Positions 1 through 64,000 of a DNA stretch of 64,000 nt are shown in pieces (within the stretch, counting starts at the first letter, position 1; each line of letters begins with the position of its first letter). Both the position numbers and the translations under genes were made by a program. Below the pieces are notes generated by a model. That model made no database searches, was not told the origin of the DNA, and saw nothing but the letters and a program-made list of their open reading frames with translations. The DNA is from Arthrobacter tumbae (GTDB taxonomy: Bacteria > Actinomycetota > Actinomycetes > Actinomycetales > Micrococcaceae), in NCBI RefSeq assembly GCF_016907495.1, contig NZ_JAFBCC010000001.1:2480001-2544000 (forward strand). Direction: 5' to 3'.

Positions 1-816
1 GGCCTGATCGCCCTTCCGCTCGAGGAAGCCCTGGCAATCTTCGGTGCGGCAGACGCCGGTGCCTTCATCATGGCGGGCTTTGGGCTGGCGCTTCAGTTCG
101 GTGTCGGCGTGGCGGTCATTCTCTACGGTGTGCGGACGGTATTGGGTGAACTGGTTCCCGCGTTCCAAGGCATCGCCGAGAAGGTTGTTCCCGGAGCCAA
201 GCCCGCGCTGGATATCCCGATTGTGTTTCCGTTCGGTGCCAATGCCGTGCTGATCGGCTTCCTCAGCTCGTTTGCCGGCGGCCTGATCAGCCTGGGCATC
301 CTTGCCATCTGGCTCAACCCGATGTTCGGACTGGCGTTGATTCTGCCCGGCATGGTTCCGCACTTCTTCACCGGCGGCGGTGCCGGCGTCTACGGCAATG
401 CGACGGGGGGACGTAAGGGTGCTGTGATCGGTGGGTTTGTGAACGGCGTGATCATCACCATCCTGCCGGCGATCCTCCTGCTGGTGCTCGGCGAGCTTGG
501 CTTTGCCAACAGCACCTTCGGTGACGCGGACTTCGGCTGGTTCGGCACCCTGATCGGTGTGAGTCTGCTGGGCGGCACCACACTCGGTGTCGTGTTGACC
601 ATCGTGATTGCCATGGCGCTGGTGAGCGTGGCTATCGTCTTCCAGCGCAAGTTCGTGGATACCGGTTGGATTCCAGGATCAAACCGCCAGGAGTGGCTGG
701 ATGGCCTGAAGGCCGAGGAGAAGGCCCGGGCCGATGCGGAGAAGGCCCGAAAGGCTGAGGAGCGGAAGGCCGCTACGGCGGCGAGCGCTGAAAGCGTGCC
801 GCAGAAGTCAGAGTAG
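1..816 (+). CDS. ulaA: PTS ascorbate-type transporter subunit IIC (5' end cut off)
   Basis: This is the membrane channel component of a phosphotransferase system of the ascorbate/UlaA (SgaT) class, which brings in the sugar while it is phosphorylated by the IIA/IIB partners. The reading frame is open from base 1, so the N-terminal half lies outside the window. What remains is strongly hydrophobic, with several membrane segments and the family's FPFGANAVLIGFLSS stretch and a glycine-rich HFFTGGGAGVYGN loop. The last ~50 residues are a charged Ala/Glu/Lys-rich cytoplasmic tail, longer than usual and not part of the core fold. It ends just before a strong terminator, so it is the last gene of its operon. 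The substrate (ascorbate or another sugar) cannot be told from this fragment. Confidence 0.85.
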   Translation, partial: GLIALPLEEALAIFGAADAGAFIMAGFGLALQFGVGVAVILYGVRTVLGELVPAFQGIAEKVVPGAKPALDIPIVFPFGANAVLIGFLSSFAGGLISLGILAIWLNPMFGLALILPGMVPHFFTGGGAGVYGNATGGRKGAVIGGFVNGVIITILPAILLLVLGELGFANSTFGDADFGWFGTLIGVSLLGGTTLGVVLTIVIAMALVSVAIVFQRKFVDTGWIPGSNRQEWLDGLKAEEKARADAEKARKAEERKAATAASAESVPQKSE

Positions 817-827
817 GGGGTTAGAGG

Positions 828-865
828 CAGGAAGGGCGGCACCGGAAGCGGTGCCGCCCTTCCTG
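828..865 (+). terminator. Intrinsic-type hairpin after the PTS gene
   Basis: A perfect 16-bp stem (828-843 with 850-865) closes on the 6-base loop GGAAGC, starting 11 bases after the stop codon. There is no clear T-tract. The stem is fully symmetric, so it could also stop minus-strand transcripts from the operon at 938-4573. Confidence 0.85.
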
Positions 866-937
866 TAGGCGCCTAGCGCAATCAGGAACGGTCAGTCGCG
901 TTGCAGTAGCGAGCGCGAGAATGCGCAGCCGTCGCGT

Positions 938-1546
938 TCAACCTTTAGAACGGCGAGTGTTCGCTCCGCGGGCGAGAGAGCTCAACTCCTTAGATTTGAG
1001 AAAACCAGCCAGTTCAATATTCCCGTCGGAAAGAACGCGAAGATCCAAACGATTCGGTACTGTCTCGGGTCGATACGACTCGTATCTTGGGGTGAGATGA
1101 ATAAACTGCTGGTTGCTTGATCCAACCAGCGCTCTTCTGCTCTCTGGCAGACCAGCGACGTAGGGGCCGTCGACGAGAAGATCGGTGGCGCTGAGCAGGG
1201 ATCGTGCTTCATCATCCCGTGTCATTAGTTCCTGGTAGCCATATCCGGTGAACGTGATGACACCTAATCCGGCATCTTGAGCCGCCCGCGCTAGCGCGGC
1301 GCAAGGGCCTGCTTGATCGAATGGTTCACCGCCAAGCAGGGTAATTCCCTCTGAGCCAGAGTGAAGCGCTCCGGAGACTAGCTCCTCCAGGTCGATCACG
1401 TCCCCGCCATTCGCATCGAACAGATGCGGATTTATGCATCCACGACAGCGGATGCTGCACCCCTGCACCCAGATCGCGGTTCGTTGGCCGGGTCCCTCAG
1501 CCGTGGTGCGATGCAATACGCGAGCCACACGAAGGAGTTCATTCAT
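938..1546 (-). CDS. Small radical-SAM / 4Fe-4S single-cluster protein (NrdG/PflA-like)
   Basis: A 202-aa protein of the compact activase type seen in anaerobic ribonucleotide reductase activating enzymes. The cluster motif CxxxCxxC is at C30, C34 and C37 (CSIRCRGC), and the SAM-binding GGEP motif is present (LLGGEPF). No glycyl-radical enzyme lies nearby, so its target is unknown. Its ATG overlaps the stop of the upstream membrane-protein gene by four bases, making it the last gene of a translationally coupled five-gene operon with a Ycf46-like ATPase, DUF1257 and DUF2997 proteins. The family is certain from the motif; the role, possibly modifying a protein bound by the ATPase, is inference. 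Confidence 0.8.
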   Translation of the reverse strand: MNELLRVARVLHRTTAEGPGQRTAIWVQGCSIRCRGCINPHLFDANGGDVIDLEELVSGALHSGSEGITLLGGEPFDQAGPCAALARAAQDAGLGVITFTGYGYQELMTRDDEARSLLSATDLLVDGPYVAGLPESRRALVGSSNQQFIHLTPRYESYRPETVPNRLDLRVLSDGNIELAGFLKSKELSSLARGANTRRSKG

Positions 1547-2286
1547 AGGTCGAGTCTGCGACTACCGCGGCTACGTCCGCCCTCGGCATCCTTCAAGGGT
1601 TCTGGTGTCCCAGCAAAAGAAACGACATTCCGGTGGGGGATCAGTAGGTGCGGCGGTATGCCGGTTACCGCTACCAACTGATCAAATGACTGATACGGCC
1701 CGCGCTGTTGACGAACCTCGAGAATGCGTTGCGCCGCACCATATTCGAAGCCAACGCGTTCGAAATCGGGAAGTTGCATCAGGTTGATATCTGATGTGGC
1801 CGTGGGACCGTGGTTCGCTTGATGGAAGATCGGTGTGGTTGCTGCTGGCGTTGAGAACGTTGGCGCGGGTGTGGGAAATGCAGCTGACGATGACTGAACG
1901 TCTTGTCTGACCCCTGTGGCCTGGCTGTACCATTTTTGGTCGGCATGGTGAGCCTTCCAAAGAAGCCATTTGCGATTGGTGGCGATGGACATCCAAGTCC
2001 CCGCGATCCAGTTCGCGATCATAATCCAGCCCCAAACGGTGCCTGCCGTTGACTCGACGGGTGCTTCTTTTGTGCCTGATTCGAAAGTGCCCGTTGTGGC
2101 GAGAAGTCCAATGGCAATGACACCGAAACCGATGCCGTAGCCAATCCAGCGCTTGTTCTTCGATCGGCCACCTCGGCTGAGGAAGTTCACGCAAGTTAAC
2201 AGACCGAACGAAAGAATGCTCCAGAGAACGCCTAAGCTATTTCTCAATCTCCAAGTTCGTGAACACAATTTTTCCTCAGGAGTCAT
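1543..2286 (-). CDS. Membrane protein with C-terminal helix-hairpin-helix domain
   Basis: A 247-aa protein of unknown function. Residues ~15-70 hold two hydrophobic segments, and a third lies near residues 85-105. A Pro/Ala/Thr-rich linker follows (~130-165). The C-terminal part (~170-225) reads as a helix-hairpin-helix unit of the ComEA type (ARxILxxRQQRGPYQSFDQLVAVTGIP), normally a nonspecific DNA-binding fold. Both ends overlap the neighbouring genes by four bases, so it is made with DUF2997 and the radical-SAM protein. Tethering a DNA-binding module to the membrane next to an AAA ATPase is the notable feature. Confidence 0.7.
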   Translation of the reverse strand: MTPEEKLCSRTWRLRNSLGVLWSILSFGLLTCVNFLSRGGRSKNKRWIGYGIGFGVIAIGLLATTGTFESGTKEAPVESTAGTVWGWIMIANWIAGTWMSIATNRKWLLWKAHHADQKWYSQATGVRQDVQSSSAAFPTPAPTFSTPAATTPIFHQANHGPTATSDINLMQLPDFERVGFEYGAAQRILEVRQQRGPYQSFDQLVAVTGIPPHLLIPHRNVVSFAGTPEPLKDAEGGRSRGSRRLDL

Positions 2287-2507
2287 CTTTCATCCTCAAC
2301 TATCGCTTCGAGCGGCTGAACCTGTGTCGTCGTGCTGGCGCTTCGATGGTAGTACTCCGGGGTGAGACGCGAATCGACAATCGTTGCGCCAGGGAACAAC
2401 GCGGAAACGGTACCCAACTCGTCCATGCAGCTTGGTCCTTCATGGCCTTCAATTGTCGCCGAAATCTGACCGTCCGGGCTGACTGTGACCCTGATTCGTT
2501 TACTCAT
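2283..2507 (-). CDS. DUF2997-family small protein
   Basis: A 74-aa protein matching the DUF2997 pattern: an N-terminal beta-rich part (RIRVTVSPDGQISATIEG) with a single cysteine (C27) after GHEGPS and a conserved region ending near the L-T-P-E-Y-Y. The function is not known. In cyanobacteria and actinobacteria this family is met beside DUF1257 genes. Here its ATG overlaps the DUF1257 stop by four bases and its own stop overlaps the next gene, pointing to fixed stoichiometry with its neighbours. Confidence 0.75.
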   Translation of the reverse strand: MSKRIRVTVSPDGQISATIEGHEGPSCMDELGTVSALFPGATIVDSRLTPEYYHRSASTTTQVQPLEAIVEDER

Positions 2508-2929
2508 CTGCCCTGCTCAAAGACGAGTTGAACGGTTCCGTCATCCGCGCGCTCCTCAATCAGCGTCATTCCCATGGCTGTTGCTTGTTCACGCACCGCC
2601 TGGACAGTCCGGTATTGCAGGATGGTGCCGGTCGCGGCGTTAAGATCCTGCAGCATCGCGTCAGTCTTATGAGGCGCTTTGTCCACGCGGCCAAGGAAGA
2701 TCTCGCCGACCCGCTGGAAGGTCACTGGCCCGTGGACAGTCCTTGCGGTAATTCTCCCATTTGATGCCTGCACCTTCGTGGCACCCAAAGCAAGGAGGGA
2801 CTCCTCAAGCAGCTTCTGATCAGTGATACGGGTTGCTTTGCACTTTTCGCAGAGGTCTGAGCTGCGTGCTTGCTTGATCGCCGCCACAGCTGCAATCCCC
2901 AGCGGGATGAGTAGGACTTCCAAACTCAT
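2504..2929 (-). CDS. DUF1257 (Ycf35-like) protein
   Basis: A 141-aa protein with a short N-terminal hydrophobic segment (residues 2-18) and a CxxC pair (LCEKCKATR). A DUF1257-like body follows, in which a repeated alpha/beta pattern includes LLEESLLALGA and an ending VREQATAMGMTLIEERADDGTVQLVFE. DUF1257 is the family of plastid and cyanobacterial Ycf35, of unsettled function. It sits 12 bases downstream of the AAA ATPase and overlaps DUF2997 by four bases. The association of Ycf46-like with Ycf35-like proteins in one operon supports both assignments. Confidence 0.75.
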   Translation of the reverse strand: MSLEVLLIPLGIAAVAAIKQARSSDLCEKCKATRITDQKLLEESLLALGATKVQASNGRITARTVHGPVTFQRVGEIFLGRVDKAPHKTDAMLQDLNAATGTILQYRTVQAVREQATAMGMTLIEERADDGTVQLVFEQGR

Positions 2930-2941
2930 GAAAGGCGCTCC

Positions 2942-4573
2942 CTAAAACTCGATGCGGCGTCCGCCGCGCCATGACGCCACGTCACCGTCCGCGGACGAAG
3001 GAACGAGCGCCCCCTGATCATCAGCGGAAGTCGCAGCAACTGCTCGCTGGGAGGCCCAATCACGGATGAGCTTGATCTGCTCAGCCTGCGTAGTGGACAA
3101 CGGGACGGTGTTGCGTATGGTTCTCATGAGGTCCGATTCCCGTAGAGCTCGTCGCTCTGAAAAGGCATCAAAGCAAGCGCTGACAACAGCTTCTGCAACT
3201 TCCGCACCGGAAAACCCGTTACTTTCCTCAGCGAGACGGAGCAAAAGGTCGTCCTCGATATCCAGTTCACCCGATGCTTTTGATTCAGGAGTCAGACGTT
3301 GTTGGAGCTGGATCTTCCAGATCACTTTGAGTTCGCTGACGGTTGGCAAGTCCACAAAGAAGATTTCGTCGAAACGCCCCTTGCGGAGCAGCTCCGGAGG
3401 AAGGCCGTCGATTTTGTTCGCCGTAGCGATGACAAACACAGGTTCTGATTTCTCTTGCAGCCATGTCAGGAATGTGCCGAAAACTCGCTGACTTGTGCCG
3501 GAGTCGCCACCACTCCCGCCACCGAATCCCTTCTCTATCTCATCGATCCAAAGAATGGACGGTGCGACAGCTTCGGCGAGTTTCAGGGAGGCTCGCATAT
3601 TCTGTTCGCTAGAGCCGACTATGCCGGAGAAAACGCGACCGACGTCCATGCGTACTAGCGGAAGTTCCCACAAGGACGCCATGCACTTGGCAGTCAGGCT
3701 CTTCCCGCATCCTGGGACACCGGTAATCAGTACACCCTTCGGTGCGGGTATTGACCATTCCTGTGCACTCGCGAGCCACGATCCATTACGCTTGGTTAGC
3801 CAAGTCTTCAGATTTTCCAGACCGCCGATGTCGTCGATTGACCCGGAAGAATCAATAAATTCGAGTAGACCCGATTTCTTTATCGCTTGTCTTTTCTCGT
3901 CGAGGACAAGGGCTACGTCGCTCGCATCAAGGCGACCATCGGATGCTATGGCTCGTGCGAAAGCATTCTCGGCTTCCCCCAGAGTTAGGCCCTGTGCTGC
4001 CTGAAGCAAACGTTCTCGGTCATCGCCCGACAGATTCACGACTATTCTGCTCGCGTTAGCTGTGACGATGTCGTCAAGTACGGACTCGATTTCCTTCCTC
4101 CCCGGTAGCGGAAGGTCAAGAACTGTGACTTCTTTCTCAAGGTCTATTGGCAGTTGGAGAGCTGGGGCGACGATGATCAACGTGTGGGGCACGACTCCAC
4201 TCCGGAAATCGTGCGCAGCATCCAATATGGCCCGCACGACTGTCGGTTCGACAGCCCGCGCATTGCCGCCGCCCAGTGAATGATGCAAGTCGTTGAAAAC
4301 GAAGATTGTCGGGTCTGGGGCTCGCTTGGCGGCCGAAAGTGCTTCGACCGGCGACTGAGGTTTTCCTTGTTCACCGGGTAGGTGTAGCCCCTGACTCAAG
4401 GAGTAGGAGACTACCTTCCGCGGTCGCTTCAAAGCGGAATGAGCTGAGATGTCTTCCACAGTTTGAAGGACGCGCTGAGCTTCATGAGTTTCGACAAGAA
4501 GAACCGGGTGGCGAGCGCGAATTAGATCGACCAGATCCTCGCGGAACGTTGCCTTTCGTCGAGCTGTCACCAA
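2942..4573 (-). CDS. Ycf46-like AAA+ ATPase
   Basis: A 543-aa AAA+ ATPase. The N-terminal ~240 residues resemble the degenerate AAA-like domain of Ycf46 (RHPVLLVETHEAQRV... then a sensor-like FVFNDLHH). The active domain carries Walker A GVPGCGKS (residues 285-292), Walker B LWIDEIEK (341-348), the sensor-1 region IATANKIDGLPPELLRKGRFDE with arginine-finger-like residues, and a C-terminal lid. Ycf46 proteins occur in plastids, cyanobacteria and scattered bacteria. This one heads the five-gene operon and would be its motor. It is transcribed divergently from the ThuA gene across 252 bases that hold the promoters. The client and the biological role are unknown. Confidence 0.85.
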   Translation of the reverse strand: MVTARRKATFREDLVDLIRARHPVLLVETHEAQRVLQTVEDISAHSALKRPRKVVSYSLSQGLHLPGEQGKPQSPVEALSAAKRAPDPTIFVFNDLHHSLGGGNARAVEPTVVRAILDAAHDFRSGVVPHTLIIVAPALQLPIDLEKEVTVLDLPLPGRKEIESVLDDIVTANASRIVVNLSGDDRERLLQAAQGLTLGEAENAFARAIASDGRLDASDVALVLDEKRQAIKKSGLLEFIDSSGSIDDIGGLENLKTWLTKRNGSWLASAQEWSIPAPKGVLITGVPGCGKSLTAKCMASLWELPLVRMDVGRVFSGIVGSSEQNMRASLKLAEAVAPSILWIDEIEKGFGGGSGGDSGTSQRVFGTFLTWLQEKSEPVFVIATANKIDGLPPELLRKGRFDEIFFVDLPTVSELKVIWKIQLQQRLTPESKASGELDIEDDLLLRLAEESNGFSGAEVAEAVVSACFDAFSERRALRESDLMRTIRNTVPLSTTQAEQIKLIRDWASQRAVAATSADDQGALVPSSADGDVASWRGGRRIEF

Positions 4574-4825
4574 TTGCCCCCATGTCCGTCATCGGACCGT
4601 TGTTGTTCGTGCTGTCCTGCATCCGACCGTTATCTCAAGAGGATACGGGATCGACAGTCGATATTGGCAGTGCCAGTAAGACAGCGGCTCGTCGGCGGAC
4701 AGACCAAACATGTGGTGAGGCGAAGGGTCAGCGCCGTTTGTGAACGAACGTATGCGCATATCCGACCGGCCGGTGCCACCGGCGGGGCCGTCAAGTAAAC
4801 GTTGCTAACCGAAAGTGAGAAAACC

Positions 4826-5605
4826 ATGACCACCAGTTCTGACACCGTGCGCGTCCTCGTCTGGGGAGAGAACCGCCACGAGCAGGTCCAGCCCGAAGTC
4901 CGCGCCATCTACCCCGACGGCATGCACAACACCATCCGCGAGGGCGTCGAGGAGAACCTCGGCGCGCGGGCTGTCGTTCGGACCGCCACCCTCGACGATC
5001 CCGAGCACGGCCTCACCGAGGAGGTCCTCGAGAACACCGACGTGCTCGTGTGGTGGGGGCATGCCGCGCATGGGGAGGTGGCGGACGACGTCGTTGAGCG
5101 CGTCCACCGCCACGTGCTGGCGGGGATGGGGCTGCTGGTGCTGCACTCGGGCCACTGGTCGAAGATCTTCGGGAAGCTGATGGGCACCTCGTGCACGCTG
5201 CGGTGGCGGTCCGAGCGCGACCGCGAGATCGTGTGGACAGTGAACCCGGCGCACCCGATCGCGCAGGGCGTACCGCACCCGTTCATCATTCCGGAGCAGG
5301 AGATGTACGGGGAGTTCTTCGACATCCCTGCGCCGGATGAGCTGATCTTCCTCAGCACCTTCAGCGGGGGAGAGGTGTTCCGCAGCGGCTGCACATTCAA
5401 GCGCGGCTTCGGGAAGATCTTCTTCTTCAGCCCGGGTGATCAGGATTACCCGGTCTACCACCACAAGGACGTGCGCCGGGTGATTGCCAACGGTGTCGAG
5501 TGGGCCAAGACCCTCCGGCCCGAGCGCACCGACCCGGTACTGCTGCGCTACGAGACCGAGGACTTCTACACCGGCCACGGCTACCAGGGAGCGATGAGCA
5601 ATTGA
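4826..5605 (+). CDS. ThuA-like domain protein
   Basis: A 259-aa soluble protein of the ThuA family, a class-I glutamine-amidotransferase-like fold found in sugar-use operons (trehalose utilisation in rhizobia). Visible features are the start [13 protein letters not shown], the [11 protein letters not shown] stretch, [18 protein letters not shown] and the C-terminal [34 protein letters not shown]. An upstream TTG at 4802 is in frame, but the ATG at 4826 fits the family better and has a purine-rich stretch ahead of it. Its TGA overlaps the TTG start of the next gene, so the two are coupled. The reaction is not established for this family. Confidence 0.8.
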
Positions 5606-6740
5606 TCATCTTCAAGACCGTTGAGACCGCCGGCCCGCTGCGGGTGGCGCAGGTGGGTGCCGGTGGCATGGGCAAGGCCTGGATCAAGACACTTCAAGCG
5701 AACGACGACGTCGAGCTGGTCGGTCTCGTGGACCTCAACCTGGGTGCCGCGCAGACTGCGGTCGAGGAGTTCGGGCTACGGGATGTTGCCTTGGGCACCT
5801 CGGTGTCGGAGGTGGCGGCGGCGACCGGTGCGCACGCCGTCGTGAACGTGACGGTGCCGGCGGCCCATCATCCGGTGAATGTGGAGGCGATGTTCGCCGG
5901 GTTGCCGGTGCTGTGTGAAAAGCCGGTGGCGCCGACGGTGGCGGAGGGTATGTCGTTGGCGGCTGCGGCGGAGGTTAGCGGACAGCTGCTGATGATCAGC
6001 CAGTCGCGCCGGTACTTCCAGGGGCTGACGCAGTTGAAAGCCTTGACTGCTCAGCTGGGCGACATCGGTGTGGTGACGACCGAGTTCTTCAAGGCCCCGC
6101 ACTTCGGCGGGTTCCGGGAGGGGATGGCGCATGTGCTGCTGGTGGACATGGCGATCCACCAGTTCGATGCGGTGCGGTTCCTGTTGGCTCAGGATCCGGT
6201 GTCGGTGTATTGCGAGGAGTTCAATCCGTCGTGGAGCTGGTACGACGGCGCTGCTGCCGCCACCGCGGTGTTCCAGATGACCGGTGGCACCCGATACGTG
6301 TACACGGGGAGCTGGTGTGCGGATGGGTTGGAGACGTCGTGGAACGGGTCGTGGCGGGTGAACGGTGCGGGGGTACGGCTGTCTGGGATGGTGCGGGAAC
6401 GCCTGTTGCGGAGTTGGTGTCCGGTGCCGCTGCGGTTCCACCTGGGTCGCACGAGGAGGAGATCGCCGGGGCGCTGGCTGAGTTTGTGTCAGCGTTGCGG
6501 TCCGGTGAGGTGCCGTCGGGGGAGGTGCACTCGAACGTGTTGAGTCTTGCGATGGTGGAGGCTGCGGTGCAGTCGGCGTCGACGGGTCAGCGGGTGCTGA
6601 TCGACGATGTTGTGGAGGAAGCGTATCGGGTCGCTGTGGCGGAGGAGCGACGTGGGGATGTGCGGGCGGCGCTGGAGGCGTGGGATTCAGGGAGAGGGGC
6701 GTGGAGAACCCGAGGGTTCGACCGAGGGCAAGTAGAGTAG
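5602..6740 (+). pseudogene. Gfo/Idh/MocA oxidoreductase, frameshifted
   Basis: An NAD(P)-dependent sugar-type dehydrogenase in two frames. The first part (from TTG 5602) has the Rossmann motif VAQVGAGGMGKAW, the family VLCEKPVAPT motif and MAIHQFDAVRFLL. At the run of five G at about 6370 the frame breaks. The +1-shifted frame continues sensibly with GGTAVWDGAGTPVAELV... and SLAMVEAAVQSASTGQRVLIDDVVEEA up to the stop at 6738-6740. One extra G would restore a single ~380-aa protein. It is translationally coupled to the ThuA gene, a common pairing. Either the gene is freshly broken, or the G-run is a sequencing error. Confidence 0.8.
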
Positions 6741-6955
6741 ATCGCTGTCCGTGAGAGGTCGATTCTGAAGTGGAGACCACGCATGCGCCTAGCCCTTTCC
6801 TGGACTGGGTAGCGATATTAGAGCAGCGCGGGCTGTAGGAGTCACTTCGAGCACAGTTGTGGGATGACCTATCGCCTCATTTTCCTCAATCCCAACTCAG
6901 ACCTCCCGGTTTGGGATGGTCCTCGGATAGTGCATCCGGACGTTGATGCCTGGTG

Positions 6956-7426
6956 CTAGAACGCGGCGGCGCCAGGTTCCAGTGCATCAAGCCCGCGCGG
7001 TCCACTGCACAGCTCTCTTACCTCTTCCAGCAATTCTTGCCGGAGTTGACTGAGGAGGAATAGGTAATCGTCTGGAGCTATCTCGCCTTCTTCCAGGTAT
7101 CGGTTGCAAGCACGAATGATCCGGGAAAGCCAGATTTGTGCGTCTGAGTCATGACGCACTTGATCACGAACTCGCTTCACATGATCCCGCATATCGATGA
7201 CGCTGGCCGTTGCTCTCTGGAAGTCGGCGAGATCTCTCGCGCCGCGAACGGTACGTGGAGCGGTTATGGAGACCGAACGTCGGTGGTGGAAATCATTTAT
7301 CAGTCCGCGGACGGCTTGAATCTCCAGCCTCCGCTGCTGTAGCAGGTAAGTGCCGTATGCGATGGCGACAGTGAGTAAGGCGCCAATGAAAGCGATCAGC
7401 AAATCAGCCGGAAATGTATCCCACAT
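6956..7426 (-). CDS. Hypothetical membrane-anchored protein
   Basis: A 156-aa protein with one N-terminal membrane helix (FPADLLIAFIGALLTVAIAYGTYLLQQRR), then a charged, mostly helical cytoplasmic part with few features. A longer frame runs upstream to 7618, but the ATG at 7426 is preceded by a purine-rich GGGGGGGACC and starts right before the membrane helix, so I chose it. It is divergent from the helicase gene. No family recognised. It could be an accessory to the helicase, which is only a guess from position. Confidence 0.55.
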   Translation of the reverse strand: MWDTFPADLLIAFIGALLTVAIAYGTYLLQQRRLEIQAVRGLINDFHHRRSVSITAPRTVRGARDLADFQRATASVIDMRDHVKRVRDQVRHDSDAQIWLSRIIRACNRYLEEGEIAPDDYLFLLSQLRQELLEEVRELCSGPRGLDALEPGAAAF

Positions 7427-7545
7427 CTGGCGAGGTCCCCCCCTTTTATAGTTGCGTAGCAGTGCAGAACCACGAGTGTGTACTCCGTATCGTTGGCTGA
7501 AGCGAATACCCTGGTCAGGTGAGCCAAACCAATGGGGGAGGGGCA

Positions 7546-10500
7546 GTGCCGCAGCTGCCCGAGGGGCTGTATGAGCTCCTGAAGACTGACGTGATTGCCG
7601 AGCAACTGGCGGCGACACCCGAATTGCACGCGTCGTTTGAGCAGATCGATGAGAGCAACGCGCCTGACATCCTCTCGCGTCACGTAGCCGACGCCGTAAG
7701 ACGTGCCCTGGCGGAAGCCGCCCCGGAAGCGCGCGTCCAGATTGCCAACAGAATCCTGGAGCACGTCAGCCATCCGGCCACCATCGCCGCCGGTCCTCAG
7801 GAACTCCACGGACTTCACCGACCTGAGAACCTACGACGCCGTAGCGTCAAAAGACCCACCACACGCCTCAGCGAGTCGGCACTCCTTACCAATAGCAAGG
7901 ACGATCCGAACCTCGCAGCAGAACTCCGTGCCGAGATGGATTCAGCGAACACCGTCGACCTCCTCTGTGCCTTCGTCCGCTGGACCGGGCTGCGCCTGCT
8001 GCACCCCTCCCTCGAAAGGCTCCACGAACGTGGGGCAAGGCTCCGAGTTATCACCACCACCTACATGGGTGCCACTGAACGCCGTGCCATCGACGACCTC
8101 GTCACCCGCTATGGCGCCGAGGTCAAGATCAGCTATGAAACCCAGGCCACCCGCCTCCACGCCAAAGCGTGGCTCTTTCGCCGGGAAACGGGGTTCGACA
8201 CCGCCTACGTCGGAAGCTCCAACCTCAGCAAGGCCGCGCTCCTTGACGGACTCGAGTGGAACGTCCGACTCTCCAACATCGCCACGCCCACCCTGCTGAA
8301 GAAGTTCGAGGTCACCTTCGACAGCTACTGGGAGCAGCGAGCCTTTCAGAGCTATGATCCCGAGCGCGATGGCGACAAACTCGACGCAGCTCTCGAACGA
8401 AACGGTGGCAAACGCACCGTCGCCCCGGATGGTGTAACCGGACTGGAAGTCCAGCCGTACTTGCACCAGGAGGAGATGCTCGAGGCACTTGAGGCTGAAC
8501 GGCTCAAAGGTCACACTCGCAATCTCCTCGTTGCCGCCACCGGAACTGGCAAGACCGTCATCGCCGCACTCGACTACAAACGCCTCAGTGAAGCCGCAGG
8601 CCGAAACCTCACGCTCCTCTTTGTTGCGCACCGCCAGGAAATCCTGCGCCAATCCATGAGCACCTACCGCAACGTCATGCAAGACGGCGCTTTCGGCGAG
8701 CTCTACGTCGGCGACAACAAGCCGACACAGTGGAAGCAGGTCTTCGCATCGGTCCAGTCACTCAATGCAGGGGGAATCCAGCAGCTCGAACCGGACATGT
8801 TCGACATCGTCGTCATCGACGAGTTCCACCACGCCATGGCGCCTACCTATCGAAGCCTGATCGACCACCTCACACCGCAGGAGCTACTCGGCCTCACCGC
8901 AACACCTGAGCGAGGTGACGGCATCAACGTCGCCGACCAGTTCTTCGATGGTCGTACGGCGAGCGAACTGCGACTCTGGGACGCCCTCGATGCCGACCTT
9001 CTGGTGCCCTTCCACTACTTCGGTGTGTCCGACGATGTCGACCTCAGGCTGGTGGAGTGGAAGCGAGGCAACTACGATCTCGCCCAGCTCGACCGCCTCT
9101 ACACCGGGAACGACGCCCGCGCAGCAAAAGTCATCCGCGAAGTCCGTGACAAAATCACCGGAACCGACCAGATGCGTGCCCTCGGCTTCTGCGTCTCCGT
9201 TCAGCACGCCCACTACATGGCGGAGGTCTTTAACCGTGCAGGCATCACGTCGATAGCCCTGCATGGTGGAACGGACGACGACGAACGCGCGCTTGCGCTC
9301 ACACAGCTACGCGACCGCCAAATCAACTGCATCTTCACCGTCGACCTCTTCAACGAAGGTCTTGACCTCCCCGAAGTAGACACGATTCTCATGCTTCGCC
9401 CAACCCAGAGCGCGACGATTTTCCTTCAGCAGCTTGGCCGCGGGCTGCGGCGCGCTGAGGAGAAATCGGTCCTCACGGTGTTGGACTTCATCGGGCAGCA
9501 GCGTCGGGAATTCCGCTTCGACCTGAGGTATCGAGCGCTCACGGGGTTCGGCCGAAGGCAGCTCGAGAAAGCGGTCGACGACGAGTTCCCGTTCCTGCCG
9601 TCTGGTTCCCAAATCGTTCTCGACCGTGTGGCGCAGCGAGCCGTGCTGGAGAACATCCGGGCTCAACTGCGGTTCAACCGTGCGCAGCTTGTGCGTGACA
9701 TTGCCTCCTACGGCGAAACGGTACTACCTGAGTACCTCGAGCGATCTGGCAATGATTTGAGAATTATTTACCGATCGACGCGGGACTCCTGGACCGGATA
9801 CCTACGCCAAGCTGGCCTGATCGAGGGGTTTTCTCCAGGGGAGGCCGCCATAACGGGAGGGCTGGCAGAACTTGAACAGGAGAAGCAACTCCTGCTGCGC
9901 ATGGTGCGGCTGCTTCACGTCGACGACCCAGAACGAGCTGAGGCATACGCGATGCTTGTCAGCGATAGCGCTCCAAGTTATGAAGACCTCGGGCCACGCG
10001 AAAAGACGTTCGCCAGGATGCTTTTCTACACGCTATGGAGCGACGGAGGTGGTTTCCAAACGTACGAGGACGGCCTGAACCACCTCAGGCGGTTCCGTTT
10101 CGTTTGTGACGAGATACGGCAGCTTGTAGAACTGGGTGTCGCTGATTCAAAGCACGCCGCGAAGGGGCTCGGCGCCGGGCTGCAGCATGTTCCTCTGCTA
10201 TCCCATGCGACCTATCGGCGCGAAGAAGTTCTAGCAGCACTGGAATATGGCTCCCTTGAGCTCGGCAAGAACGTGCAGCATCGTGAGGGCGTTGCCTGGT
10301 GTCCCACCACGTCGACCGACGTCTTCTTCGTCACGCTCAACAAGGATGAGCAGAATCACTCAGCAACCACCATGTACAAGGACTATGCGATTGGCCCAGA
10401 CCTCTTCCACTGGGAGTCACAGAACACGACGACACCGACTAGTCCCGTTGGGCAGCGCTATCTCAACCACATGTCACGGGGGTCTCAGGTATTGCTCTTC

Positions 10501-10668
10501 ACCCGCGACACTGCGGAAGACGAGAGCGGGCTGACTGTGCCGTACACGTGCCTGGGCCAGGTTGATTACGTCCAGCATTCCGGGGAGAAGCCCATAGCGA
10601 TTACCTGGAAGCTGCACCGTCCAATGCCGGCGGACGCGTTTGCATCGGCATCAGCAGTAGCCCGATGA
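7546..10668 (+). CDS. PLD-nuclease / SF2 helicase with DUF3427-type C-terminus
   Basis: A ~1040-aa multidomain DNA enzyme. Numbering from an upstream in-frame GTG at 7519, residues ~110-270 form a phospholipase-D-like nuclease domain with HxK at 214-216 and GSSNLS at 232-237. Then come the superfamily-II motor with Walker A AATGTGKT (339-346), the DEFH box (434-437), motif III LTATPERGDG and motif VI QQLGRGLRR. The last ~400 residues resemble DUF3427. The GTG at 7546 has GGGGGAGGGG just upstream and is the better start. Such proteins occur widely in accessory islands and probably cut or remodel DNA. The stop overlaps the next gene by four bases. Confidence 0.85.
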   Translation: MPQLPEGLYELLKTDVIAEQLAATPELHASFEQIDESNAPDILSRHVADAVRRALAEAAPEARVQIANRILEHVSHPATIAAGPQELHGLHRPENLRRRSVKRPTTRLSESALLTNSKDDPNLAAELRAEMDSANTVDLLCAFVRWTGLRLLHPSLERLHERGARLRVITTTYMGATERRAIDDLVTRYGAEVKISYETQATRLHAKAWLFRRETGFDTAYVGSSNLSKAALLDGLEWNVRLSNIATPTLLKKFEVTFDSYWEQRAFQSYDPERDGDKLDAALERNGGKRTVAPDGVTGLEVQPYLHQEEMLEALEAERLKGHTRNLLVAATGTGKTVIAALDYKRLSEAAGRNLTLLFVAHRQEILRQSMSTYRNVMQDGAFGELYVGDNKPTQWKQVFASVQSLNAGGIQQLEPDMFDIVVIDEFHHAMAPTYRSLIDHLTPQELLGLTATPERGDGINVADQFFDGRTASELRLWDALDADLLVPFHYFGVSDDVDLRLVEWKRGNYDLAQLDRLYTGNDARAAKVIREVRDKITGTDQMRALGFCVSVQHAHYMAEVFNRAGITSIALHGGTDDDERALALTQLRDRQINCIFTVDLFNEGLDLPEVDTILMLRPTQSATIFLQQLGRGLRRAEEKSVLTVLDFIGQQRREFRFDLRYRALTGFGRRQLEKAVDDEFPFLPSGSQIVLDRVAQRAVLENIRAQLRFNRAQLVRDIASYGETVLPEYLERSGNDLRIIYRSTRDSWTGYLRQAGLIEGFSPGEAAITGGLAELEQEKQLLLRMVRLLHVDDPERAEAYAMLVSDSAPSYEDLGPREKTFARMLFYTLWSDGGGFQTYEDGLNHLRRFRFVCDEIRQLVELGVADSKHAAKGLGAGLQHVPLLSHATYRREEVLAALEYGSLELGKNVQHREGVAWCPTTSTDVFFVTLNKDEQNHSATTMYKDYAIGPDLFHWESQNTTTPTSPVGQRYLNHMSRGSQVLLFTRDTAEDESGLTVPYTCLGQVDYVQHSGEKPIAITWKLHRPMPADAFASASAVAR

Positions 10669-11528
10669 GCCGGACCCTTAAAAACTCGAACCTGGAGATG
10701 GAACTTGACGCGTCAGGCATGCACCGAGTGCGCCAGTCGCACCACGGGTCATCCTGTGGATTGGCTCCACCCGCTACTCGAAGTTGGAGTGACGCCCGTC
10801 TTAGCGAACAGAGCACCAATGATGACGGCGAGTGGGGGCCGGCGACGTCCCGTGGGGAATGGACCCTCATGTACCTTCGTGGGCTCACCGTCAGACAGAT
10901 TGCCACCCTGTGCCGTGTCGATTACGAAAAAGTACGGCTCCACATCCGCTCCCAAGAGCGTCGCGACCCGACCCTCCCCGGGCGCCGGCTGATCCTCCAT
11001 GACCAGCCGGCGCCGGCACCACCGCAGCGGAGTGCCCCATATCGGGTGCCCTGGGAAGACAGGTTCGTCAAACTGCGGAAATTTGTCCAACGCCAACGGC
11101 GGTTCCCTCAGCAGCTCTCGCCGAACATGGAGGAGAAGAACTTGCACCGTTGGCTCCGGCACCAGCGCACCCGCTACACCGAAGGACGCATGAGCAAGGA
11201 CCAGGTGAAGCAGCTCGACACTCTCGGACCCTGGCGCGGCACCATGCTCGGTGACCGGGAAACCCACTGGCGGGCCGTCCACACCCAACTGCTGCAGTTC
11301 ATCCAGGACACCGGGCGCATGCCGCACCGCGAAAACGAAGGCGCCACCGCGCTCGAGGCGACCCTCGACGTCTGGATTCAAACCCAACGGGCCAAAGCCC
11401 GCGCCGGGAAACTCAAACACATCAGGCGGCATACCCTCGACCGATCCGTCCCGGACTGGAACAACACGCGGACCTCGTTGCGCTCAGGTGCACGTTCCGC
11501 CCTTTTGCAGACAATTTCGGCTCGCTAG
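10665..11528 (+). CDS. Helicase-associated (HA) domain protein
   Basis: A 287-aa protein. The first ~120 residues are low in recognisable features but include an HTH-like stretch (MYLRGLTVRQIATLCRVDYEKVRLHI). Two HA-type domains follow, at about 128-192 (WEDRFVKLRKFVQRQRRFPQ...LHRWLRHQRTRYTEGRMSKDQVKQLDTLG) and 200-265 (WRAVHTQLLQFIQDTGRMPHR...WIQTQRAKARAGKL). HA domains usually sit at the C-terminus of bacterial SF2 helicases. Here they are encoded as a separate protein that overlaps the helicase stop by four bases, so it is likely a DNA-binding partner of that enzyme. Confidence 0.7.
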   Translation: MSRTLKNSNLEMELDASGMHRVRQSHHGSSCGLAPPATRSWSDARLSEQSTNDDGEWGPATSRGEWTLMYLRGLTVRQIATLCRVDYEKVRLHIRSQERRDPTLPGRRLILHDQPAPAPPQRSAPYRVPWEDRFVKLRKFVQRQRRFPQQLSPNMEEKNLHRWLRHQRTRYTEGRMSKDQVKQLDTLGPWRGTMLGDRETHWRAVHTQLLQFIQDTGRMPHRENEGATALEATLDVWIQTQRAKARAGKLKHIRRHTLDRSVPDWNNTRTSLRSGARSALLQTISAR

Positions 11529-11635
11529 CGGGCGGTGAGACCACGAAGCGACCAGCCCAGACGGTGTGAAGCGCCAGGCTTTGTCGAAGTTGATTGGTAA
11601 GCGGAAGCCAGCCTTTCACCTCGTGCTTCACCTAG

Positions 11636-11847
11636 AAGGACGCGGGCGGGGTCCGTACTGCGTTCCTCGCCGCAGGTGCGGCCGAGGGGTATGCGTCTGT
11701 GTCAGACTTGATCGAGAAAGCGGTCCTGAAGGAAGTGCGCCGGCTGCACCGCAAGTACAACGGCGGCGAACCCCGGGGCCGGTCCCGCCGAGTGCTTTCC
11801 GTACGGGCAGGCGGAATCTCGACGAGGAGAAGCACCGGACCGAATAG
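11636..11847 (+). pseudogene. ParB-like partition protein remnant (C-terminal end)
   Basis: From 11636 one frame reads KDAGGVRTAFLAAGAAEGYASVS and then DLIEKAVLKEVRRLHRKYNGGE, which resembles the C-terminal dimerisation/DNA-binding end of plasmid ParB proteins of Arthrobacter relatives (the S-D-x-I-x-x-A-V...E-V-x-R-L...K-Y-N-G-G pattern). At about 11770 the frame shifts and the expected ending continues in another frame (PVPPSAFRTGRRNLDEEKHRTE) to a TAG at 11847. A TAG at 11633 blocks the frame upstream, and no N-terminal part is seen. It suggests plasmid-derived DNA. Recognition is from memory of the family pattern. Confidence 0.5.
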
Positions 11848-11870
11848 ATTTCCCTTCGCGCAGCGAACCC

Positions 11871-11903
11871 GGGGCCGGGAGCTGTGGTGCAGCTCCCGGC
11901 CCC
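11871..11903 (+). terminator. Perfect GC-rich hairpin
   Basis: A 13-bp perfect stem (11871-11883 with 11891-11903) closes on the 7-base loop GTGGTGC. It follows the ParB-like remnant by 23 bases and precedes the small HTH gene. There is no T-tract, but stems of this strength are typical actinobacterial terminators. Confidence 0.7.
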
Positions 11904-11953
11904 ACCTTCACGTCTAGGACGCCAGAAGATTGAGCAGAGGAGTACACCGCTAC

Positions 11954-12196
11954 ATGGCCGTACAGGACCAGCCCCGCTTCCTGACCATCAAGGACGTCGC
12001 GGCCGAACTGGCAACCAGCGAATCCCAGATACGTGCACTCCTCAGCTCCGGGGATCTGCCCGCGATCCAGATTGGCGGCCGCGGGCAATGGCGCATCGAA
12101 CGGGCAAAATTCGAGGATTACATCGCCGACGCCTACACCCGCACAGTCGAAGCACTCAAACGAGGCATGGACGTCAGCACCGAAGACGAAGACTAG
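11954..12196 (+). CDS. Excisionase-family helix-turn-helix protein
   Basis: An 80-aa DNA-binding protein of the MerR/excisionase (BldC-like) type: FLTIKDVAAELATSESQIRALLSSGDLPAIQIGGRGQWRIERAKFEDYIADAY. A TTG at 11930 would add eight residues, but the ATG at 11954 is preceded by AGAGGAG, at a slightly long spacing, and begins the usual MAVQxQPRFLT sequence of this actinobacterial group. These small proteins are conserved regulators in Micrococcaceae and related genera rather than true prophage excisionases. It stands alone with its own terminator-separated upstream region. Confidence 0.75.
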   Translation: MAVQDQPRFLTIKDVAAELATSESQIRALLSSGDLPAIQIGGRGQWRIERAKFEDYIADAYTRTVEALKRGMDVSTEDED

Positions 12197-12541
12197 GCCT
12201 GACCTTTACTTCTTCTCAGGCGGGCAACGGGTGGCTCTCTGTTCGCGCTCATTCCTGAAGCTTCCGCGTTCCCGCTCCACGCCGTCGGCGAACCACCCAG
12301 CCTCCTCCCAAGGTCAGTCGGTAGGATCGCTATCAGCACATCGATTCCCCCATCGGTGATGCTTAGTGAGGATTCGGACGATGAGACTCGATCCTCACCC
12401 AGTGCCGGCTCCCGTACGTTTCCCCCATTCGTACGGCCGCCGGCACCACTCATTCAACTGATGACTTCGCCCGCAGAGATTGCGTTCTTCCAGAAGACTG
12501 CAGTGGATTAGGGTCTCGTCGAACCAGTCTTCCGTGAGCAG
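12197..12541. other. 345-base intergenic region
   Basis: No convincing gene. It lies between two convergent genes (HTH on plus, umuC on minus). An imperfect inverted repeat GTGAGGAT...ATCCTCAC (12366-12373 with 12391-12398) might act in termination. A minus-strand open frame here has no recognisable content. Confidence 0.4.
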
Positions 12542-13840
12542 TCAGCTGGCTTTCACGACAGGTAGTTCGTCCCATCCGGTGGTGTAGCGGGGGGATTGGT
12601 GTTTGCGGCTCATGGTCCAGTCCGGTGGTTTGAGCATGCCGGCTGCACCAAGGCCAATGCTGGTGGAACCGTACTTATCCTTGACCTTACCCATGAGGCT
12701 GCCGATCTCACGGCGCTCGTGCACCGTCACGAACTCGTCGAAGGTCGGTTCGGCTCCGGCGGGGGAGAGACCGGTCAGCATGACTCTGGCCCGCGCATAG
12801 GGGACTCCTTCGATCAATTCGCCGTCCAGGGCGTTCACGGCAGCCTTGGTAAGGATGACCGGGTCAGCGGTCGGTGTCGACAGTTTCACTGTCACGGACG
12901 GGAAGGAGGAGGCCCTCTCGTTGAAATGCGACGTCCCGGCGAACACGGTCATCACCTTCGCAACCTGTTTGTCCCGGGCCAGCCTGACTGCAGCAGACTG
13001 GGCGTACAGGGACAGGACTTCATGCATGTCCTTGATGGTGATGACCGGGGTGGAGAACGACCGGGAAAAGATCGTCTGCTTCTTGTCTGCGCGGGTGGTT
13101 TCCAGTTCGATGCACGGGACGCCGCGCAGCTCCAATACCTTCCGCTGGACGACGACATTGAACCTCTTGCGGATCAGCACCGGATCGGCGTCCCGTAGGT
13201 CCTTGATGGTGTGAATGCCCATGACGTTCAGGCGTTTACCGAGACGGCCGGCGATTACCCAGATGCCGGTGACCGGGACGCGGCTCATGATGGTTTCTAC
13301 GTGCGCGGCCGGCATGGTGTCCAGATTGCAGACCCCACCCATCCAGGGGTTCTGCTTCGCGACCCGGTTGGCGAACTTCGCCAGGGTTTTCGTGGGCCCG
13401 ATGCCGACGCACACGGGCAGCCCGGTGTTCCGGGCAACAGTCGATCTGATGTTCCTGCCGGTAACGACGAGCTCCTCGGGAGCGCCCTTGAGAAGCAGGA
13501 ACGACTCGTCGACGGAGGACACCTCAAGGGCAGGCGAGTACCGCCCCAGGATCGTCATGAAGCGAGCGGATAAATCACCATAGAGCTCGTAATTGCTCAA
13601 CCGCTGGATCAGGCCCCACCCTTTCGCACGGGCCGCCAGCTTGAACCACGGCTCTCCCATCTCGATGCCCAGCGCTTTGGCCTCGTTCGAGCGGGCCACC
13701 ACGCAGCCATTGTTGGACAGCACCACCGTCGGAACACCCTCCAGTGCGGGGTCGAAAACGCGTTCACAGCTGACATAGAAGCTGTTCGCGTCCACGAGGG
13801 CGAAACGGCGGTGGTCATGGCCAAGACCTTTCTGGGTCAT
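12542..13840 (-). CDS. umuC: Error-prone DNA polymerase V catalytic subunit UmuC
   Basis: A 432-aa Y-family polymerase for translesion synthesis. Catalytic metal-binding residues are visible as D17 in [17 protein letters not shown] and D111-E112 in [13 protein letters not shown]. The little-finger region and the UmuC-specific C-terminus ([27 protein letters not shown]) are present, and the length is normal. It lies 50 bases downstream of umuD and should be co-transcribed from the SOS promoter ahead of umuD. Such umuDC pairs are often carried by plasmids and genomic islands in this group, which suits the surroundings. Confidence 0.93.
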
Positions 13841-13890
13841 CAGTGCGGTCCTAGGGTATGTGCACTCTCGCGCTCACCTTTGGTGCCGCC

Positions 13891-14325
13891 TCAGACATAG
13901 TGTAGACACCGGGTGACCACACCCCAAATGCTCAGGTCCGACAGTTCGGCAACCACGATGTCCGGAAACGCCGGATTCTCAGCAGCCAGAACGACCCCGC
14001 GGGCTGTGATGCGCAGCCTCTTAATGGATAATTCCCCGTCGAGCACGGCGACCACCACCGATCCGTCCTCGGGCGTGAGAGAGCGGTCAACAATGAGCTC
14101 GTCGCCGTCGCTGATTCCCGCGCCGGTCATACTGTCCCTGGAGACGCGCACGATGAACGTGCTCGTCGTATCGGCGATGAGGTGCTTGTTGAGGTCAATG
14201 CCTTTCTCGTAATAGTCCTGAGAGGGAGAAGGAAAGCCGGCAGGAATGGACATCGGAGAAACCAGAATCATGGCGTCCGGTGCCCGAACCCTGACCTCCT
14301 GCACAAGAGTCACCGGCACTGTCAC
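13891..14325 (-). CDS. umuD: LexA-family S24 autopeptidase UmuD
   Basis: A 144-aa UmuD that is activated by RecA-stimulated self-cleavage and then joins UmuC. The likely cleavage site is A29-G30 (SIPAGFPSPSQ). The catalytic Ser is S65 (VSRDSMTG) and the general-base Lys is K102 (GELSIKRLR). The start is a GTG with AGGTGG six bases upstream. The SOS box lies directly ahead of that ribosome-binding site. Confidence 0.92.
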   Translation of the reverse strand: MTVPVTLVQEVRVRAPDAMILVSPMSIPAGFPSPSQDYYEKGIDLNKHLIADTTSTFIVRVSRDSMTGAGISDGDELIVDRSLTPEDGSVVVAVLDGELSIKRLRITARGVVLAAENPAFPDIVVAELSDLSIWGVVTRCLHYV

Positions 14326-14338
14326 ACCGCACCACCTA

Positions 14339-14354
14339 TCGAAGAAGTATTCGA
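14339..14354 (-). promoter_or_regulatory. LexA (SOS) box of umuDC
   Basis: The palindrome TCGAAgaagtaTTCGA closely fits the actinobacterial LexA operator TCGAAC-N4-GTTCGA. It ends 13 bases before the umuD start codon, in an AT-rich stretch that should hold the -10 region. Confidence 0.85.
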
Positions 14355-14839
14355 TTAAAATACACCCTCACGAGCTCAACCACAGGTGGACGACCTTTGA
14401 GCGTCACCCCTTCGGGCTCCACCCGCCCACAGATGGATGACCTAGATCAGCTTTTGCTGTGCAGTGCCACGAGCTAGAAGAGGCTGTGCATATCCCACCG
14501 CTCACTCAGGGCGAGCTCTCCGGTGTCGGTGACGTGGTGGATGTGTGCAGGCGGGCCTATGGCCCCTGCTGTCCATTTGTGTGCGGGACAAGCAGCGAAG
14601 CGAGGGGGGCTTGTGCCGTGCACATATGGGCAGAAGGCCCTCAACGCGATGCTCACCATTGTGTTAGATAGTGCGAGCAATAAACGATCCACTCGTGCAC
14701 GATGGTGCGGCGCCCCAATAACCCTTTTGGGCACAGGAGCAACGTCGCGAAGACGAAGACGGCATCAGAAAAAGCGCGCGGTGTCGCGTCATAGTCGGGC
14801 AGAAAGAGCAGTCAACTCATAATTCGGTATGGTGCGGAG
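14355..14839. other. 485-base region without a supported gene
   Basis: Divergent upstream region between umuD and the hypothetical gene at 14840. Short open frames exist on both strands, such as 14474-14734 minus, but none has a family pattern or a clear ribosome-binding site. Small inverted repeats occur (around 14715-14735) without a T-tract. Confidence 0.4.
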
Positions 14840-15661
14840 GTGGAAGATTTCGAGGACATGGTTTTGGAAATCCGTCAGGGTGTAGAGAGGCGAGGCCTGC
14901 GCCTCATGGAAGCGGTATTCCCGGGGCAGCCGGCTGTAGTTCTTCAGTATGAGACGACTTCCGTTGACGAAATCCTTGACCTGGCCCAGCACGCGTTCGC
15001 GCCATTTTTGTCCCTCACGGTTTCGCGCCTTGACCCATCAGAACTCATAGAAACATGGCATCCGGATGACGATGCGAAACCGGAGCCGCCCCCACAGCTT
15101 TTGAACCAGTGGCAGGAGCGTTCCGGACAGATTGATGGGGTTTTCCTCCAATGGATCGCCAGTGGTGCCGTATTCCTCTACCACGCTGTGCCGTCCTGGA
15201 AGCAGGAGTTGGAGGAGATCCAAGAAAGCTGGTCCGAGGAGCAGGACGCTCAGAGCACAAACCTGTATAGGGCATCCCGGATCCGAATAACACACCTAGC
15301 CGAACAGCTCGAGCGTGATCCTCAGTACCGGGGCGGAACGACCCACACACGCGTCTCCATTGGCAAAACTTTTCTGGAGCCGTTGCTGCAATCTAACGAA
15401 GGTGGCTACATCACCACCCTCATTCTGCGAGAGGCAAGCCGCCTCGTTCGCGATAACGCACAAGCCGAATACTCGAAGCTGATGGGGCGCATAGACGAAT
15501 TAGCTAGAGAATTGCGCGCCAGCCTGCCCTGGCAGGAGATTCACACAGTCAGAGACCGCACAGCTGTAGCGCGGAAATTTCTTACCGAGCAGTCGAACGG
15601 ATACGCACCTTCCACAGCCATGACCAATGAACTGCGCAGATTGGCCGAACAATCCAGATAA
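14840..15661 (+). CDS. Hypothetical protein
   Basis: A 273-aa soluble, acidic protein with no family I recognise. The first ~70 residues look like a compact alpha/beta domain (VLEIRQGVERRGLRLMEAVFPGQPAVVLQYETTSVDEILDLAQ). The middle is rich in Trp/Gln/Glu (LLNQWQERSGQIDGVFLQWIASGAVFLYHAVPSWKQELEEIQESW) and the C-terminal ~120 residues are predicted helical. The GTG start has GCGGAG upstream; an ATG at 14858 is also possible. It lies alone in the accessory region. Confidence 0.6.
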   Translation: MEDFEDMVLEIRQGVERRGLRLMEAVFPGQPAVVLQYETTSVDEILDLAQHAFAPFLSLTVSRLDPSELIETWHPDDDAKPEPPPQLLNQWQERSGQIDGVFLQWIASGAVFLYHAVPSWKQELEEIQESWSEEQDAQSTNLYRASRIRITHLAEQLERDPQYRGGTTHTRVSIGKTFLEPLLQSNEGGYITTLILREASRLVRDNAQAEYSKLMGRIDELARELRASLPWQEIHTVRDRTAVARKFLTEQSNGYAPSTAMTNELRRLAEQSR

Positions 15662-15778
15662 CAACGGGCGCCGGTGGGAAAATCATGCCGCCTACAAACC
15701 GGTGCCCTACTCTGCATTGGCAATTGACTGACGCTGGTTGCTTCTAGGGTTCATCGACCGTACTCCGGTTTTCCTGCT

Positions 15779-16270
15779 TCAGGTATGCCTGCCTGATGAA
15801 CCCTGTTCGGGTGGTTCGACCAGCACTTTTATCCGTTCGAGGAACGCTTGGGCCGCGGCCAAGTACTGCTGGCGGACTTGATTGATTGCTCTTACCTGGG
15901 TCCCTGGGACAGTGACGCTGAGTAACTGCTCAAGCCGAGTGCCGCCCGGTATTTCTGTCAGTCTGTACCCGGTACGTGCTGCCTCATCGGGATCCCCGAC
16001 AATTCGAATGAGGGCCCAACGCTTCGGTACTTCTTCTACAACCTCGACGAGGTGTACCTGCTCGCGTCCATCTCGGTGGCTAATATAGCCCTGCATCTCG
16101 CCGACATCATCGGGGGTGCCCGGTACACGGAACGCTTTCACTACATGTGGATCAAGGAGCGTAGCGGTTTCCGCCGGTTTGATGAGAGCCCAAACCTCGC
16201 CGGGGGTGGCAGCTAAGTCGATGCCTGCGGCGACATCGATCACTTCATCACGCAAACGTTCAAATTCCAT
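15779..16270 (-). CDS. SRPBCC-family protein
   Basis: A 163-aa protein of the START/polyketide-cyclase-like SRPBCC fold, which binds hydrophobic ligands. Signs are the N-terminal GIDLAATPGEVWALIKPAETATLLDPHVVKAFRVPGTP, typical of the first strand and helices, a middle beta-sheet (VHLVEVVEEVPKRWALIRIVGDP) and the long C-terminal helix (RQQYLAAAQAFLERIKVLVE). It stands alone on its strand. The ligand is unknown. Confidence 0.65.
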   Translation of the reverse strand: MEFERLRDEVIDVAAGIDLAATPGEVWALIKPAETATLLDPHVVKAFRVPGTPDDVGEMQGYISHRDGREQVHLVEVVEEVPKRWALIRIVGDPDEAARTGYRLTEIPGGTRLEQLLSVTVPGTQVRAINQVRQQYLAAAQAFLERIKVLVEPPEQGSSGRHT

Positions 16271-16419
16271 CGAACCGCCCCCCTACGGCTTGAGACCGCG
16301 GACGCCTCACAGGATCAGCGAAACGACACCTACACAGAAAGGTAGCTCACCGCACTGACAAGCTAGGTTCAGATGAGAATTCTGACGCCCCAAGCTACCA
16401 GGGCAGCATGCGGTTCTTG

Positions 16420-17331
16420 TTATCCAGCGTGCGAAAGATGCAGATCGGAGTGCGCAGCAAAATTAGGGGCGGTGTGTGCGCTGTAGGCGCTGCACACCTT
16501 GCCGATAAGGAGGTCCACGGCGGCTTCGACGTCCTTGGTTTCTGCCGGGATGCCTCGGCGGACTCGGCTTTCTGCGTTCACGATGATGTATCCCCATCCG
16601 AACAACGCGTCGCAGCCCAGGCTGCAGACAAGCATTGCCACGGACCGAAAGTCTTTGCGCTCCTGCTCGGTGCACTCGCTTCGAGGCTTGATGTGGCCGG
16701 CGATCAGGAGTCGGGACGGGCGTTCCTCACCACAGATTGAGCACGGTGCTGTAACCCGGCCCCGCAGTAGATGCCGACGCAGATCTGCTTGTTCTTGGCG
16801 AACCTCACCAAGAGACACTGCATCTGTACTTTCACCTTCCCAGAATTCGTCCGGCCGTCCGAAGAGGCTTCCACCGTCGGTGGTGCCAGGAGCAGGCAAA
16901 TCGAGCTCTGCCAAGAGTGCAAGGCCGTCCTCCTCGGACAGCGCTGACAGGTACTTTTCCTGCGGTCGACCATTTCTGTCGAGCGGTGCGCTGCCTCCTA
17001 CGCGGATCAGCTGGGCAACGCGCTTGTAGTGCAGTTGTAGATCGGTTCGAATGGGATCAACCTTGACTAGCCAGCCGTCGTCGCCTTCCCCTTCGAATAT
17101 CAGCGGGTAGCCCTCCGGACGAGGCCACGGCCTCCATGGCTCCGACACCCGGCTGACCGCGCGGAGGAAGCTCTCCGCATGGTGAAACACGATGTCCCCT
17201 GGCTCCAGAGACTTGATTAGTCCACGGGCAATATCAACTCGGCCATTGGCGCGCGGACAAGTCCACAGAGTTCCAAGGGGGATCACTGTGCGGTAATTGA
17301 CGCCTTGGCTCGCCCACCAGTAATTGATCAT
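16420..17331 (-). CDS. EVE-like / HNH endonuclease (probable modification-dependent nuclease)
   Basis: A 303-aa two-domain protein. Residues 1-110 resemble an EVE/PUA-like domain (YWWASQGVNY... LWTCPRANG... LEPGDIVFHHAESFLRAVSRV), a fold that reads modified cytosines in restriction enzymes. Residues ~190-255 form an HNH-type nuclease with zinc-type cysteines C197 and C200, the HIKPR motif at H213 and a C-terminal CSLGCDALFGWGYIIVN. Known EVE-HNH enzymes cut DNA that carries modified bases. No methyltransferase lies beside it, as expected of a type IV enzyme. The substrate is inferred from architecture. Confidence 0.7.
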   Translation of the reverse strand: MINYWWASQGVNYRTVIPLGTLWTCPRANGRVDIARGLIKSLEPGDIVFHHAESFLRAVSRVSEPWRPWPRPEGYPLIFEGEGDDGWLVKVDPIRTDLQLHYKRVAQLIRVGGSAPLDRNGRPQEKYLSALSEEDGLALLAELDLPAPGTTDGGSLFGRPDEFWEGESTDAVSLGEVRQEQADLRRHLLRGRVTAPCSICGEERPSRLLIAGHIKPRSECTEQERKDFRSVAMLVCSLGCDALFGWGYIIVNAESRVRRGIPAETKDVEAAVDLLIGKVCSAYSAHTAPNFAAHSDLHLSHAG

Positions 17332-17543
17332 GTCGCCTCCCAGACGAGTCGCTTCGCTCTAACAAACTATCGGACAGTCATGCACTCGCCCGACGTAGCA
17401 TTCCGTTATCGGCGTAAAGACATTGGAGCGTAAACCGGTGAGGCCTGGAATGAGTACTCAGGCGTGGCGTAAGTCCGGCAATCGCTGTTTATTGAGGGCG
17501 CCTGCTACCGTTCCACCATCATCACTTGAGCCTTGGGGGATCC

Positions 17544-19064
17544 ATGTCTAATTTATCGTCCGGTGCATTGCCTGAACCCGGGAAACCAAAGAAGAAGCCG
17601 CGAGGCTTCGCATCGCGTGTATGGCTCGCCGGTGTGGGCTTGGTATTCATCGCGATCCTCCCAACAGAAGCGTTCGTTGTCAGTCTCCTGGTGGCGGGCG
17701 GCATCTTGTGGGTGCTGTTGGACATGGTCAAGCAGTATAAGAAGGCGTTCGGAGCCTCAGCCGAAGGACTTGGGATCAGTGCACAGAACACCTACCGGAC
17801 CAGTATGGGTGCCCCGCCGGTGCCAGCTGCCGGGTTGAAGCTCTATGCGGACGAGGTCTACATGGCCAACACCCAGATGATGACCGATCTACACCGCATC
17901 GGAGCCATGGACCTTCTGGCCCGTGAACAGCGGGTCGCGGACTTGAACACTGAGGTTGCCGCCATGGAGCGGAACCTCAGCACAGCGCGCGAGGAGCTTG
18001 GGTCGGTCCGGGGTGAGGTGCTGGATGTCCGAGAGGTGGCAGAACGGCACAACGTCGGGTTCTACGACTACGAGCACCCAGCTGAAACCTCCATCAAACT
18101 CGCTGACGAGTTGGCCACGGTTCGGGCACGGATCAAAGATGCCCTAAAGCAAAAACATGCTGTCTCTGCTGTCTCGGGATTTACGTTCAATGGGTCGACG
18201 AAGGAAGGCGACAAGTTCGTTCGGGACCTTTCTGCATTGCTCCTACGTGCATACAACGCCGAAGCCGAGAACTGTGTGAAGACGGTGAAGGCCGGAAACC
18301 TGCACACCGCTCAGGCCCGCCTGCAGAAGTCACGGGAACAGATAGCCAAGCGCGGCACCATGATCGGCCTCAGCGTTACCGACTCCTTTCACTCCCTACG
18401 TGAACACGAACTCGAACTTGCCGCTCGGCATCTGCAGGCCCTGGCAATCCAAAAGCAGCTCGAGGCTGAAGCGCGGGCCGAAGCTCGCGAGACCGCCAAA
18501 GCCCAGCGCGAGTGGGAAGCACTGAAGGCCAAGCAGCAGAAGGAGGTCAGCCATTACATGACCGTGCTCTTGCAACTGCAGGAAGCAGGCGACCTCGAAG
18601 GTGTTCAGCGCGTTCAGGACCAGCTGGAGGAAGCTGAAGCCAAACTGGCCGACTCGGAAGACAACGCCCTCAACACCCGTGCCGGCTACGTCTATGTCAT
18701 CTCGAACCTCGGAGCCTTCGGCGAAGGTGTGGTCAAGGTCGGTATGACGCGACGGCTGAACCCCATGGAACGTGTGCGCGAACTCGGAGATGCCTCCGTG
18801 CCGTTCCTGTTCGATGTCCATGCCTTGTTTTTCTCCAAAGACGCCGTCGGCATCGAAAGTATGTTGCATCGTCACTTCGCTGCCGAACGGGTCAACCTGG
18901 TGAACCTCCGGCGTGAGTACTTCTACGCCACCCCAGCCCAGGTCAAGGAAGCCCTCGTCGAACACAGCGTCGAACTCGTCGAATACCGGGAAGAAGCACC
19001 AGCCGAAGAGTTCATCACCTCAAAAGACCTGCGGCAAGCAATCCCATTCGCAGGTGCTGCATAG
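17544..19064 (+). CDS. DUF4041 protein with C-terminal GIY-YIG (T5orf172-type) nuclease domain
   Basis: A 506-aa protein. Near the N-terminus (~20-60) is a hydrophobic hairpin (VWLAGVGLVFIAIL... FVVSLLVAGGILWVLL) that should place it at the membrane. A coiled-coil region (~105-165) and a DUF4041-like helical block (~180-400, including long Ala/Glu/Lys/Gln helices) follow. The last ~110 residues are a GIY-YIG-like module: GYVYVISNLGAFGEGVVKVGMTRR, then ESMLHRHF and RREYF. The ATG at 17544 has GGGGGA five bases upstream. Such proteins occur in phages and in bacterial defence regions. It stands alone; function in DNA cutting is inferred from the domain. Confidence 0.75.
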   Translation: MSNLSSGALPEPGKPKKKPRGFASRVWLAGVGLVFIAILPTEAFVVSLLVAGGILWVLLDMVKQYKKAFGASAEGLGISAQNTYRTSMGAPPVPAAGLKLYADEVYMANTQMMTDLHRIGAMDLLAREQRVADLNTEVAAMERNLSTAREELGSVRGEVLDVREVAERHNVGFYDYEHPAETSIKLADELATVRARIKDALKQKHAVSAVSGFTFNGSTKEGDKFVRDLSALLLRAYNAEAENCVKTVKAGNLHTAQARLQKSREQIAKRGTMIGLSVTDSFHSLREHELELAARHLQALAIQKQLEAEARAEARETAKAQREWEALKAKQQKEVSHYMTVLLQLQEAGDLEGVQRVQDQLEEAEAKLADSEDNALNTRAGYVYVISNLGAFGEGVVKVGMTRRLNPMERVRELGDASVPFLFDVHALFFSKDAVGIESMLHRHFAAERVNLVNLRREYFYATPAQVKEALVEHSVELVEYREEAPAEEFITSKDLRQAIPFAGAA

Positions 19065-19368
19065 GCGTGTTAGAGAAAGCTAGTGATCGAGTCGCCAGCA
19101 TGCCTGAATCGCTGCCTAGGTCTCTGTAACGCCGAAGGCCGCACGTTCTGGACCAAGGTTCGTCGCGGGGGTAAACCAATGAAAGCTTGCGGCTTCACAC
19201 CACGGGAAAGTCGAAGTGAACGGTTTTATCGGTAGCCGCACGATCACAAGAAGGTGTCAAAAGACGTTAATAGGACCTATTGATTGGCTTGGGCCAAAGC
19301 ATGCCGACCAAGCTTTAGGGTTACATGCAGACAGTAGTTCAATGCTTTAGCAAGTGACTGGGGGAGTG
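19065..19368. other. 304-base intergenic region
   Basis: Upstream of the four-gene cassette. I see no gene, terminator or strong repeat. It should hold the promoter for the gene at 19369. Confidence 0.35.
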
Positions 19369-20649
19369 ATGGAGACGTTCGACGAAGGCCTCCGCTGCCA
19401 AGATATACATTCTGGGCTTCGCAATGTGGACCCAAACTCACCCCTGCTCGGACCGCTCAGCGATACCAGGATGGTTGGTATGGCGGCTACCCTTGCAGGT
19501 TTGATCCGTGGCCGTGATGTTATCGAGGATGCTCAAGCTCTAATGCAAGTTGCAGCTCATCAACTTGATGTCCAAATGTTGTCTTTCGGGGAAGTCATCG
19601 CCGTCCTTGAGGATTCCGGTTTCGTGCAGGGTGTGCAGCGCCAAGGCGGAAAAATTGTCACCTTTACTGAGAATGTCCCCTTCTACGACGATCTTTACAG
19701 AACGCTTGGTGACGCTTGGAGAAGTCGAACCCCAACCGAACTGGAACAACAGTTGCTGGTCGTGGTCGATGGGCTGGCTCAAGCGCCAGTTCCGTTAGAG
19801 TCCATCGAAAGTCAGTATGGGCTTGACCATGGAGCCATGTCTGATCTCTTAGAAGTTGGTTCGGGCGCTGGGCTTATTCAAACACTGAGAACGATTGATG
19901 GTGACATCGCCTACTCACCCTTCTTTGGATTTGAGAATCCTCAGCTGCTCCAGACTCTCGTGATGGAACACGGAAGCGACCAGCTCATATCTGAATTCGC
20001 TGCCGTACGTAGCAGGCAAGGCCTAGAACTGAGTGTGGAAAAGTATCCGTTGCTGACTGGGGCTGTTGCTGGGGGCCTTGTGATGGCACCCGCTGTTCGG
20101 CTACCCGATGGGAGTATGCAAGCATTTGCGGCCCTCCCCTATGTCTCGGATCCCAATCTGCTCGTGGCACGAAAACCAGTGCTAGAGAAGGCCCTTGCGG
20201 TACTAGCGTGCTTGCGTTGTGCCGAGAATTATGGTGAGTACAATACGTTGTCTCCGGAGGCCCTAATCAGCGTGATTAACAAACTTCTTGATCCAAACCG
20301 GGGATTTTTGGCGCCGAATAGCGCCCATCGCCGGCAATACGAACTGATGCGAAACGCGGGGTTGCTGGTTTTTGCTCCTGACTTACGGGCTGGCGGTAAC
20401 TGGGTCACACCTCGTTTTGTCGATACAGAAGATAACCGTGAGGCTTTACTACTTGCCCGCGACCTTATTGTTCACGGTGAGCTAGTCGAACACCGGGTCG
20501 ACGATTCAGTCGCCCGCACAGCCCTGGCATCGGGAAAGGGATACAAGGCGCCCATGCAAACCAGCCACCGCCTTAGAGAGTATGCACAACCGTCTCCTAA
20601 GCAGTTCGAAAAGATCTTTGAGAAAGCGATGGGGTTGAGTGCTCTATGA
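19369..20649 (+). CDS. Hypothetical protein, first gene of a putative defence cassette
   Basis: A 426-aa protein of no recognised family. Stretches such as LSFGEVIAVLEDSGFVQGVQRQGGKIVTFTENVPFYDDLY and ALISVINKLLDPNRGFLAPNSAHRRQYELMRNAGLLVF look like winged-helix units, so a DNA- or protein-binding scaffold with several such units is plausible. The start is uncertain: in-frame GTG codons at 19354 and 19366 are alternatives to the ATG at 19369. The stop overlaps the next ATG by four bases. Base composition is clearly more AT-rich than the flanking core genes, a sign of transfer. Confidence 0.6.
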   Translation: METFDEGLRCQDIHSGLRNVDPNSPLLGPLSDTRMVGMAATLAGLIRGRDVIEDAQALMQVAAHQLDVQMLSFGEVIAVLEDSGFVQGVQRQGGKIVTFTENVPFYDDLYRTLGDAWRSRTPTELEQQLLVVVDGLAQAPVPLESIESQYGLDHGAMSDLLEVGSGAGLIQTLRTIDGDIAYSPFFGFENPQLLQTLVMEHGSDQLISEFAAVRSRQGLELSVEKYPLLTGAVAGGLVMAPAVRLPDGSMQAFAALPYVSDPNLLVARKPVLEKALAVLACLRCAENYGEYNTLSPEALISVINKLLDPNRGFLAPNSAHRRQYELMRNAGLLVFAPDLRAGGNWVTPRFVDTEDNREALLLARDLIVHGELVEHRVDDSVARTALASGKGYKAPMQTSHRLREYAQPSPKQFEKIFEKAMGLSAL

Positions 20650-22052
20650 GTGAGCTGGATCTCGGATTGAAGGTCGGAGCAAGACGTCTGCTCTGGAGCA
20701 TGGGATTCAGTACCCGGCTCGATGTGGAACTTCGAGGAGACCCGAAACCCGCCCAAAGCGGCTCAAAAAATGCTCGAGGCGCGGGACGGGAATGGGCAGG
20801 CCCGGAAACCTTCACGGATCTTGATGTCCTTGGAGTTCTTCTTACTCCCAATTACCGGCTGACTACAGCGATTGCCGATTGTAAATCCGGGCGACGGGAT
20901 AAGCCCACCGCGAGGATGTTTTGGGCACGGGGAGTGGCCGACCTTTTTGGAGCTGATCAGATCATGTTGGTTCGTGAACATGATGTGAATGACGCGACGA
21001 GACAGCTCTCAAGCCGCCTCGGGATTACCGTCCTACCTTCAGCCGACCTGGCTCTTATGCAACAACTACATGGAAGCGCACAGCCTGATCCGAGTGACCC
21101 ACTCGGTTTACTGTTCGATCGTGAAGCCGCTTCCGAAAATCTTGCGGCTTTCCATTCGCTTGATAGCAGGCTCAACAGCTTGATGGAATATCGGCAGTTC
21201 GACTATTGGATATATGAGCATCATCGCAACCCGATCCAGCTGGTCGCTCATCTTAAGGAGGCAGGTAAACATCTTGACCCCCGTAACCCTATCCATCTCG
21301 CACTCTTCTTGGACCTTGCTTGGCTATACCTACTAGCTCTAGTCCGAGTCACAGAGCATCTTCGTGGCGCCTTTTTGAGGGACCCAGACCGCGGGCTCCA
21401 AGAGTACTTGTTTGGTGGAGCGACGCAGTTGCGGGAAAAGGAGGAAACGGCGGCGTTGCTCCGCACCGTTGCGCCGACAGGTAGTCCAGATCTAGACCAT
21501 TTACCTGCTTACTACAGCAACATGCGAGAACTTGTCGCGCGATTGCTGCGCCGACCTAATGAGATCCAAGAGGGCCTTCGATACGCAGAAGTAGCCTCAG
21601 CTTTGATGGCAGCAAAGAAGCGCATCCCGCTAGGTGACGTTTTCGGGAGAAACTTTGATCCTGTGGCAGCGAAGCTGGTCGCGGATGTTTGCGGATTTTT
21701 GGTCGCTTCTGCAGGACTATCTCCGAGTTTCCGTGCTCAAGCACGGGCATACCTCCTAGGAGAACCGTTGCCAGGGGTGAATCGACAGGAGAAATCGATA
21801 GTAGGTCAGGCACCTGCTTCCCCTGTGTCAAAGCAATTACATCGGGAGGAACAGCATGATCAATCGGAACCCAAAACTAAGGATGATGTCGGAGACGGAA
21901 CAACTGACGACCGTCCATCGAAGAGTCCTAACTCTAGTACTGCACCTGGTTCCACGAAGGACGAAACGACGCTCTTAGATGAGCGTGTGATTCTTGCCGA
22001 TCAGCATCAACTAGATCTCAGGATTTCCGAACCGAAACCACCGAATGGCTAG
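20646..22052 (+). CDS. Putative PD-(D/E)XK nuclease-like protein
   Basis: A 468-aa protein with no named family. The N-terminal ~110 residues carry a restriction-nuclease-like pattern: FTDLDVLGVLLTPNYRLTTAIADCKSG, in which D60, D78 and K80 match the D...(D/E)xK catalytic layout. It is followed by ARMFWARGVADLFGADQIMLV, like the next helix and strand of that fold. The middle part (~150-390) is helical. The last ~80 residues are hydrophilic, Ser/Thr/Asp-rich and probably disordered. It is coupled to the preceding gene by an ATGA overlap, giving a two-gene unit. Nuclease activity is inference from the motif. Confidence 0.6.
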   Translation: MSELDLGLKVGARRLLWSMGFSTRLDVELRGDPKPAQSGSKNARGAGREWAGPETFTDLDVLGVLLTPNYRLTTAIADCKSGRRDKPTARMFWARGVADLFGADQIMLVREHDVNDATRQLSSRLGITVLPSADLALMQQLHGSAQPDPSDPLGLLFDREAASENLAAFHSLDSRLNSLMEYRQFDYWIYEHHRNPIQLVAHLKEAGKHLDPRNPIHLALFLDLAWLYLLALVRVTEHLRGAFLRDPDRGLQEYLFGGATQLREKEETAALLRTVAPTGSPDLDHLPAYYSNMRELVARLLRRPNEIQEGLRYAEVASALMAAKKRIPLGDVFGRNFDPVAAKLVADVCGFLVASAGLSPSFRAQARAYLLGEPLPGVNRQEKSIVGQAPASPVSKQLHREEQHDQSEPKTKDDVGDGTTDDRPSKSPNSSTAPGSTKDETTLLDERVILADQHQLDLRISEPKPPNG

Positions 22053-22195
22053 CAGAGGTCAACCCCGTTCGTGCCGCAAGCGCCCCCGCGTCATTAGTGC
22101 AAGACACGGACGATGTGGGCATTCGAGACTGCAGCAGGTCAACGGTCGCGATGCAGCCGTTGACATAAGCTTCTCGAAGGAATGATGAGGGGGAC

Positions 22196-22717
22196 ATGGA
22201 GATGACAGTCACCGTAGCGTCAAGAGGCCCTGCGAGGTTGCCGCAAACTGCGCGCCAGGAACGGTACGGTCTCGCCTATTTATCGGACGTCTGTGCTGAT
22301 GCCGGTGTCGGAGTTGTGGAGACGCGACCAGGCGAGGATCATTATGCAATTGACGCTTACGTAGTGCTTCCAATTGGGTTGGTGCCCGTGCAAGTGAAGT
22401 GCACTACGAAAAAGTTTACCGTCAGAGATCCTAAACACATCAATTGGCCTATAGAGAAACCTTGGTGGGATAAGTGGTGTGAGAATACGGCTCCAGTTTT
22501 TATTCTTTTAGTGCACGTTCCTGAAGACGAGACAACTTGGATCGACTTTGGTTCGGATGATCTAACGACCCACCACACGGCAGCGTATTGGGTTGAAGTC
22601 GACAAAACTTCTGATTCGGTGCCAACCTCTATTGACTTGGCTCGTAGTCAACGCTTCACGAAAGACACCATTCAGGAATGGCAAGTCATTTACGAGCGGG
22701 GCATTGGTCGTCCATGA
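22196..22717 (+). CDS. DUF4365-type protein (PD-(D/E)XK-like)
   Basis: A 173-aa protein resembling DUF4365, a nuclease-like family. The N-terminal RQERYGLAYLSDVCADAGVGVVETRPGEDHYAIDAYVV is followed by LVPVQVKCTTK, giving the D53...Q66-x-K68 arrangement. The remainder (WPIEKPWWDKWCENTAPVFILLVHV) fits the same family. The ATG at 22196 lies very close to GAGGGGG; the ATG at 22202 has better spacing. Its stop overlaps the ATG of the next gene (ATGA). DUF4365 proteins are often found in defence-like settings. The DNA is AT-richer than the core. Confidence 0.7.
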   Translation: MEMTVTVASRGPARLPQTARQERYGLAYLSDVCADAGVGVVETRPGEDHYAIDAYVVLPIGLVPVQVKCTTKKFTVRDPKHINWPIEKPWWDKWCENTAPVFILLVHVPEDETTWIDFGSDDLTTHHTAAYWVEVDKTSDSVPTSIDLARSQRFTKDTIQEWQVIYERGIGRP

Positions 22718-23886
22718 AACTTTTTCCATCAGACTTAATCACTATCAATGCTGAAAAGAACCTAGCAGATTATCTGGCTTATAAAGGCTGGAATCATTTA
22801 TCCGAAGGATCGTTCGGCGTTCTCTGGAATCATCCATTGCATGGCGGCGAGGTCGGAGTTCCAAGGGGTATCCGTTCGGGCACAGGGATGTGGGATGGAA
22901 CGATTTCTATGATCGCTCAGTGGGAAAACTCCAGCGGGTATGAGGTTGATAAGACAGTTCGTCGCTTCTGGATGGATGTGTCCGATTTCCGCGCTCAAAG
23001 CTCGGTGGTGCGTGGCAACTACATTGCTGCTGAGGCGGGGTCATCTTTGTTTAGTGGAGCTTGGAAGATTCTTCGCTCATCTGCGACGACATCTCGAGGC
23101 ACCAAGATTGCAATCGGTGGAAAATACTCGTCCCTGGGTGATCGATCTATTGATGGTGCTATGTTTGCTCAAACTGAGCCTGGATCTTATATTCTTCCTT
23201 TGTTGGTGCCGATTGATCGCTCCATCGCTGAAGCTAGTCTCAGAAAGGCAGATCATATAGACGAAGGATCACCTGAGGATTTCTTTCAGACTATTTCGGA
23301 GGAGACTGAACAGAGAAGAGCAACTCGCACGATGGCACAAGCGTTGACCGCGATTTATCAAAAGATTATTGAACCAGCCGTTGACCCGACGATGCGCGCA
23401 ATAAATGAAACAGTCGTCGCTGGTGCAAGTCGGGAGATGGTGGTGGCACTTTACGACATCATCAATGAAGAAACCGTTTCAGCTCTCGACGTGACGTTCA
23501 GCTGGGCACCGAAAGCAGGCAAGATTTCTGGAGTTAGCTCGTCTGTGGAAGTACCGAAGGAATCTGCTGTCTTGCTGGAACGTGCCGCAAAACAGATGAA
23601 GATTGCCAGGGAACCCGCTAGTGCACTTGTCAGTGGCCCAATCTTTGCGCTCTACCATCCAAAAGGACTCGATTCTGGCGAAGCGACTATCGAGGCAGCG
23701 CATCGAGGCAGGATTCGTCGTATCACGGTCGCGCTCAGGGGCGCTGAAGAATTAGACAATGCACATCGATGGTTCCGCGGCCATGAAACGCTCCTGGTTG
23801 AAGGTGCTGTTAGATCAACCGCGGACGGACTCAAGATCGATCGGCCCTCGCAGTTACGTCCCTTGGGACAATCGTTACTGTTCTGA
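22714..23886 (+). CDS. Hypothetical protein coupled to the DUF4365 gene
   Basis: A 390-aa protein I cannot place in a family. It begins MKLFPSDLITINAEKNLADYLAYKGWNHLSEGSFGVLW; the overlap with the upstream stop (ATGA) fixes the start. The middle (~190-260) is a long helical stretch with a threonine/arginine-rich turn (QRRATRTMAQALTAIYQKIIEPA), and the C-terminal ~100 residues look like a beta-rich domain (IRRITVALRGAEELDNAHRWFRGHETLLVEGAV). No membrane segment. It likely acts with the DUF4365 protein, as effector or inhibitor; which one cannot be told. Low-G+C composition matches its neighbours. Confidence 0.6.
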   Translation: MKLFPSDLITINAEKNLADYLAYKGWNHLSEGSFGVLWNHPLHGGEVGVPRGIRSGTGMWDGTISMIAQWENSSGYEVDKTVRRFWMDVSDFRAQSSVVRGNYIAAEAGSSLFSGAWKILRSSATTSRGTKIAIGGKYSSLGDRSIDGAMFAQTEPGSYILPLLVPIDRSIAEASLRKADHIDEGSPEDFFQTISEETEQRRATRTMAQALTAIYQKIIEPAVDPTMRAINETVVAGASREMVVALYDIINEETVSALDVTFSWAPKAGKISGVSSSVEVPKESAVLLERAAKQMKIAREPASALVSGPIFALYHPKGLDSGEATIEAAHRGRIRRITVALRGAEELDNAHRWFRGHETLLVEGAVRSTADGLKIDRPSQLRPLGQSLLF

Positions 23887-23923
23887 CACACCGCGGACGC
23901 TCGAGGTTCTCAGGGGATGGGGG

Positions 23924-23985
23924 CTAGGGTGTCCGTTGAACGATGCGGTTCACCGTGCTCCGGGCAACCTTAAACAGCTCCGCGG
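23924..23985 (-). pseudogene. Serine recombinase (resolvase/invertase) C-terminal HTH scrap
   Basis: Read on the minus strand, 23985 to 23924 gives AELFKVARSTVNRIVQRTP and a TAG stop, the pattern of the C-terminal helix-turn-helix of serine resolvases/invertases. Nothing of the catalytic domain remains: the sequence changes at about 23985 into the acdS fragment. It marks an old mobile-element breakpoint. Confidence 0.55.
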
Positions 23986-24342
23986 CTCGGGATCGACGCC
24001 TCCGCCACCCTGGACAAGACCCGCCACTAGGTGGCTCGCATCGCCCGCAATACCGCCAACCTCATCGGCCTGGAACGCGACCTGCGCGACGACGAAATCA
24101 CCGTCCTCGAAGGCTGGGCCGGCGACCTCTACGGCATCCCGGTCGAGTCCACGCTGGAAGCCATGCGGCTCAGCGCCTCACTCGAAGCGATGATCACCGA
24201 CCCCGTCTACGAGGGCAAGTCCATGGCCGGCATGATCGATCTCGTCACCAGCAAGGACATCCCGGCCGACAGTAACGTGCTCTACGCCCACCTCGGCGGT
24301 CAGCCCGCGCTCAACGCCTACAGCGGCCTCTTCAGGAGCTAA
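23986..24342 (+). pseudogene. Duplicated 3' end of acdS (ACC deaminase)
   Basis: The last ~118 codons of acdS, collinear without gaps with 40417-40773 of the intact copy and nearly identical over long stretches. A change in the region matching codons for Arg-Asp-Gln makes an in-frame TAG at 24028-24030. There is no start and no N-terminal two thirds, so no enzyme can be made. The fragment converges on and overlaps the end of the dehydrogenase gene by 11 bases. It forms the left copy of a direct repeat that brackets the sulfoquinovose cluster. Confidence 0.9.
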
Positions 24343-25270
24343 GAGACGACGGCCCCTCGAGCACCACGTTCGCGGGCTCCTCGCCTTCACGCAGCAGGCC
24401 GATCTGCTTCTTGATCAGCCGAACAACCCTCGGGAACATCGCAGAGCTGGCTCCGCCGACGTGCGGGGTAATCAACACTCCGGGTGTACTCCACAACGGG
24501 TGGTCAGGTGGCAGGGGCTCCGGGTCCGTGACGTCCAGGGCTACACGAAGTCGTCCGGAAGACGTCTCGGCTACCAGGGCGTCGGTGTCGGCGACGGCGC
24601 CTCGCGCTACATTCACCAGTAGGGCGCCGTCGGGCATCGCGGCCAGGAACTCGGCGTCTATCAGCCGTTCAGTCTGCTCGCTCAGTGGAACGCTAACTAC
24701 AACGATCTCGTGTAGCGGTAACTGTTCATGAAGGGCATCGATACCGTGAATGATCCCCGCTTCGTCTTCACGGGCACGGCTTGCCATCCGGGTGATCTCC
24801 GCTTCGAATGGCAGCAGGCGGGCCTCGATGGCCTTGCCCACCCCTCCGTATCCCACCAGCAACACGCGGCGATCGGCCAGGCTCGGGCGTTGGCTGTTAT
24901 CCCACGTTTCCGCGGCCTGACTGCGGACGAAGTCAGGAATTCCACGCTGGCTGGCGATCATCATGCCCAAGGCAAGCTCCGCCGTTGAAGGCTCATGAAC
25001 CCCGGCCGCATTGGCGAAAACGCTACCTTCGGGAAGATATGGCCCGACGCCGTCGTACCCGATCGACTGACTCTGCACCAGCCCTACGTCTATTCCCGCC
25101 AGTGCGGCGAGCGTCTGCGGCTTACTCATGTAGACGGGGACCAACAGGTCCAGCCGTCCCTCGGGCGCGGGGCCGCTCAGGTCCCACAGGATGAATTCGA
25201 CGCCGTCCATGGGCTCCAGCGCTTCCAGTAACCTCTTGTCCGGAAGGCACACCCGCAAGAGGGCCGTCAT
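24332..25270 (-). CDS. D-isomer-specific 2-hydroxyacid dehydrogenase
   Basis: A 312-aa NAD(P)-dependent dehydrogenase. The Rossmann motif is VLLVGYGGVGKAIEARL (GxGxxG). The catalytic triad of the family is visible as Arg in NVARGAVADTDAL, Glu in DVTDPEPLPPDHPLW and His in ITPHVGGASSAMF. The ATG overlaps the stop of the DeoR-type regulator by four bases, so it is expressed with that regulator at the edge of the sulfoquinovose cluster. The substrate is unknown. A three-carbon sulfonate such as sulfolactate is a position-based guess; a general 2-ketoacid is equally possible. Confidence 0.85.
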   Translation of the reverse strand: MTALLRVCLPDKRLLEALEPMDGVEFILWDLSGPAPEGRLDLLVPVYMSKPQTLAALAGIDVGLVQSQSIGYDGVGPYLPEGSVFANAAGVHEPSTAELALGMMIASQRGIPDFVRSQAAETWDNSQRPSLADRRVLLVGYGGVGKAIEARLLPFEAEITRMASRAREDEAGIIHGIDALHEQLPLHEIVVVSVPLSEQTERLIDAEFLAAMPDGALLVNVARGAVADTDALVAETSSGRLRVALDVTDPEPLPPDHPLWSTPGVLITPHVGGASSAMFPRVVRLIKKQIGLLREGEEPANVVLEGPSSLSS

Positions 25271-26049
25271 GCCGCCACTATCAACCGCACGTCGGCTGCC
25301 CTCAGCGCTGCCTCGATTTCCGGCGGAGGCGGAGAATCGGTCACAAGGACGTCTACCGCATCAAAGGCCGCCAACTTAGCCAGTGCGTACCGCAGCATTT
25401 TTTGATGTGTGGCAACCACCACGACCTGCTCGGCGGAAGCCATCAGCGCAAGCTTGGTTGCTCGCTCCACATCGCGTTCGATATAGAACGCCTCATCATG
25501 GATGCCGCTGACCCCGATGAACGCCGTCCTTGCCCGGAGTCCTTCGGCGGCGCTGACCGTCATGGGCCCATTGAACGCCTGGCTGTCCAGCAACAGTTCA
25601 CCGCCCAGGCAGATAGTGCGTGCAGAAGTCAGCTGCAAACACCTTTGAATAGCCGGCGCAGAATGGGTAATCACGGTACCCATGAAGGACACGGGTAGCT
25701 CCTGTGCAATCTGGTAAACAGTTGTTCCGGCATCCAGGATGACCGCGTCACGTTCCCCGATGAGGTCTACACAGGCTCTGGCCACACGCTGCTTTGCGGC
25801 GGCGTCCTCCTGGATCCTCGCCGCGAAGTCAGCGTTCTGGCCGTGGCCCTGAACGGCACTGACTCCGCCGTGAACCACCCTGACCAGCCCCAGATTGGAC
25901 AGTGCCCGGGTGTCACGGCGGATTGTCATGTCCGACACCGCAAAAGTGCCCGCCAGGTCTGCGGTGGAAATGAATCCTTTTCGGCCCAACTCATCCAGGA
26001 TGGTTCGCTGACGAGGTGTCAGCGGCACCTCTTCTCGTGCGATGCTCAT
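25267..26049 (-). CDS. DeoR/GlpR-family transcriptional regulator
   Basis: A 260-aa repressor type. The N-terminal winged helix is LTPRQRTILDELGRKGFISTADLAGTFAVSDMTIRRDTRALSNLGLVRVVHGG. The C-terminal ~180 residues are the sugar-phosphate-sensing domain with VILDAGTTVYQIAQELP. A longer frame reaches 26112, but the ATG at 26049 has GAGGGGG upstream. It is placed between the dehydrogenase (coupled) and an 18-bp palindrome that recurs ahead of the divergent kinase gene. This suggests it controls the sulfoquinovose genes, probably in response to a phosphorylated sulfosugar intermediate. Confidence 0.85.
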   Translation of the reverse strand: MSIAREEVPLTPRQRTILDELGRKGFISTADLAGTFAVSDMTIRRDTRALSNLGLVRVVHGGVSAVQGHGQNADFAARIQEDAAAKQRVARACVDLIGERDAVILDAGTTVYQIAQELPVSFMGTVITHSAPAIQRCLQLTSARTICLGGELLLDSQAFNGPMTVSAAEGLRARTAFIGVSGIHDEAFYIERDVERATKLALMASAEQVVVVATHQKMLRYALAKLAAFDAVDVLVTDSPPPPEIEAALRAADVRLIVAA

Positions 26050-26094
26050 GGCCCCCTCTTTCCTGCCGTCTGAGCCGACCATCGACTTGGCGGA

Positions 26095-26112
26095 GTGTTG
26101 TATTTCCAACAC
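26095..26112. promoter_or_regulatory. Candidate DeoR operator 1
   Basis: GTGTTG-TATTTC-CAACAC, an 18-bp interrupted palindrome 45 bases upstream of the regulator start. It matches the element at 27326-27343 at 14 of 18 positions. Confidence 0.6.
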
Positions 26113-26120
26113 AAGACTAC

Positions 26121-27311
<1,191 letters not shown>

Positions 27312-27325
27312 TCACTATACCGAAT

Positions 27326-27343
27326 GTGTTGTTTTTCACACAT
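27326..27343. promoter_or_regulatory. Candidate DeoR operator 2
   Basis: GTGTTG-TTTTTC-ACACAT in the divergent promoter region between the Gfo/Idh gene and the kinase gene. It shares the first half and much of the second half with the palindrome at 26095-26112. Confidence 0.55.
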
Positions 27344-27393
27344 AGCGTGTGTATATTTTCTCAATATCAGCCGAACCTACAACGAGGTGGAAC

Positions 27394-28293
27394 GTGCCCC
27401 CATCGTCATCCGGAACCCTGCTCTTCGTAGGATGCGCCACTTTTGACTCCATCGCCCTGGTGCAGGAATACCCGACCGCTGACAGCCGCACCATTGCTTC
27501 AGACTTCTCGACTGCCGGCGGCGGTCCGGCAGCCACGGCAGCAGTAGCCGCAGCCCGCGCTGGCGCCCAGACTGCTTTCGCCGGTGTTGTCGGTACAGAC
27601 GAAGAAGGAGACCGCATCATCAGCGGACTCGAATCTGAAGGCGTCGACACGTCAGCCGTTATCCGGGACGCCAACGTCAAAACCGGTGCCAGCGTGATCG
27701 TGGTGAGCCGGGCCACCGAAAGCCGGGCAATCGTCACCCGGCCCGTACCCCCGGTCAGCTTTCCCGCAGGCAGTCGCTTTCACGACTTGTTGAGCACTGC
27801 CGCTTGGGTCCACGTTGACCACCTGGGCTGGAACAGCATCGCGAACGTTCCCAATCTGCGTATCAGTGTGGACGCCGGAAACCCCATTTCCTCCTTCAGC
27901 CCCAAGGGCGTTGCACTCTACGTTCCCACGCTCGAACGCCTCCGCGCCGAGTACGGGGACGACCTTGCTCCCCAAGCGCTCCTGCAAAAGGCCATCGACG
28001 ACGGCGCTACGGCCGTTGTGGCGACCGCCGGCTCGGAGGGCGCCTGGGTCATGGAACGCGGCGGTGACCCGGTCCACGTCCCCGCTACTCCCGCGGACAT
28101 CGTTTCCACCCTTGGTGCAGGCGACGTCTACCACGGAGCCATCCTCGCCGCCGTCGCGGGCGGACTGTCCCTCGTGGAAGCAGCCCGCTTTGCAGGCCGC
28201 ACTGCCTCCGCATCCTGCGCCGGCCTGGACGGGCGCTCAAAGATACCGCGCCAGGCCCTCCCCGAATTTCTATCCGCACACACCACCGCCTAG
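27394..28293 (+). CDS. yihV: PfkB-family kinase, YihV-like (sulfofructose kinase)
   Basis: A 299-aa ribokinase-fold enzyme predicted to phosphorylate sulfofructose at C1 with ATP. The stretch AGGGPAATAAVAAARAGAQ (42-59) closely matches E. coli YihV, and the catalytic GAGD motif is at 241-244 (TLGAGDVYHGA). The frame is open further upstream, but the GTG at 27394 follows GAGGTGG and lines up with YihV. It is 16 bases from the aldolase gene, heading the plus-strand operon 27394-34571. The sulfosugar assignment rests on the YihV-like sequence together with YihT- and YihS-like neighbours. Confidence 0.88.
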   Translation: MPPSSSGTLLFVGCATFDSIALVQEYPTADSRTIASDFSTAGGGPAATAAVAAARAGAQTAFAGVVGTDEEGDRIISGLESEGVDTSAVIRDANVKTGASVIVVSRATESRAIVTRPVPPVSFPAGSRFHDLLSTAAWVHVDHLGWNSIANVPNLRISVDAGNPISSFSPKGVALYVPTLERLRAEYGDDLAPQALLQKAIDDGATAVVATAGSEGAWVMERGGDPVHVPATPADIVSTLGAGDVYHGAILAAVAGGLSLVEAARFAGRTASASCAGLDGRSKIPRQALPEFLSAHTTA

Positions 28294-28309
28294 CTGAAAG
28301 AAGCAGCCC

Positions 28310-29194
28310 ATGAGCACAACCGATCTTTCTCCCCTTCAGCGCCCGTCAGGTGCCTTCGCCATGCTCGCCGTAGACCAGCGGGAAGCCATGCGAAACATGT
28401 TCGCCGAGCACACCGATCAGCCCGTGACGGACGATGACCTCCGCGACTTCAAACTTGAAGCCGCGCGCATCCTCACGCCCTACGCCTCCGGCGTCCTCAT
28501 CGATCGGCAGTTCGCCCTGGACCAGGCCATCGAGGCCGGCGTGGTGGATTTCAACTGCGGGCTGATCGCCTCCGCCGACCACTTCGAGCCCGCACACGGC
28601 GAACTCGTCGGCGAAGTTACCATCGACCGGCTGGTGGATCCCTCCAAGTACGCTGCCCTCGGCGCAAAGGCACTCAAACTGCTGGTGCTTTACCGTCCGG
28701 ACGAGCCCGCCGAAGGCAGGGTCGCGATGGTGCGCGAGTTCGTTGAGGCTTGCCATTCAGCTGGACTGATCAGCATCATCGAACCGGTCTCGCGTAAGCC
28801 CCTCGCCGGCGGCGATTTCGACTGGAACGCCGGAATCCTGGCCGCCGCGAAGGAGTTGGGCAGCCTGGGTGCCGACCTGTACAAGGCCGAGGTCCCGTTC
28901 AAGGGTCTGGCTTCCGAAGCTGAGGTTCGTGCAGCGTGCGCCGAACTCACACAGGCTATCGACGGACCATGGGTGGTCCTCTCCTCCGGAGTGCCGGAGG
29001 AGGTCTTCCCCGACGCCGTGCGGTGGGCCTGCCTGGAAGGTGCCAGCGGATTCCTGTCCGGACGCGCCGTGTGGGCGTCCTGCATCGGTTCCCCTGACCT
29101 GGTGGAGTCACTCTCCACGGACGCCGTCCGCCGGCTGCAGCGCCTCTGCGATGTGGTTGACGAGGTTGTCTCAGCCCAGAAAACGACAGCGTAG
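28310..29194 (+). CDS. yihT: YihT-like sulfofructose-1-phosphate aldolase
   Basis: A 294-aa class I aldolase predicted to split 6-deoxy-6-sulfofructose 1-phosphate into DHAP and 3-sulfolactaldehyde. It opens with RPSGAFAMLAVDQREAMRNMF, very like E. coli YihT. The Schiff-base lysine is K192 (GADLYKAEVP). R252 in FLSGRAVWAS corresponds to the conserved arginine of that family near the sulfonate pocket. Also conserved are KALKLLVLYRPDE and SIIEPVSRKP. The length equals YihT. It is directly downstream of the kinase, as in other sulfo-EMP clusters. Confidence 0.92.
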   Translation: MSTTDLSPLQRPSGAFAMLAVDQREAMRNMFAEHTDQPVTDDDLRDFKLEAARILTPYASGVLIDRQFALDQAIEAGVVDFNCGLIASADHFEPAHGELVGEVTIDRLVDPSKYAALGAKALKLLVLYRPDEPAEGRVAMVREFVEACHSAGLISIIEPVSRKPLAGGDFDWNAGILAAAKELGSLGADLYKAEVPFKGLASEAEVRAACAELTQAIDGPWVVLSSGVPEEVFPDAVRWACLEGASGFLSGRAVWASCIGSPDLVESLSTDAVRRLQRLCDVVDEVVSAQKTTA

Positions 29195-29260
29195 TCACCC
29201 GGCAACACTTCGACCCCATTCACATCAGCACAACCAGCCGAACTCAAAGAGGAGAACACC

Positions 29261-30547
29261 GTGGATCACATTTCGCGCCGGCAGGCACTCGGACTATTCG
29301 GAGCCTTGGGCATGGGGGCGGCAGTGGCCTCCTGCGCCGGGCCCGGCGGAACGGCGCCGGCCGCACCCAATAGCGTCGCAGCACCCGCAACAGGGGAAAT
29401 TACCGGCGAAGTTTCATTCGCGCACTGGCGTGGAGAGGACAAGGAGGTATTCGACGAGCTGATCAAGCGGTTCACTTCCGCCAACTCTGGTGTCTCCCTC
29501 ACCCAGAACATCTCAACCTCGAACGACTACAACGCCCAGGGACTGCAGAAACTTCGCGGCGCCTCCATCGGTGACGCCTTCGCTTCCTTCCGTGGATCCC
29601 AGTTCTCGAATTTCGTGGAAGCCGGTCTGTATACCAACCTCACCGACAGCCCTGCCGCAGCGCAGTACGAGCCCGACCTCCTGGCCGCCGGAAAGTCGGA
29701 AGACGCGCAGTTCGGTCTTCCCTATCAGGTGGTGTTCCCCATGCCGCTGATCAACCTGGACATCTTCGACCGGGCGGGTGCTGATATCGCACCCAAGGAC
29801 TGGGACGGCTTCCTCGGTACCTGTGAGGCACTCAAGTCAGCCGGAGTTGTCCCCATCTCCTGGCCCGGCGGCGACGTCGGCAATGGCGGCCAGCTGTTCA
29901 ACTGCATGATTATCAACGTTGCCCCGGCAGATGACATGGGCACCCAGATCGAGCAGGGCACGCTAAAGCTCACCGATGACTGGTACATCGGAATGCTCAG
30001 GCAGTACCAACAGCTCATTCCTTACCTGCAGCCCAACTCAACGGGAACTGCGGTGGAACCGGCCCAGAGCCTCTTTTCCCGGGGCGATGCCGCCATGCTG
30101 GCGACCGGCTCGTACCACCTGGCAGCAGTCCGCGACCTGGGAGCCGAGTTCCCGATGGAGCTGATCTTCCCCAACACCTCCACTGGCGGTACGTCGAAGT
30201 ATGAAGGTGTGTACAACGCAACCTTCATCCTCGGCGTCAACGCCGACAGCGACAATCAGCCTGCAGCGATGGAATGGGTCAACTTCCTGTCAGATCCGGA
30301 AAATGCGGGCTATTACGCGAACGAAACCGCACAGCACGTCGCGGTAGCCGGCGTCGAGTACACCAACGAGGATCTGCAGAAGCTCAGCCCGTGGCTCGAG
30401 AAGAAGACGGCGCTGGCGCCCCGCTTCCAGTTCCAGAACCTCGATGTCCGCAACGCAGTCGAGGCGAGCGCCACAGCCGTTATCGCCGGTACGGACCCGG
30501 AACAGGCGGCAGCTGAAGCACAACAGATTGTGGATGAACGAGTATGA
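29261..30547 (+). CDS. ABC transporter sugar-binding lipoprotein (probable sulfoquinovose/SQ-glycoside binding)
   Basis: A 428-aa extracellular solute-binding protein of the sugar type. The signal starts at a GTG after GAGGAG and reads SRRQALGLFGALGMGAAVASC, with a lipobox at C25 and an SRR pair that would suit Tat export. The mature part (GEVSFAHWRGEDKEVFDELIKRF...) has the family 1 pattern. It overlaps the first permease gene by four bases. Substrate specificity is inferred from the surrounding sulfoquinovose genes. Confidence 0.85.
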   Translation: MDHISRRQALGLFGALGMGAAVASCAGPGGTAPAAPNSVAAPATGEITGEVSFAHWRGEDKEVFDELIKRFTSANSGVSLTQNISTSNDYNAQGLQKLRGASIGDAFASFRGSQFSNFVEAGLYTNLTDSPAAAQYEPDLLAAGKSEDAQFGLPYQVVFPMPLINLDIFDRAGADIAPKDWDGFLGTCEALKSAGVVPISWPGGDVGNGGQLFNCMIINVAPADDMGTQIEQGTLKLTDDWYIGMLRQYQQLIPYLQPNSTGTAVEPAQSLFSRGDAAMLATGSYHLAAVRDLGAEFPMELIFPNTSTGGTSKYEGVYNATFILGVNADSDNQPAAMEWVNFLSDPENAGYYANETAQHVAVAGVEYTNEDLQKLSPWLEKKTALAPRFQFQNLDVRNAVEASATAVIAGTDPEQAAAEAQQIVDERV

Positions 30548-31509
30548 GCGTCAGCATCGGAGGCGCCAAGCCGGCCAGCGAATCGCGCCGGAGCAAGGCC
30601 TCGCCCCCACACGATCAGAAGAAACGGAAGTCGCCGACACGCGTCAGTCCCGCGCTCTACCTGTTCCCGCTGCCGGCCATCGCCGTCACCCTGGTGTTCC
30701 TGGTCATGCCGACCCTGCAGGCCTTCCAGTATGCCCTTACTGACTGGAATGGATTCTCGGCCGCCTTCAATTACGTCGGCCTGGATAACTTCGTCCGCGC
30801 CTTCACGGGTGACTCGTTGTTCACCAATGCTCTGGCGAACAACCTGAAGTTCATGCTCGTGGTGGTGATCTTCCAGACGGTCGTCTCATTGGTCCTCGCG
30901 ATGATGCTCACCAAGAACAGCCGGGGAAGCATCCTGCTCCGGGCTTTGTTCTTCTTCCCGACCATCCTCTCCTCGGTGTCCGTAGCGTTCATCTGGAAGT
31001 TCATCTACGACCCGAATTTCGGTCTCGCGAACTCAACGCTTGGCGCCGTCGGCCTGGACAGCTTGCAGGGTTCCTACCTCGGTGACGACGCACAGGCCCT
31101 CTACTGGGTTGCAGCGACCCAGGTGTGGTTCCACGCCGGCCAGATGATGGTCGTGTTTGTCGCCGGTCTGCAGGGAATACCCCGCGAACTGTATGAAGCC
31201 GCCGAGATCGACGGCGCAGGGAAGTGGCAGCAATTCACCTCGATAACGTGGCCGCTGGTTGCCCCGGCAACTGCGATCGTGGTGGCTTACACGACGATCC
31301 AGTCCTTCAAGGCATTCGATTTGATTCTGGGTATTGCCGGGAATCCGCCGAAGGCCTCACTGGACATCCTTTCCACCCGTATCTACAGCTCGTTCGCCAA
31401 CGCTGAGTTTGGATACGCGGCAGCACAATCCATCATCTTCATGGCGTTGATCGCGCTCGTGACCTGGCTGCAGCGGCGAGTGCTCCGGCTCACCCAGAAA
31501 CAGGAGTAA
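30544..31509 (+). CDS. ABC sugar transporter permease (MalF type)
   Basis: A 321-aa membrane protein with six predicted segments. The N-terminal ~35 residues are charged and cytoplasmic. The EAA loop that docks the ATPase is visible as ELYEAAEIDGAGKWQQFTSITWPLVAP. It begins inside the stop of the binding-protein gene and is followed after four bases by the second permease. It pairs with the protein at 31514. Confidence 0.9.
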   Translation: MSVSIGGAKPASESRRSKASPPHDQKKRKSPTRVSPALYLFPLPAIAVTLVFLVMPTLQAFQYALTDWNGFSAAFNYVGLDNFVRAFTGDSLFTNALANNLKFMLVVVIFQTVVSLVLAMMLTKNSRGSILLRALFFFPTILSSVSVAFIWKFIYDPNFGLANSTLGAVGLDSLQGSYLGDDAQALYWVAATQVWFHAGQMMVVFVAGLQGIPRELYEAAEIDGAGKWQQFTSITWPLVAPATAIVVAYTTIQSFKAFDLILGIAGNPPKASLDILSTRIYSSFANAEFGYAAAQSIIFMALIALVTWLQRRVLRLTQKQE

Positions 31510-31513
31510 CGGC

Positions 31514-32329
31514 ATGCTCACCTCACTCACCCGCCGCGGCTTCCTCGCGGTCTACGCCATCATCATCATCGTCCCGCTCACCGTGGTGATCTTCGGCAGC
31601 TTCAAGTCGACACAGGAACTGTTCGACGGACCGTTCAGCTTCCCCCAGTCGTTGGCACCCGATGCCTACGTGGAAGTTCTTGGCGGCCAGAACCTTGGCC
31701 GGTCCTTCATGAACAGCGTCATCGTCTCAGCCTGTTCGGTACCCATCACACTCTTTCTCGCGAGCCTGGCCGGGTACGCAGTCGCCAGGATGAGGGGATT
31801 CTGGTCCTGGGCAATCTTCGGCTTCCTCGTGCTCGGCATGGCGATCCCAGCGCAGGCAAACATGGTGCCGCTGTACGTGTTGTTCCAGCGGATGGGGCTG
31901 CTGGACACCCTGCTCGGCCTGGTTCTGGCCAACGTCGTCTCAACGCTCCCGATCGCGGTGTTCATTCTGGGCGGCTTCATGCGGACTCTTCCGCGCGAGC
32001 TGTACGAAGCGTCCGCCATCGACGGAACGAGCCCCTGGCGTACCTATGCGTCCATAGCCATGCCGCTCTCGGCCCCGTCCCTGGCAGCTGCCGGTATCTT
32101 CCTGTTCGTCATCCACTGGAACGAACTGCTGTATCCGCTGCTGTTCATCCAATCGCCCGAGAACCGCACCCTTCCCTTGGCGCTGCTGAGCTTCCAAGGT
32201 GAGTTCCAGACCGACTACCCGCTCCTGTTCGCCGGCGTCATCATGGCTTCGCTGCCCGTTGTCGTTGCCTACATCTTCCTGCAGCGCTACTTCGTCGCCG
32301 GAATCACTGCCGGGGCAAACAAGGGATGA
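31514..32329 (+). CDS. ABC sugar transporter permease (MalG type)
   Basis: A 271-aa membrane protein with six predicted segments and an EAA loop ELYEASAIDGTSPWRTYASIAMPLSAP. It is the second channel half of the importer with 30544-31509. No ATPase gene lies in the cluster. Actinobacteria commonly use a shared MsiK-type ATPase encoded elsewhere, which is the likely partner here. Confidence 0.9.
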   Translation: MLTSLTRRGFLAVYAIIIIVPLTVVIFGSFKSTQELFDGPFSFPQSLAPDAYVEVLGGQNLGRSFMNSVIVSACSVPITLFLASLAGYAVARMRGFWSWAIFGFLVLGMAIPAQANMVPLYVLFQRMGLLDTLLGLVLANVVSTLPIAVFILGGFMRTLPRELYEASAIDGTSPWRTYASIAMPLSAPSLAAAGIFLFVIHWNELLYPLLFIQSPENRTLPLALLSFQGEFQTDYPLLFAGVIMASLPVVVAYIFLQRYFVAGITAGANKG

Positions 32330-32388
32330 CGACGGCGGACTAACCGCCAAAAGCGCCAAAAACTCACCTGTAGGAAAGGGAATGACAC

Positions 32389-33828
32389 GTGAACCTGAAA
32401 GAAGCCCAGCACCTGGTCAACGGCACCTGGTACGGCAGCGACGAGACCAGGGACGTCATCGATCCCGGTAACGGCGCTGTCATCGGACAAGTCGCCTGGG
32501 GTTCGGCGCAGGACGCCGAAGCCGCCGCTGACGCGGCCGCAGAGGCTTTCCCCGCCTGGTCCAGAACCACAGCACGGGAAAGAGGAGATCTCCTCCGCAA
32601 AGCAGCCGACCTCCTGGCGGAGCGCAGGGACGAACTGGCTTCCGTCCTGGCGATGGAGGCCGGGAAAAGGTTGCCTGAAGCCCAGGGAGAAGTTGACTTC
32701 TCCGTCGAGTACTTCCGCTGGTTCGCAGAGGAAGCCCGTCGCGCGACCGGCACCATCCGCCCTCCTGAACTGCACGGGCGGAGGCACATGTCTGTCCGTA
32801 GGCCGATCGGCGTCGTCCTGAGCCTGACTCCCTGGAACTTCCCGGTCTCCATCCAGGCGCGCAAGCTCGCGGCCATATTGGCCGCCGGGTGCACGGTTGT
32901 CGGTCGGGTGTCCGAAAAAGCTCCCCTAGCAGCAACCGGCTTGTTCGAAGTGCTCACCGACGCGGGCTTCCCGGCCGGTGTGGTCAACCTCGTCCACGGC
33001 CCGTCACGGGCCACCACCGCTGCCCTCCTTCAGCACCCGGCAGTGAGAGCCGTCAGCTTCACCGGATCGACGGGAGTCGGCAGCCAGATCATGGGCCAGG
33101 CTGCCGGGCGCATCATCCGTCCACTGTTGGAGTTGGGAGGAAACGCACCATTCATTGTGTTCGACGACGCCGACCTGGACCTGGCGGTAGAAGGCGCAGT
33201 TCTCGGACGGCTTCGCAACAGCGGCCAATCCTGCGTGGCCGCCAACCGCTTCCTCGTGCAGCAAGGAGTCGCGGAGGAGTTTGCCAAGCGCCTGGGGGAG
33301 CGCTTCGACGCGCTCACCATCGGTCACGGCGCTCCGGGCGACGGCTCGCCCGTGCCGGATCTGGGCCCCCTCATCGATGACGAGCGGGTGTCGGCGGTGC
33401 AGGCACTGGTCGACGACGCCCTGAACCGCGGCGCCCGGCGCGTCACCCAGAGAACCGAGATCCCAGCCGGCGGCTCATTCCTCGCCCCCACACTTCTCAC
33501 GGATGTACCCGATGATGCACCGCTGGTCACGGAGGAGGTCTTTGGGCCGGCCGCCGGGATCGTCACCTTCTCGGATGAAGAGGACGCCGTCCGGAAGGCG
33601 AATGCCACCGAGATGGGACTCGCAGCCTACGTGTGGACGAAATCCGCGCGACGCGGCTGGGAACTACCAGGGCGAATCGAAGCCGGCATTGTCGGAGTGA
33701 ATGACCCCCTTCCCTCCGTCGCTTTCGCACCCATGGGCGGCATGAAGCAGTCCGGGCTCGGACGCGAAGGCGCCGATCTGGGAATGGAGGAATTCGAGGA
33801 AGTCCAGTACGTGGCCTGGAAACCGTAA
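32389..33828 (+). CDS. Aldehyde dehydrogenase, probable sulfolactaldehyde dehydrogenase
   Basis: A 479-aa NAD(P)-dependent aldehyde dehydrogenase of the GabD-like group. The catalytic cysteine is C282 (NSGQSCVAANRF), the general-base glutamate is E248 (LLELGGNAPF), and TPWNFP is at 148-153. The cofactor-binding KPSE region is altered to GRVSEKAP, which may bear on cofactor choice. In this context it should oxidise 3-sulfolactaldehyde from the aldolase to sulfolactate, in place of a YihU-type reductase. Its TAA shares one base with the ATG of the exporter gene. Confidence 0.85.
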   Translation: MNLKEAQHLVNGTWYGSDETRDVIDPGNGAVIGQVAWGSAQDAEAAADAAAEAFPAWSRTTARERGDLLRKAADLLAERRDELASVLAMEAGKRLPEAQGEVDFSVEYFRWFAEEARRATGTIRPPELHGRRHMSVRRPIGVVLSLTPWNFPVSIQARKLAAILAAGCTVVGRVSEKAPLAATGLFEVLTDAGFPAGVVNLVHGPSRATTAALLQHPAVRAVSFTGSTGVGSQIMGQAAGRIIRPLLELGGNAPFIVFDDADLDLAVEGAVLGRLRNSGQSCVAANRFLVQQGVAEEFAKRLGERFDALTIGHGAPGDGSPVPDLGPLIDDERVSAVQALVDDALNRGARRVTQRTEIPAGGSFLAPTLLTDVPDDAPLVTEEVFGPAAGIVTFSDEEDAVRKANATEMGLAAYVWTKSARRGWELPGRIEAGIVGVNDPLPSVAFAPMGGMKQSGLGREGADLGMEEFEEVQYVAWKP

Positions 33829-34571
33829 TGACCACAAGCGCTCTGGTGCTGGCATCCGTCGTCGTTGGTGCCGGCATGCAGCGCTTCACGGGAATGGGGT
33901 TTGCGCTGGTCGCAGCCCCATTCCTTGTCCTTCTCCTTGGACCGGTTGAGGGCGTCATCCTGGTGAACCTGTGCGGCGCCGTGACGGCTGGGGCTATCTT
34001 CTTCAGGGTTTTCCGCATGGTCAACTGGCGTACCTACGCCATCCTGACGATGGCCGCCCTCATCGGCATCGTGCCTGCTTCCCTCGCTGTGCGGGTAGTG
34101 CCGGCGGCTGTGCTTCAAATAGGGATCGGTGTACTCCTTGCAGCCGGGCTGACGGTCCTGCTGGCTCTGCGCTCGGCACGTCTCCAACCCAAGAGGCGTT
34201 ACCTCTGGACCGCCGGCGCGCTCAGTGGGTTCATGAACACCTCCGCAGGTGTGGGAGGGCCCGCCGTCAGCATCTACTCCATGGCCACCCGATGGGAACA
34301 CCATTCGTTCGCAGCAACAATGCAGCCCTACTTCTTTACCATCGGATCCCTGTCGCTGGCAGCGAAAGCAGCCACGACACCCGCAGAATTCCCCGACATT
34401 TCCTGGCAGATGTGGCTGGCGATCTCCCTCGCCTGCCTTGTTGGCCTCGCCATAGGAGAAATCTTCGCCAAACGCGTTTCACCCCGAGCCGCACAGATAG
34501 TTCTCATCGTCCTCGCCTACCTCGGCGCGGTGGCAACCATAGGCCGTGGAGTCTTGGATGCACTTTCCTGA
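33828..34571 (+). CDS. TauE/SafE-family sulfonate exporter
   Basis: A 247-aa membrane protein of the TauE/SafE family with about seven to eight hydrophobic segments and the two-fold internal pattern of that family (GAGMQRFTGMGFALVAAPFLVLL... and GALSGFMNTSAGVGGPAVSIY). TauE-type proteins export sulfite, sulfoacetate, sulfolactate and similar anions. Last in the operon and coupled to the aldehyde dehydrogenase, it is the probable exit for sulfolactate. Confidence 0.88.
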   Translation: MTTSALVLASVVVGAGMQRFTGMGFALVAAPFLVLLLGPVEGVILVNLCGAVTAGAIFFRVFRMVNWRTYAILTMAALIGIVPASLAVRVVPAAVLQIGIGVLLAAGLTVLLALRSARLQPKRRYLWTAGALSGFMNTSAGVGGPAVSIYSMATRWEHHSFAATMQPYFFTIGSLSLAAKAATTPAEFPDISWQMWLAISLACLVGLAIGEIFAKRVSPRAAQIVLIVLAYLGAVATIGRGVLDALS

Positions 34572-34583
34572 TGAGCGGGTAGT

Positions 34584-34605
34584 TGTCCGCCGGAAGAGGC
34601 GGACA
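34584..34605. terminator. Bidirectional hairpin between convergent operons
   Basis: An 8-bp stem TGTCCGCC/GGCGGACA with a 6-base loop GGAAGA, 12 bases after the exporter stop and 5 bases from the end of the minus-strand mutase gene. Confidence 0.7.
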
Positions 34606-34610
34606 TCCGG

Positions 34611-36032
34611 TTAGCCCCGCACGATGGACAGGACCCGGTCCCGGATACTCTCCATTGTCCTGCGGTCCGTGGCTTCAACATTGAGGCGGAGGAACGGCTC
34701 GGTGTTGGACGGGCGCAGGTTGAACCAGTAGCTGCCGTCGTTGGCAGTGAACGTGCTGCCGTCCAGGGTATCGATGGCTACGTCGTCGTAAGCGAAGTCC
34801 GTCCGCACACGCTCAATGGAGGCCACCTTGTCCGCTACCTCTGAGTTGAGTTCCCCCGAACTGACGTACGGCTCATAGTCGTGCCCAAGCTCGGACAGGG
34901 GCGCTTCCTGCTCGCTGAGAGCAGCCAGGACGTGCATCGCGGCCAGCATGCCGGTGTCCGCGTTCCAGAAGTCACGGAAGTAGAAGTGAGCTGAGTGCTC
35001 GCCGCCGAACACCGCACCTTCCTCTGCCATGACCGTCTTGATGAAGGAATGCCCCACGCGCGTGCGGACGGCACGCCCGCCGTCGCGCTCCACCAGCTCA
35101 AGGACGGCGCGGGAGCAGAGAAGATTGTGGACGACAGCCGGAACTTTCTCTCCCTGCGCCTGCGCATGCGCGATCTCCCGCCGCGCCACCATTCCGGTGA
35201 TGGCCGACGGTGAAACTGGCTGTCCCTTCTCGTCCACCACGAAGCAGCGGTCCGCGTCGCCGTCGAACGCCAGACCGATGTCGGCACCGTGCTTGACCAC
35301 CGCAGCCTGCAGATCTCTCAAATTCTCCGGCTCCAACGGGTTGGCTGGATGGTTGGGGAAGGAGCCGTCCAACTCGAAGTACAAAGGAATGATCGTGAAC
35401 GGAAGCTTGGGCAGCAGTGCGTCGCCCAGGACTGCCGGGGTGGTAAGGCCGGCCATGCCGTTTCCGGCGTCGACCACTACTTTCAGGGGCCGTGAGCCGG
35501 ACAGGTCTACCAATCCCCGAAGGTACTCAGCGTAATCCTTGAGCACGTCCCGCGTACCGACCTCACCGCGGCGGCCGGCGGCGGGGATCGTACCGGTGTT
35601 TAGGTACTGCTCTGCGAGCCGTTGAATGTCCCGAAGGCCAGTCTCGGAAGAGATCGGCACCGCGCCGGCCTTGGTCATCTTGATGCCGTTGTACCCCGCA
35701 GGATTATGGCTGGCGGTGAAGACAGCACCCGCAAGATTCAGGAAGCCGCTAGCGAAATACAGCTCATCCGTGGAGATCAAACCGAGCAGTTCAACGTTGG
35801 CGCCACGAACCGCGGCTCCCTGAGCGAATGCCTTGCTGTATTCGGGAGAGGAGGGACGCATGTCCCCGCCCACCAGGATGGTCTGGCCCTCAAGCTGTAG
35901 AACGTCGACGTATGCGGCCCCCACTGCTTCGACGATCTCGGCAGTGATGGATTCGCCCACGATGCCGCGGACGTCGTACGCCTTGAAGGACGTCGAAAGG
36001 TCAACGGTCGTTGGGTCGCTAGTCACTCGCAT
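34611..36032 (-). CDS. manB: Phosphomannomutase/phosphoglucomutase family protein
   Basis: A 473-aa alpha-D-phosphohexomutase. The phosphoserine loop is visible as FTASHNPAGYNGIK, the metal loop as AFDGDADRCFVV, the sugar-binding loop as GGEHSAHFYFRDF and the phosphate-binding loop as RPSNTEPFLRLNVEA. The length is normal for ManB/PMM. Its ATG shares a base with the stop of the isomerase gene, so the two are made together. Its job in a sulfoquinovose cluster is unclear, because a sulfonate at C6 rules out a 6-phosphate. It may handle a sugar released along with sulfoquinovose, or feed the reverse route. Confidence 0.88.
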   Translation of the reverse strand: MRVTSDPTTVDLSTSFKAYDVRGIVGESITAEIVEAVGAAYVDVLQLEGQTILVGGDMRPSSPEYSKAFAQGAAVRGANVELLGLISTDELYFASGFLNLAGAVFTASHNPAGYNGIKMTKAGAVPISSETGLRDIQRLAEQYLNTGTIPAAGRRGEVGTRDVLKDYAEYLRGLVDLSGSRPLKVVVDAGNGMAGLTTPAVLGDALLPKLPFTIIPLYFELDGSFPNHPANPLEPENLRDLQAAVVKHGADIGLAFDGDADRCFVVDEKGQPVSPSAITGMVARREIAHAQAQGEKVPAVVHNLLCSRAVLELVERDGGRAVRTRVGHSFIKTVMAEEGAVFGGEHSAHFYFRDFWNADTGMLAAMHVLAALSEQEAPLSELGHDYEPYVSSGELNSEVADKVASIERVRTDFAYDDVAIDTLDGSTFTANDGSYWFNLRPSNTEPFLRLNVEATDRRTMESIRDRVLSIVRG

Positions 36033-37270
36033 CAGAGGTGGGCGTCCAGAAGGCCTGCTGCGAGGGCCGGAGCAAGCCCAGGCGCCAACGGAAGGCGCGG
36101 AATCACGAGGCAGTGCCAGAGGTGATAGACATCAGCCTTGCCCGACCACACAGTCGAGGTGACGTCGCCGTTCTCATCGAGCTCCTGCTTCCAGGACCCG
36201 TGCTCGTAGTCGATGAACCAGTCCCGGGCGTGATCCCAAATGCGCTCATACCAGTCGGCATACTTCTTATCTCCGGTGACACTGTATAGAGCTGCTGCAC
36301 CACCGATTGCCTCTGCGGGAACCCATCGTATGCGGGTAGTCACCACGGGGTTACCGTCCCAGTCGACCGAGTAAACAAAGCCAGGATGGCCGTCCGGCTC
36401 CCAGGCATCGCGGATGGTGGCGTCGAACAAACCTTTCGAGTCTTCAAGAAGCCACGTTGGCGCATCCATTCCGCGAGCCTCGAGTCCGGCGCGGAGGTGA
36501 AGGAGCAGCCGCGACCATTCAATCCAGTGTCCCGGAGTTCCGCCATAGGCTCGGAACTGGCTGGCCCGGTCATCGGTGTTGTATTCAGGCAGCGGGTTCC
36601 ACCCGGCGTCGAAGTGCTCGAACACCCGGTAGTTGTTGTTGCGCGCGAAGTTGTGGATGAGCACCTCGGCGATTCGGAGGGCACGTTCGATCCATCGGTT
36701 CTCCCCGGTCACATCCGCCACGATGAGGTAGGCCTCCACGGAATGCATACTCGCGTTGCCGCCGCGGTAATCCTCCGTTTCCGTGAATTCGCGGTTCCAT
36801 GAGTCGAAACACATGTCAGATTCGTGGTCCCAGAACTTGGTATCAGCGATACGCAGAGCCTCGTCGAGCAGGTCTTGGGCTCCGGGTCGCCCTGCAGCAA
36901 CAGCGCTGGCAGCTGCAAGAAGCACGAAAGAGTGTTGGTAACCGGACTTTATGTCGTTCACCGGTCCGTTGTCGTCGACTTCAGCAAACCAACCACCGAA
37001 TTCATCGTCATGGAAGACCCCGTTGAGGGCGGCGATGCCGTGGTCGACGAGTAATGCAGTACCCGGACGACCCATCAGGGCGGCGACCGAGAAGCTGTGA
37101 ATCATCCGGGCAGTAATCCAGAGGTGAGTCGGTTTGTCAGGAGATACGGCACCGTAGTTGTCGAGCCAACCAAACCCCGTCGGCACCTTGGACCCCGCGG
37201 CGAATGTGAAAAGCCGGTCGGTTTCCGCCTCGAGCCATCGTGCGTGGGCGGCACTGTTCAGCCACGTCAT
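36032..37270 (-). CDS. yihS: Sulfoquinovose isomerase, YihS-like (AGE family)
   Basis: A 412-aa alpha6/alpha6-barrel enzyme predicted to interconvert sulfoquinovose and sulfofructose (and sulforhamnose). It follows E. coli YihS almost throughout: [40 protein letters not shown], the histidine of [31 protein letters not shown], and a C-terminal [30 protein letters not shown]. The active-site arginine and histidines in those stretches are kept. It is the first gene of a minus-strand pair with the mutase. Together with the YihV- and YihT-like genes it defines the cluster as sulfo-EMP type. Confidence 0.93.
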
Positions 37271-37416
37271 TGTGTGTCCTCTCTGATGCTTTTGCAGCCA
37301 CTGAACAGCGACCCGTTTCTATCTTAACGTCAGATGACAGAAATCCACCAGATAAAGTTGGAATTCGGACACGGAATGGTGGCGCAGAGACGGAGCATCA
37401 CCGCGGATTCGCATCG

Positions 37417-38025
37417 CTACCCGACCACCCGCCGCAACTCAGCCCGGGTCTCCCGATACACCTCCACCGGGTCATACGCCTTCTCGCCCGCTGCGAGTTC
37501 GCCCCACCGCGCCCACGACGCACGCCACACCGCAACCGCCACCTCGGTCAGCAGCAACACGGTCAGCGAATCGACCTTGGCCTCAACCTGAGATGCGATC
37601 CGGGCGCGCAACTCGCCGGCCAGCACCTGGTCCTGCGCCGCTGCCAACGCGAGAAGCTCCGGTTCCTTTGCCAAGAGACGCATTACGCGCGCATGGTCGC
37701 CGTAGTCCCCGCTGGTCTCCAACGCCATCACGGACTCGGCCATCGCTTCGATGTCCCGCAACAGCTCCGCAGGGTTGGCAGCCGACGTTTCGAACCCCCG
37801 CACACCCGCCAGCATCCGATGCTGCCCGGGCAACGCCGCGTGCTCCTTCCGCGTGAAGTATCGAAAGAACGTCCTCGACGAGACGCCGGCCCGGTCGGCG
37901 ATCTGCTGAACCGTCGTCGTCTGGATGCCCTGCTCCTCAAATAGCTCCAGCGCCGCCCGGTGGATTTCCCGCTCAGTGTCGAGGCGCCGTCGTGCACGTA
38001 AGGAGGGGACGCCGTCGTCGTTCAT
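37417..38025 (-). CDS. TetR-family regulator
   Basis: A 202-aa repressor type. The N-terminal HTH is REIHRAALELFEEQGIQTTTVQQIADRAGVSSRTFFRYFTRKE, and a helical ligand-binding domain follows. The frame is open to 38082, but the ATG at 38025 is preceded by AGGAGG. It is divergent from an MFS exporter gene, with a 14-bp palindrome between them, the classic layout for TetR control of an efflux pump. Confidence 0.88.
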   Translation of the reverse strand: MNDDGVPSLRARRRLDTEREIHRAALELFEEQGIQTTTVQQIADRAGVSSRTFFRYFTRKEHAALPGQHRMLAGVRGFETSAANPAELLRDIEAMAESVMALETSGDYGDHARVMRLLAKEPELLALAAAQDQVLAGELRARIASQVEAKVDSLTVLLLTEVAVAVWRASWARWGELAAGEKAYDPVEVYRETRAELRRVVG

Positions 38026-38047
38026 TTGTCCTCCTATGAAACTGCAC

Positions 38048-38061
38048 ACAATCCGGATTGT
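38048..38061. promoter_or_regulatory. Probable TetR operator
   Basis: A perfect 14-bp palindrome ACAATCCGGATTGT between the divergent TetR and MFS genes, 23 bases from the TetR start codon. Confidence 0.65.
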
Positions 38062-38127
38062 CAGCTTATGCCGAGATGGCACATTGTGACACTATCGAGC
38101 GACCCTTCGATAAGAAACAGGTAGTTC

Positions 38128-39597
38128 ATGCCGCCATCTCCCGTCCGCGAGGACCAGTCCGTTCACCTGGCCACCGCCGTCGAACCTCAAGCACCTACCC
38201 GCGTCGCGCCGATCATCGCGGTGCTCGCGCTGTCCGCGTTCGTGATGATCCTGAACGAGACCGTGGTGGGCGTCGCCCTGCCGAACCTCATGCAGGAGTA
38301 CTCCGTCACCGCCACCACCGTGCAGTGGCTCACTACCGGGTTCCTCCTCACCATGGCCGTGGTCATCCCCACCACCGGGTTCATGCTGCAGCGCTTCACC
38401 ACGCGCACCCTCTTCACCACGGCGCTCCTGCTGTTCATCGCCGGCACCCTGCTCGCCGCCCTCGCGCCGACCTTCGGTATCATCCTCATCGCCCGCGTGA
38501 TCCAGGCCGGCGGCACCGCGATCATCCTGCCGCTACTGATGACCACCACGCTCACCTCGGTTGCACCCGCCCACCGCGGCACGGTCATGGGCCTGAACTC
38601 TGTGGTCATCTCGGTGGCGCCGGCCATCGGGCCAGCGCTGTCCGGCGTCGTGGTCTCCGCGCTCGGCTGGCGCTGGATCTTCGGGCTCATGCTGCCGGTG
38701 ATCGCCGTCGTCTTCGTTCTCGGGCTGGTGCTCCTGAGAAAGGGAGGCGAGACGCGCAAGGCTCCGCTCGACGCGCTCTCCGTGGTGCTGTCCGCAATGG
38801 GCTTCGGCGGCCTCGTCTACGCGCTCGCCTCGATCGACGCAGTACTCGACGGTGCGTGGCTTCCGGTCGCTGCGCTGGTGCTCGGCGTCCTAGCCCTTGC
38901 TGCGTTTGTGCGCCGCCAGCTTCGACTGCAGCGCACCTCCGACTCCGCCCTGCTGGACCTCCGCCCGTTCGCCGTGCATAACTTCCGGGTCTCCGTGGCC
39001 ATTCTGATGGTGGTCTTCGCGGCCATGATCGGCACCGTCACCGTCCTCCCGATCTATCTGCAGACCGGCCTCGGCGCGAGCGTGTTGACCACCGGCCTGC
39101 TGCTGCTTCCGGGCGGCCTGATCCAGGGCATCGTCTCACCGATCATCGGCCGGTTGTACGACGCCGTTGGCCCCCGCCCGCTGGTGATCCCCGGTGCGCT
39201 GCTGGTCGCCGGCGGCCAGTGGTGGCTCTCCACCCTGAACGCCGAGACACCGCTGCCGCTGGTCGGCGGTATGTACGTGATGTTCTCCGTTGGCCTGGCG
39301 ATGCTCATGACTCCGCTCATGACGGCGGCGCTCAGCGCCCTGCCCCGCAACCTCTACGGCCACGGCAGCGCCAGCCTGAACACGCTGCAGCAGCTCGCCG
39401 GCGCGGCGGGAACCGCGATCCTCGTTGCGGCCCTCACGGTGGGCGCCGCGACTGCCTCAGCCGGGGGAGCGGCGGAAGGAGCGGCCCAGGCGTCCGGCGC
39501 GCAGGCGGCGTTCGTCGTCGGCGGTGTGTTGGCGCTGGTGGGTGTTGTGATGTCGCCCTTCGTGCGGCGGGTAAAGGACAACGGGGCTCGCGGCTGA
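38128..39597 (+). CDS. MFS drug:H+ antiporter (DHA2/EmrB-QacA type)
   Basis: A 489-aa membrane protein with about 14 predicted segments. Typical elements are ALPNLMQEYSVTATTVQWLTTGFLLTMAVVIPTTGFMLQRF, GTVMGLNSVVISVAPAIGPALSGVV (motif C, antiporter signature) and a 14-TM C-terminus. It probably exports a toxic compound, under the adjacent TetR regulator. The substrate is unknown. Confidence 0.88.
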   Translation: MPPSPVREDQSVHLATAVEPQAPTRVAPIIAVLALSAFVMILNETVVGVALPNLMQEYSVTATTVQWLTTGFLLTMAVVIPTTGFMLQRFTTRTLFTTALLLFIAGTLLAALAPTFGIILIARVIQAGGTAIILPLLMTTTLTSVAPAHRGTVMGLNSVVISVAPAIGPALSGVVVSALGWRWIFGLMLPVIAVVFVLGLVLLRKGGETRKAPLDALSVVLSAMGFGGLVYALASIDAVLDGAWLPVAALVLGVLALAAFVRRQLRLQRTSDSALLDLRPFAVHNFRVSVAILMVVFAAMIGTVTVLPIYLQTGLGASVLTTGLLLLPGGLIQGIVSPIIGRLYDAVGPRPLVIPGALLVAGGQWWLSTLNAETPLPLVGGMYVMFSVGLAMLMTPLMTAALSALPRNLYGHGSASLNTLQQLAGAAGTAILVAALTVGAATASAGGAAEGAAQASGAQAAFVVGGVLALVGVVMSPFVRRVKDNGARG

Positions 39598-39750
39598 TCC
39601 CGTTCCGGTTTGCTCATCTATCCGTTGCCGCAAAGGTGGATGGGCCTTCGAAGCGGAGCTGTTGTGTGCCAAAGGTGAGCAAACCGGGACATCCCGCAGG
39701 GGCCGGGAGTAGTGATTGACTGGGGCTCACTACCGAGAAAACGAGGACCC

Positions 39751-40773
39751 ATGGCCATCACGGACTTCGAACGCTATCCGCTCACCTTCGGCCCCAGCCC
39801 GGTGCACCACTTGCCGCGGCTCAGCAAGCACCTCGGCGGCGCGCAGCTGTGGGCGAAGCGGGAGGACGTGAATTCGGGCCTCGCGTTCGGTGGCAACAAG
39901 ACCCGCAAGCTCGAGTACATCGTCCCCGACATCCTCGCGGAGGGCGCGGACACCATCGTCTCCATCGGCGGCTACCAGTCCAACCACACCCGGCAGGTCG
40001 CTGCAGTCGCCGCGAAGCTCGGTCTGAAGGCGCTGCTGGTTCAAGAAAACTGGGTCGACTGGCCGGATCCGCTCACCGACCGCGTGGGCAACATCCTGCT
40101 CTCCCGGCTCATGGGCGCGGACGTGCGCCTCGATGCGGCCGGTTTCGACATCGGCATCCGCGACTCCTGGAAAGACGCCGTCTCCGAGGTGGAAGCAGCC
40201 GGTGGCAAGCCGTACGCCATTCCGGCCGGCGCTTCGGAGCACAAGTTCGGTGGACTGGGCTTCGCCAACTGGGCCCACGAGGTGCAGCAGCAGGAGAAGG
40301 AATTCGGCGTCTTCTTCGACACCATCGTGGTGTGCACGGTCACCGGCTCCACCCACGCCGGCATGATCGCCGGTTTCGCCGCTCTCGAGGACGCCGGCGG
40401 ACGTCCCCGCCGCGTCCTCGGCATCGACGCCTCCGCCACCCTGGACAAGACCCGCGACCAGGTGGCGCGCATCGCCCGCAATACCGCCACCCTCATTGGC
40501 GTCGAACGCGACCTGCGCGATGATGAGATTACCGTCCTCGAAGGCTGGGCCGGCGACCTCTACGGCGTCCCCGTGGACTCCACGCTCGAAGCCATGCGCC
40601 TCAGCGCCTCATTCGAAGCGATGATCACCGACCCCGTCTACGAGGGCAAGTCCATGGCCGGCATGATCGATCTCGTCGCCAGCAAGGACATCCCGGCCGA
40701 CAGTAATGTGCTCTACGCCCACCTCGGCGGCCAGCCAGCACTCAACGCCTACAGCGGCTTGTTCCGAAGCTAA
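39751..40773 (+). CDS. acdS: 1-aminocyclopropane-1-carboxylate deaminase
   Basis: A 340-aa PLP enzyme that breaks the plant ethylene precursor ACC into ammonia and 2-oxobutyrate. The PLP lysine is K50 in [12 protein letters not shown]. The sequence follows Acd[56 protein letters not shown]. The Glu in DPVYEGKSM and Leu in YAHLGG, which separate ACC deaminase from D-cysteine desulfhydrase, are both the ACC-deaminase residues. The ATG at 39751 has GAGGA upstream. The last ~357 bases are repeated at 23986-24342. The gene suggests a plant-associated or soil lifestyle. Confidence 0.9.
40417..40773 (+). repeat. Right copy of the acdS 3'-end direct repeat
   Basis: Collinear, gap-free match to 23986-24342 in the same orientation. 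The two copies bracket about 16 kb that hold the whole sulfoquinovose cluster and the TetR/MFS pair. Confidence 0.9.
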
Positions 40774-40799
40774 AAAAATAAAGTCGCACGGCCTACGAT

Positions 40800-40875
40800 C
40801 TTAATTGTTGTTGGAGTTTCCGGGTGCACAGTGCCGGCAAATAGAAGGGAAGTAGCGAAGGTAACTTAATTGTTG
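40800..40875. repeat. Direct repeat pair upstream of fic
   Basis: CTTAATTGTTG occurs at 40800-40810 and 40865-40875, ending 24 bases before the fic start codon. It may be a regulator binding-site pair. Confidence 0.4.
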
Positions 40876-40899
40876 GCCGAAGCCTGATAAATTTCAGAC

Positions 40900-42054
40900 A
40901 TGCGCCCCATTGAATTTCCGGAGTTCACGTTTAGCTCCCCGCTCGCCAAAGTGATTGTCGATCTGGAGCGCTTGCGCGGCGACCTCGGGTCAGGAACAAC
41001 CAACCCTACGGTGTTCATTCAGCTCAATGCGCTGTTTCAGCTCATGACGAGCATTATGAGTGCACGAATCGAGGGCAACCGAACGTCAATAGTCGACGCA
41101 ATCCAAGGCGTTGCCTTACAAGGACACCGTCACGGCAGTTCAGATGCCGAGGGGGTCAAGGAGATCGTGCAACTTCAAGACGCAGCGTCCTTCATTGACC
41201 GCGTTGTTGAGCCCGGCACTCCTATTACCCACGGTCTGGTTCGGGAACTGCACAAGATTGCAGTTGCGGGACTCGATCGTGAAGGAGACAAGACGCCTGG
41301 CTCCTACAGAACCAGTGGGGTGACGATCGGCGGATCGCAACACGTCCCGCCGTCTCATATCGCCATTCAGGGAGATATGAGTGAACTCCTTGACTTCGTT
41401 AATGGTCCTGTTGATCAGAGCTATGACCTATTGAAGACGGCCATTGCCCACCATCGCTTTGTCTGGATTCATCCGTTCGGAAACGGTAATGGCCGCGTCT
41501 GCCGGCTCTTCACCTACGCCATGCTGGTAAGTCTCGGTTTCACCGCAGCCGCCGGCTACCGCACGCTGAATCCGACCGCGGTCTTTGGTGCTGACAGGTC
41601 GTCGTACTACCAGCATCTTGAAGACGCGGATTCTTTGGAACCGGGTGCGATCGTCCGCTGGTGCACCTATTTGCTGGAAGGAATGCGAAACGATCTTGAG
41701 CGGCTGAAGCGCTTGAGCGACAACGACTTTGTAGTTGAAAGTCTGTTGCGTCCCGCGATTCGACGTGCGATGGATTCCGGGCATCTCTCTGTCCGCGAAG
41801 CTAAGGCCCTGGTGATCGTCGCAGAGAAGACAGAAGTGAAGGCTGCTGATCTTGAGCCCGCATTCCCAGGTTCGGCCGCCGTACGTAGCCAGCAGATCCG
41901 AAGGCTCCTCGATCGTCACATGCTTTCACCGGTCGCCGAGGGCAAACGGACGTACCAACTCGTGATGGCTCCGGGCGATCTGACTCCTTTCATTATCCGT
42001 CAACTCGATCAGCTCGGCTTCCTGCCAACGATCCTTCGGGAGAACTTCGGGTAG
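40900..42054 (+). CDS. fic: Fic-domain protein (AMPylator type, class II)
   Basis: A 384-aa Fic protein that probably transfers AMP to a target hydroxyl. The catalytic motif is intact, HPFGNGNGRVCR. An N-terminal inhibitory helix motif, SxxxEGN (SARIEGNR at ~50-57), marks it as self-inhibited. The N-terminal Fic-N-like part precedes the core, and a C-terminal winged-helix-like part (REAKALVIVAEKTEVKAADLEPAFPG) follows. It is a single gene without a separate antitoxin. The target is unknown. Confidence 0.88.
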   Translation: MRPIEFPEFTFSSPLAKVIVDLERLRGDLGSGTTNPTVFIQLNALFQLMTSIMSARIEGNRTSIVDAIQGVALQGHRHGSSDAEGVKEIVQLQDAASFIDRVVEPGTPITHGLVRELHKIAVAGLDREGDKTPGSYRTSGVTIGGSQHVPPSHIAIQGDMSELLDFVNGPVDQSYDLLKTAIAHHRFVWIHPFGNGNGRVCRLFTYAMLVSLGFTAAAGYRTLNPTAVFGADRSSYYQHLEDADSLEPGAIVRWCTYLLEGMRNDLERLKRLSDNDFVVESLLRPAIRRAMDSGHLSVREAKALVIVAEKTEVKAADLEPAFPGSAAVRSQQIRRLLDRHMLSPVAEGKRTYQLVMAPGDLTPFIIRQLDQLGFLPTILRENFG

Positions 42055-42137
42055 GGCCGTCTCTCGCCTTCAAACCCATAGCCAAAGCCGCCGGATGAGC
42101 GCATGCTTACCCTGTCGGGGCTTCACGAGGAGAAGTC

Positions 42138-42506
42138 ATGAATATTGCGCTTTGGATCGTGGCCGGTGCGCTGGCAATCTTCTTCCTCGCTGCCGGTGTC
42201 ACTAAAACCTTCCAACCGATCGAAAAAATCGTTGCGCAGGGACTCACCTGGGCGGAGGAAAAACCCGGCTATGCGCGCACCGCCGGCACGTTTGAAATTC
42301 TCGGCGCCCTCGGGCTGATCCTTCCCGGCATCTTCCGGATAGCAACGTTTCTGATCCCGGCGGCGGCCATCGGACTGGCGCTGATCATGGCCCTGTCGAT
42401 CGCGTTCCACATCTCGCGCGGCGAGAAGGGCTTCACCATCAACATCGTGGCTCTGCTGCTCGCGTTATTCGTGGCCTGGGGACGCTCCACGGAGTGGGCC
42501 CTGTAA
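42138..42506 (+). CDS. DoxX-like membrane protein
   Basis: A 122-aa protein with four hydrophobic segments (IALWIVAGALAIFFLAAGVTKTF, AGTFEILGALGLILPGIF, FLIPAAAIGLALIMALSIAFHI, NIVALLLALFVAWG), the layout of DoxX/DUF417-like small membrane proteins. The ribosome-binding site is GAGGAG. It converges on tctA. The role is unknown. Confidence 0.7.
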   Translation: MNIALWIVAGALAIFFLAAGVTKTFQPIEKIVAQGLTWAEEKPGYARTAGTFEILGALGLILPGIFRIATFLIPAAAIGLALIMALSIAFHISRGEKGFTINIVALLLALFVAWGRSTEWAL

Positions 42507-42541
42507 GGCACCGGCCGGCGGTGCAGGCAAGCCAGCGCCCT

Positions 42542-44053
42542 CTACTGCCCCGCCGATTCCGCCCGCTTCGCCCGGCCCAGCACCTTCGGCAGCACAGTTG
42601 GAAGCACCAGCACCGCGAGCGCCGCAATCAGCAGCCCCACGGTCAGTGGACGCGTGAAGAAGACCGAAAAATCGTTCTGGCTGATCGAGAGTGCACGGCG
42701 CAGTTGGGTTTCCATCATCGGCCCAAGGATGGCACCGAGGACTGCGGGGGCAACCGGGAAGTCATACACCCGCATGAAGAAGCCGGCAACGCCGATCGCG
42801 CACACGATCATCATGTCCGTCAGGCTGCCGGAGAGGCTGTAGACCCCCAGGATGCCGAACACCAGGATGCCCGTATACAGGAGCGTCTTGGGGATGCTAA
42901 GAATCTTGATCCATACCTTCACCAGCGGAAGGTTGATCACCAGCAGCATGATGTTGCCGATGAACAGGCTCGCAATCAGCGTCCACACCAGATCTGGTGA
43001 ATTCTCGAACAGCTGTGGACCGGGCTGGATGTTGTAGATCTGGAAGGCGGTCAGAATGATCGCGGCAGTGGCCGACGTCGGAATGCCGAGGGTGAGCAGC
43101 GGCACCAGCACTCCGGAGAAGGAGGCGTTGTTTGCGGATTCCGGACCGGCCACGCCCTCGATGGCACCTTTCCCGAACTCTTCTTTGTGTTTGGACAGCC
43201 GCTTTTCCAGGTTGTAGCTCAGGAACGTGGGGACCTCGGAACCTCCGGTCGGCATGGAACCGAAGAAGAACCCGAGGAACCCACCGCGGATCCATGGTTT
43301 CCAGACACGCTTGCGTTCCGACTTGTTCAGCCAGATCCGGCCGGAGAACTCCACCGGGTCTTCCCTGGCGTACTGCAGGCGCGCCAACCCATACAGCGCC
43401 TCGCCGATCGCAAACAGGCCGATCACCACGATGATGATGTCAATCCCACCGAGCAACGCCGTTGAGCCGAACGTGAAGCGTTGCTGCCCGGTCAGGAAGT
43501 CGAGTCCCACCAGGCCCACAAACAGGCCTGCGAAGAGGCTGATCATGCCGCGGATAATCGAGGTGCCCACCAGTGCCGTGACACTCACGAACGCCAACAC
43601 CATCAGCGCGAAGTAGTCCGTGGCCTGGAAACTCTTGGCCAGATTCGCCACCAATGGCGCCAGGAAGGTGAGTCCCAGCGTGGAGATGATGCCCGCGGTG
43701 AACGATCCCATGACCGCGGTGGCAAGCGCGGGCCCGGCCCGGCCGGCCTTCGCCATCGGGTAGCCATCGATAGCTGTCGCCACGGACCCGGCTTCGCCCG
43801 GCGTATTGAGCAGGATTGACGTGATCGCCCCGCCGTACAGGGAGCCATAGTAGATGCCGGCGAAGATGATCAGCGCGCCGGTGGGATCAAATCCGTAGGT
43901 CAGGGGCAAAAGAAGTGCCAGCGCCAGCGCCGGTCCGATCCCGGGGAGTACGCCCACCAGAGTGCCGATAGTGACGCCGATCGCCGCAAACAGCAGATAC
44001 TGCGGTTCGAGAGCGTTGGCAAAGCCGCCCAGCAGGTCAGCGAAGACGTCCAT
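42542..44053 (-). CDS. tctA: Tripartite tricarboxylate transporter large permease TctA
   Basis: A 503-aa membrane protein with about 12 segments. Typical TctA features are [25 protein letters not shown] near the start, [42 protein letters not shown], and the mid-protein [25 protein letters not shown]. It takes up carboxylates driven by an ion gradient together with TctB and the binding protein TctC. It is the last gene of tctCBA, three bases downstream of tctB. Confidence 0.93.
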
Positions 44054-44056
44054 GAC

Positions 44057-44629
44057 TCACAGCACCGTTTCGAGTAGCCCGCCGGGCAGCCGCACGCCCA
44101 GCAGTTCAGTGAAGCCGAAGTAGACGGCGGCAGAGAACAGCACCGCGATGATCACATCCCGGATGATCTTGCGGCTTCCCGCCAACCAGGCGATCCCCAC
44201 GAAGAAGACGGACGTGGCGATGATGTAGCCCACCGGATCCAGCAGCGCCGCATAAATCACCAGTGCAACGACTACGACCCACAGCGTGCGCCAGTGGGTG
44301 TCCTTATGCTCTGCGGCCGCCTGTTCCTCCAATGCGTGGTCGGGCTTCAGTGTGGCCCGGATCAGGAAGGCCAAGCCGAAGCCCACCAATCCGATACCCA
44401 CGATCATTGGGAAGAAACCGGGCTGCTGGGGACCGAAGCCGCCGTTGATCGAGACCCGGATGGCATCGAAGAGGACCACCGCTGCGCCTAAAAGAATGAC
44501 GACGGCGGCGATGCGGATTCCGAGTTTCCCCGCCCCGGGCTTGGCTACTGCATGCGACCCAGCATTTGAGACAGCATGCGACCCGGCCCGCGGCGAAGAC
44601 CCGGAAGGCCCGGTCTCGGGATCCGACAT
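44057..44629 (-). CDS. tctB: Tripartite tricarboxylate transporter small subunit TctB
   Basis: A 190-aa membrane protein with four segments and the family's GPQQPGFFPMIVG stretch. The open frame reaches 44758, but the ATG at 44629 shares one base with the tctC stop (TGATG) and is the natural start. The N-terminal ~45 residues are an unusual Ser/Ala/Gly-rich stretch with a small repeat (AGSHAVSNAGSHAVAKPG). Confidence 0.85.
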   Translation of the reverse strand: MSDPETGPSGSSPRAGSHAVSNAGSHAVAKPGAGKLGIRIAAVVILLGAAVVLFDAIRVSINGGFGPQQPGFFPMIVGIGLVGFGLAFLIRATLKPDHALEEQAAAEHKDTHWRTLWVVVVALVIYAALLDPVGYIIATSVFFVGIAWLAGSRKIIRDVIIAVLFSAAVYFGFTELLGVRLPGGLLETVL

Positions 44630-45657
44630 CACCCGACGATTCCGAGGTCCGTCAGCGTCTGGGTGATGTTCTCTGTCTCGGAGCCGATGTACTCGGTGAA
44701 CTCCTCGCCGGTCAGCAGGAAGTCGTCCCAGTTGTTTGTCTCCAGGGTTTCCTGCCATTCGGGCGTGTCATGCATCTCCTCGATCATGGTCACCGCCGCA
44801 TCCCGCTGTTCCTCGGAGATCTCCGGGGGAGCGACGATGCCGCGCCAGTTGGCGATCGACACCTCATACCCGGCATCGATAATGGTGGGGGCATCAACGC
44901 CCTCAATGGGTTCCTCACTGGACACTGCCAGGAGGCGCATTTCACCGGCGTCGATCTGATCCTGGAATTCCGCGAGTCCCGATGCCGCCGCCGTCACGTC
45001 GCCGGACAGGATGGCCGGCGTCAATTCGCCGCCGCCGGAGTAGGGAATGTAGTTGATCTCGCCCGGGGCTATCCCCACAGCGTCCGCCAACTGCGCAACG
45101 AGGATCTGGTCCACGCCACCCACTGAACCGCCGCCCCAGGCAACGGCGCCCGGGTCTGCCTCAAAGGCGTCCATGAGCTGTTCCAGGGTTTCGTACTCGG
45201 AATCGGCGGGCACCACAATGGCGTCATACTCGGCTGTCAGCCGCGCGATAGGGGTGATGTCTTCCAGGCTGACCTGCGAATCGGTCTGTTCGATGGCACC
45301 GACGAGGATCTTTCCGATCACCATGAGCTGGTGCGGATTACCGGCGTTCTCGCCGACAAACTGGGTGAGTCCCGCTGTTCCCGATGCGCCGGGCACGTTG
45401 TAGACCTCGGCGCCGGTGTCGATGACTCCGCCCTCATCGAGGGCGCGCCCGATGGAACGGGCAGTCTGGTCATATCCGCCGCCGGGATCGGCCGGAGCCA
45501 TAACTTCAATCGCCTGGGTGGGGTACTCCTCGGCTGAGGCGTCGCCTCCCCCGGAGTCGCCGCCGCAGCCGGTCAGTACCAGCAGCGAAACGGCCAAAGG
45601 CACTCCCCATCGGGTTGACCGGGCTTGCCTGGACCATTTGGATTCTGAAATCGTCAT
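44629..45657 (-). CDS. tctC: Tripartite tricarboxylate transporter substrate-binding lipoprotein TctC
   Basis: A 342-aa extracellular binding protein. The ATG at 45657 follows AGGGATGA; in-frame codons further upstream are less likely. The signal has a lipobox, SLLVLTGC. The mature part has the Bug/TctC pattern IEVMAPADPGGGYDQTARSIGRALDE, NVPGASGTAGLTQFV and AWGGGSVGGVDQILVAQLA. The ligand is a di- or tricarboxylate, not determinable here. Confidence 0.9.
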   Translation of the reverse strand: MTISESKWSRQARSTRWGVPLAVSLLVLTGCGGDSGGGDASAEEYPTQAIEVMAPADPGGGYDQTARSIGRALDEGGVIDTGAEVYNVPGASGTAGLTQFVGENAGNPHQLMVIGKILVGAIEQTDSQVSLEDITPIARLTAEYDAIVVPADSEYETLEQLMDAFEADPGAVAWGGGSVGGVDQILVAQLADAVGIAPGEINYIPYSGGGELTPAILSGDVTAAASGLAEFQDQIDAGEMRLLAVSSEEPIEGVDAPTIIDAGYEVSIANWRGIVAPPEISEEQRDAAVTMIEEMHDTPEWQETLETNNWDDFLLTGEEFTEYIGSETENITQTLTDLGIVG

Positions 45658-45801
45658 TGAAATCATCCCTGTTCTTTGCGATATGCCTGACTCCACGGGT
45701 GTTTCAGTTCTACCAGTCAGGCAAATATGTGTACACAGCGGCAGGCATCGATTCAGGAGCGATTCCCATAACGTCCTCGTAACACCCGGCAAGTGCGCGC
45801 T

Positions 45802-46977
45802 TCAACCGCGCCGTCGTCGTAATTGCCACCAGGATCCGCCGGCAACCAGGGCGAGCCCGCCCGCCACCGCTCCGAAGACTCCGCCCACACCGGTCGCGGC
45901 GGCCACCAGACCCACAGCGGCAGGGATGGCAGATTGCCCGAACCGGTTGGCGCTGAGCCGCAAAGCCAGCCACGTCCCGCGCGTGCCCGGAGGCGATGCC
46001 AGCGTAATCACGGTCATGGTGAGCGGTTGTCCAATGCCGAGCGCGACGCCGGCCAGCGCCAGTACCGCAGCCATGGCCGGCACGGGCAGCGGTACGGCAA
46101 GCATCCCCACGGTCAGCGCGGACAGCGCTGTTGAGGCGACGATCAGCTCCGCACGCCCGATCCTTGCGACCATTGCTCCCAGAAAGAGCCGGGATGCCAT
46201 CGTGGCGACGGCGCGCACGGCAAGCAGGAGCCCGACGGCGGCGGCGGGGATCCCGCGCTCCACCCCCAGGGCGGGAAGGTAGACGGCGATAAGGTCAACC
46301 GCTCCAAGCACCATCATGCTCACCAACATGGCACCCAGCAATTGGCGGCGCGCGTCCGGACCGGTGCCTGAGATGGCCTGCCTGAAGCTCGCGGGGGCGG
46401 GAACGCCCACAGGGGCAGCAGCCGGACCCCGGCGGATCAAGCCGGCTGTCAGCACCAGCATCAGAATGCTGGAAACTGCACATGCGCCGAAGAGAGCCTG
46501 CGTGTCCGGAACAATCCGGCCGCCGCCGAACGCAATGATGAACAACGGTCCTGCTACCTGTCCGGCTGAACCGGCAAAGGTGTAGAGGCCAAAGGCGGAA
46601 TCGAGTTTGGCTGGATCGCCCCGTGCCACCCTGCTCTGCTGGCCGATCACGCCCAGCAGGTGGCCGAGGCCGAGGATCACGTTCCAGAAGAGCAGCAAAG
46701 CCAGCGACGACGACCAGAGGAAGAGGCCCAGTGCGGCGATCACCATCATGACGGCGCCGATGGCCAGAACCGGTGCTTCTCCGCCACGGTCGGTTGCCCT
46801 GCCCACCAGTGCGGCTACCAGGAGCGGCACAACGGCGAAGCTCGCCGCGATGAGACCCAGAAACGCCGGCTCGAGCCCCAGTTCCAGGGCACGGTACGCG
46901 GCAGCAGGTCGCACAATGTAGGCGGCGAGCTGCAGAAAGAGCGCGTGAAACAGGAGCACCCACGGCCATCTGCGCAT
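45802..46977 (-). CDS. MFS transporter
   Basis: A 391-aa membrane protein with 12 predicted segments and the MFS loop motif in VGRATDRGGEAPVLAIGAVMMVIAALG. The substrate is not evident. Between it and tctC is a 10-bp palindrome TGTGTACACA near 45730. It ends upstream of tctC on the same strand, but the ~145-base gap suggests separate transcription. Confidence 0.82.
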   Translation of the reverse strand: MRRWPWVLLFHALFLQLAAYIVRPAAAYRALELGLEPAFLGLIAASFAVVPLLVAALVGRATDRGGEAPVLAIGAVMMVIAALGLFLWSSSLALLLFWNVILGLGHLLGVIGQQSRVARGDPAKLDSAFGLYTFAGSAGQVAGPLFIIAFGGGRIVPDTQALFGACAVSSILMLVLTAGLIRRGPAAAPVGVPAPASFRQAISGTGPDARRQLLGAMLVSMMVLGAVDLIAVYLPALGVERGIPAAAVGLLLAVRAVATMASRLFLGAMVARIGRAELIVASTALSALTVGMLAVPLPVPAMAAVLALAGVALGIGQPLTMTVITLASPPGTRGTWLALRLSANRFGQSAIPAAVGLVAAATGVGGVFGAVAGGLALVAGGSWWQLRRRRG

Positions 46978-47215
46978 GCGTGTAATTTACAGCGACGCGG
47001 GTCGGGGGTCATTTCCCCGCAGCGGTCCGGCGGCGGGACTGGACTGCCGCCGTCGTCGGCTTTAGACAGCACGGTGATAAAGTCGGTACAAAGTAATGCC
47101 GTCCCCGTCGCTGATGCAGCGCGGGTTCACGGCCCAGCAGGGCGTTCCCGCCACGAAGCACCTTACCGCCGGTATTTGAGCTCCGGGTTGCCGCCCGTCA
47201 CAGAGATCGGATCCC

Positions 47216-48910
47216 ATGACCAGGACTTCACGCCACTCCTCACCACGAGTAGCCCAGATACCACCCAAGCTCGACCGGGGCGCCATGCGCATCGTCGCGC
47301 TGGGCGGTCTGGAGGAGATCGGCCGCAACATGACCGTGTTCGAGTTCGGCGGCAAGCTGCTGATCGTCGACTGCGGCGTCCTCTTCCCCGAGGAACACCA
47401 CCCGGGCGTGGACCTGATCTTGCCCGACTTCTCCTACCTGCGGGACCGCCTGGATGACATCGTCGGCCTGGTGCTGACCCACGGGCACGAGGACCACATC
47501 GGCGCCGTTCCCTACCTGCTTCGCGAACGCGCGGACATCCCCATCATCTCCGCGAAGCTGACGCTGGCGTTCATCAAGACCAAGCTGCAGGAACACCGCA
47601 TCACCGCCAAGACCGTGCAGGTCAAGGAGGGCGACCGGAAGAAGTTCGGGCCGTTCGACCTCGAGTTCCTGGCCGTCAACCACTCCATCCCGGACGGGCT
47701 GGCCGTTGCCATCCGCACCAGCGCCGGCCTCGTGCTGGCCACGGGTGACTTCAAGATGGACCAGTTCCCGCTGGACGGCCGCATCACCGACCTCGCCGGT
47801 TTCGCACGCCTTGGCGAGGAAGGCGTGGACCTTTTCCTGCCCGACTCCACCAACGCCGACGTCCCCGGCTTCCAGATCTCCGAGCAGGACCTAGCACCGG
47901 CCATCGACGAGGTGATGCGTACCGCTCCGCGCCGCATCATCGTCTCCAGCTTCGCGAGCCACATCCACCGCATCCAGCAGGTCATCGACGCCGCACACTT
48001 GTACGGGCGGAAGGTGGCCTTCGTGGGCCGCTCCATGGTGCGCAACATGAAGACCGCACGGGAGCTCGGTTATCTGAACATCCCGCGAGGCACGCTGGTG
48101 GACTTCAAGGAACTCGACAAGATGGACCCGAAGAAGGCCGTCATCATCTGCACCGGTTCGCAGGGGGAGCCCATGGCCGCGCTGGCGCGCATGGCGAGCC
48201 AGGACCACATGATCGACCTGACCCAGGGCGACACCGTGCTGCTGGCCAGCTCGCTCATTCCGGGCAACGAGACGTCCATCTACCGGCTCATCAACGACCT
48301 GACCAAGCTCGGCGCCAACGTGGTGCACAAGGGCAACGCGAAGGTCCACGTCTCCGGGCACGCCAGCGCTGGCGAGCTGGTCTACTGCTATAACCTCGTG
48401 CGCCCCCGCAACGTCATGCCGGTACACGGCGAGCACCGCCACCTGAAGGCAAACGCAGAGCTGGCCATCCGGACCGGCGTGGACCCGAAGAAGGCCCTGG
48501 TGGTCGAGGACGGCACCACGATCGACCTCAAGGACGGCGTGGCGCGGGTGACCGGCAAGGTCACCGCCGACTACGTGTACGTGGAGAACATGGTGGCCGG
48601 GGCGGCCACCGAGGAGTCGCTGCAGGACCGCATCCGCCTCGCCGAGGACGGCGCGCTCACGGTGCTGGCCATCGTCAACCCGGACACCGGGAAGCTGGAG
48701 GAGGACCCCGAGTTCTTCCCGGTCGGCTGGGCTCCGAAAGACGGCGAGCTGGACAAGGCAACCGACATCGTGGAGAAGACGCTCGCCCAGCTCAAGGGCG
48801 AGAAAACCGGGCCCGACGCAGAGCGTGCCATCGCGGAGGGCCTGGTCCGTTGGTCGGACCGGTCGCTGCGTCGCAAGCCCGTGGTGACGGTAATCATCGT
48901 CGACGCCTGA
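47216..48910 (+). CDS. rnj: Ribonuclease J
   Basis: A 564-aa beta-lactamase/beta-CASP RNase for mRNA decay and rRNA processing. The metal motif HxHxDH is THGHEDH (H89, H91, D93, H94). Further elements are LAVNHSIPDGLAV, ATGDFKMD, SFASHIHRIQQV (beta-CASP) and VHVSGHASAGELV. The C-terminal domain ends RRKPVVTVIIVDA. Length and sequence are typical of actinobacterial RNase J. In many relatives dapA precedes this gene; here the upstream neighbour is a divergent MFS gene. Confidence 0.95.
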   Translation: MTRTSRHSSPRVAQIPPKLDRGAMRIVALGGLEEIGRNMTVFEFGGKLLIVDCGVLFPEEHHPGVDLILPDFSYLRDRLDDIVGLVLTHGHEDHIGAVPYLLRERADIPIISAKLTLAFIKTKLQEHRITAKTVQVKEGDRKKFGPFDLEFLAVNHSIPDGLAVAIRTSAGLVLATGDFKMDQFPLDGRITDLAGFARLGEEGVDLFLPDSTNADVPGFQISEQDLAPAIDEVMRTAPRRIIVSSFASHIHRIQQVIDAAHLYGRKVAFVGRSMVRNMKTARELGYLNIPRGTLVDFKELDKMDPKKAVIICTGSQGEPMAALARMASQDHMIDLTQGDTVLLASSLIPGNETSIYRLINDLTKLGANVVHKGNAKVHVSGHASAGELVYCYNLVRPRNVMPVHGEHRHLKANAELAIRTGVDPKKALVVEDGTTIDLKDGVARVTGKVTADYVYVENMVAGAATEESLQDRIRLAEDGALTVLAIVNPDTGKLEEDPEFFPVGWAPKDGELDKATDIVEKTLAQLKGEKTGPDAERAIAEGLVRWSDRSLRRKPVVTVIIVDA

Positions 48911-48929
48911 TTCCTGTCTGATCCTCGTT

Positions 48930-48967
48930 CTTACTGCCGGTTCCTTAGTCGGGGAATCGGCAGTAAG
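48930..48967 (+). terminator. Hairpin after rnj
   Basis: A 15-bp stem with one G-U pair (48930-48944 with 48953-48967) beginning with CTTACTGCCG. It lies 20 bases after rnj and ends only 8 bases before the ATG of the AbrB-type gene, so it may also affect that gene. Confidence 0.7.
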
Positions 48968-48975
48968 TTCGAGCC

Positions 48976-49236
48976 ATGACAATCGCACGAGTCTCCAGTA
49001 GTGGGCGGGTGACAATACCGCTTGAGGTGCGTCAGCGGCTCGCTATCGGGCCAGGTTCCACGATCAATTTCCGGTTCGCGCCGGACGGTCGATGCGTGAT
49101 GGAACTGGTCGGCGCCTCGCTCAAGTCGCTTGAAGGCGTGTTTCATCGACCCGATCAAGAGCCGCATTCCTTGGACGACATGCAGAGCGCCATCGAATCC
49201 GCGGCCGTGAGCAAAGATGGCATCATCGAAAGATGA
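48976..49236 (+). CDS. AbrB/MazE/SpoVT-type DNA-binding protein
   Basis: An 86-aa protein with a swapped-hairpin AbrB fold: MTIARVSSSGRVTIPLEVRQRLAIGPGSTINFRFAPDGRCVMELV. The C-terminal half resembles antitoxin tails that bind a partner (SLEGVFHRPDQEPHSLDDMQSAIESAA). In usual loci a PIN toxin follows. Here its stop overlaps the ATG of a 580-aa protein instead, so either that protein is the partner or the toxin has been lost. Confidence 0.75.
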   Translation: MTIARVSSSGRVTIPLEVRQRLAIGPGSTINFRFAPDGRCVMELVGASLKSLEGVFHRPDQEPHSLDDMQSAIESAAVSKDGIIER

Positions 49237-50975
49237 GCCCGAAAAGCCGTACACGCAAGCCGAAGTCCGCGGCCAGAAACAAGAACCGCAGGACCGGCCC
49301 GCCCAGCAACCCCATCGCGGACATCTACCGCACGGTCGTTCCGGTATTTGCAGCGGAAGCGGATCATACGTCTTCCCTGCACAGTGAGCTGATTGCGTCG
49401 GAGCTGTACTCCGTCATGCATGAAACCACCAATCTTGGTCCCGGAATCGACGCCGAAATGTTCGGCGACTGGGTGCGGCACGTCGAACGCCAGCGGGATG
49501 CCGCAGCTGCCGCGATGCTATGGGCGCTTGCGCAGATCGCTGACCCGCCAGCTGACGCGGAAGCCGCCGCGGCCGCCCAGCGCCTGATGGATGCAGGCGT
49601 ACCGCCGCCGGCGTGGCTTGCGCCCCTGCGGAAGCTTGAGGCCACGGAAGCGTGGATGCTGACGGACGTTTTCGGTGACTCCATCGAGCTGGTGATCGAG
49701 TTCCGCACCGGACGGCGCAAGCACGGCATGGCCATGACGATCGACACCAACCACATGGGCGGATACGCCACCAGCCTGACGTTCGATGAAAGCGCGCGCA
49801 AGCTCGTCAAGGACCGGGAACGGTTCGCAGGGCATATGGACGGCCTGATGCAGATTGAGACTGCATCGCTGACTGAGGTGCGGACGGTGGGCATCGCGGC
49901 AATCGACGCCACCGATATCACCAGCGATCCTGACCTCGCGCCAGAGTCTGCAGCGAGCCGTTCGCTGGCACTGAGCCGGCTGCGTGCGCTGCCGGGTAGC
50001 GACGTCGTCGAGCTGGCCGACCGCCGCATCCCCACTGAAGCCGACGAACTGGCCCAGTTCGAAAGGGACGAAGCGGAGAGCGAACGGCTGGCCGCCGAGT
50101 TCCTGGCGGATCTGCAGAAGGACCCGGCCAACCACGCGCTCCGGGACGTGGATGAGCAGTTCGCCCGGCTCGCCGAGCTTGCCATCATGTACGGACGCAA
50201 TTACGACGACGGCCGCCTCCTCCGCGTCAGCCCTCCGAAAATCAGCAGCTTCGCCGGCTGGTTCCTGCCGCGCAAGGTGATGCTCGATGACGCGGAGAAG
50301 GAGGCGCTTCCACTGTTCCTTGAGTTGTGGATTGCCTGGTGTGGGAAGCGTCAGCAGCTTCCGGAGTTGGCGATTGAACTGGTGCAGCATGCAGCAGCGA
50401 CCTCCCTTGATTCGGTGGCCGATCTGGTGGAGGACGGCGAGGAGCTCACGTCACCGAGCATGGCCTTCGTCGAAGGTTTGGATATGGACACGATGGAGGA
50501 AGCGCAGGATGCCATCGGGCGCCGGCAGCTTGCCATGCCCTACTTCGGTGCGAGGATCGGTGCGGAAGATTACCCGCAGCTGAACGCCAACAGGGCGGAC
50601 GAGCTGCGGCTGCTGGTGCTCGGCGAGTTGAAGGAACTCCATGGTGTGGGGAAGAAGGAGTATCCCCCGAGCGGTGAACCGGATGGCTCGCCCGTCTGGG
50701 ACGCCGCCCTGCGCGAGCTGGTGATTTCGCAGTTGTGGCACAACGACCCGCCGCAGGTCTGGGAAGCCGCCGCACGTTTGCAGTCGAAGGGCCTGGACCG
50801 GTTGGAGATCCTCGCCCAGCTTCAGGGAGCACTGTCCGGGCATGTCGACGCCGCCAGGCTCCGGCCGCTGACCGCCGGAGCGGGTTCCGACGCCGTGCAT
50901 GCCCTGGGTTACGTCGCGTCGCTGTCAGCGCTCGGCGCGCACGAGGGACGGGGCGGCCACCTCCGTCCCGTGTGA
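49233..50975 (+). CDS. Hypothetical protein coupled to the AbrB-type gene
   Basis: A 580-aa protein without a family I recognise. The N-terminus is highly basic (MSPKSRTRKPKSAARNKNRRTGPPS), suggesting nucleic-acid or ribosome contact. The body is Ala/Glu/Leu-rich, mostly helical and acidic. A beta segment at ~145-180 (AWMLTDVFGDSIELVIEFRTGRRKHGMAMTIDTNHMGGYATSLTF) is the most distinctive part. No membrane segment or signal. It is coupled by an ATGA overlap to the AbrB-type protein. Confidence 0.65.
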   Translation: MSPKSRTRKPKSAARNKNRRTGPPSNPIADIYRTVVPVFAAEADHTSSLHSELIASELYSVMHETTNLGPGIDAEMFGDWVRHVERQRDAAAAAMLWALAQIADPPADAEAAAAAQRLMDAGVPPPAWLAPLRKLEATEAWMLTDVFGDSIELVIEFRTGRRKHGMAMTIDTNHMGGYATSLTFDESARKLVKDRERFAGHMDGLMQIETASLTEVRTVGIAAIDATDITSDPDLAPESAASRSLALSRLRALPGSDVVELADRRIPTEADELAQFERDEAESERLAAEFLADLQKDPANHALRDVDEQFARLAELAIMYGRNYDDGRLLRVSPPKISSFAGWFLPRKVMLDDAEKEALPLFLELWIAWCGKRQQLPELAIELVQHAAATSLDSVADLVEDGEELTSPSMAFVEGLDMDTMEEAQDAIGRRQLAMPYFGARIGAEDYPQLNANRADELRLLVLGELKELHGVGKKEYPPSGEPDGSPVWDAALRELVISQLWHNDPPQVWEAAARLQSKGLDRLEILAQLQGALSGHVDAARLRPLTAGAGSDAVHALGYVASLSALGAHEGRGGHLRPV

Positions 50976-50987
50976 TTCAATCCGGTT

Positions 50988-51290
50988 TTACTCGCCGCCG
51001 CCGTCCGCGAAGCCGCCGTCGAAGGATCCGGCGAAGTCCGCCTCCGGTCCGGGTTCCGCAACACCCGTATAGGTCTGGCCGGAGTCTCCCGCGCGCAAGG
51101 CGGCTGGATCGCTGTAGGGGGAGGCGTCGTCGTCGGCTGACATGAACGCAAGCACCGCGCTGGGGGCGATCGCGGCTGCAGCGACCGCGCCGGGAATGCG
51201 CAGAGCCGGGTCTTCGGAATCGGGCACCAACTCAACCTGGAACGGGACGTGTGCGCCGTCGTCGTTGGTTGCCAGGTTCTTGACTGCCAT
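50988..51290 (-). CDS. Small hypothetical protein
   Basis: A 100-aa acidic protein beginning MAVKNLATNDDGAHVPFQVELVPDSEDPAL, with a mildly hydrophobic stretch (IPGAVAAAAIAPSAVLAFM) and a Gly/Asp/Glu-rich end. The frame is open to 51398, but the ATG at 51290 has GGAGGA upstream. It converges closely with the preceding gene. No function assigned. Confidence 0.55.
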   Translation of the reverse strand: MAVKNLATNDDGAHVPFQVELVPDSEDPALRIPGAVAAAAIAPSAVLAFMSADDDASPYSDPAALRAGDSGQTYTGVAEPGPEADFAGSFDGGFADGGGE

Positions 51291-51449
51291 GGTGTCCTCC
51301 GTCGCTGAACCGGTGTGTACCTCTGATCGTCCTCGTTTCATTGGCCATGTCAACGCCCTGTTCACCCGAATCAGGGCATGGCGTTCCCAAAGTGTCACCG
51401 GTCACGGATAACCTGCTGTCACCGCATTTAGACAGGGAGTTGGTTTCAC

Positions 51450-53252
51450 GTGTTCCACACTTTCAACAGAGGGCCTCGCCGTGCCGTCACGGCCGTCGCG
51501 CTCAGCTGCGCCGCAGCATTGACGCTCGCGCCGGCGGCTACCGCCGCACCCGGCGAAAATACAGGTTCCAACGGCAAAACGGCCACCATCACGGTGATGG
51601 GTACCAGTGATCTCCACGGTTACATTGAGAACTGGGATTACTTCACCAATGCAGAGTACGACGACGCCGCCTCCAACGATGTCGGCCTTGCCAAGATTTC
51701 CAGCCTGGTCAAGCAGGTCCGTGCGGACCGCGGTGAGGAGTCCACCCTCCTCATCGACAACGGCGACACCATCCAGGGCACCGCGCTGACCGATTACTAC
51801 GCCAACGTTGAGCCGATCGATGAGACCGGTGAGCTGCACCCGATGGCTGCCGCCATGAACGCTATGGGTTACGACGCTTCCACGCTGGGCAACCACGAGT
51901 TCAACTACGGGCTGCCGCTGCTGCGCGCCTACGAGGAGCAGCTCGGCTTTCCGCTCCTCGGCGGCAATGTGAAGGACTGGGTGACCGGCGGGGACGCCTT
52001 CACTCCCTACGTCATCGAGACGGTCAAACTGAAGGGGCAGAAGCCCATCAAGGTCGGCATTCTTGGGCTCACCACGCCGGGCAGCGCCATCTGGGACAAG
52101 AACAACGTCGAGGGCGAACTCCGGTTCCTGGACATGGTTGAGCAGGCCGAGAAGTACGTTCCCGAGATGAAGGCAGCCGGCGCCGACGTCGTCGTTGTCA
52201 GTTCGCACTCCGGGCCTTCGGGCACGTCGTCCTACGGGGAAGACCTGCCGGTCGAGAACGCGTCGACGCTGCTGGCGGAGGAAGTCCCCGGCATCGACGC
52301 CATCCTCGCGGGCCACGAGCACCGCGAGATTGCCGAGCGCTTCATCACCAACAAGGAGACCGGCGAGCAGGTGCTCCTCACCGAGCCCAAGCAGTGGGGA
52401 CAGCGGCTGTCCGTCATGGACTTCGAGCTGGTCAAGGTCCGCGGGCAGTGGGATGTCGTTTCCGCGAACTCGGAGCTGCTGAACGCCAACACCGTTCCCG
52501 CCGATCCGGAGATCTCGGCGCTGGTTGCCGACCAACACCAGCAGGTCATCGACTACGTGAATACGGCAATCGGCACCGCCACCGAGACCATGTCCGCCGC
52601 CGAGTCCCGGTATAAGGACACCGCCGTCATGGACTTCGTGAACAAGGTGCAGGCGGACGCCGTGGACCGGGCGCTGGAGGGTACCGCCAACGCGGAACTG
52701 CCGGTGCTGTCGATCGTGGCGCCCTTCAACCGGGCGGCCGTCATTCCCGAAGGTCCCGTGACCATCCGGGACATGGCCGGGCTGTACGTCTTTCCGAATA
52801 CGCTTTTCGGTGTCGAGATGACCGGTGCTCAGATCAAGGACTACCTCGAGTACTCGGCGAAGTACTTCAACCAGACCGCACCCGGTGCTCCGGTTGATCC
52901 GGCGACGCTGACCAACGCGGGCGGCACTCCGGACTACAACTACGACATGATGTCCGGTGTCTCCTACAGCATCGACATCAGCAAGCCGGTGGGGGAGCGC
53001 ATCGTGGACCTGAGCTACAACGGCGCACCGATCGACCCTGCGCAGCGCTTCGCTGTGGCCACGAACAACTACCGGCAGTCCGGCGGCGGCAACTTCCCGC
53101 ATATCGCCACGGCTCCGGTGCTCGTGAACCAGCAGACTGAGATCCGCCAGCTGCTTATCGACTACCTGATCGCCCAGGGCACCATCGACCCGGCGAACTT
53201 CTTCGAGGAGAACTGGCAGCTCACACGCGAGGGCGAGCCGGTCTTCAACTAG
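51450..53252 (+). CDS. Exported 5'-nucleotidase / 2',3'-cyclic phosphodiesterase family enzyme
   Basis: A 600-aa secreted metallophosphoesterase that frees phosphate from nucleotides outside the cell. The N-terminal signal peptide ends near AATAAPGE. The catalytic domain has GTSDLHGY, DNGDTIQG, GNHEFNYG, SSHSG and AGHEHRE. The C-terminal 5'-nucleotidase domain starts around residue 380 and includes NRAAVIPEGPVTIRDMAGLYVFPNTL and ATNNYRQSGGGNFP. The GTG start has AGGGAG ten bases upstream. A strong terminator follows. Confidence 0.9.
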   Translation: MFHTFNRGPRRAVTAVALSCAAALTLAPAATAAPGENTGSNGKTATITVMGTSDLHGYIENWDYFTNAEYDDAASNDVGLAKISSLVKQVRADRGEESTLLIDNGDTIQGTALTDYYANVEPIDETGELHPMAAAMNAMGYDASTLGNHEFNYGLPLLRAYEEQLGFPLLGGNVKDWVTGGDAFTPYVIETVKLKGQKPIKVGILGLTTPGSAIWDKNNVEGELRFLDMVEQAEKYVPEMKAAGADVVVVSSHSGPSGTSSYGEDLPVENASTLLAEEVPGIDAILAGHEHREIAERFITNKETGEQVLLTEPKQWGQRLSVMDFELVKVRGQWDVVSANSELLNANTVPADPEISALVADQHQQVIDYVNTAIGTATETMSAAESRYKDTAVMDFVNKVQADAVDRALEGTANAELPVLSIVAPFNRAAVIPEGPVTIRDMAGLYVFPNTLFGVEMTGAQIKDYLEYSAKYFNQTAPGAPVDPATLTNAGGTPDYNYDMMSGVSYSIDISKPVGERIVDLSYNGAPIDPAQRFAVATNNYRQSGGGNFPHIATAPVLVNQQTEIRQLLIDYLIAQGTIDPANFFEENWQLTREGEPVFN

Positions 53253-53267
53253 CGATACCAGTATGAG

Positions 53268-53305
53268 ACAGCAGGGCACGGGCCGCCTGGTCCGTGCCCT
53301 GCTGT
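53268..53305 (+). terminator. Terminator after the 5'-nucleotidase gene
   Basis: A perfect 14-bp stem (53268-53281 with 53292-53305) with a 10-base loop, followed by TATTG, 16 bases after the stop codon. Confidence 0.85.
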
Positions 53306-53310
53306 TATTG

Positions 53311-53405
53311 CTACCCGGCGAGGCCGAGAAAGACGAGCAGCGCGCGATCGAGCCGGACCATGTCAGCGTCGGTCAGCCGCCCCAGGGTTTCGCGGACATT
53401 CTCCC
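53311..53405 (-). pseudogene. mazF: MazF toxin remnant (C-terminal end)
   Basis: Minus-strand reading from about 53405 gives LGRLTDADMVRLDRALLVFLGLAG and a TAG at 53311-53313, the usual ending of MazF RNase toxins. The catalytic N-terminal ~80 residues are missing. The piece is fused, out of frame, to the end of the MazE-like gene, so most of mazF has been lost by an internal deletion. Confidence 0.7.
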
Positions 53406-53611
53406 GGCCCGGCATCCCACTCGACCGCTATGGCGTCAACGAATGCCTGGTCGTCCACTTCGGAACCGCTGGCGGCGACGAGAACCGATTGACAGTGCGC
53501 CGCTGCAGCGAATTCAGGAGATCGCACGTCCGGTACCCAAATCTGGATGGGCCTCAACCCCTGCTCACGCAGGCGCTTGCGGTCCTTCAAAACGCGGGTT
53601 CTATGGGTCAT
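53363..53611 (-). pseudogene. MazE-like antitoxin (DUF3018) with run-on tail
   Basis: An 82-aa frame that begins as a normal DUF3018/MazE antitoxin (RVLKDRKRLREQGLRPIQIWVPDVRSPEFAAAAHCQS... DDQAFVDAIAVEWDAG). It then runs across the deletion point into the mazF remnant in the wrong frame, so the last ~15 residues are spurious. The DNA-binding part may still be made. It is 17 bases downstream of the phd gene. Confidence 0.7.
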
Positions 53612-53628
53612 CTGATTATCTGGTCATG

Positions 53629-53925
53629 TTACTTGTGACGCTTATGGATCGAATCCGGCGTGTGCGGCCTGAGCTGGCGCGATTGGTCCTGATCGATCTG
53701 CTGGTCAAGATCGGCTCGAAACTGATGCCGATCGATGCGCACACCGGCTACCGCCAATGTGGCCAGCTTCTCACGGGAGACGAACGTACTTCGACTGATC
53801 TGGGCGGGCCGTAACTCAGCGACCGGCTCATCATTGCGCGTGATGATGAACGTTTCCCCCGCCTGCACTGCATCAAGCACTTTCGCGCTGTCATTGCGTA
53901 GTTCTCGCTGTGCGATGGTCCTCAT
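53629..53925 (-). CDS. Phd/YefM-family antitoxin, orphan
   Basis: A 98-aa antitoxin. The start MRTIAQRELRNDSAKVLDAVQAGETFIITRNDEPVAELRP is the Phd/YefM fold that binds its own promoter. The body to RIDRHQFRADLDQQIDQDQ is normal; the last ~15 residues look like run-on. A VapC-type toxin would be expected right after it but is absent, replaced by the MazE/MazF scrap. An inverted repeat GTAGC-N7-GCTAC (53935-53951) lies 9 bases upstream of the start and could be its operator. Confidence 0.8.
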   Translation of the reverse strand: MRTIAQRELRNDSAKVLDAVQAGETFIITRNDEPVAELRPAQISRSTFVSREKLATLAVAGVRIDRHQFRADLDQQIDQDQSRQLRPHTPDSIHKRHK

Positions 53926-54313
53926 TAATCAAATGTAGCTATGTGCGCTACGAACAGCTATAGGCCACGAAGGAGCTCGAGGGCGGGGAGAGGGCTGATG
54001 CGTACGGCGATCCCGTTCGAGTGAACGACTCTTCCCTGCGGTCAGGAGCAAGCGTGGTGAGTCCCGCGACCGCATACATGAGGGCGGCGCGCGCGATATC
54101 GACAAGGTTGACCGAGCCGGCTATCGGTCGCCACGGAGATCAGCGAGTGTGTCCTTTGAGTCCTACCTTTGGCGCCTACGAGGGATCCGACGGAAGTCAA
54201 CTGGCCCAGAACCCGCTGGCCGGACGTTGTCGGAAAGCAATAGTTGTTCCAGGGGTGACAACGACGGCGGGATGAGGATCGCGTAGCAACTGTAGTACCG
54301 CACAACAGTTATA
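53926..54313. other. 388-base region between phd and jetD
   Basis: Apart from the phd promoter and its inverted repeat (53935-53951), I see no gene. The region lies downstream of the Wadjet operon. A minus-strand open frame (54042-54305) has no recognisable content. Confidence 0.4.
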
Positions 54314-55549
54314 TCAGCAGGTTGATGCAGCCCGCGCGCTCATGGCCAGCAGCCGTTCCAACGCATACCGCCATTCGATGCGCTCCTGCTCAAGGCGGAC
54401 GTTGCCGTGGCGCTTCAGCTCCGCCATGACATGTTGCTCGGCAGGCAGGAGATGGCTGAACGTTCCAGTGGATGGAACAGGCTCCTTCACCCAGAGATCG
54501 CGGTAAGCCTCAAGCGTCTCAACGTCCATCAAGACTGGAGACACGTCGGAGCAAGCTGATCGGATCCGGTTCAGAATTCCGAAGCCGTGGGAATCCAGAT
54601 CGCCCCAGTACACAACCCGGCCATCCCGAACCCACGGAATACGCTCCAACCGGTCCACCGCGTATCCAGCACCATGCAGAACCACCGCACCGGGAACCGG
54701 CGGCATCGCGATCACAGACTCAAGGTTCTCGAACACGAAAACGGTTCGCGGCTGTATATCCAAGGAAGCCAACTCTGACACCGGTACCGACACATCCACC
54801 AGACCGCCGGGACTCAGCTCCGGATCCAGGAACCGCATCCGCACCAGCGCCGGCGGAGCGCCCAATCCCAGAGACTCCCGGCCCGTCAACGCGGCGAACA
54901 GCTTCTCCACCAGGCCGCGGTGCGTCGAGACCCACTTAGTGTCCACGCCGCGCACAGGAAGCTGCCGGATATACAGTCCCGACTGCGGATTCGCTTCGAG
55001 CCATTGAAGCACCAGGACCAACCGGTCGAAATCCACATCATCAAGCTCCGCAATCCGGCGTGCGCTCCGCCTCACCGCTTCAGCCAGGGTGCCGCGGTCG
55101 AAGGTTGACAGCAGCGCCTGGACCCGCGCGCTCAGGCGTGACCAGTGCTGCGCCTTCCGCGCGAACCGTGCCACCTCGACGGCACCGGTGATGCGCAGCC
55201 GCTCCGGAACCTGCTGCGTTCCGAGGCTAGCCCAGCGGCGCGGCGCCCACACCACCGCGTCCCCCAGCCCGGCCTCGCGCCAGGATTTCACCCAGGCGAT
55301 CGCCTCACCTTGGTTCGCGAGGGCAGCCTGCTCAGTGGGCGGATGCAGCGGAAATTCGACGACGACGACGCCGGCACCACCAGCTGCCGCCCACTCACCG
55401 AAATTCCGCTCATACTTGCCGGCCGCGGTAGTGCGTGCCTGTTCGACGCCGATCCACGGCTTCGCGGCGCCCGGCATCAGGCGATACCCCGTGTCCACGA
55501 ACTTAGACGTCCTCGCGGCATCAAGCGTCTGTCTCCGGCGTCGACTCAT
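54314..55549 (-). CDS. jetD: Wadjet nuclease subunit JetD
   Basis: A 411-aa DUF3322/DUF2220 protein, the topoisomerase-VI-like nuclease that cuts circular plasmid DNA in the Wadjet system. The Toprim-type motif is VVYWGDLDSHGFGILNRIRSA, and a preceding acidic residue is in TVFVFENLESVIAM. The frame is open to a TTG at 55579, but the ATG at 55549 gives MSRRRRQTLDAAR and is more likely. It overlaps the end of jetC by 29 bases. It is the last gene of the operon. Confidence 0.9.
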   Translation of the reverse strand: MSRRRRQTLDAARTSKFVDTGYRLMPGAAKPWIGVEQARTTAAGKYERNFGEWAAAGGAGVVVVEFPLHPPTEQAALANQGEAIAWVKSWREAGLGDAVVWAPRRWASLGTQQVPERLRITGAVEVARFARKAQHWSRLSARVQALLSTFDRGTLAEAVRRSARRIAELDDVDFDRLVLVLQWLEANPQSGLYIRQLPVRGVDTKWVSTHRGLVEKLFAALTGRESLGLGAPPALVRMRFLDPELSPGGLVDVSVPVSELASLDIQPRTVFVFENLESVIAMPPVPGAVVLHGAGYAVDRLERIPWVRDGRVVYWGDLDSHGFGILNRIRSACSDVSPVLMDVETLEAYRDLWVKEPVPSTGTFSHLLPAEQHVMAELKRHGNVRLEQERIEWRYALERLLAMSARAASTC

Positions 55550-58500
55550 CCGCGGCGGCCTGAAGCTCGCCGTCACCAACAGAAACCACCCCGATCCGGG
55601 AATCCTTGAAGTCCCGACACACCACCAGCGCGATACCGCCCACGTAGTCCTCGAGAGTCTGCAGCAGCTTCAGCGGTGTCGCCAGAACCATGTGGAAGCC
55701 GAATTCGAGAAACACGTTCATGGCCATCCGGGTGAACGCGCTGTCTGCCTTGTCGAAAGCCTCGTCGAGGATGACGGTGCCGTAGCCGGGGATGTCGTCC
55801 TCGTCCTCAGCCAGTTGGTACCGCAAGGCAGCGGCCAGACAGAAGATCACCAGTTTCTGCCGCTGGCCACCGGAGAGCCCGGCGCTGGAATCGTGGATAT
55901 TGACCGTGGTGCCGGCCTCATCCAGCTCAACCCCAGTGAAACGGACATGCTGCCGGGTGTCCAAAACCTGCCGCTGCCAGCTGCGGTCCCCGGCTTCGCT
56001 GGAAGACAGCCGCGTCATGAGGCGGTTCATCACATCGAACTTCTGCTCCGCGGCCTCGCGGCTTTCCTCTGCCCAGGACCCTGCGGAGATCGTCTGGAGA
56101 TCCTGCATGAACCTGGTCTTCGCCTCGGAATTGTTGTCCTTGACCATGATCTTGAGATACCGGCCCTCGTCGAACGGTGAACGGCGCAGCGAGCGGTTCA
56201 CCGGGTCGATCCGCTCCCGGATCTGCCCGGGCGCGCGCCGGATCTCGTTGGCCAGTTGACCGACGTTCCGCTGTGCCTGACTCTCCAGCAGGTCGAAGAA
56301 TTTCTGCTCGAAGTCCGGTAACCGGTCCGCACGAAGCTTTCCCAGGATGTCGAGGAAGCCGCCACGATCGGCGATCTCTGCGGTGAGGTCGCCCGCAACA
56401 GCCCGCCACGAGGAAATGAAGGAAAACTCGCGAGCCACGATCGCCTGCTCTGCCGCCTGCACCGAACCGCGGGCAGCGTTCTCCTCCTCGGTGAGCGCGC
56501 CACTGACCTTCAATGCGACGCCGTCGATTTCAGCATGCGTAATACTCCGGCGGATGCTGTGGAAGCGCTGTTCGAGCTCGGTTGCGTCCGCGTCCTCTAC
56601 TGGTGTTCGCGCCTCCGATGTGAGCTCGGTGATGATCCGGTTCAGTTCCTTCAGGCGGCTGTGCTCATCGGCGACAACCGTCCGCTTGACCGTCTCGCGT
56701 TCCTTTGCCGCCGCCAACCGCTCGCGGGCATCCTGCTGCGCCTTCTCTGCAAGCCGGATATCGCTACTCGCCGCGCGCAGGCTGTCCAGGCGTTGCAGCT
56801 GCATGCGCCGGGAACTCTCAGCGGCCGGCACATCGAGATCTTCCCAGCTGCGGTGCTGCAGGGATTCCAGCGCCCGGACGCGTTCGACGGCGGCCTCTCG
56901 CATCCGCTCTGCCCTCGCCACCTCGGCGGCCGCCGTTTCAAGACCTCGGGTTGCCTGCTTGAGCAGGTCGAGAAGATGCTCGACCTTTGCCTCGTTGTTG
57001 AAGCCGAGGATCCAGAATTCGCGGTCGTCGAGCCGGTGACGGTCGTCCTTCTCATACCGGCTGCGGGAGCGCTTTACCTGCCCCGCCAGGGTGACGCCCT
57101 TCTCCAGCGGCTTGAGCTCCGCCGGGTCCTCAACGCACTCGTAGTCATAGAGGCGGGAGAGCTGGCTATGCACCCACGCCGCCATGGGTCCCTCACGAAC
57201 CTCGAGCTTGTGGACGAGGGAACGGCCCGACCGCGTGGTACGCGGCTCTTCCACCCGCGTGCCCACTACTTCCACGACCAGCCGGGTGCCAAGATCCACG
57301 CCGTTCATGGCTTTGGAAACGGCAGTTTCATGAACAGCCGGCACCAGCATGATAGTTGCCAGCGGTCGGAGAACCCGTTCCAGGGCACCGGTCCACGCTG
57401 CTTCCCCTGATTTGACCTGCACCAGCTCGGCAACGAAGGGCAGGCTCGATGACGGCAGGCCGGTGGCTTCCGAAATGCGCTGCCGCGCCTGAAGATTGCG
57501 CCGGTCCATGTTGGAGGACTGCTGGCGCAGGGCACGGATGTCCCCGGTCAGGGCGTCCCGGCGACGGGTAAGGTCGGTGCGTTTGCCCCGGAGCTCATCC
57601 AACTGCTGGTCGCCCTTCAACCTCGCAGCCTCCAGCTCGATGCGCTCTTTCTCCGCGGTGGCACGGAGTTCTTCGAACTCCTCCAAGGAAGCCGGAAAGG
57701 TGATGCCCACCGAGCCGAGTTCCTGCTCCAGGTCAGCCCGCCGTCGTCGTACTTCCTGTTCTTTTGCTTCAGTGAGACTGAGCCATTCGCGCTGTTGTGC
57801 GAGCGCCTGGCCGCCGCTATTCTCAACCTGCGCGCGGGCCAGCCCGTGGGCCTGGTCTGCTTCTTCGACGGCGGAGGCCGCCGTGGTGAGCTCCGCCTCG
57901 GCGATTTTCAGCCGGTGCTGCGCTGTTTCCTGCTCCTGCTCAGCCAGACGAAGTTTCCACGCGTCCTTGAAAGGCTCAAGGGAGTGCCGCAGCCGGGCCG
58001 CGTGCTCAATGACCGCTGTTCCTTCCTCGTATTGGCGGCACAGCGGAATGAGGGGCTCAAGGTGTTCGACCTGCCGCCGGGCATCCACTACCAGGTGGTG
58101 TGCTTCGGCGAGTTCGGAGAATTGCTCGACGGCCGTCTTGGCGAGACGGAACGTGGAAGGCTCGTCGAGCATGAAGTTGCGGAAGAGCTCATCGAGGTTG
58201 CCCAGGCTCTTGGCGGACTGGGTCTTGTGCAGGAGCAGCAGCGCGTTGTCGCTGGCGATGCCGAGCAGGCTGCGGAACTTGCGGGAGAAGCTCGAGTGCT
58301 GATCGGTGACCGTGGCGGCGTCGGGCCAGCTCGCCTTGATCCGTCGTGGCTCCAAGCCGTTGCGGGCGTAGCCCTCGAAGTCAGGAAGTGAGACGTCTTC
58401 CTGCAGCACGATGTGCAGCTCGCTCACCTCGGAGGGGGAGTTGCTGCCGCGTTTGAGGTGGTAGAGCTTCACCAGGACCACCGGGTGTTGGGTGCGGCCA

Positions 58501-58922
58501 TCGCGATAGCGGAGAAGGATGCCGCTCCAGGTGGCGCCCGGGCGCAAGTGGTCGCTGGCCACCTCCCCGGTAACTTCATCAGCCTGCCGGCGCCAGGCGC
58601 CACGGATGTAGCTGACAATCGAGCGGTCTTCGCCCCGGCTGGAGGCATCCTGGGCCGCGGCGTTGAACCGCAGCCACTTACGCGGCGTCAGCACGGCGGC
58701 GATCCCGTCCAGCAGGGAGGACTTGCCGGACCCGGAGTGGCCCGTAATGAGGAAGCCATCGCGCGCCACGTTCACCGTGTGGTGGCCCTGGAACGTTCCC
58801 CAGTTCACCAGTTCCACGCCGTCCAGGCGCCACTGCCCGGGAAGGGTGCCGGCTGCTACGGGGGCAGCCTCGGGCAGGGATTCATCGTCGAACTCGAGGC
58901 CCGGCAGGGTGTCGGTGCTCAT
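55521..58922 (-). CDS. jetC: Wadjet SMC-like ATPase JetC
   Basis: A 1133-aa MukB/SMC-like motor. Walker A is GHSGSGKSS (61-69), the signature is LSGGQRQKLVIF, Walker B is TVILDEAFDKADSAF, and between them are long coiled coils with a central hinge-like part (~500-640, LPFVAELVQVKSGEAAWTGALERVLRPLATIMLV). It extrudes DNA loops to sense small circles and directs JetD to cut. It is coupled to jetB by a four-base overlap. Confidence 0.93.
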   Translation of the reverse strand: MSTDTLPGLEFDDESLPEAAPVAAGTLPGQWRLDGVELVNWGTFQGHHTVNVARDGFLITGHSGSGKSSLLDGIAAVLTPRKWLRFNAAAQDASSRGEDRSIVSYIRGAWRRQADEVTGEVASDHLRPGATWSGILLRYRDGRTQHPVVLVKLYHLKRGSNSPSEVSELHIVLQEDVSLPDFEGYARNGLEPRRIKASWPDAATVTDQHSSFSRKFRSLLGIASDNALLLLHKTQSAKSLGNLDELFRNFMLDEPSTFRLAKTAVEQFSELAEAHHLVVDARRQVEHLEPLIPLCRQYEEGTAVIEHAARLRHSLEPFKDAWKLRLAEQEQETAQHRLKIAEAELTTAASAVEEADQAHGLARAQVENSGGQALAQQREWLSLTEAKEQEVRRRRADLEQELGSVGITFPASLEEFEELRATAEKERIELEAARLKGDQQLDELRGKRTDLTRRRDALTGDIRALRQQSSNMDRRNLQARQRISEATGLPSSSLPFVAELVQVKSGEAAWTGALERVLRPLATIMLVPAVHETAVSKAMNGVDLGTRLVVEVVGTRVEEPRTTRSGRSLVHKLEVREGPMAAWVHSQLSRLYDYECVEDPAELKPLEKGVTLAGQVKRSRSRYEKDDRHRLDDREFWILGFNNEAKVEHLLDLLKQATRGLETAAAEVARAERMREAAVERVRALESLQHRSWEDLDVPAAESSRRMQLQRLDSLRAASSDIRLAEKAQQDARERLAAAKERETVKRTVVADEHSRLKELNRIITELTSEARTPVEDADATELEQRFHSIRRSITHAEIDGVALKVSGALTEEENAARGSVQAAEQAIVAREFSFISSWRAVAGDLTAEIADRGGFLDILGKLRADRLPDFEQKFFDLLESQAQRNVGQLANEIRRAPGQIRERIDPVNRSLRRSPFDEGRYLKIMVKDNNSEAKTRFMQDLQTISAGSWAEESREAAEQKFDVMNRLMTRLSSSEAGDRSWQRQVLDTRQHVRFTGVELDEAGTTVNIHDSSAGLSGGQRQKLVIFCLAAALRYQLAEDEDDIPGYGTVILDEAFDKADSAFTRMAMNVFLEFGFHMVLATPLKLLQTLEDYVGGIALVVCRDFKDSRIGVVSVGDGELQAAADESTPETDA

Positions 58923-59698
58923 GCTGTGCTTTCCTCCGCGCTCAACTCGGTGTTCACGCTGGTCTCAATGTTCACGCTGGTCTCAATGTTCTCGCTGGTG
59001 TCAGTGGCATCCGCTGCATCCTCGGGCTTCGTTGCGTCGTCGAACTGACCGGTGCCCCGTGCTGCGAGCCTCCGGTACTCGGCCTGGACCGCAGCAATCT
59101 CATCGGCTCCGAAGATCAGGCGCAGCACGGGCGAGACCTCGAAGCGGTCCTCGGTGCTGGTGGTCGCCAGGATGCCGTACGTGACCATTTTCTGCCAGGA
59201 GGAGTTGATCCGCTTGGCGAATCCTGCAGGGTCCGAGTCCGTGGCACCGCGGTAGACCTGCAGCTGGTCTGACACCTCGTCCTTACCGACGATCACGCGT
59301 TCGCGGCCGTCGCTGTGGAGGAGTTGCTGGCGGAGGTGCAGCAGCATCGCCGTATCCATAAAGGTCAACGGATGGCTTCGCATGACCTTCGGTGCATCCG
59401 TGTCCGGTACGCGGACGTTGCGGGCGAACGCAAGCTGGCTTTCGACGTCGACCACCAGCTCCAGGTACGCATCCGCAAGGCGCGACCGGATCTCCTGTTC
59501 GTCATTGAGCAGGGCCGCCCAGAGGTGGCCGTGACGTTCAGCAGACAGGAACGGCCCGCGCAGCAGTTGCACCAGCGCGCGGCGGGACGGATCCCGCAGG
59601 GTGCCGGTGTCGCCGTCCCACAGCGCATTGTTGTCCGGGCGGCGTTCAGAGCCCGCGTCCGCGCTGTTGTCCAGGCTGGGTTCGGTGGACGTGGTCAT
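58919..59698 (-). CDS. jetB: Wadjet subunit JetB (DUF4194)
   Basis: A 259-aa DUF4194 protein, the MukE-like winged-helix subunit that joins JetA to the SMC motor. The core is LVQLLRGPFLSAERHGHLWAALLNDEQEIRSRLADAYLELVVDVESQLAFARNV... FMDTAMLLHLRQQLLHSDG. The C-terminal ~30 residues hold a short tandem repeat (ETSVNI units). It overlaps both neighbours by four bases. Confidence 0.9.
   Translation of the reverse strand: MTTSTEPSLDNSADAGSERRPDNNALWDGDTGTLRDPSRRALVQLLRGPFLSAERHGHLWAALLNDEQEIRSRLADAYLELVVDVESQLAFARNVRVPDTDAPKVMRSHPLTFMDTAMLLHLRQQLLHSDGRERVIVGKDEVSDQLQVYRGATDSDPAGFAKRINSSWQKMVTYGILATTSTEDRFEVSPVLRLIFGADEIAAVQAEYRRLAARGTGQFDDATKPEDAADATDTSENIETSVNIETSVNTELSAEESTA
58952..59002 (+). 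repeat. 18-bp tandem repeat in the 3' end of jetB
   Basis: GTTCACGCTGGTCTCAAT occurs twice in perfect tandem (58952-58969, 58970-58987), followed by a diverged third copy. It keeps the reading frame and lengthens the acidic tail of JetB by repeated Glu-Thr-Ser-Val-Asn-Ile units. Confidence 0.85.
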
Positions 59699-61146
59699 GA
59701 CACCTTCCGTGTGAAGAGGTAGGAGGGAACCACACCGTGCCGGGCGACTCCCTGGGACGACTTCCAGCTCACCGGCTCCTCGCCGCCGAGTTCCCGCCCC
59801 TGATTCTCTGCCAGAACCAGAAGTCCGACGACGCTTGCCACTCCCTGCGTGGCCGGGTGTGCGTCCAGTATTTCAGAGATGGTGACGGCGCCGCGTCGCT
59901 CCAGAACGTCATTGACGTTGGAGATGAGTTCCTTCATATCGATTTCCGAAGCCCGGGCCAGCTCGCGCAGCACCCGCAGATCCACCGGTGCCGCATCCTG
60001 GGTCTGGAGGCTGGCCACGGTCTCTGAATCCGCCGGATTGTGCAGAGCGAAGGCTGCGACTGTGCCCAGCGGGACGGAGGTGAGATCCAGGCCCAGGCCC
60101 GTCTGTTGCCAAACCCGAACACTGCTGCTGACCTCGACGCCCTCCTTCAGGGTGGCCCGCAGCAGGGAGTTGATTTTCCTGTCCTGTTCCAGTTCCTGGC
60201 TTTGAACGAAGCGGCGGAGGCTGCGGGAGAGGTGGGTTATGACGTCATGGACCTCGCCGCTGAGATCCTGCAGCGTGGGGAGCATGCGGCGTAGGAAGCG
60301 TGTCTGGCGGGGAGTCAGCTGGCCTGCGAAGTCCCGGTCCAGTACGCGGCCGACCGATTCCTCGAACTCGGTGCTCTGCTCCGGGTCCAGGATCAGGGAG
60401 AAGAAGCCATTAAAGCTGCGGCCGGCGTCGGACTCGGAGAGGTGGTCCACACCGCGGAAGATGTCCTCGAGAACCGTGCCCCGCGAACCTTCCTGGCTGA
60501 TCAGCCGCTCCCGAAGTTGCCGGTTGATGGTTTCCAGGTCACCGCGTACCCGGGCGAAGTCGCTGGGCAGCTCATCCGCGAGCAGCAGCAGCTCGGTGGC
60601 CCGTTCCAGCGCGCGGTCCGCGCTCAGGACCTCGAAGTCACCGGCCTGAACCCGTTCGATTTCCGCGGCGAGGCGGTCCTGCTCCGCGCGCAGAGCCTCC
60701 AGCCGAGAGGCGGAACTGGGATCCGTGTCCCGGGCGAGCTGCCGCAGCGACGCGAAGATGCTGGACAGACGTGATTCCGTCACGGCCTGGCGGGGCTCGG
60801 CAAGCTGGGTGACAAACTGGATGGCCATGAGCGCACCGGGGGAAAGTTCGAAGGTCTCACCACGCGCTTCTTCCGCGACGCGGCGGATAAGGATGCCTTC
60901 GTTGCGCCACTCCGAGCAGTACGCCTGTGCGGTCTGCGGGAGCTCGAAGCCGTGGTCACGCAGCTCCTGCAGATCCGCGTCGATCAGTTCGAAAAGCTCC
61001 GGCGCAGGACGCCGTCTGTCCTCACCACCGAGATGCGTTCCCAAAAGTGCGACGGCGGCGCCCGCGTTCCGCCCGCGCAACAGGGACCAGGCGGGGCTTT
61101 CCTTGGCCAGGCGGTCGGTTGCGTATGCAGTGCTGAGCGTGCTCAC
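59695..61146 (-). CDS. jetA: Wadjet subunit JetA (DUF3375)
   Basis: A 483-aa DUF3375 protein, the MukF-like kleisin of the Wadjet complex. The N-terminal winged-helix region includes YATDRLAKESPAWSLLRGRNAGAAVALLGTHLG and the middle is helical (ESRLSSIFASLRQLARDTDP). It ends with VPSYLFTRKVS. A TTG at 61176 is in frame, but the GTG at 61146 gives the expected start. It is the first gene of jetABCD, all joined by overlaps, so one promoter in 61147-61243 should serve the system. Confidence 0.9.
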   Translation of the reverse strand: MSTLSTAYATDRLAKESPAWSLLRGRNAGAAVALLGTHLGGEDRRRPAPELFELIDADLQELRDHGFELPQTAQAYCSEWRNEGILIRRVAEEARGETFELSPGALMAIQFVTQLAEPRQAVTESRLSSIFASLRQLARDTDPSSASRLEALRAEQDRLAAEIERVQAGDFEVLSADRALERATELLLLADELPSDFARVRGDLETINRQLRERLISQEGSRGTVLEDIFRGVDHLSESDAGRSFNGFFSLILDPEQSTEFEESVGRVLDRDFAGQLTPRQTRFLRRMLPTLQDLSGEVHDVITHLSRSLRRFVQSQELEQDRKINSLLRATLKEGVEVSSSVRVWQQTGLGLDLTSVPLGTVAAFALHNPADSETVASLQTQDAAPVDLRVLRELARASEIDMKELISNVNDVLERRGAVTISEILDAHPATQGVASVVGLLVLAENQGRELGGEEPVSWKSSQGVARHGVVPSYLFTRKVS

Positions 61147-61243
61147 GTCGTCAAAGGTACAACCCGGCGCCCACAAAACGCAGTTCGCGTGTCAGGGCCG
61201 TGGCGTTGCGATGAGGTGAGCCGAGATGAGGTCGGAGGACTGC

Positions 61244-62488
61244 TTACGCAGGAAACTGCAGTTCACCCTCCTTATAGACCTGCCCGATCATCTCCCGCAG
61301 ACGCGGAAGCTGCTCAGCGGATTCCAGCCGGCCATTCAGAACGACGACGTCGGCCAGATAGTCCGGAGCAAGGCGGCCCACCGAATGCTCCGGAGTGATC
61401 AGTTCACCCGCAACCGACGTAGTGGCAGCCAGCACCTGCTCCAGGCTCATGCCCGCGTCCGCCATCAGGGCGAGTTCTTCGAGGTTCTCGCCGTGGACTC
61501 CCACACCGGAGTCAGTACCCATGGCAATCCGGACGCCCGCCTCAACAGCACGGGCGACGGAGGCACGGTGATCCTCGGCCACCCGCTTGGCCTTGTCGAT
61601 GACCTGCGGCGGAAGGCCGCTGGTCCCGGACTCGCCCTTGCGGATGACGGCCCTGGGCGCAGCGAGGGTAGGCACCAGGTATGCGTTAGTGTCCAGGAAC
61701 AGCTGGATCGCCTCATCGTTGAGGTAGATGCCGTGTTCAATAGTCCGTACCCCGGCCCGCAGCGCGTTGACAATGCCCGCCGTGCCCTGCGCATGCGCCA
61801 TGACGTACTTGCCCTGCAGTTCGGCTTCCTCAACGCTGACGGCGATCTCCGCCGGAGTGAATTGCGAATGCCGTGGGTCGGTGGTGGGGGAGAGGACTCC
61901 TCCGGTGGAGCAGATCTTGATCTGGTCCGCCCCTGCCCGCAGCAGTTGGCGGGTGACCTGCCGAACCTCCTCGACGCCGTCGGCAATTCCGCTCGGCCGC
62001 CCGGGGTGAGGTCCCAGCGCAGGGGAGTCCACGCCGGATGGCAGCCAGAAGTCACCGTGACCACCGGTCTGGGACATGATGCTGATCGCGAGCCGAAGCC
62101 GGGGACCCTTCACGAGGCCCGTTTCGATCGCCAGCTTGGCACCGAGGTCAGCGCCGCCGGCGTCGCGCGCCGTGGTGATGCCGGCCCGCAGGGTGGCTTG
62201 GAGGTTGCGCACGGATTCGTAGAACTGCAGCGAGAACGGCTCAGCCACTGCCTGGATGGAACCGGGGTTGGAGGTGGTCGCGTGGATGTGCAGGTCAATC
62301 ATCCCGGGAAGCACCGTGCGCCCTGTGCAGTCCACTACCGCAGCGTCGGCATACTGGGGCGCGTCCGAAGCGCCCGGACCCACCGCCTCAATAGTGGTGC
62401 CCCGGACAACAACGTCAGCGGGCTCGGGAAGGAATCGTTCGCCGTCGAACACGTGGCCGTTCCGGAAAACTGTGAGAGTGGGTGTCAT
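61244..62488 (-). CDS. Amidohydrolase-family protein
   Basis: A 414-aa metal-dependent hydrolase with a TIM-barrel core. The metal motif HxH is LPGMIDLHIHAT. Later histidines are in YVMAHAQGT and IEHGIYL, and the catalytic aspartate is in RIAMGTDSGVGVHG. It resembles imidazolonepropionase/prolidase-like members that cleave cyclic amides or peptides. The substrate is unknown. It lies 23 bases downstream of the methyltransferase gene on the same strand and may be co-transcribed with it. Confidence 0.85.
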   Translation of the reverse strand: MTPTLTVFRNGHVFDGERFLPEPADVVVRGTTIEAVGPGASDAPQYADAAVVDCTGRTVLPGMIDLHIHATTSNPGSIQAVAEPFSLQFYESVRNLQATLRAGITTARDAGGADLGAKLAIETGLVKGPRLRLAISIMSQTGGHGDFWLPSGVDSPALGPHPGRPSGIADGVEEVRQVTRQLLRAGADQIKICSTGGVLSPTTDPRHSQFTPAEIAVSVEEAELQGKYVMAHAQGTAGIVNALRAGVRTIEHGIYLNDEAIQLFLDTNAYLVPTLAAPRAVIRKGESGTSGLPPQVIDKAKRVAEDHRASVARAVEAGVRIAMGTDSGVGVHGENLEELALMADAGMSLEQVLAATTSVAGELITPEHSVGRLAPDYLADVVVLNGRLESAEQLPRLREMIGQVYKEGELQFPA

Positions 62489-62511
62489 GCACCCACTCTA
62501 GTAATTGCGCC

Positions 62512-63789
62512 TCAATAGTCGCGGCGCAGTGGCGGCTCCTCACCGCCCGGACGCTGCACCAGCACCTGGGTCACGCCGTTCAGCCCGCGCTCAAACCCGA
62601 GTGCGCTCGACGCCATATACAACCGCCACACCCGCGCCCGTCCCTCGCTGGTGAGCCGCACCGCCTCGTCCCAGTTCTCCTCAAGGTTGCGCACCCAGGC
62701 GCGAAGGGTGAGTCCGTAGTGTCGGCGCAGCGCTTCGACGTCGAGCACTTCCAGGCCCGCGGATTCCAGCGCGCCCATCATGATCGTCAGGCTCAGCATC
62801 TCGCCGTCCGGAAAGACGTAGCGGGGGATGAAGGAGTCGGGATCCGGCGGCATCTCGCCGGCGTTCCAGGAGATTGCGTGGTTGAGCAGCCGCCCACCGG
62901 GCCGCAGCAGGCCGTGCAGCTTCAATGCATAGTGCCCGATCTGCTCCCGACCCACATGCTCAGCCATGCCGATGGAACTGATCGCGTCGAACGGGCTGTC
63001 GTCGATATCGCGGTAGTCCTGGACCCGGATCTCAATCCGGTCGGAAAGCCCGACGGCGTCCGCCCGCTCCCGCGCGGACGCCGCCTGCTCCTTCGAAAGG
63101 GTGACGCCGACGACGTCGACTCCGTAGTTTTGCGCCGCGTGCAGCGCGAAGCTGCCCCACCCACAGCCCACGTCCAGTACGCGCATGCCCTCGCGGAGTC
63201 CCAGCTTGCGGCAGACCAGGTCGAGCTTCGCTTCCTGGGCCGCGTCCAAACCGGTTCTCTCGTCCTCCCAAACCGCACAGGAGTAGACCATCGATGGACC
63301 AAGGACGAGCGCATAAAAGTCGTTGCCGACGTCGTAATGGTGGGAGACCGCGGCAGCGTCCCGCTTCTTCGAATGCAGCCTTCCTTTTTTGCTGACGTTC
63401 ATTTCCTCCGGCGGCGGTGCGGGCGGAAGTCCGAGCGCGCCGACCCGGACGGCGGTCCGGAGCAGCTTCCAGCGCTCGCCTGGGGTGGGTGGGCGGAAGG
63501 CCTTCAGCTCGGCGAACTTGCCCACGGAACTCAGCGCCGAGAAGCTCTCGAAGAGGTCGCCGGGACCGTCGATATCCCCGGCCACATACGCCCGGCTCAA
63601 CCCCAGCTGATTGGGGCACCACAGCATGCGGCGCAACCACCGCCGGGACCGGAACTCGATCACCGGGCCACCCGCCGGCCCAGCCTCCGAGCCGTCCCAC
63701 GCATGAAGCCGCAGCGGGATTTCATCAACGCCGAGGATGATCCCCAGCGCTTCTGCCAGCCGCGGTGCTACTCCCTTGTTCTTCGCCAT
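62512..63789 (-). CDS. cfa: Cyclopropane-fatty-acyl-phospholipid synthase family methyltransferase
   Basis: A 425-aa SAM-dependent enzyme that methylates or cyclopropanates unsaturated membrane lipids. The SAM motif is MRVLDVGCGWGSFALHAA. Also visible are HYDVGNDFYALVLGPSMVYSCAVW, SIGMAEHVGREQIGHYALKLHGLLRPGGR and a C-terminal lipid-site region (RHYGLTLRAWVRNLEENWDEAVRL). The N-terminal ~110 residues are the extra domain of CFA synthases. Length and order are normal. Confidence 0.9.
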   Translation of the reverse strand: MAKNKGVAPRLAEALGIILGVDEIPLRLHAWDGSEAGPAGGPVIEFRSRRWLRRMLWCPNQLGLSRAYVAGDIDGPGDLFESFSALSSVGKFAELKAFRPPTPGERWKLLRTAVRVGALGLPPAPPPEEMNVSKKGRLHSKKRDAAAVSHHYDVGNDFYALVLGPSMVYSCAVWEDERTGLDAAQEAKLDLVCRKLGLREGMRVLDVGCGWGSFALHAAQNYGVDVVGVTLSKEQAASARERADAVGLSDRIEIRVQDYRDIDDSPFDAISSIGMAEHVGREQIGHYALKLHGLLRPGGRLLNHAISWNAGEMPPDPDSFIPRYVFPDGEMLSLTIMMGALESAGLEVLDVEALRRHYGLTLRAWVRNLEENWDEAVRLTSEGRARVWRLYMASSALGFERGLNGVTQVLVQRPGGEEPPLRRDY

Positions 63790-63837
63790 GGTTCCTTGTG
63801 TACTCCGAATCGCTTAGGAGGGCCAGAGCACACAACA

Positions 63838-63911
63838 CCCCGGAACTTTTGCGCAGGTCCGGTGACTCAGCGGCCAGTTGAAGCCGCCGGAGGTGCGCAA
63901 ATCTTCCGGGG
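63838..63911. terminator. Large nested hairpin between genes
   Basis: Outer arms CCCCGGAA and TTGCGCA (63838-63855, with a 3-base internal mismatch) pair with TGCGCAA and TTCCGGGG (63894-63911). Inside, GCGGC pairs with GCCGC. On the minus strand it follows the gene that ends at 63930, so it is probably its terminator or a structured leader of cfa. Confidence 0.6.
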
Positions 63912-63929
63912 GTTTTGGAGTTTAGAGTT

Positions 63930-64000
63930 TCAGCTGACCTGGACCTGACCGCTGCTGACCTCCCACCGCTCGTCCAGCCGGATGTTCTCAAGCATCCTCC
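63930..64000 (-). CDS. C-terminal end of an unknown gene (cut by window edge)
   Basis: The minus strand reads RMLENIRLDERWEVSSGQVQVS and a TGA at 63930-63932. The wording resembles the tail of an ABC-F ATPase, but 23 codons are too few to be sure. Confidence 0.4.
   Translation of the reverse strand, partial: RMLENIRLDERWEVSSGQVQVS

Follow-up and report, generated by a model that had tools for sequence, protein, structure and literature searches.

A predicted winged-helix and nuclease gene pair, adjoining a PDC-M02 member, as a candidate defense module in Arthrobacter tumbae

Four consecutive genes in a 64,000-nucleotide stretch of the Arthrobacter tumbae genome (the window) raise the question of whether they form one defense system or two, and whether any such system is already on record. 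An earlier note, made from the sequence alone, had proposed them as a candidate undescribed defense cassette, consisting either of a single system with all four genes or of two systems with two genes each. In the ORF listing of the window, the four genes (A to D) all lie on the plus strand.

Gene A: 19369..20649, plus strand, 426 aa; modeled winged helix; homologs found, without library match
Gene B: 20646..22052, plus strand, 468 aa; PD-(D/E)XK nuclease-like (D60, D78, K80); 4-nt overlap with A
Gene C: 22196..22717, plus strand, 173 aa; DUF4365 nuclease-like, PDC-M02A (D53, Q66, K68)
Gene D: 22714..23886, plus strand, 390 aa; PDC-M02B partner
Pair A+B: 19369-22052
Pair C+D: 22196-23886
Upstream neighbor: 17526..19064, plus strand; PD-Lambda-1/SNIPE homolog, a separate known defense gene (DUF4041 plus GIY-YIG-type T5orf172)
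Right edge: 23986..24342, plus strand; partial copy of a predicted PLP-enzyme gene, with ORF 24031-24342

The unusual base composition noticed earlier was borne out: third-position GC is 0.50-0.53 in the ORFs of A, B, and C, whereas its median in the ORFs at 32-64 kb is 0.77, and D, represented by total GC instead, lies in a region (22-24 kb) with values of 0.51-0.53. Conservation of the four ORFs rules out that they arose by chance. The ATG start of A is backed by alignment A1, with a GTG 15 nt upstream, while for D we prefer the start at 22714, which overlaps C by 4 nt, over the earlier ATG of the ORF listing at 22678, which would yield 402 aa. No known RNA element was matched at the Rfam gathering score in 11000-25000, and promoter and terminator scans gave signals no higher than in shuffled sequences.

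Genes A and B recur as a pair. Removal of 4 duplicates (L059=L005, L060=L009, L061=L025, L091=L003) from 28 A-bearing entries left 24 distinct records, in which the nearly identical L005, L008, and L058 are each still counted. B lies immediately 3' of A in 23 of them, mostly with a 4-nt overlap, and these records span Actinomycetota, Bacillota, and Pseudomonadota; one A was found without B. The two proteins co-evolve, as the distances between A proteins follow those between B proteins (r = 0.95, for 19 of the 24 records, all but L008, L015, L027, L058, and L090). The coupling first read from the window holds elsewhere. Its distribution is patchy, with A present in 5 of 394 sampled genomes of the class; two weak matches to the A family, in G478 and G567 (E 3e-4, over some 60 residues), were dismissed as spurious. 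Ten records are plasmid-located. Carriers of the pair include Arthrobacter sp. SW1 and EpRS71, a soil Priestia, and a Komagataeibacter plasmid. A phage-borne origin of A was rejected, as no relative was found in phages (searched with the A of the window) or in viral contigs (pattern scan). A fusion of the two genes was likewise rejected on the basis of BLAST: none of 120 listed B proteins carried A, and the single B match among 240 listed A proteins (P0173) was 20 residues long.

The surroundings of the pair are rich in restriction, CBASS, and other defense genes. Ninety-five flanking ORFs, hand-chosen from the 151 ORFs of 150 aa or more called at 13 loci (L008 being omitted as near-identical to L005), gave matches to 204 PADLOC families, against 4 for 95 control ORFs taken from 124 in 8 stretches. 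Both sets were called with a simple home-made caller; 10 further flank ORFs, picked as informative-looking, were scanned separately, and the other 46 lay outside the scan. The defense role that the earlier note had suggested has good support, which comes from genomic context in the case of A/B and from membership in a library in that of C/D.

Neither A nor B matched any family at E ≤ 1 in profile searches including Pfam and PADLOC v2, Mrr_cat and the other Pfam restriction domains among them, and NCBIfam and PHROGs likewise gave no match (searches at E ≤ 1 or E ≤ 0.01). Eight distant A/B relatives were without a PADLOC match at E ≤ 0.1, as were P0241, P0245, and the B proteins of L021, L022, and L024 in Pfam at the same threshold. 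In the portions of open-licence PMC literature available, no name for the pair was recognized among the matches listed. As regards Pfam, PADLOC v2, NCBIfam, and PHROGs, A/B is therefore undescribed; the same claim fails for C/D, which is held in PADLOC-DB as PDC-M02.

The N-terminal domain of B models as a restriction-like nuclease, and the rest of the model comprises a C-terminal domain made of helices alone and a tail of low confidence. D60, D78, and K80 are found at these positions, as are D53, Q66, and K68 in C, and the site of B is kept among proteins with only about 20% overall identity; the conserved D...(D/E)xK falls on the expected strands, placing B in the PD-(D/E)XK superfamily. The likeness of B and C to such nucleases was upheld. 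Invariance of E3 in B is confined to the actinobacterial relatives in alignment A2. A profile sequence search with B against solved structures gave no match at E ≤ 1.

Gene A had been called winged-helix-like and unknown. A winged helix does appear in its structure model, which is weaker than that of B, and the lack of any library match agrees with the second part. A profile sequence search against solved structures gave no usable match, the best being a BadM/Rrf2-family regulator (E 0.042), and the A of L027 gave a sub-threshold match to HTH_IclR in Pfam (0.019). BrxA/DUF4007 proteins, the triple-HTH DNA-binding subunits of BREX (PMC12839542), offer a comparison in that winged helices may likewise make up A, but no sequence link was seen, and DUF4007 was not matched in A at E ≤ 1 in Pfam. 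We propose that A is a DNA-binding or sensor subunit, or an activator.

The modeled nuclease fold of B resembles those of AF1548, AspBHI, and MspJI, which we take to represent Mrr-like, or type IV, modification-dependent restriction. As in such systems, a DNA-binding-type module accompanies a PD-(D/E)XK domain, and no methyltransferase was recognized in the pair. A/B differs, however, in comprising two polypeptides, neither with a Pfam match, and in the D-C-K active site and extra helical domain of B. Matches of B to the CRISPR ancillary nucleases Card1, Can2, and Cdn1 span only about 110 residues; unlike these, B has an all-helical second domain, and a part that would sense cyclic oligoadenylates was not observed.

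These comparisons suggest how the pair may act. B would be a restriction-like PD-(D/E)XK DNase that cuts DNA, and A, as a winged-helix protein, would bind B, DNA, or both. On recognizing a feature of the invading DNA or of infection, A would position or release B, licensing the DNase and thereby stopping phages or plasmids, so that A/B may be a split, two-subunit analog of Mrr-like restriction. On balance, we consider A/B probably a nuclease-pair defense module beside a separate PDC-M02 member, C/D. More tentatively, and with slightly more doubt than confidence, A/B could represent, in actinobacteria, one branch of a new immune system of two genes that occurs in 3 or more phyla. Its winged-helix protein would sense the invading DNA or the infection directly and turn on a DNase of the Card1/Mrr type, and the pair would involve no ATPase, methyltransferase, or nucleotide signal of its own. 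A pair as widespread as A/B would add a compact two-protein defense system, absent from every library searched here; since no self-protecting methyltransferase was recognized in it, the question arises of how the host is spared.

Alternatively, A/B may be a toxin-antitoxin or addiction pair that guards its element and not the host, with B as a toxic DNase and A as winged-helix antitoxin and autorepressor. The overlapping genes, the winged-helix partner, the 10 plasmid-located records, and the lone A without B are all in keeping with this. However, each of the two proteins is large, and A, which is encoded first, is the better conserved (63% against 49% mean column identity, a difference to which the variable tail of B contributes). 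Together with the strong clustering with defense genes, these features make an addiction pair unlikely. Addiction and defense roles are not mutually exclusive. Highly improbable is an island-borne DNA repair or plasmid-maintenance factor with an EndoMS/NucS-like B, as A/B is rare, patchy, and not core, and its flanks abound in defense genes (the genes searched for, as opposed to repair genes).

Whereas A/B, the putative nuclease-pair defense module, is new to the libraries searched, C/D is not. C contains DUF4365 (Pfam PF14280, 5.5e-14, 52.8 bits against a cut-off of 24.3) and matches PADLOC M02A (PDLC04291, 1.6e-18). D, whose gene overlaps that of C, was taken earlier for an unknown partner; PADLOC instead identifies it as PDC-M02B (PDLC04311, 1.2e-46). 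Judged by these profiles, C+D is the candidate pair PDC-M02, previously entered in PADLOC-DB, with adjacent M02A and M02B genes; the copy in the window is a diverged member without any structural difference seen. PADLOC lists PDC-M02 as a phage defense candidate, and the name is absent from the open-licence PMC literature searched. The pairing recurs as well: a DUF4365 gene lies immediately upstream of D at 10 of 10 other loci scanned, chosen from 19 for having a called upstream ORF. C would be a nuclease with a dedicated partner, D, that probably controls it; a profile sequence search with D against solved structures gave nothing usable (best 0.95). C weakly matches the PADLOC Aga_REase models in its nuclease part (5.7e-7), recalling the DUF4365-APAZ protein that accompanies the short Argonaute of SPARDA. 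C, however, is essentially DUF4365 alone, its only Pfam domain, within 173 aa, and the PADLOC match of D is to PDC-M02B, with none to an Argonaute model.

That A/B and C/D act jointly, as one four-gene system with two nucleases, would fit the low third-position GC common to A, B, and C and the order A-B-C-D on one strand, which is found both in the window and in Arthrobacter sp. EpRS71 (L002; PDC-M02A 1.4e-50, PDC-M02B 2.2e-130, where the frame of C begins 0.24 kb past B). However, only 2 of the 24 distinct records have C/D in the fetched flanks, whose lengths vary (L012 has only 0.3 kb downstream of B), and G673, of the same genus, has C/D but no A. Among the 5 A-positive genomes of the class, a strong full-length match to D was present only in the genome of the window itself, G191 having partial matches only. 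Moreover, D of L002 is only about 20% identical to that of the window, suggesting that the two adjacencies lack a recent common C/D ancestor; tblastn with C and D of the window missed this diverged pair, and profile searches were therefore used. Finally, a gap of 143 nt separates B from C, against 4-nt overlaps within both pairs. As C/D is missing from the fetched flanks of A/B in 22 of the 24 records, and A is missing from G673, which has C/D, we rejected the very unlikely four-gene reading. The choice the earlier note had left between one system and two is best answered by two independent, adjoining two-gene candidate defense modules.

A and B are preceded by two genes that had been called restriction-like, which needed correction. 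The gene at 17526-19064, just upstream of A, matches PD-Lambda-1 (PADLOC, 7.2e-96), DUF4041 (Pfam, 3.3e-15), and T5orf172 (Pfam, 5.8e-14); with DUF4041 and a GIY-YIG nuclease domain, it is a homolog of SNIPE/PD-Lambda-1 (PMC13190303). It is nevertheless a separate single-gene system outside A-D, with a third-position GC of 0.69. An N-terminal hydrophobic stretch was noticed in it by eye. The other gene had HNH_2 as its sole match, at 19.1 bits below the Pfam cut-off of 21. With a PDC-M02 member near a SNIPE homolog, the region appears to be an island of stacked independent modules, offering small, named loci for testing.

At the right edge, ORF 24031-24342 had been read as a recombinase scrap. 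This identity was rejected: the ORF matches PALP (4.1e-6, below the Pfam cut-off), and 23986-24342 (357 bp) is a 92% identical copy of the end of the intact PLP-enzyme gene at 39712-40773. By sequence, the ORF is the 3' part of a predicted PLP-dependent enzyme gene.

Genes A to D lie head to tail in the window, bounded by a PD-Lambda-1 gene on one side and by a fragment of a PLP-dependent enzyme gene on the other:

17526-19064, forward strand: PD-Lambda-1/SNIPE homologue, by Pfam and PADLOC matches
19369-20649, forward strand: gene A (ORF), with a modelled winged helix
20646-22052, forward strand: gene B (ORF), PD-(D/E)XK nuclease-like
22196-22717, forward strand: gene C (ORF)
22714-23886, forward strand: gene D (ORF, preferred start)

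Four nucleotides are common to A and B, and likewise to C and D with the preferred start of D, while a gap of 143 nt separates B from C. The ORF tool placed the starts of A and D 15 and 36 nt earlier, respectively, than those adopted here; the later ATG of A is the start in most of its aligned relatives. Third-position GC is 0.50-0.53 for A, B, and C, against 0.69 for PD-Lambda-1 and a median of 0.77 for the ORFs at 32-64 kb, so that this stretch is unlike both the core genome, as had been proposed earlier for all four genes, and the upstream defence gene. The region at 22-24 kb, which includes D, has a total GC of 0.51-0.53.

A and B are a pair, in agreement with the coupling claimed in the earlier note. 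B directly follows A at all 14 loci encoding A in the named genome set, and adjoins it in 23 of the 24 distinct A-bearing records when plasmid and other genome loci are included, the one exception being a Streptomycetaceae plasmid (L027). All 15 actinobacterial pairs measured overlap by exactly 4 nt, and the pairwise distances among A proteins correlate with those among B proteins at r=0.95 (0 of 5000 permutations as high), or r=0.98 with four distant pairs added. Searches of a large protein set at E<=1e-3, with 8000 candidates scored in each, gave at least 249 relatives of A and at least 279 of B; a profile built from the distant branch of A found 566. Plasmids from Priestia, Roseomonas, Komagataeibacter, and Burkholderia glumae carry remote relatives of A, at 23.6-25.5% identity, with a B-like gene following in 4/4 plasmid loci fetched, and plasmid searches with one distant A and, separately, one distant B returned the identical six records. 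Profile-profile comparison joined the two A branches with 99.9% probability across 394 columns. In Amycolatopsis sp. A133 (L015, 9923-11285), A is broken into two frames and B is open.

The set had been called undescribed, which holds for A and B in the libraries searched: neither matched Pfam, PADLOC v2, or NCBIfam at E<=1 or PHROGs at E<=0.01, the four distant pairs matched nothing in PADLOC at E<=0.1, and nothing in the excerpts of the open-licence PMC literature was recognised as this pair. It does not hold for C and D, which are listed in PADLOC-DB as PDC-M02.

Distribution and gene context suggest a defence role for A/B. The distribution of A is rare and scattered. It was present in 5/394 class genomes, its own included, with true matches in 2/395 family genomes and none in the 20 other same-genus genomes of that family set. 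A occurs on plasmids and was not found in the phage or viral collections searched. Genes near other A/B loci included type I restriction genes (loci L004 and L006), MzaC with a cytosine methylase (L012), CBASS cyclases (L014 and L015), PDC-M02 (L002), a C5 methylase (L007), and, in Burkholderia glumae, NsnA/NsnB. At 1e-10, 95 hand-picked ORFs flanking A/B loci matched 204 PADLOC families, against 4 for 95 control ORFs taken from eight stretches elsewhere; the ratio is overstated by these counts, since many PADLOC models overlap. Among the 25 of the 204 families listed, RmrA was matched by five ORFs and HORMA, TRIP13, and type I specificity subunits by two each. By eye, the RmrA-model ORFs are likely helix-turn-helix genes of L002, L004, L006, L014, and L015; some adjoin CBASS cyclases, and they are perhaps regulators. 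On a Mycolicibacterium crocinum plasmid (L025, 10755-17254), genes annotated as ThiF, multiubiquitin, ImmA/IrrE, and S8 peptidase adjoin A/B, an arrangement resembling a further defence module.

No methyltransferase, ATPase, or nucleotide cyclase was recognised in the A/B pair, and the choice between self and non-self must therefore sit in A, in the helical domain of B, or in regulation. In our preferred model, A/B would be a split type IV-like system, in which A would bind some feature of the invader's DNA, bringing the DNase of B to it. The main alternative would be a guarded nuclease, with B released by A upon infection, which would resemble a toxin-antitoxin pair.

C matched DUF4365 in Pfam and PDC-M02A in PADLOC-DB (1.6e-18), and D, previously taken for an unknown partner, matched PDC-M02B (1.2e-46). 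A DUF4365 gene lies upstream of D in 10/10 further D loci scanned, chosen from 19 as those with the upstream ORF already called. Among 13 aligned C proteins, that of the window included, Q-x-K is kept in 13 and the Asp in 12. Together, these features identify C/D, on sequence grounds, as a member of the listed candidate system PDC-M02. In the DUF4365 system TmuRE-Ago, as described in excerpts of PMC10810196, Q and K with spacing matching Q-x-K of C are proposed to belong to the active site, and DNA is degraded by the complex once activated. The likely mechanism of C/D would be a DUF4365 DNase (C) under the control of D. The M02B profile matched 54/394 sampled class genomes, many of them through partial matches only, in genus g36, which is probably Streptomyces. 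PDC-M02B-like segments turn up in many sampled g36 genomes, within frames of ~350-1050 aa (for example, G143:C6:294252-295247), suggesting that the D family may include a housekeeping or fused relative.

Whether the four genes form one system or two had been left open, and the records favour two modules within one island as the simpler reading over a single system. Of the 24 distinct A/B records, C and D profiles found C/D in 2, those of the window and of Arthrobacter sp. EpRS71 (PADLOC E values of 1.4e-50 and 2.2e-130 in the latter), and the same-genus genome G673 encodes C and D (43% and 38% identity), with A absent in the family genome search. The two D proteins share ~20% identity, which implies that the neighbourhood arose twice or that a replacement of one pair took place. 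Stacking the two nucleases may still be beneficial.

Of the two restriction-like genes previously placed upstream, the one directly upstream is instead the PD-Lambda-1/SNIPE homologue, a known defence gene. According to excerpts of PMC13190303, PD-Lambda-1 is now named SNIPE and is a membrane-bound nuclease, which cleaves the DNA of phages as it is being injected. A hydrophobic N-terminal stretch is visible by eye in the homologue. At the left of the island, a 273-aa ORF (14840-15661) matched nothing significantly in Pfam, PADLOC, NCBIfam, or PHROGs. The supposed recombinase scrap at the right proved to be a partial copy of the PLP-enzyme gene end, 16.4 kb from that gene, forming a 357-bp direct repeat of 92% identity (23986-24342 and 40417-40773). 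This partial copy suggests recombination at the right border of A-D, though no recombinase. The 16 kb between the repeat copies, whose first genes resemble, by eye, those for a dehydrogenase, a DeoR-like regulator, a kinase, and sugar transport, is a possible recombination or insertion unit.
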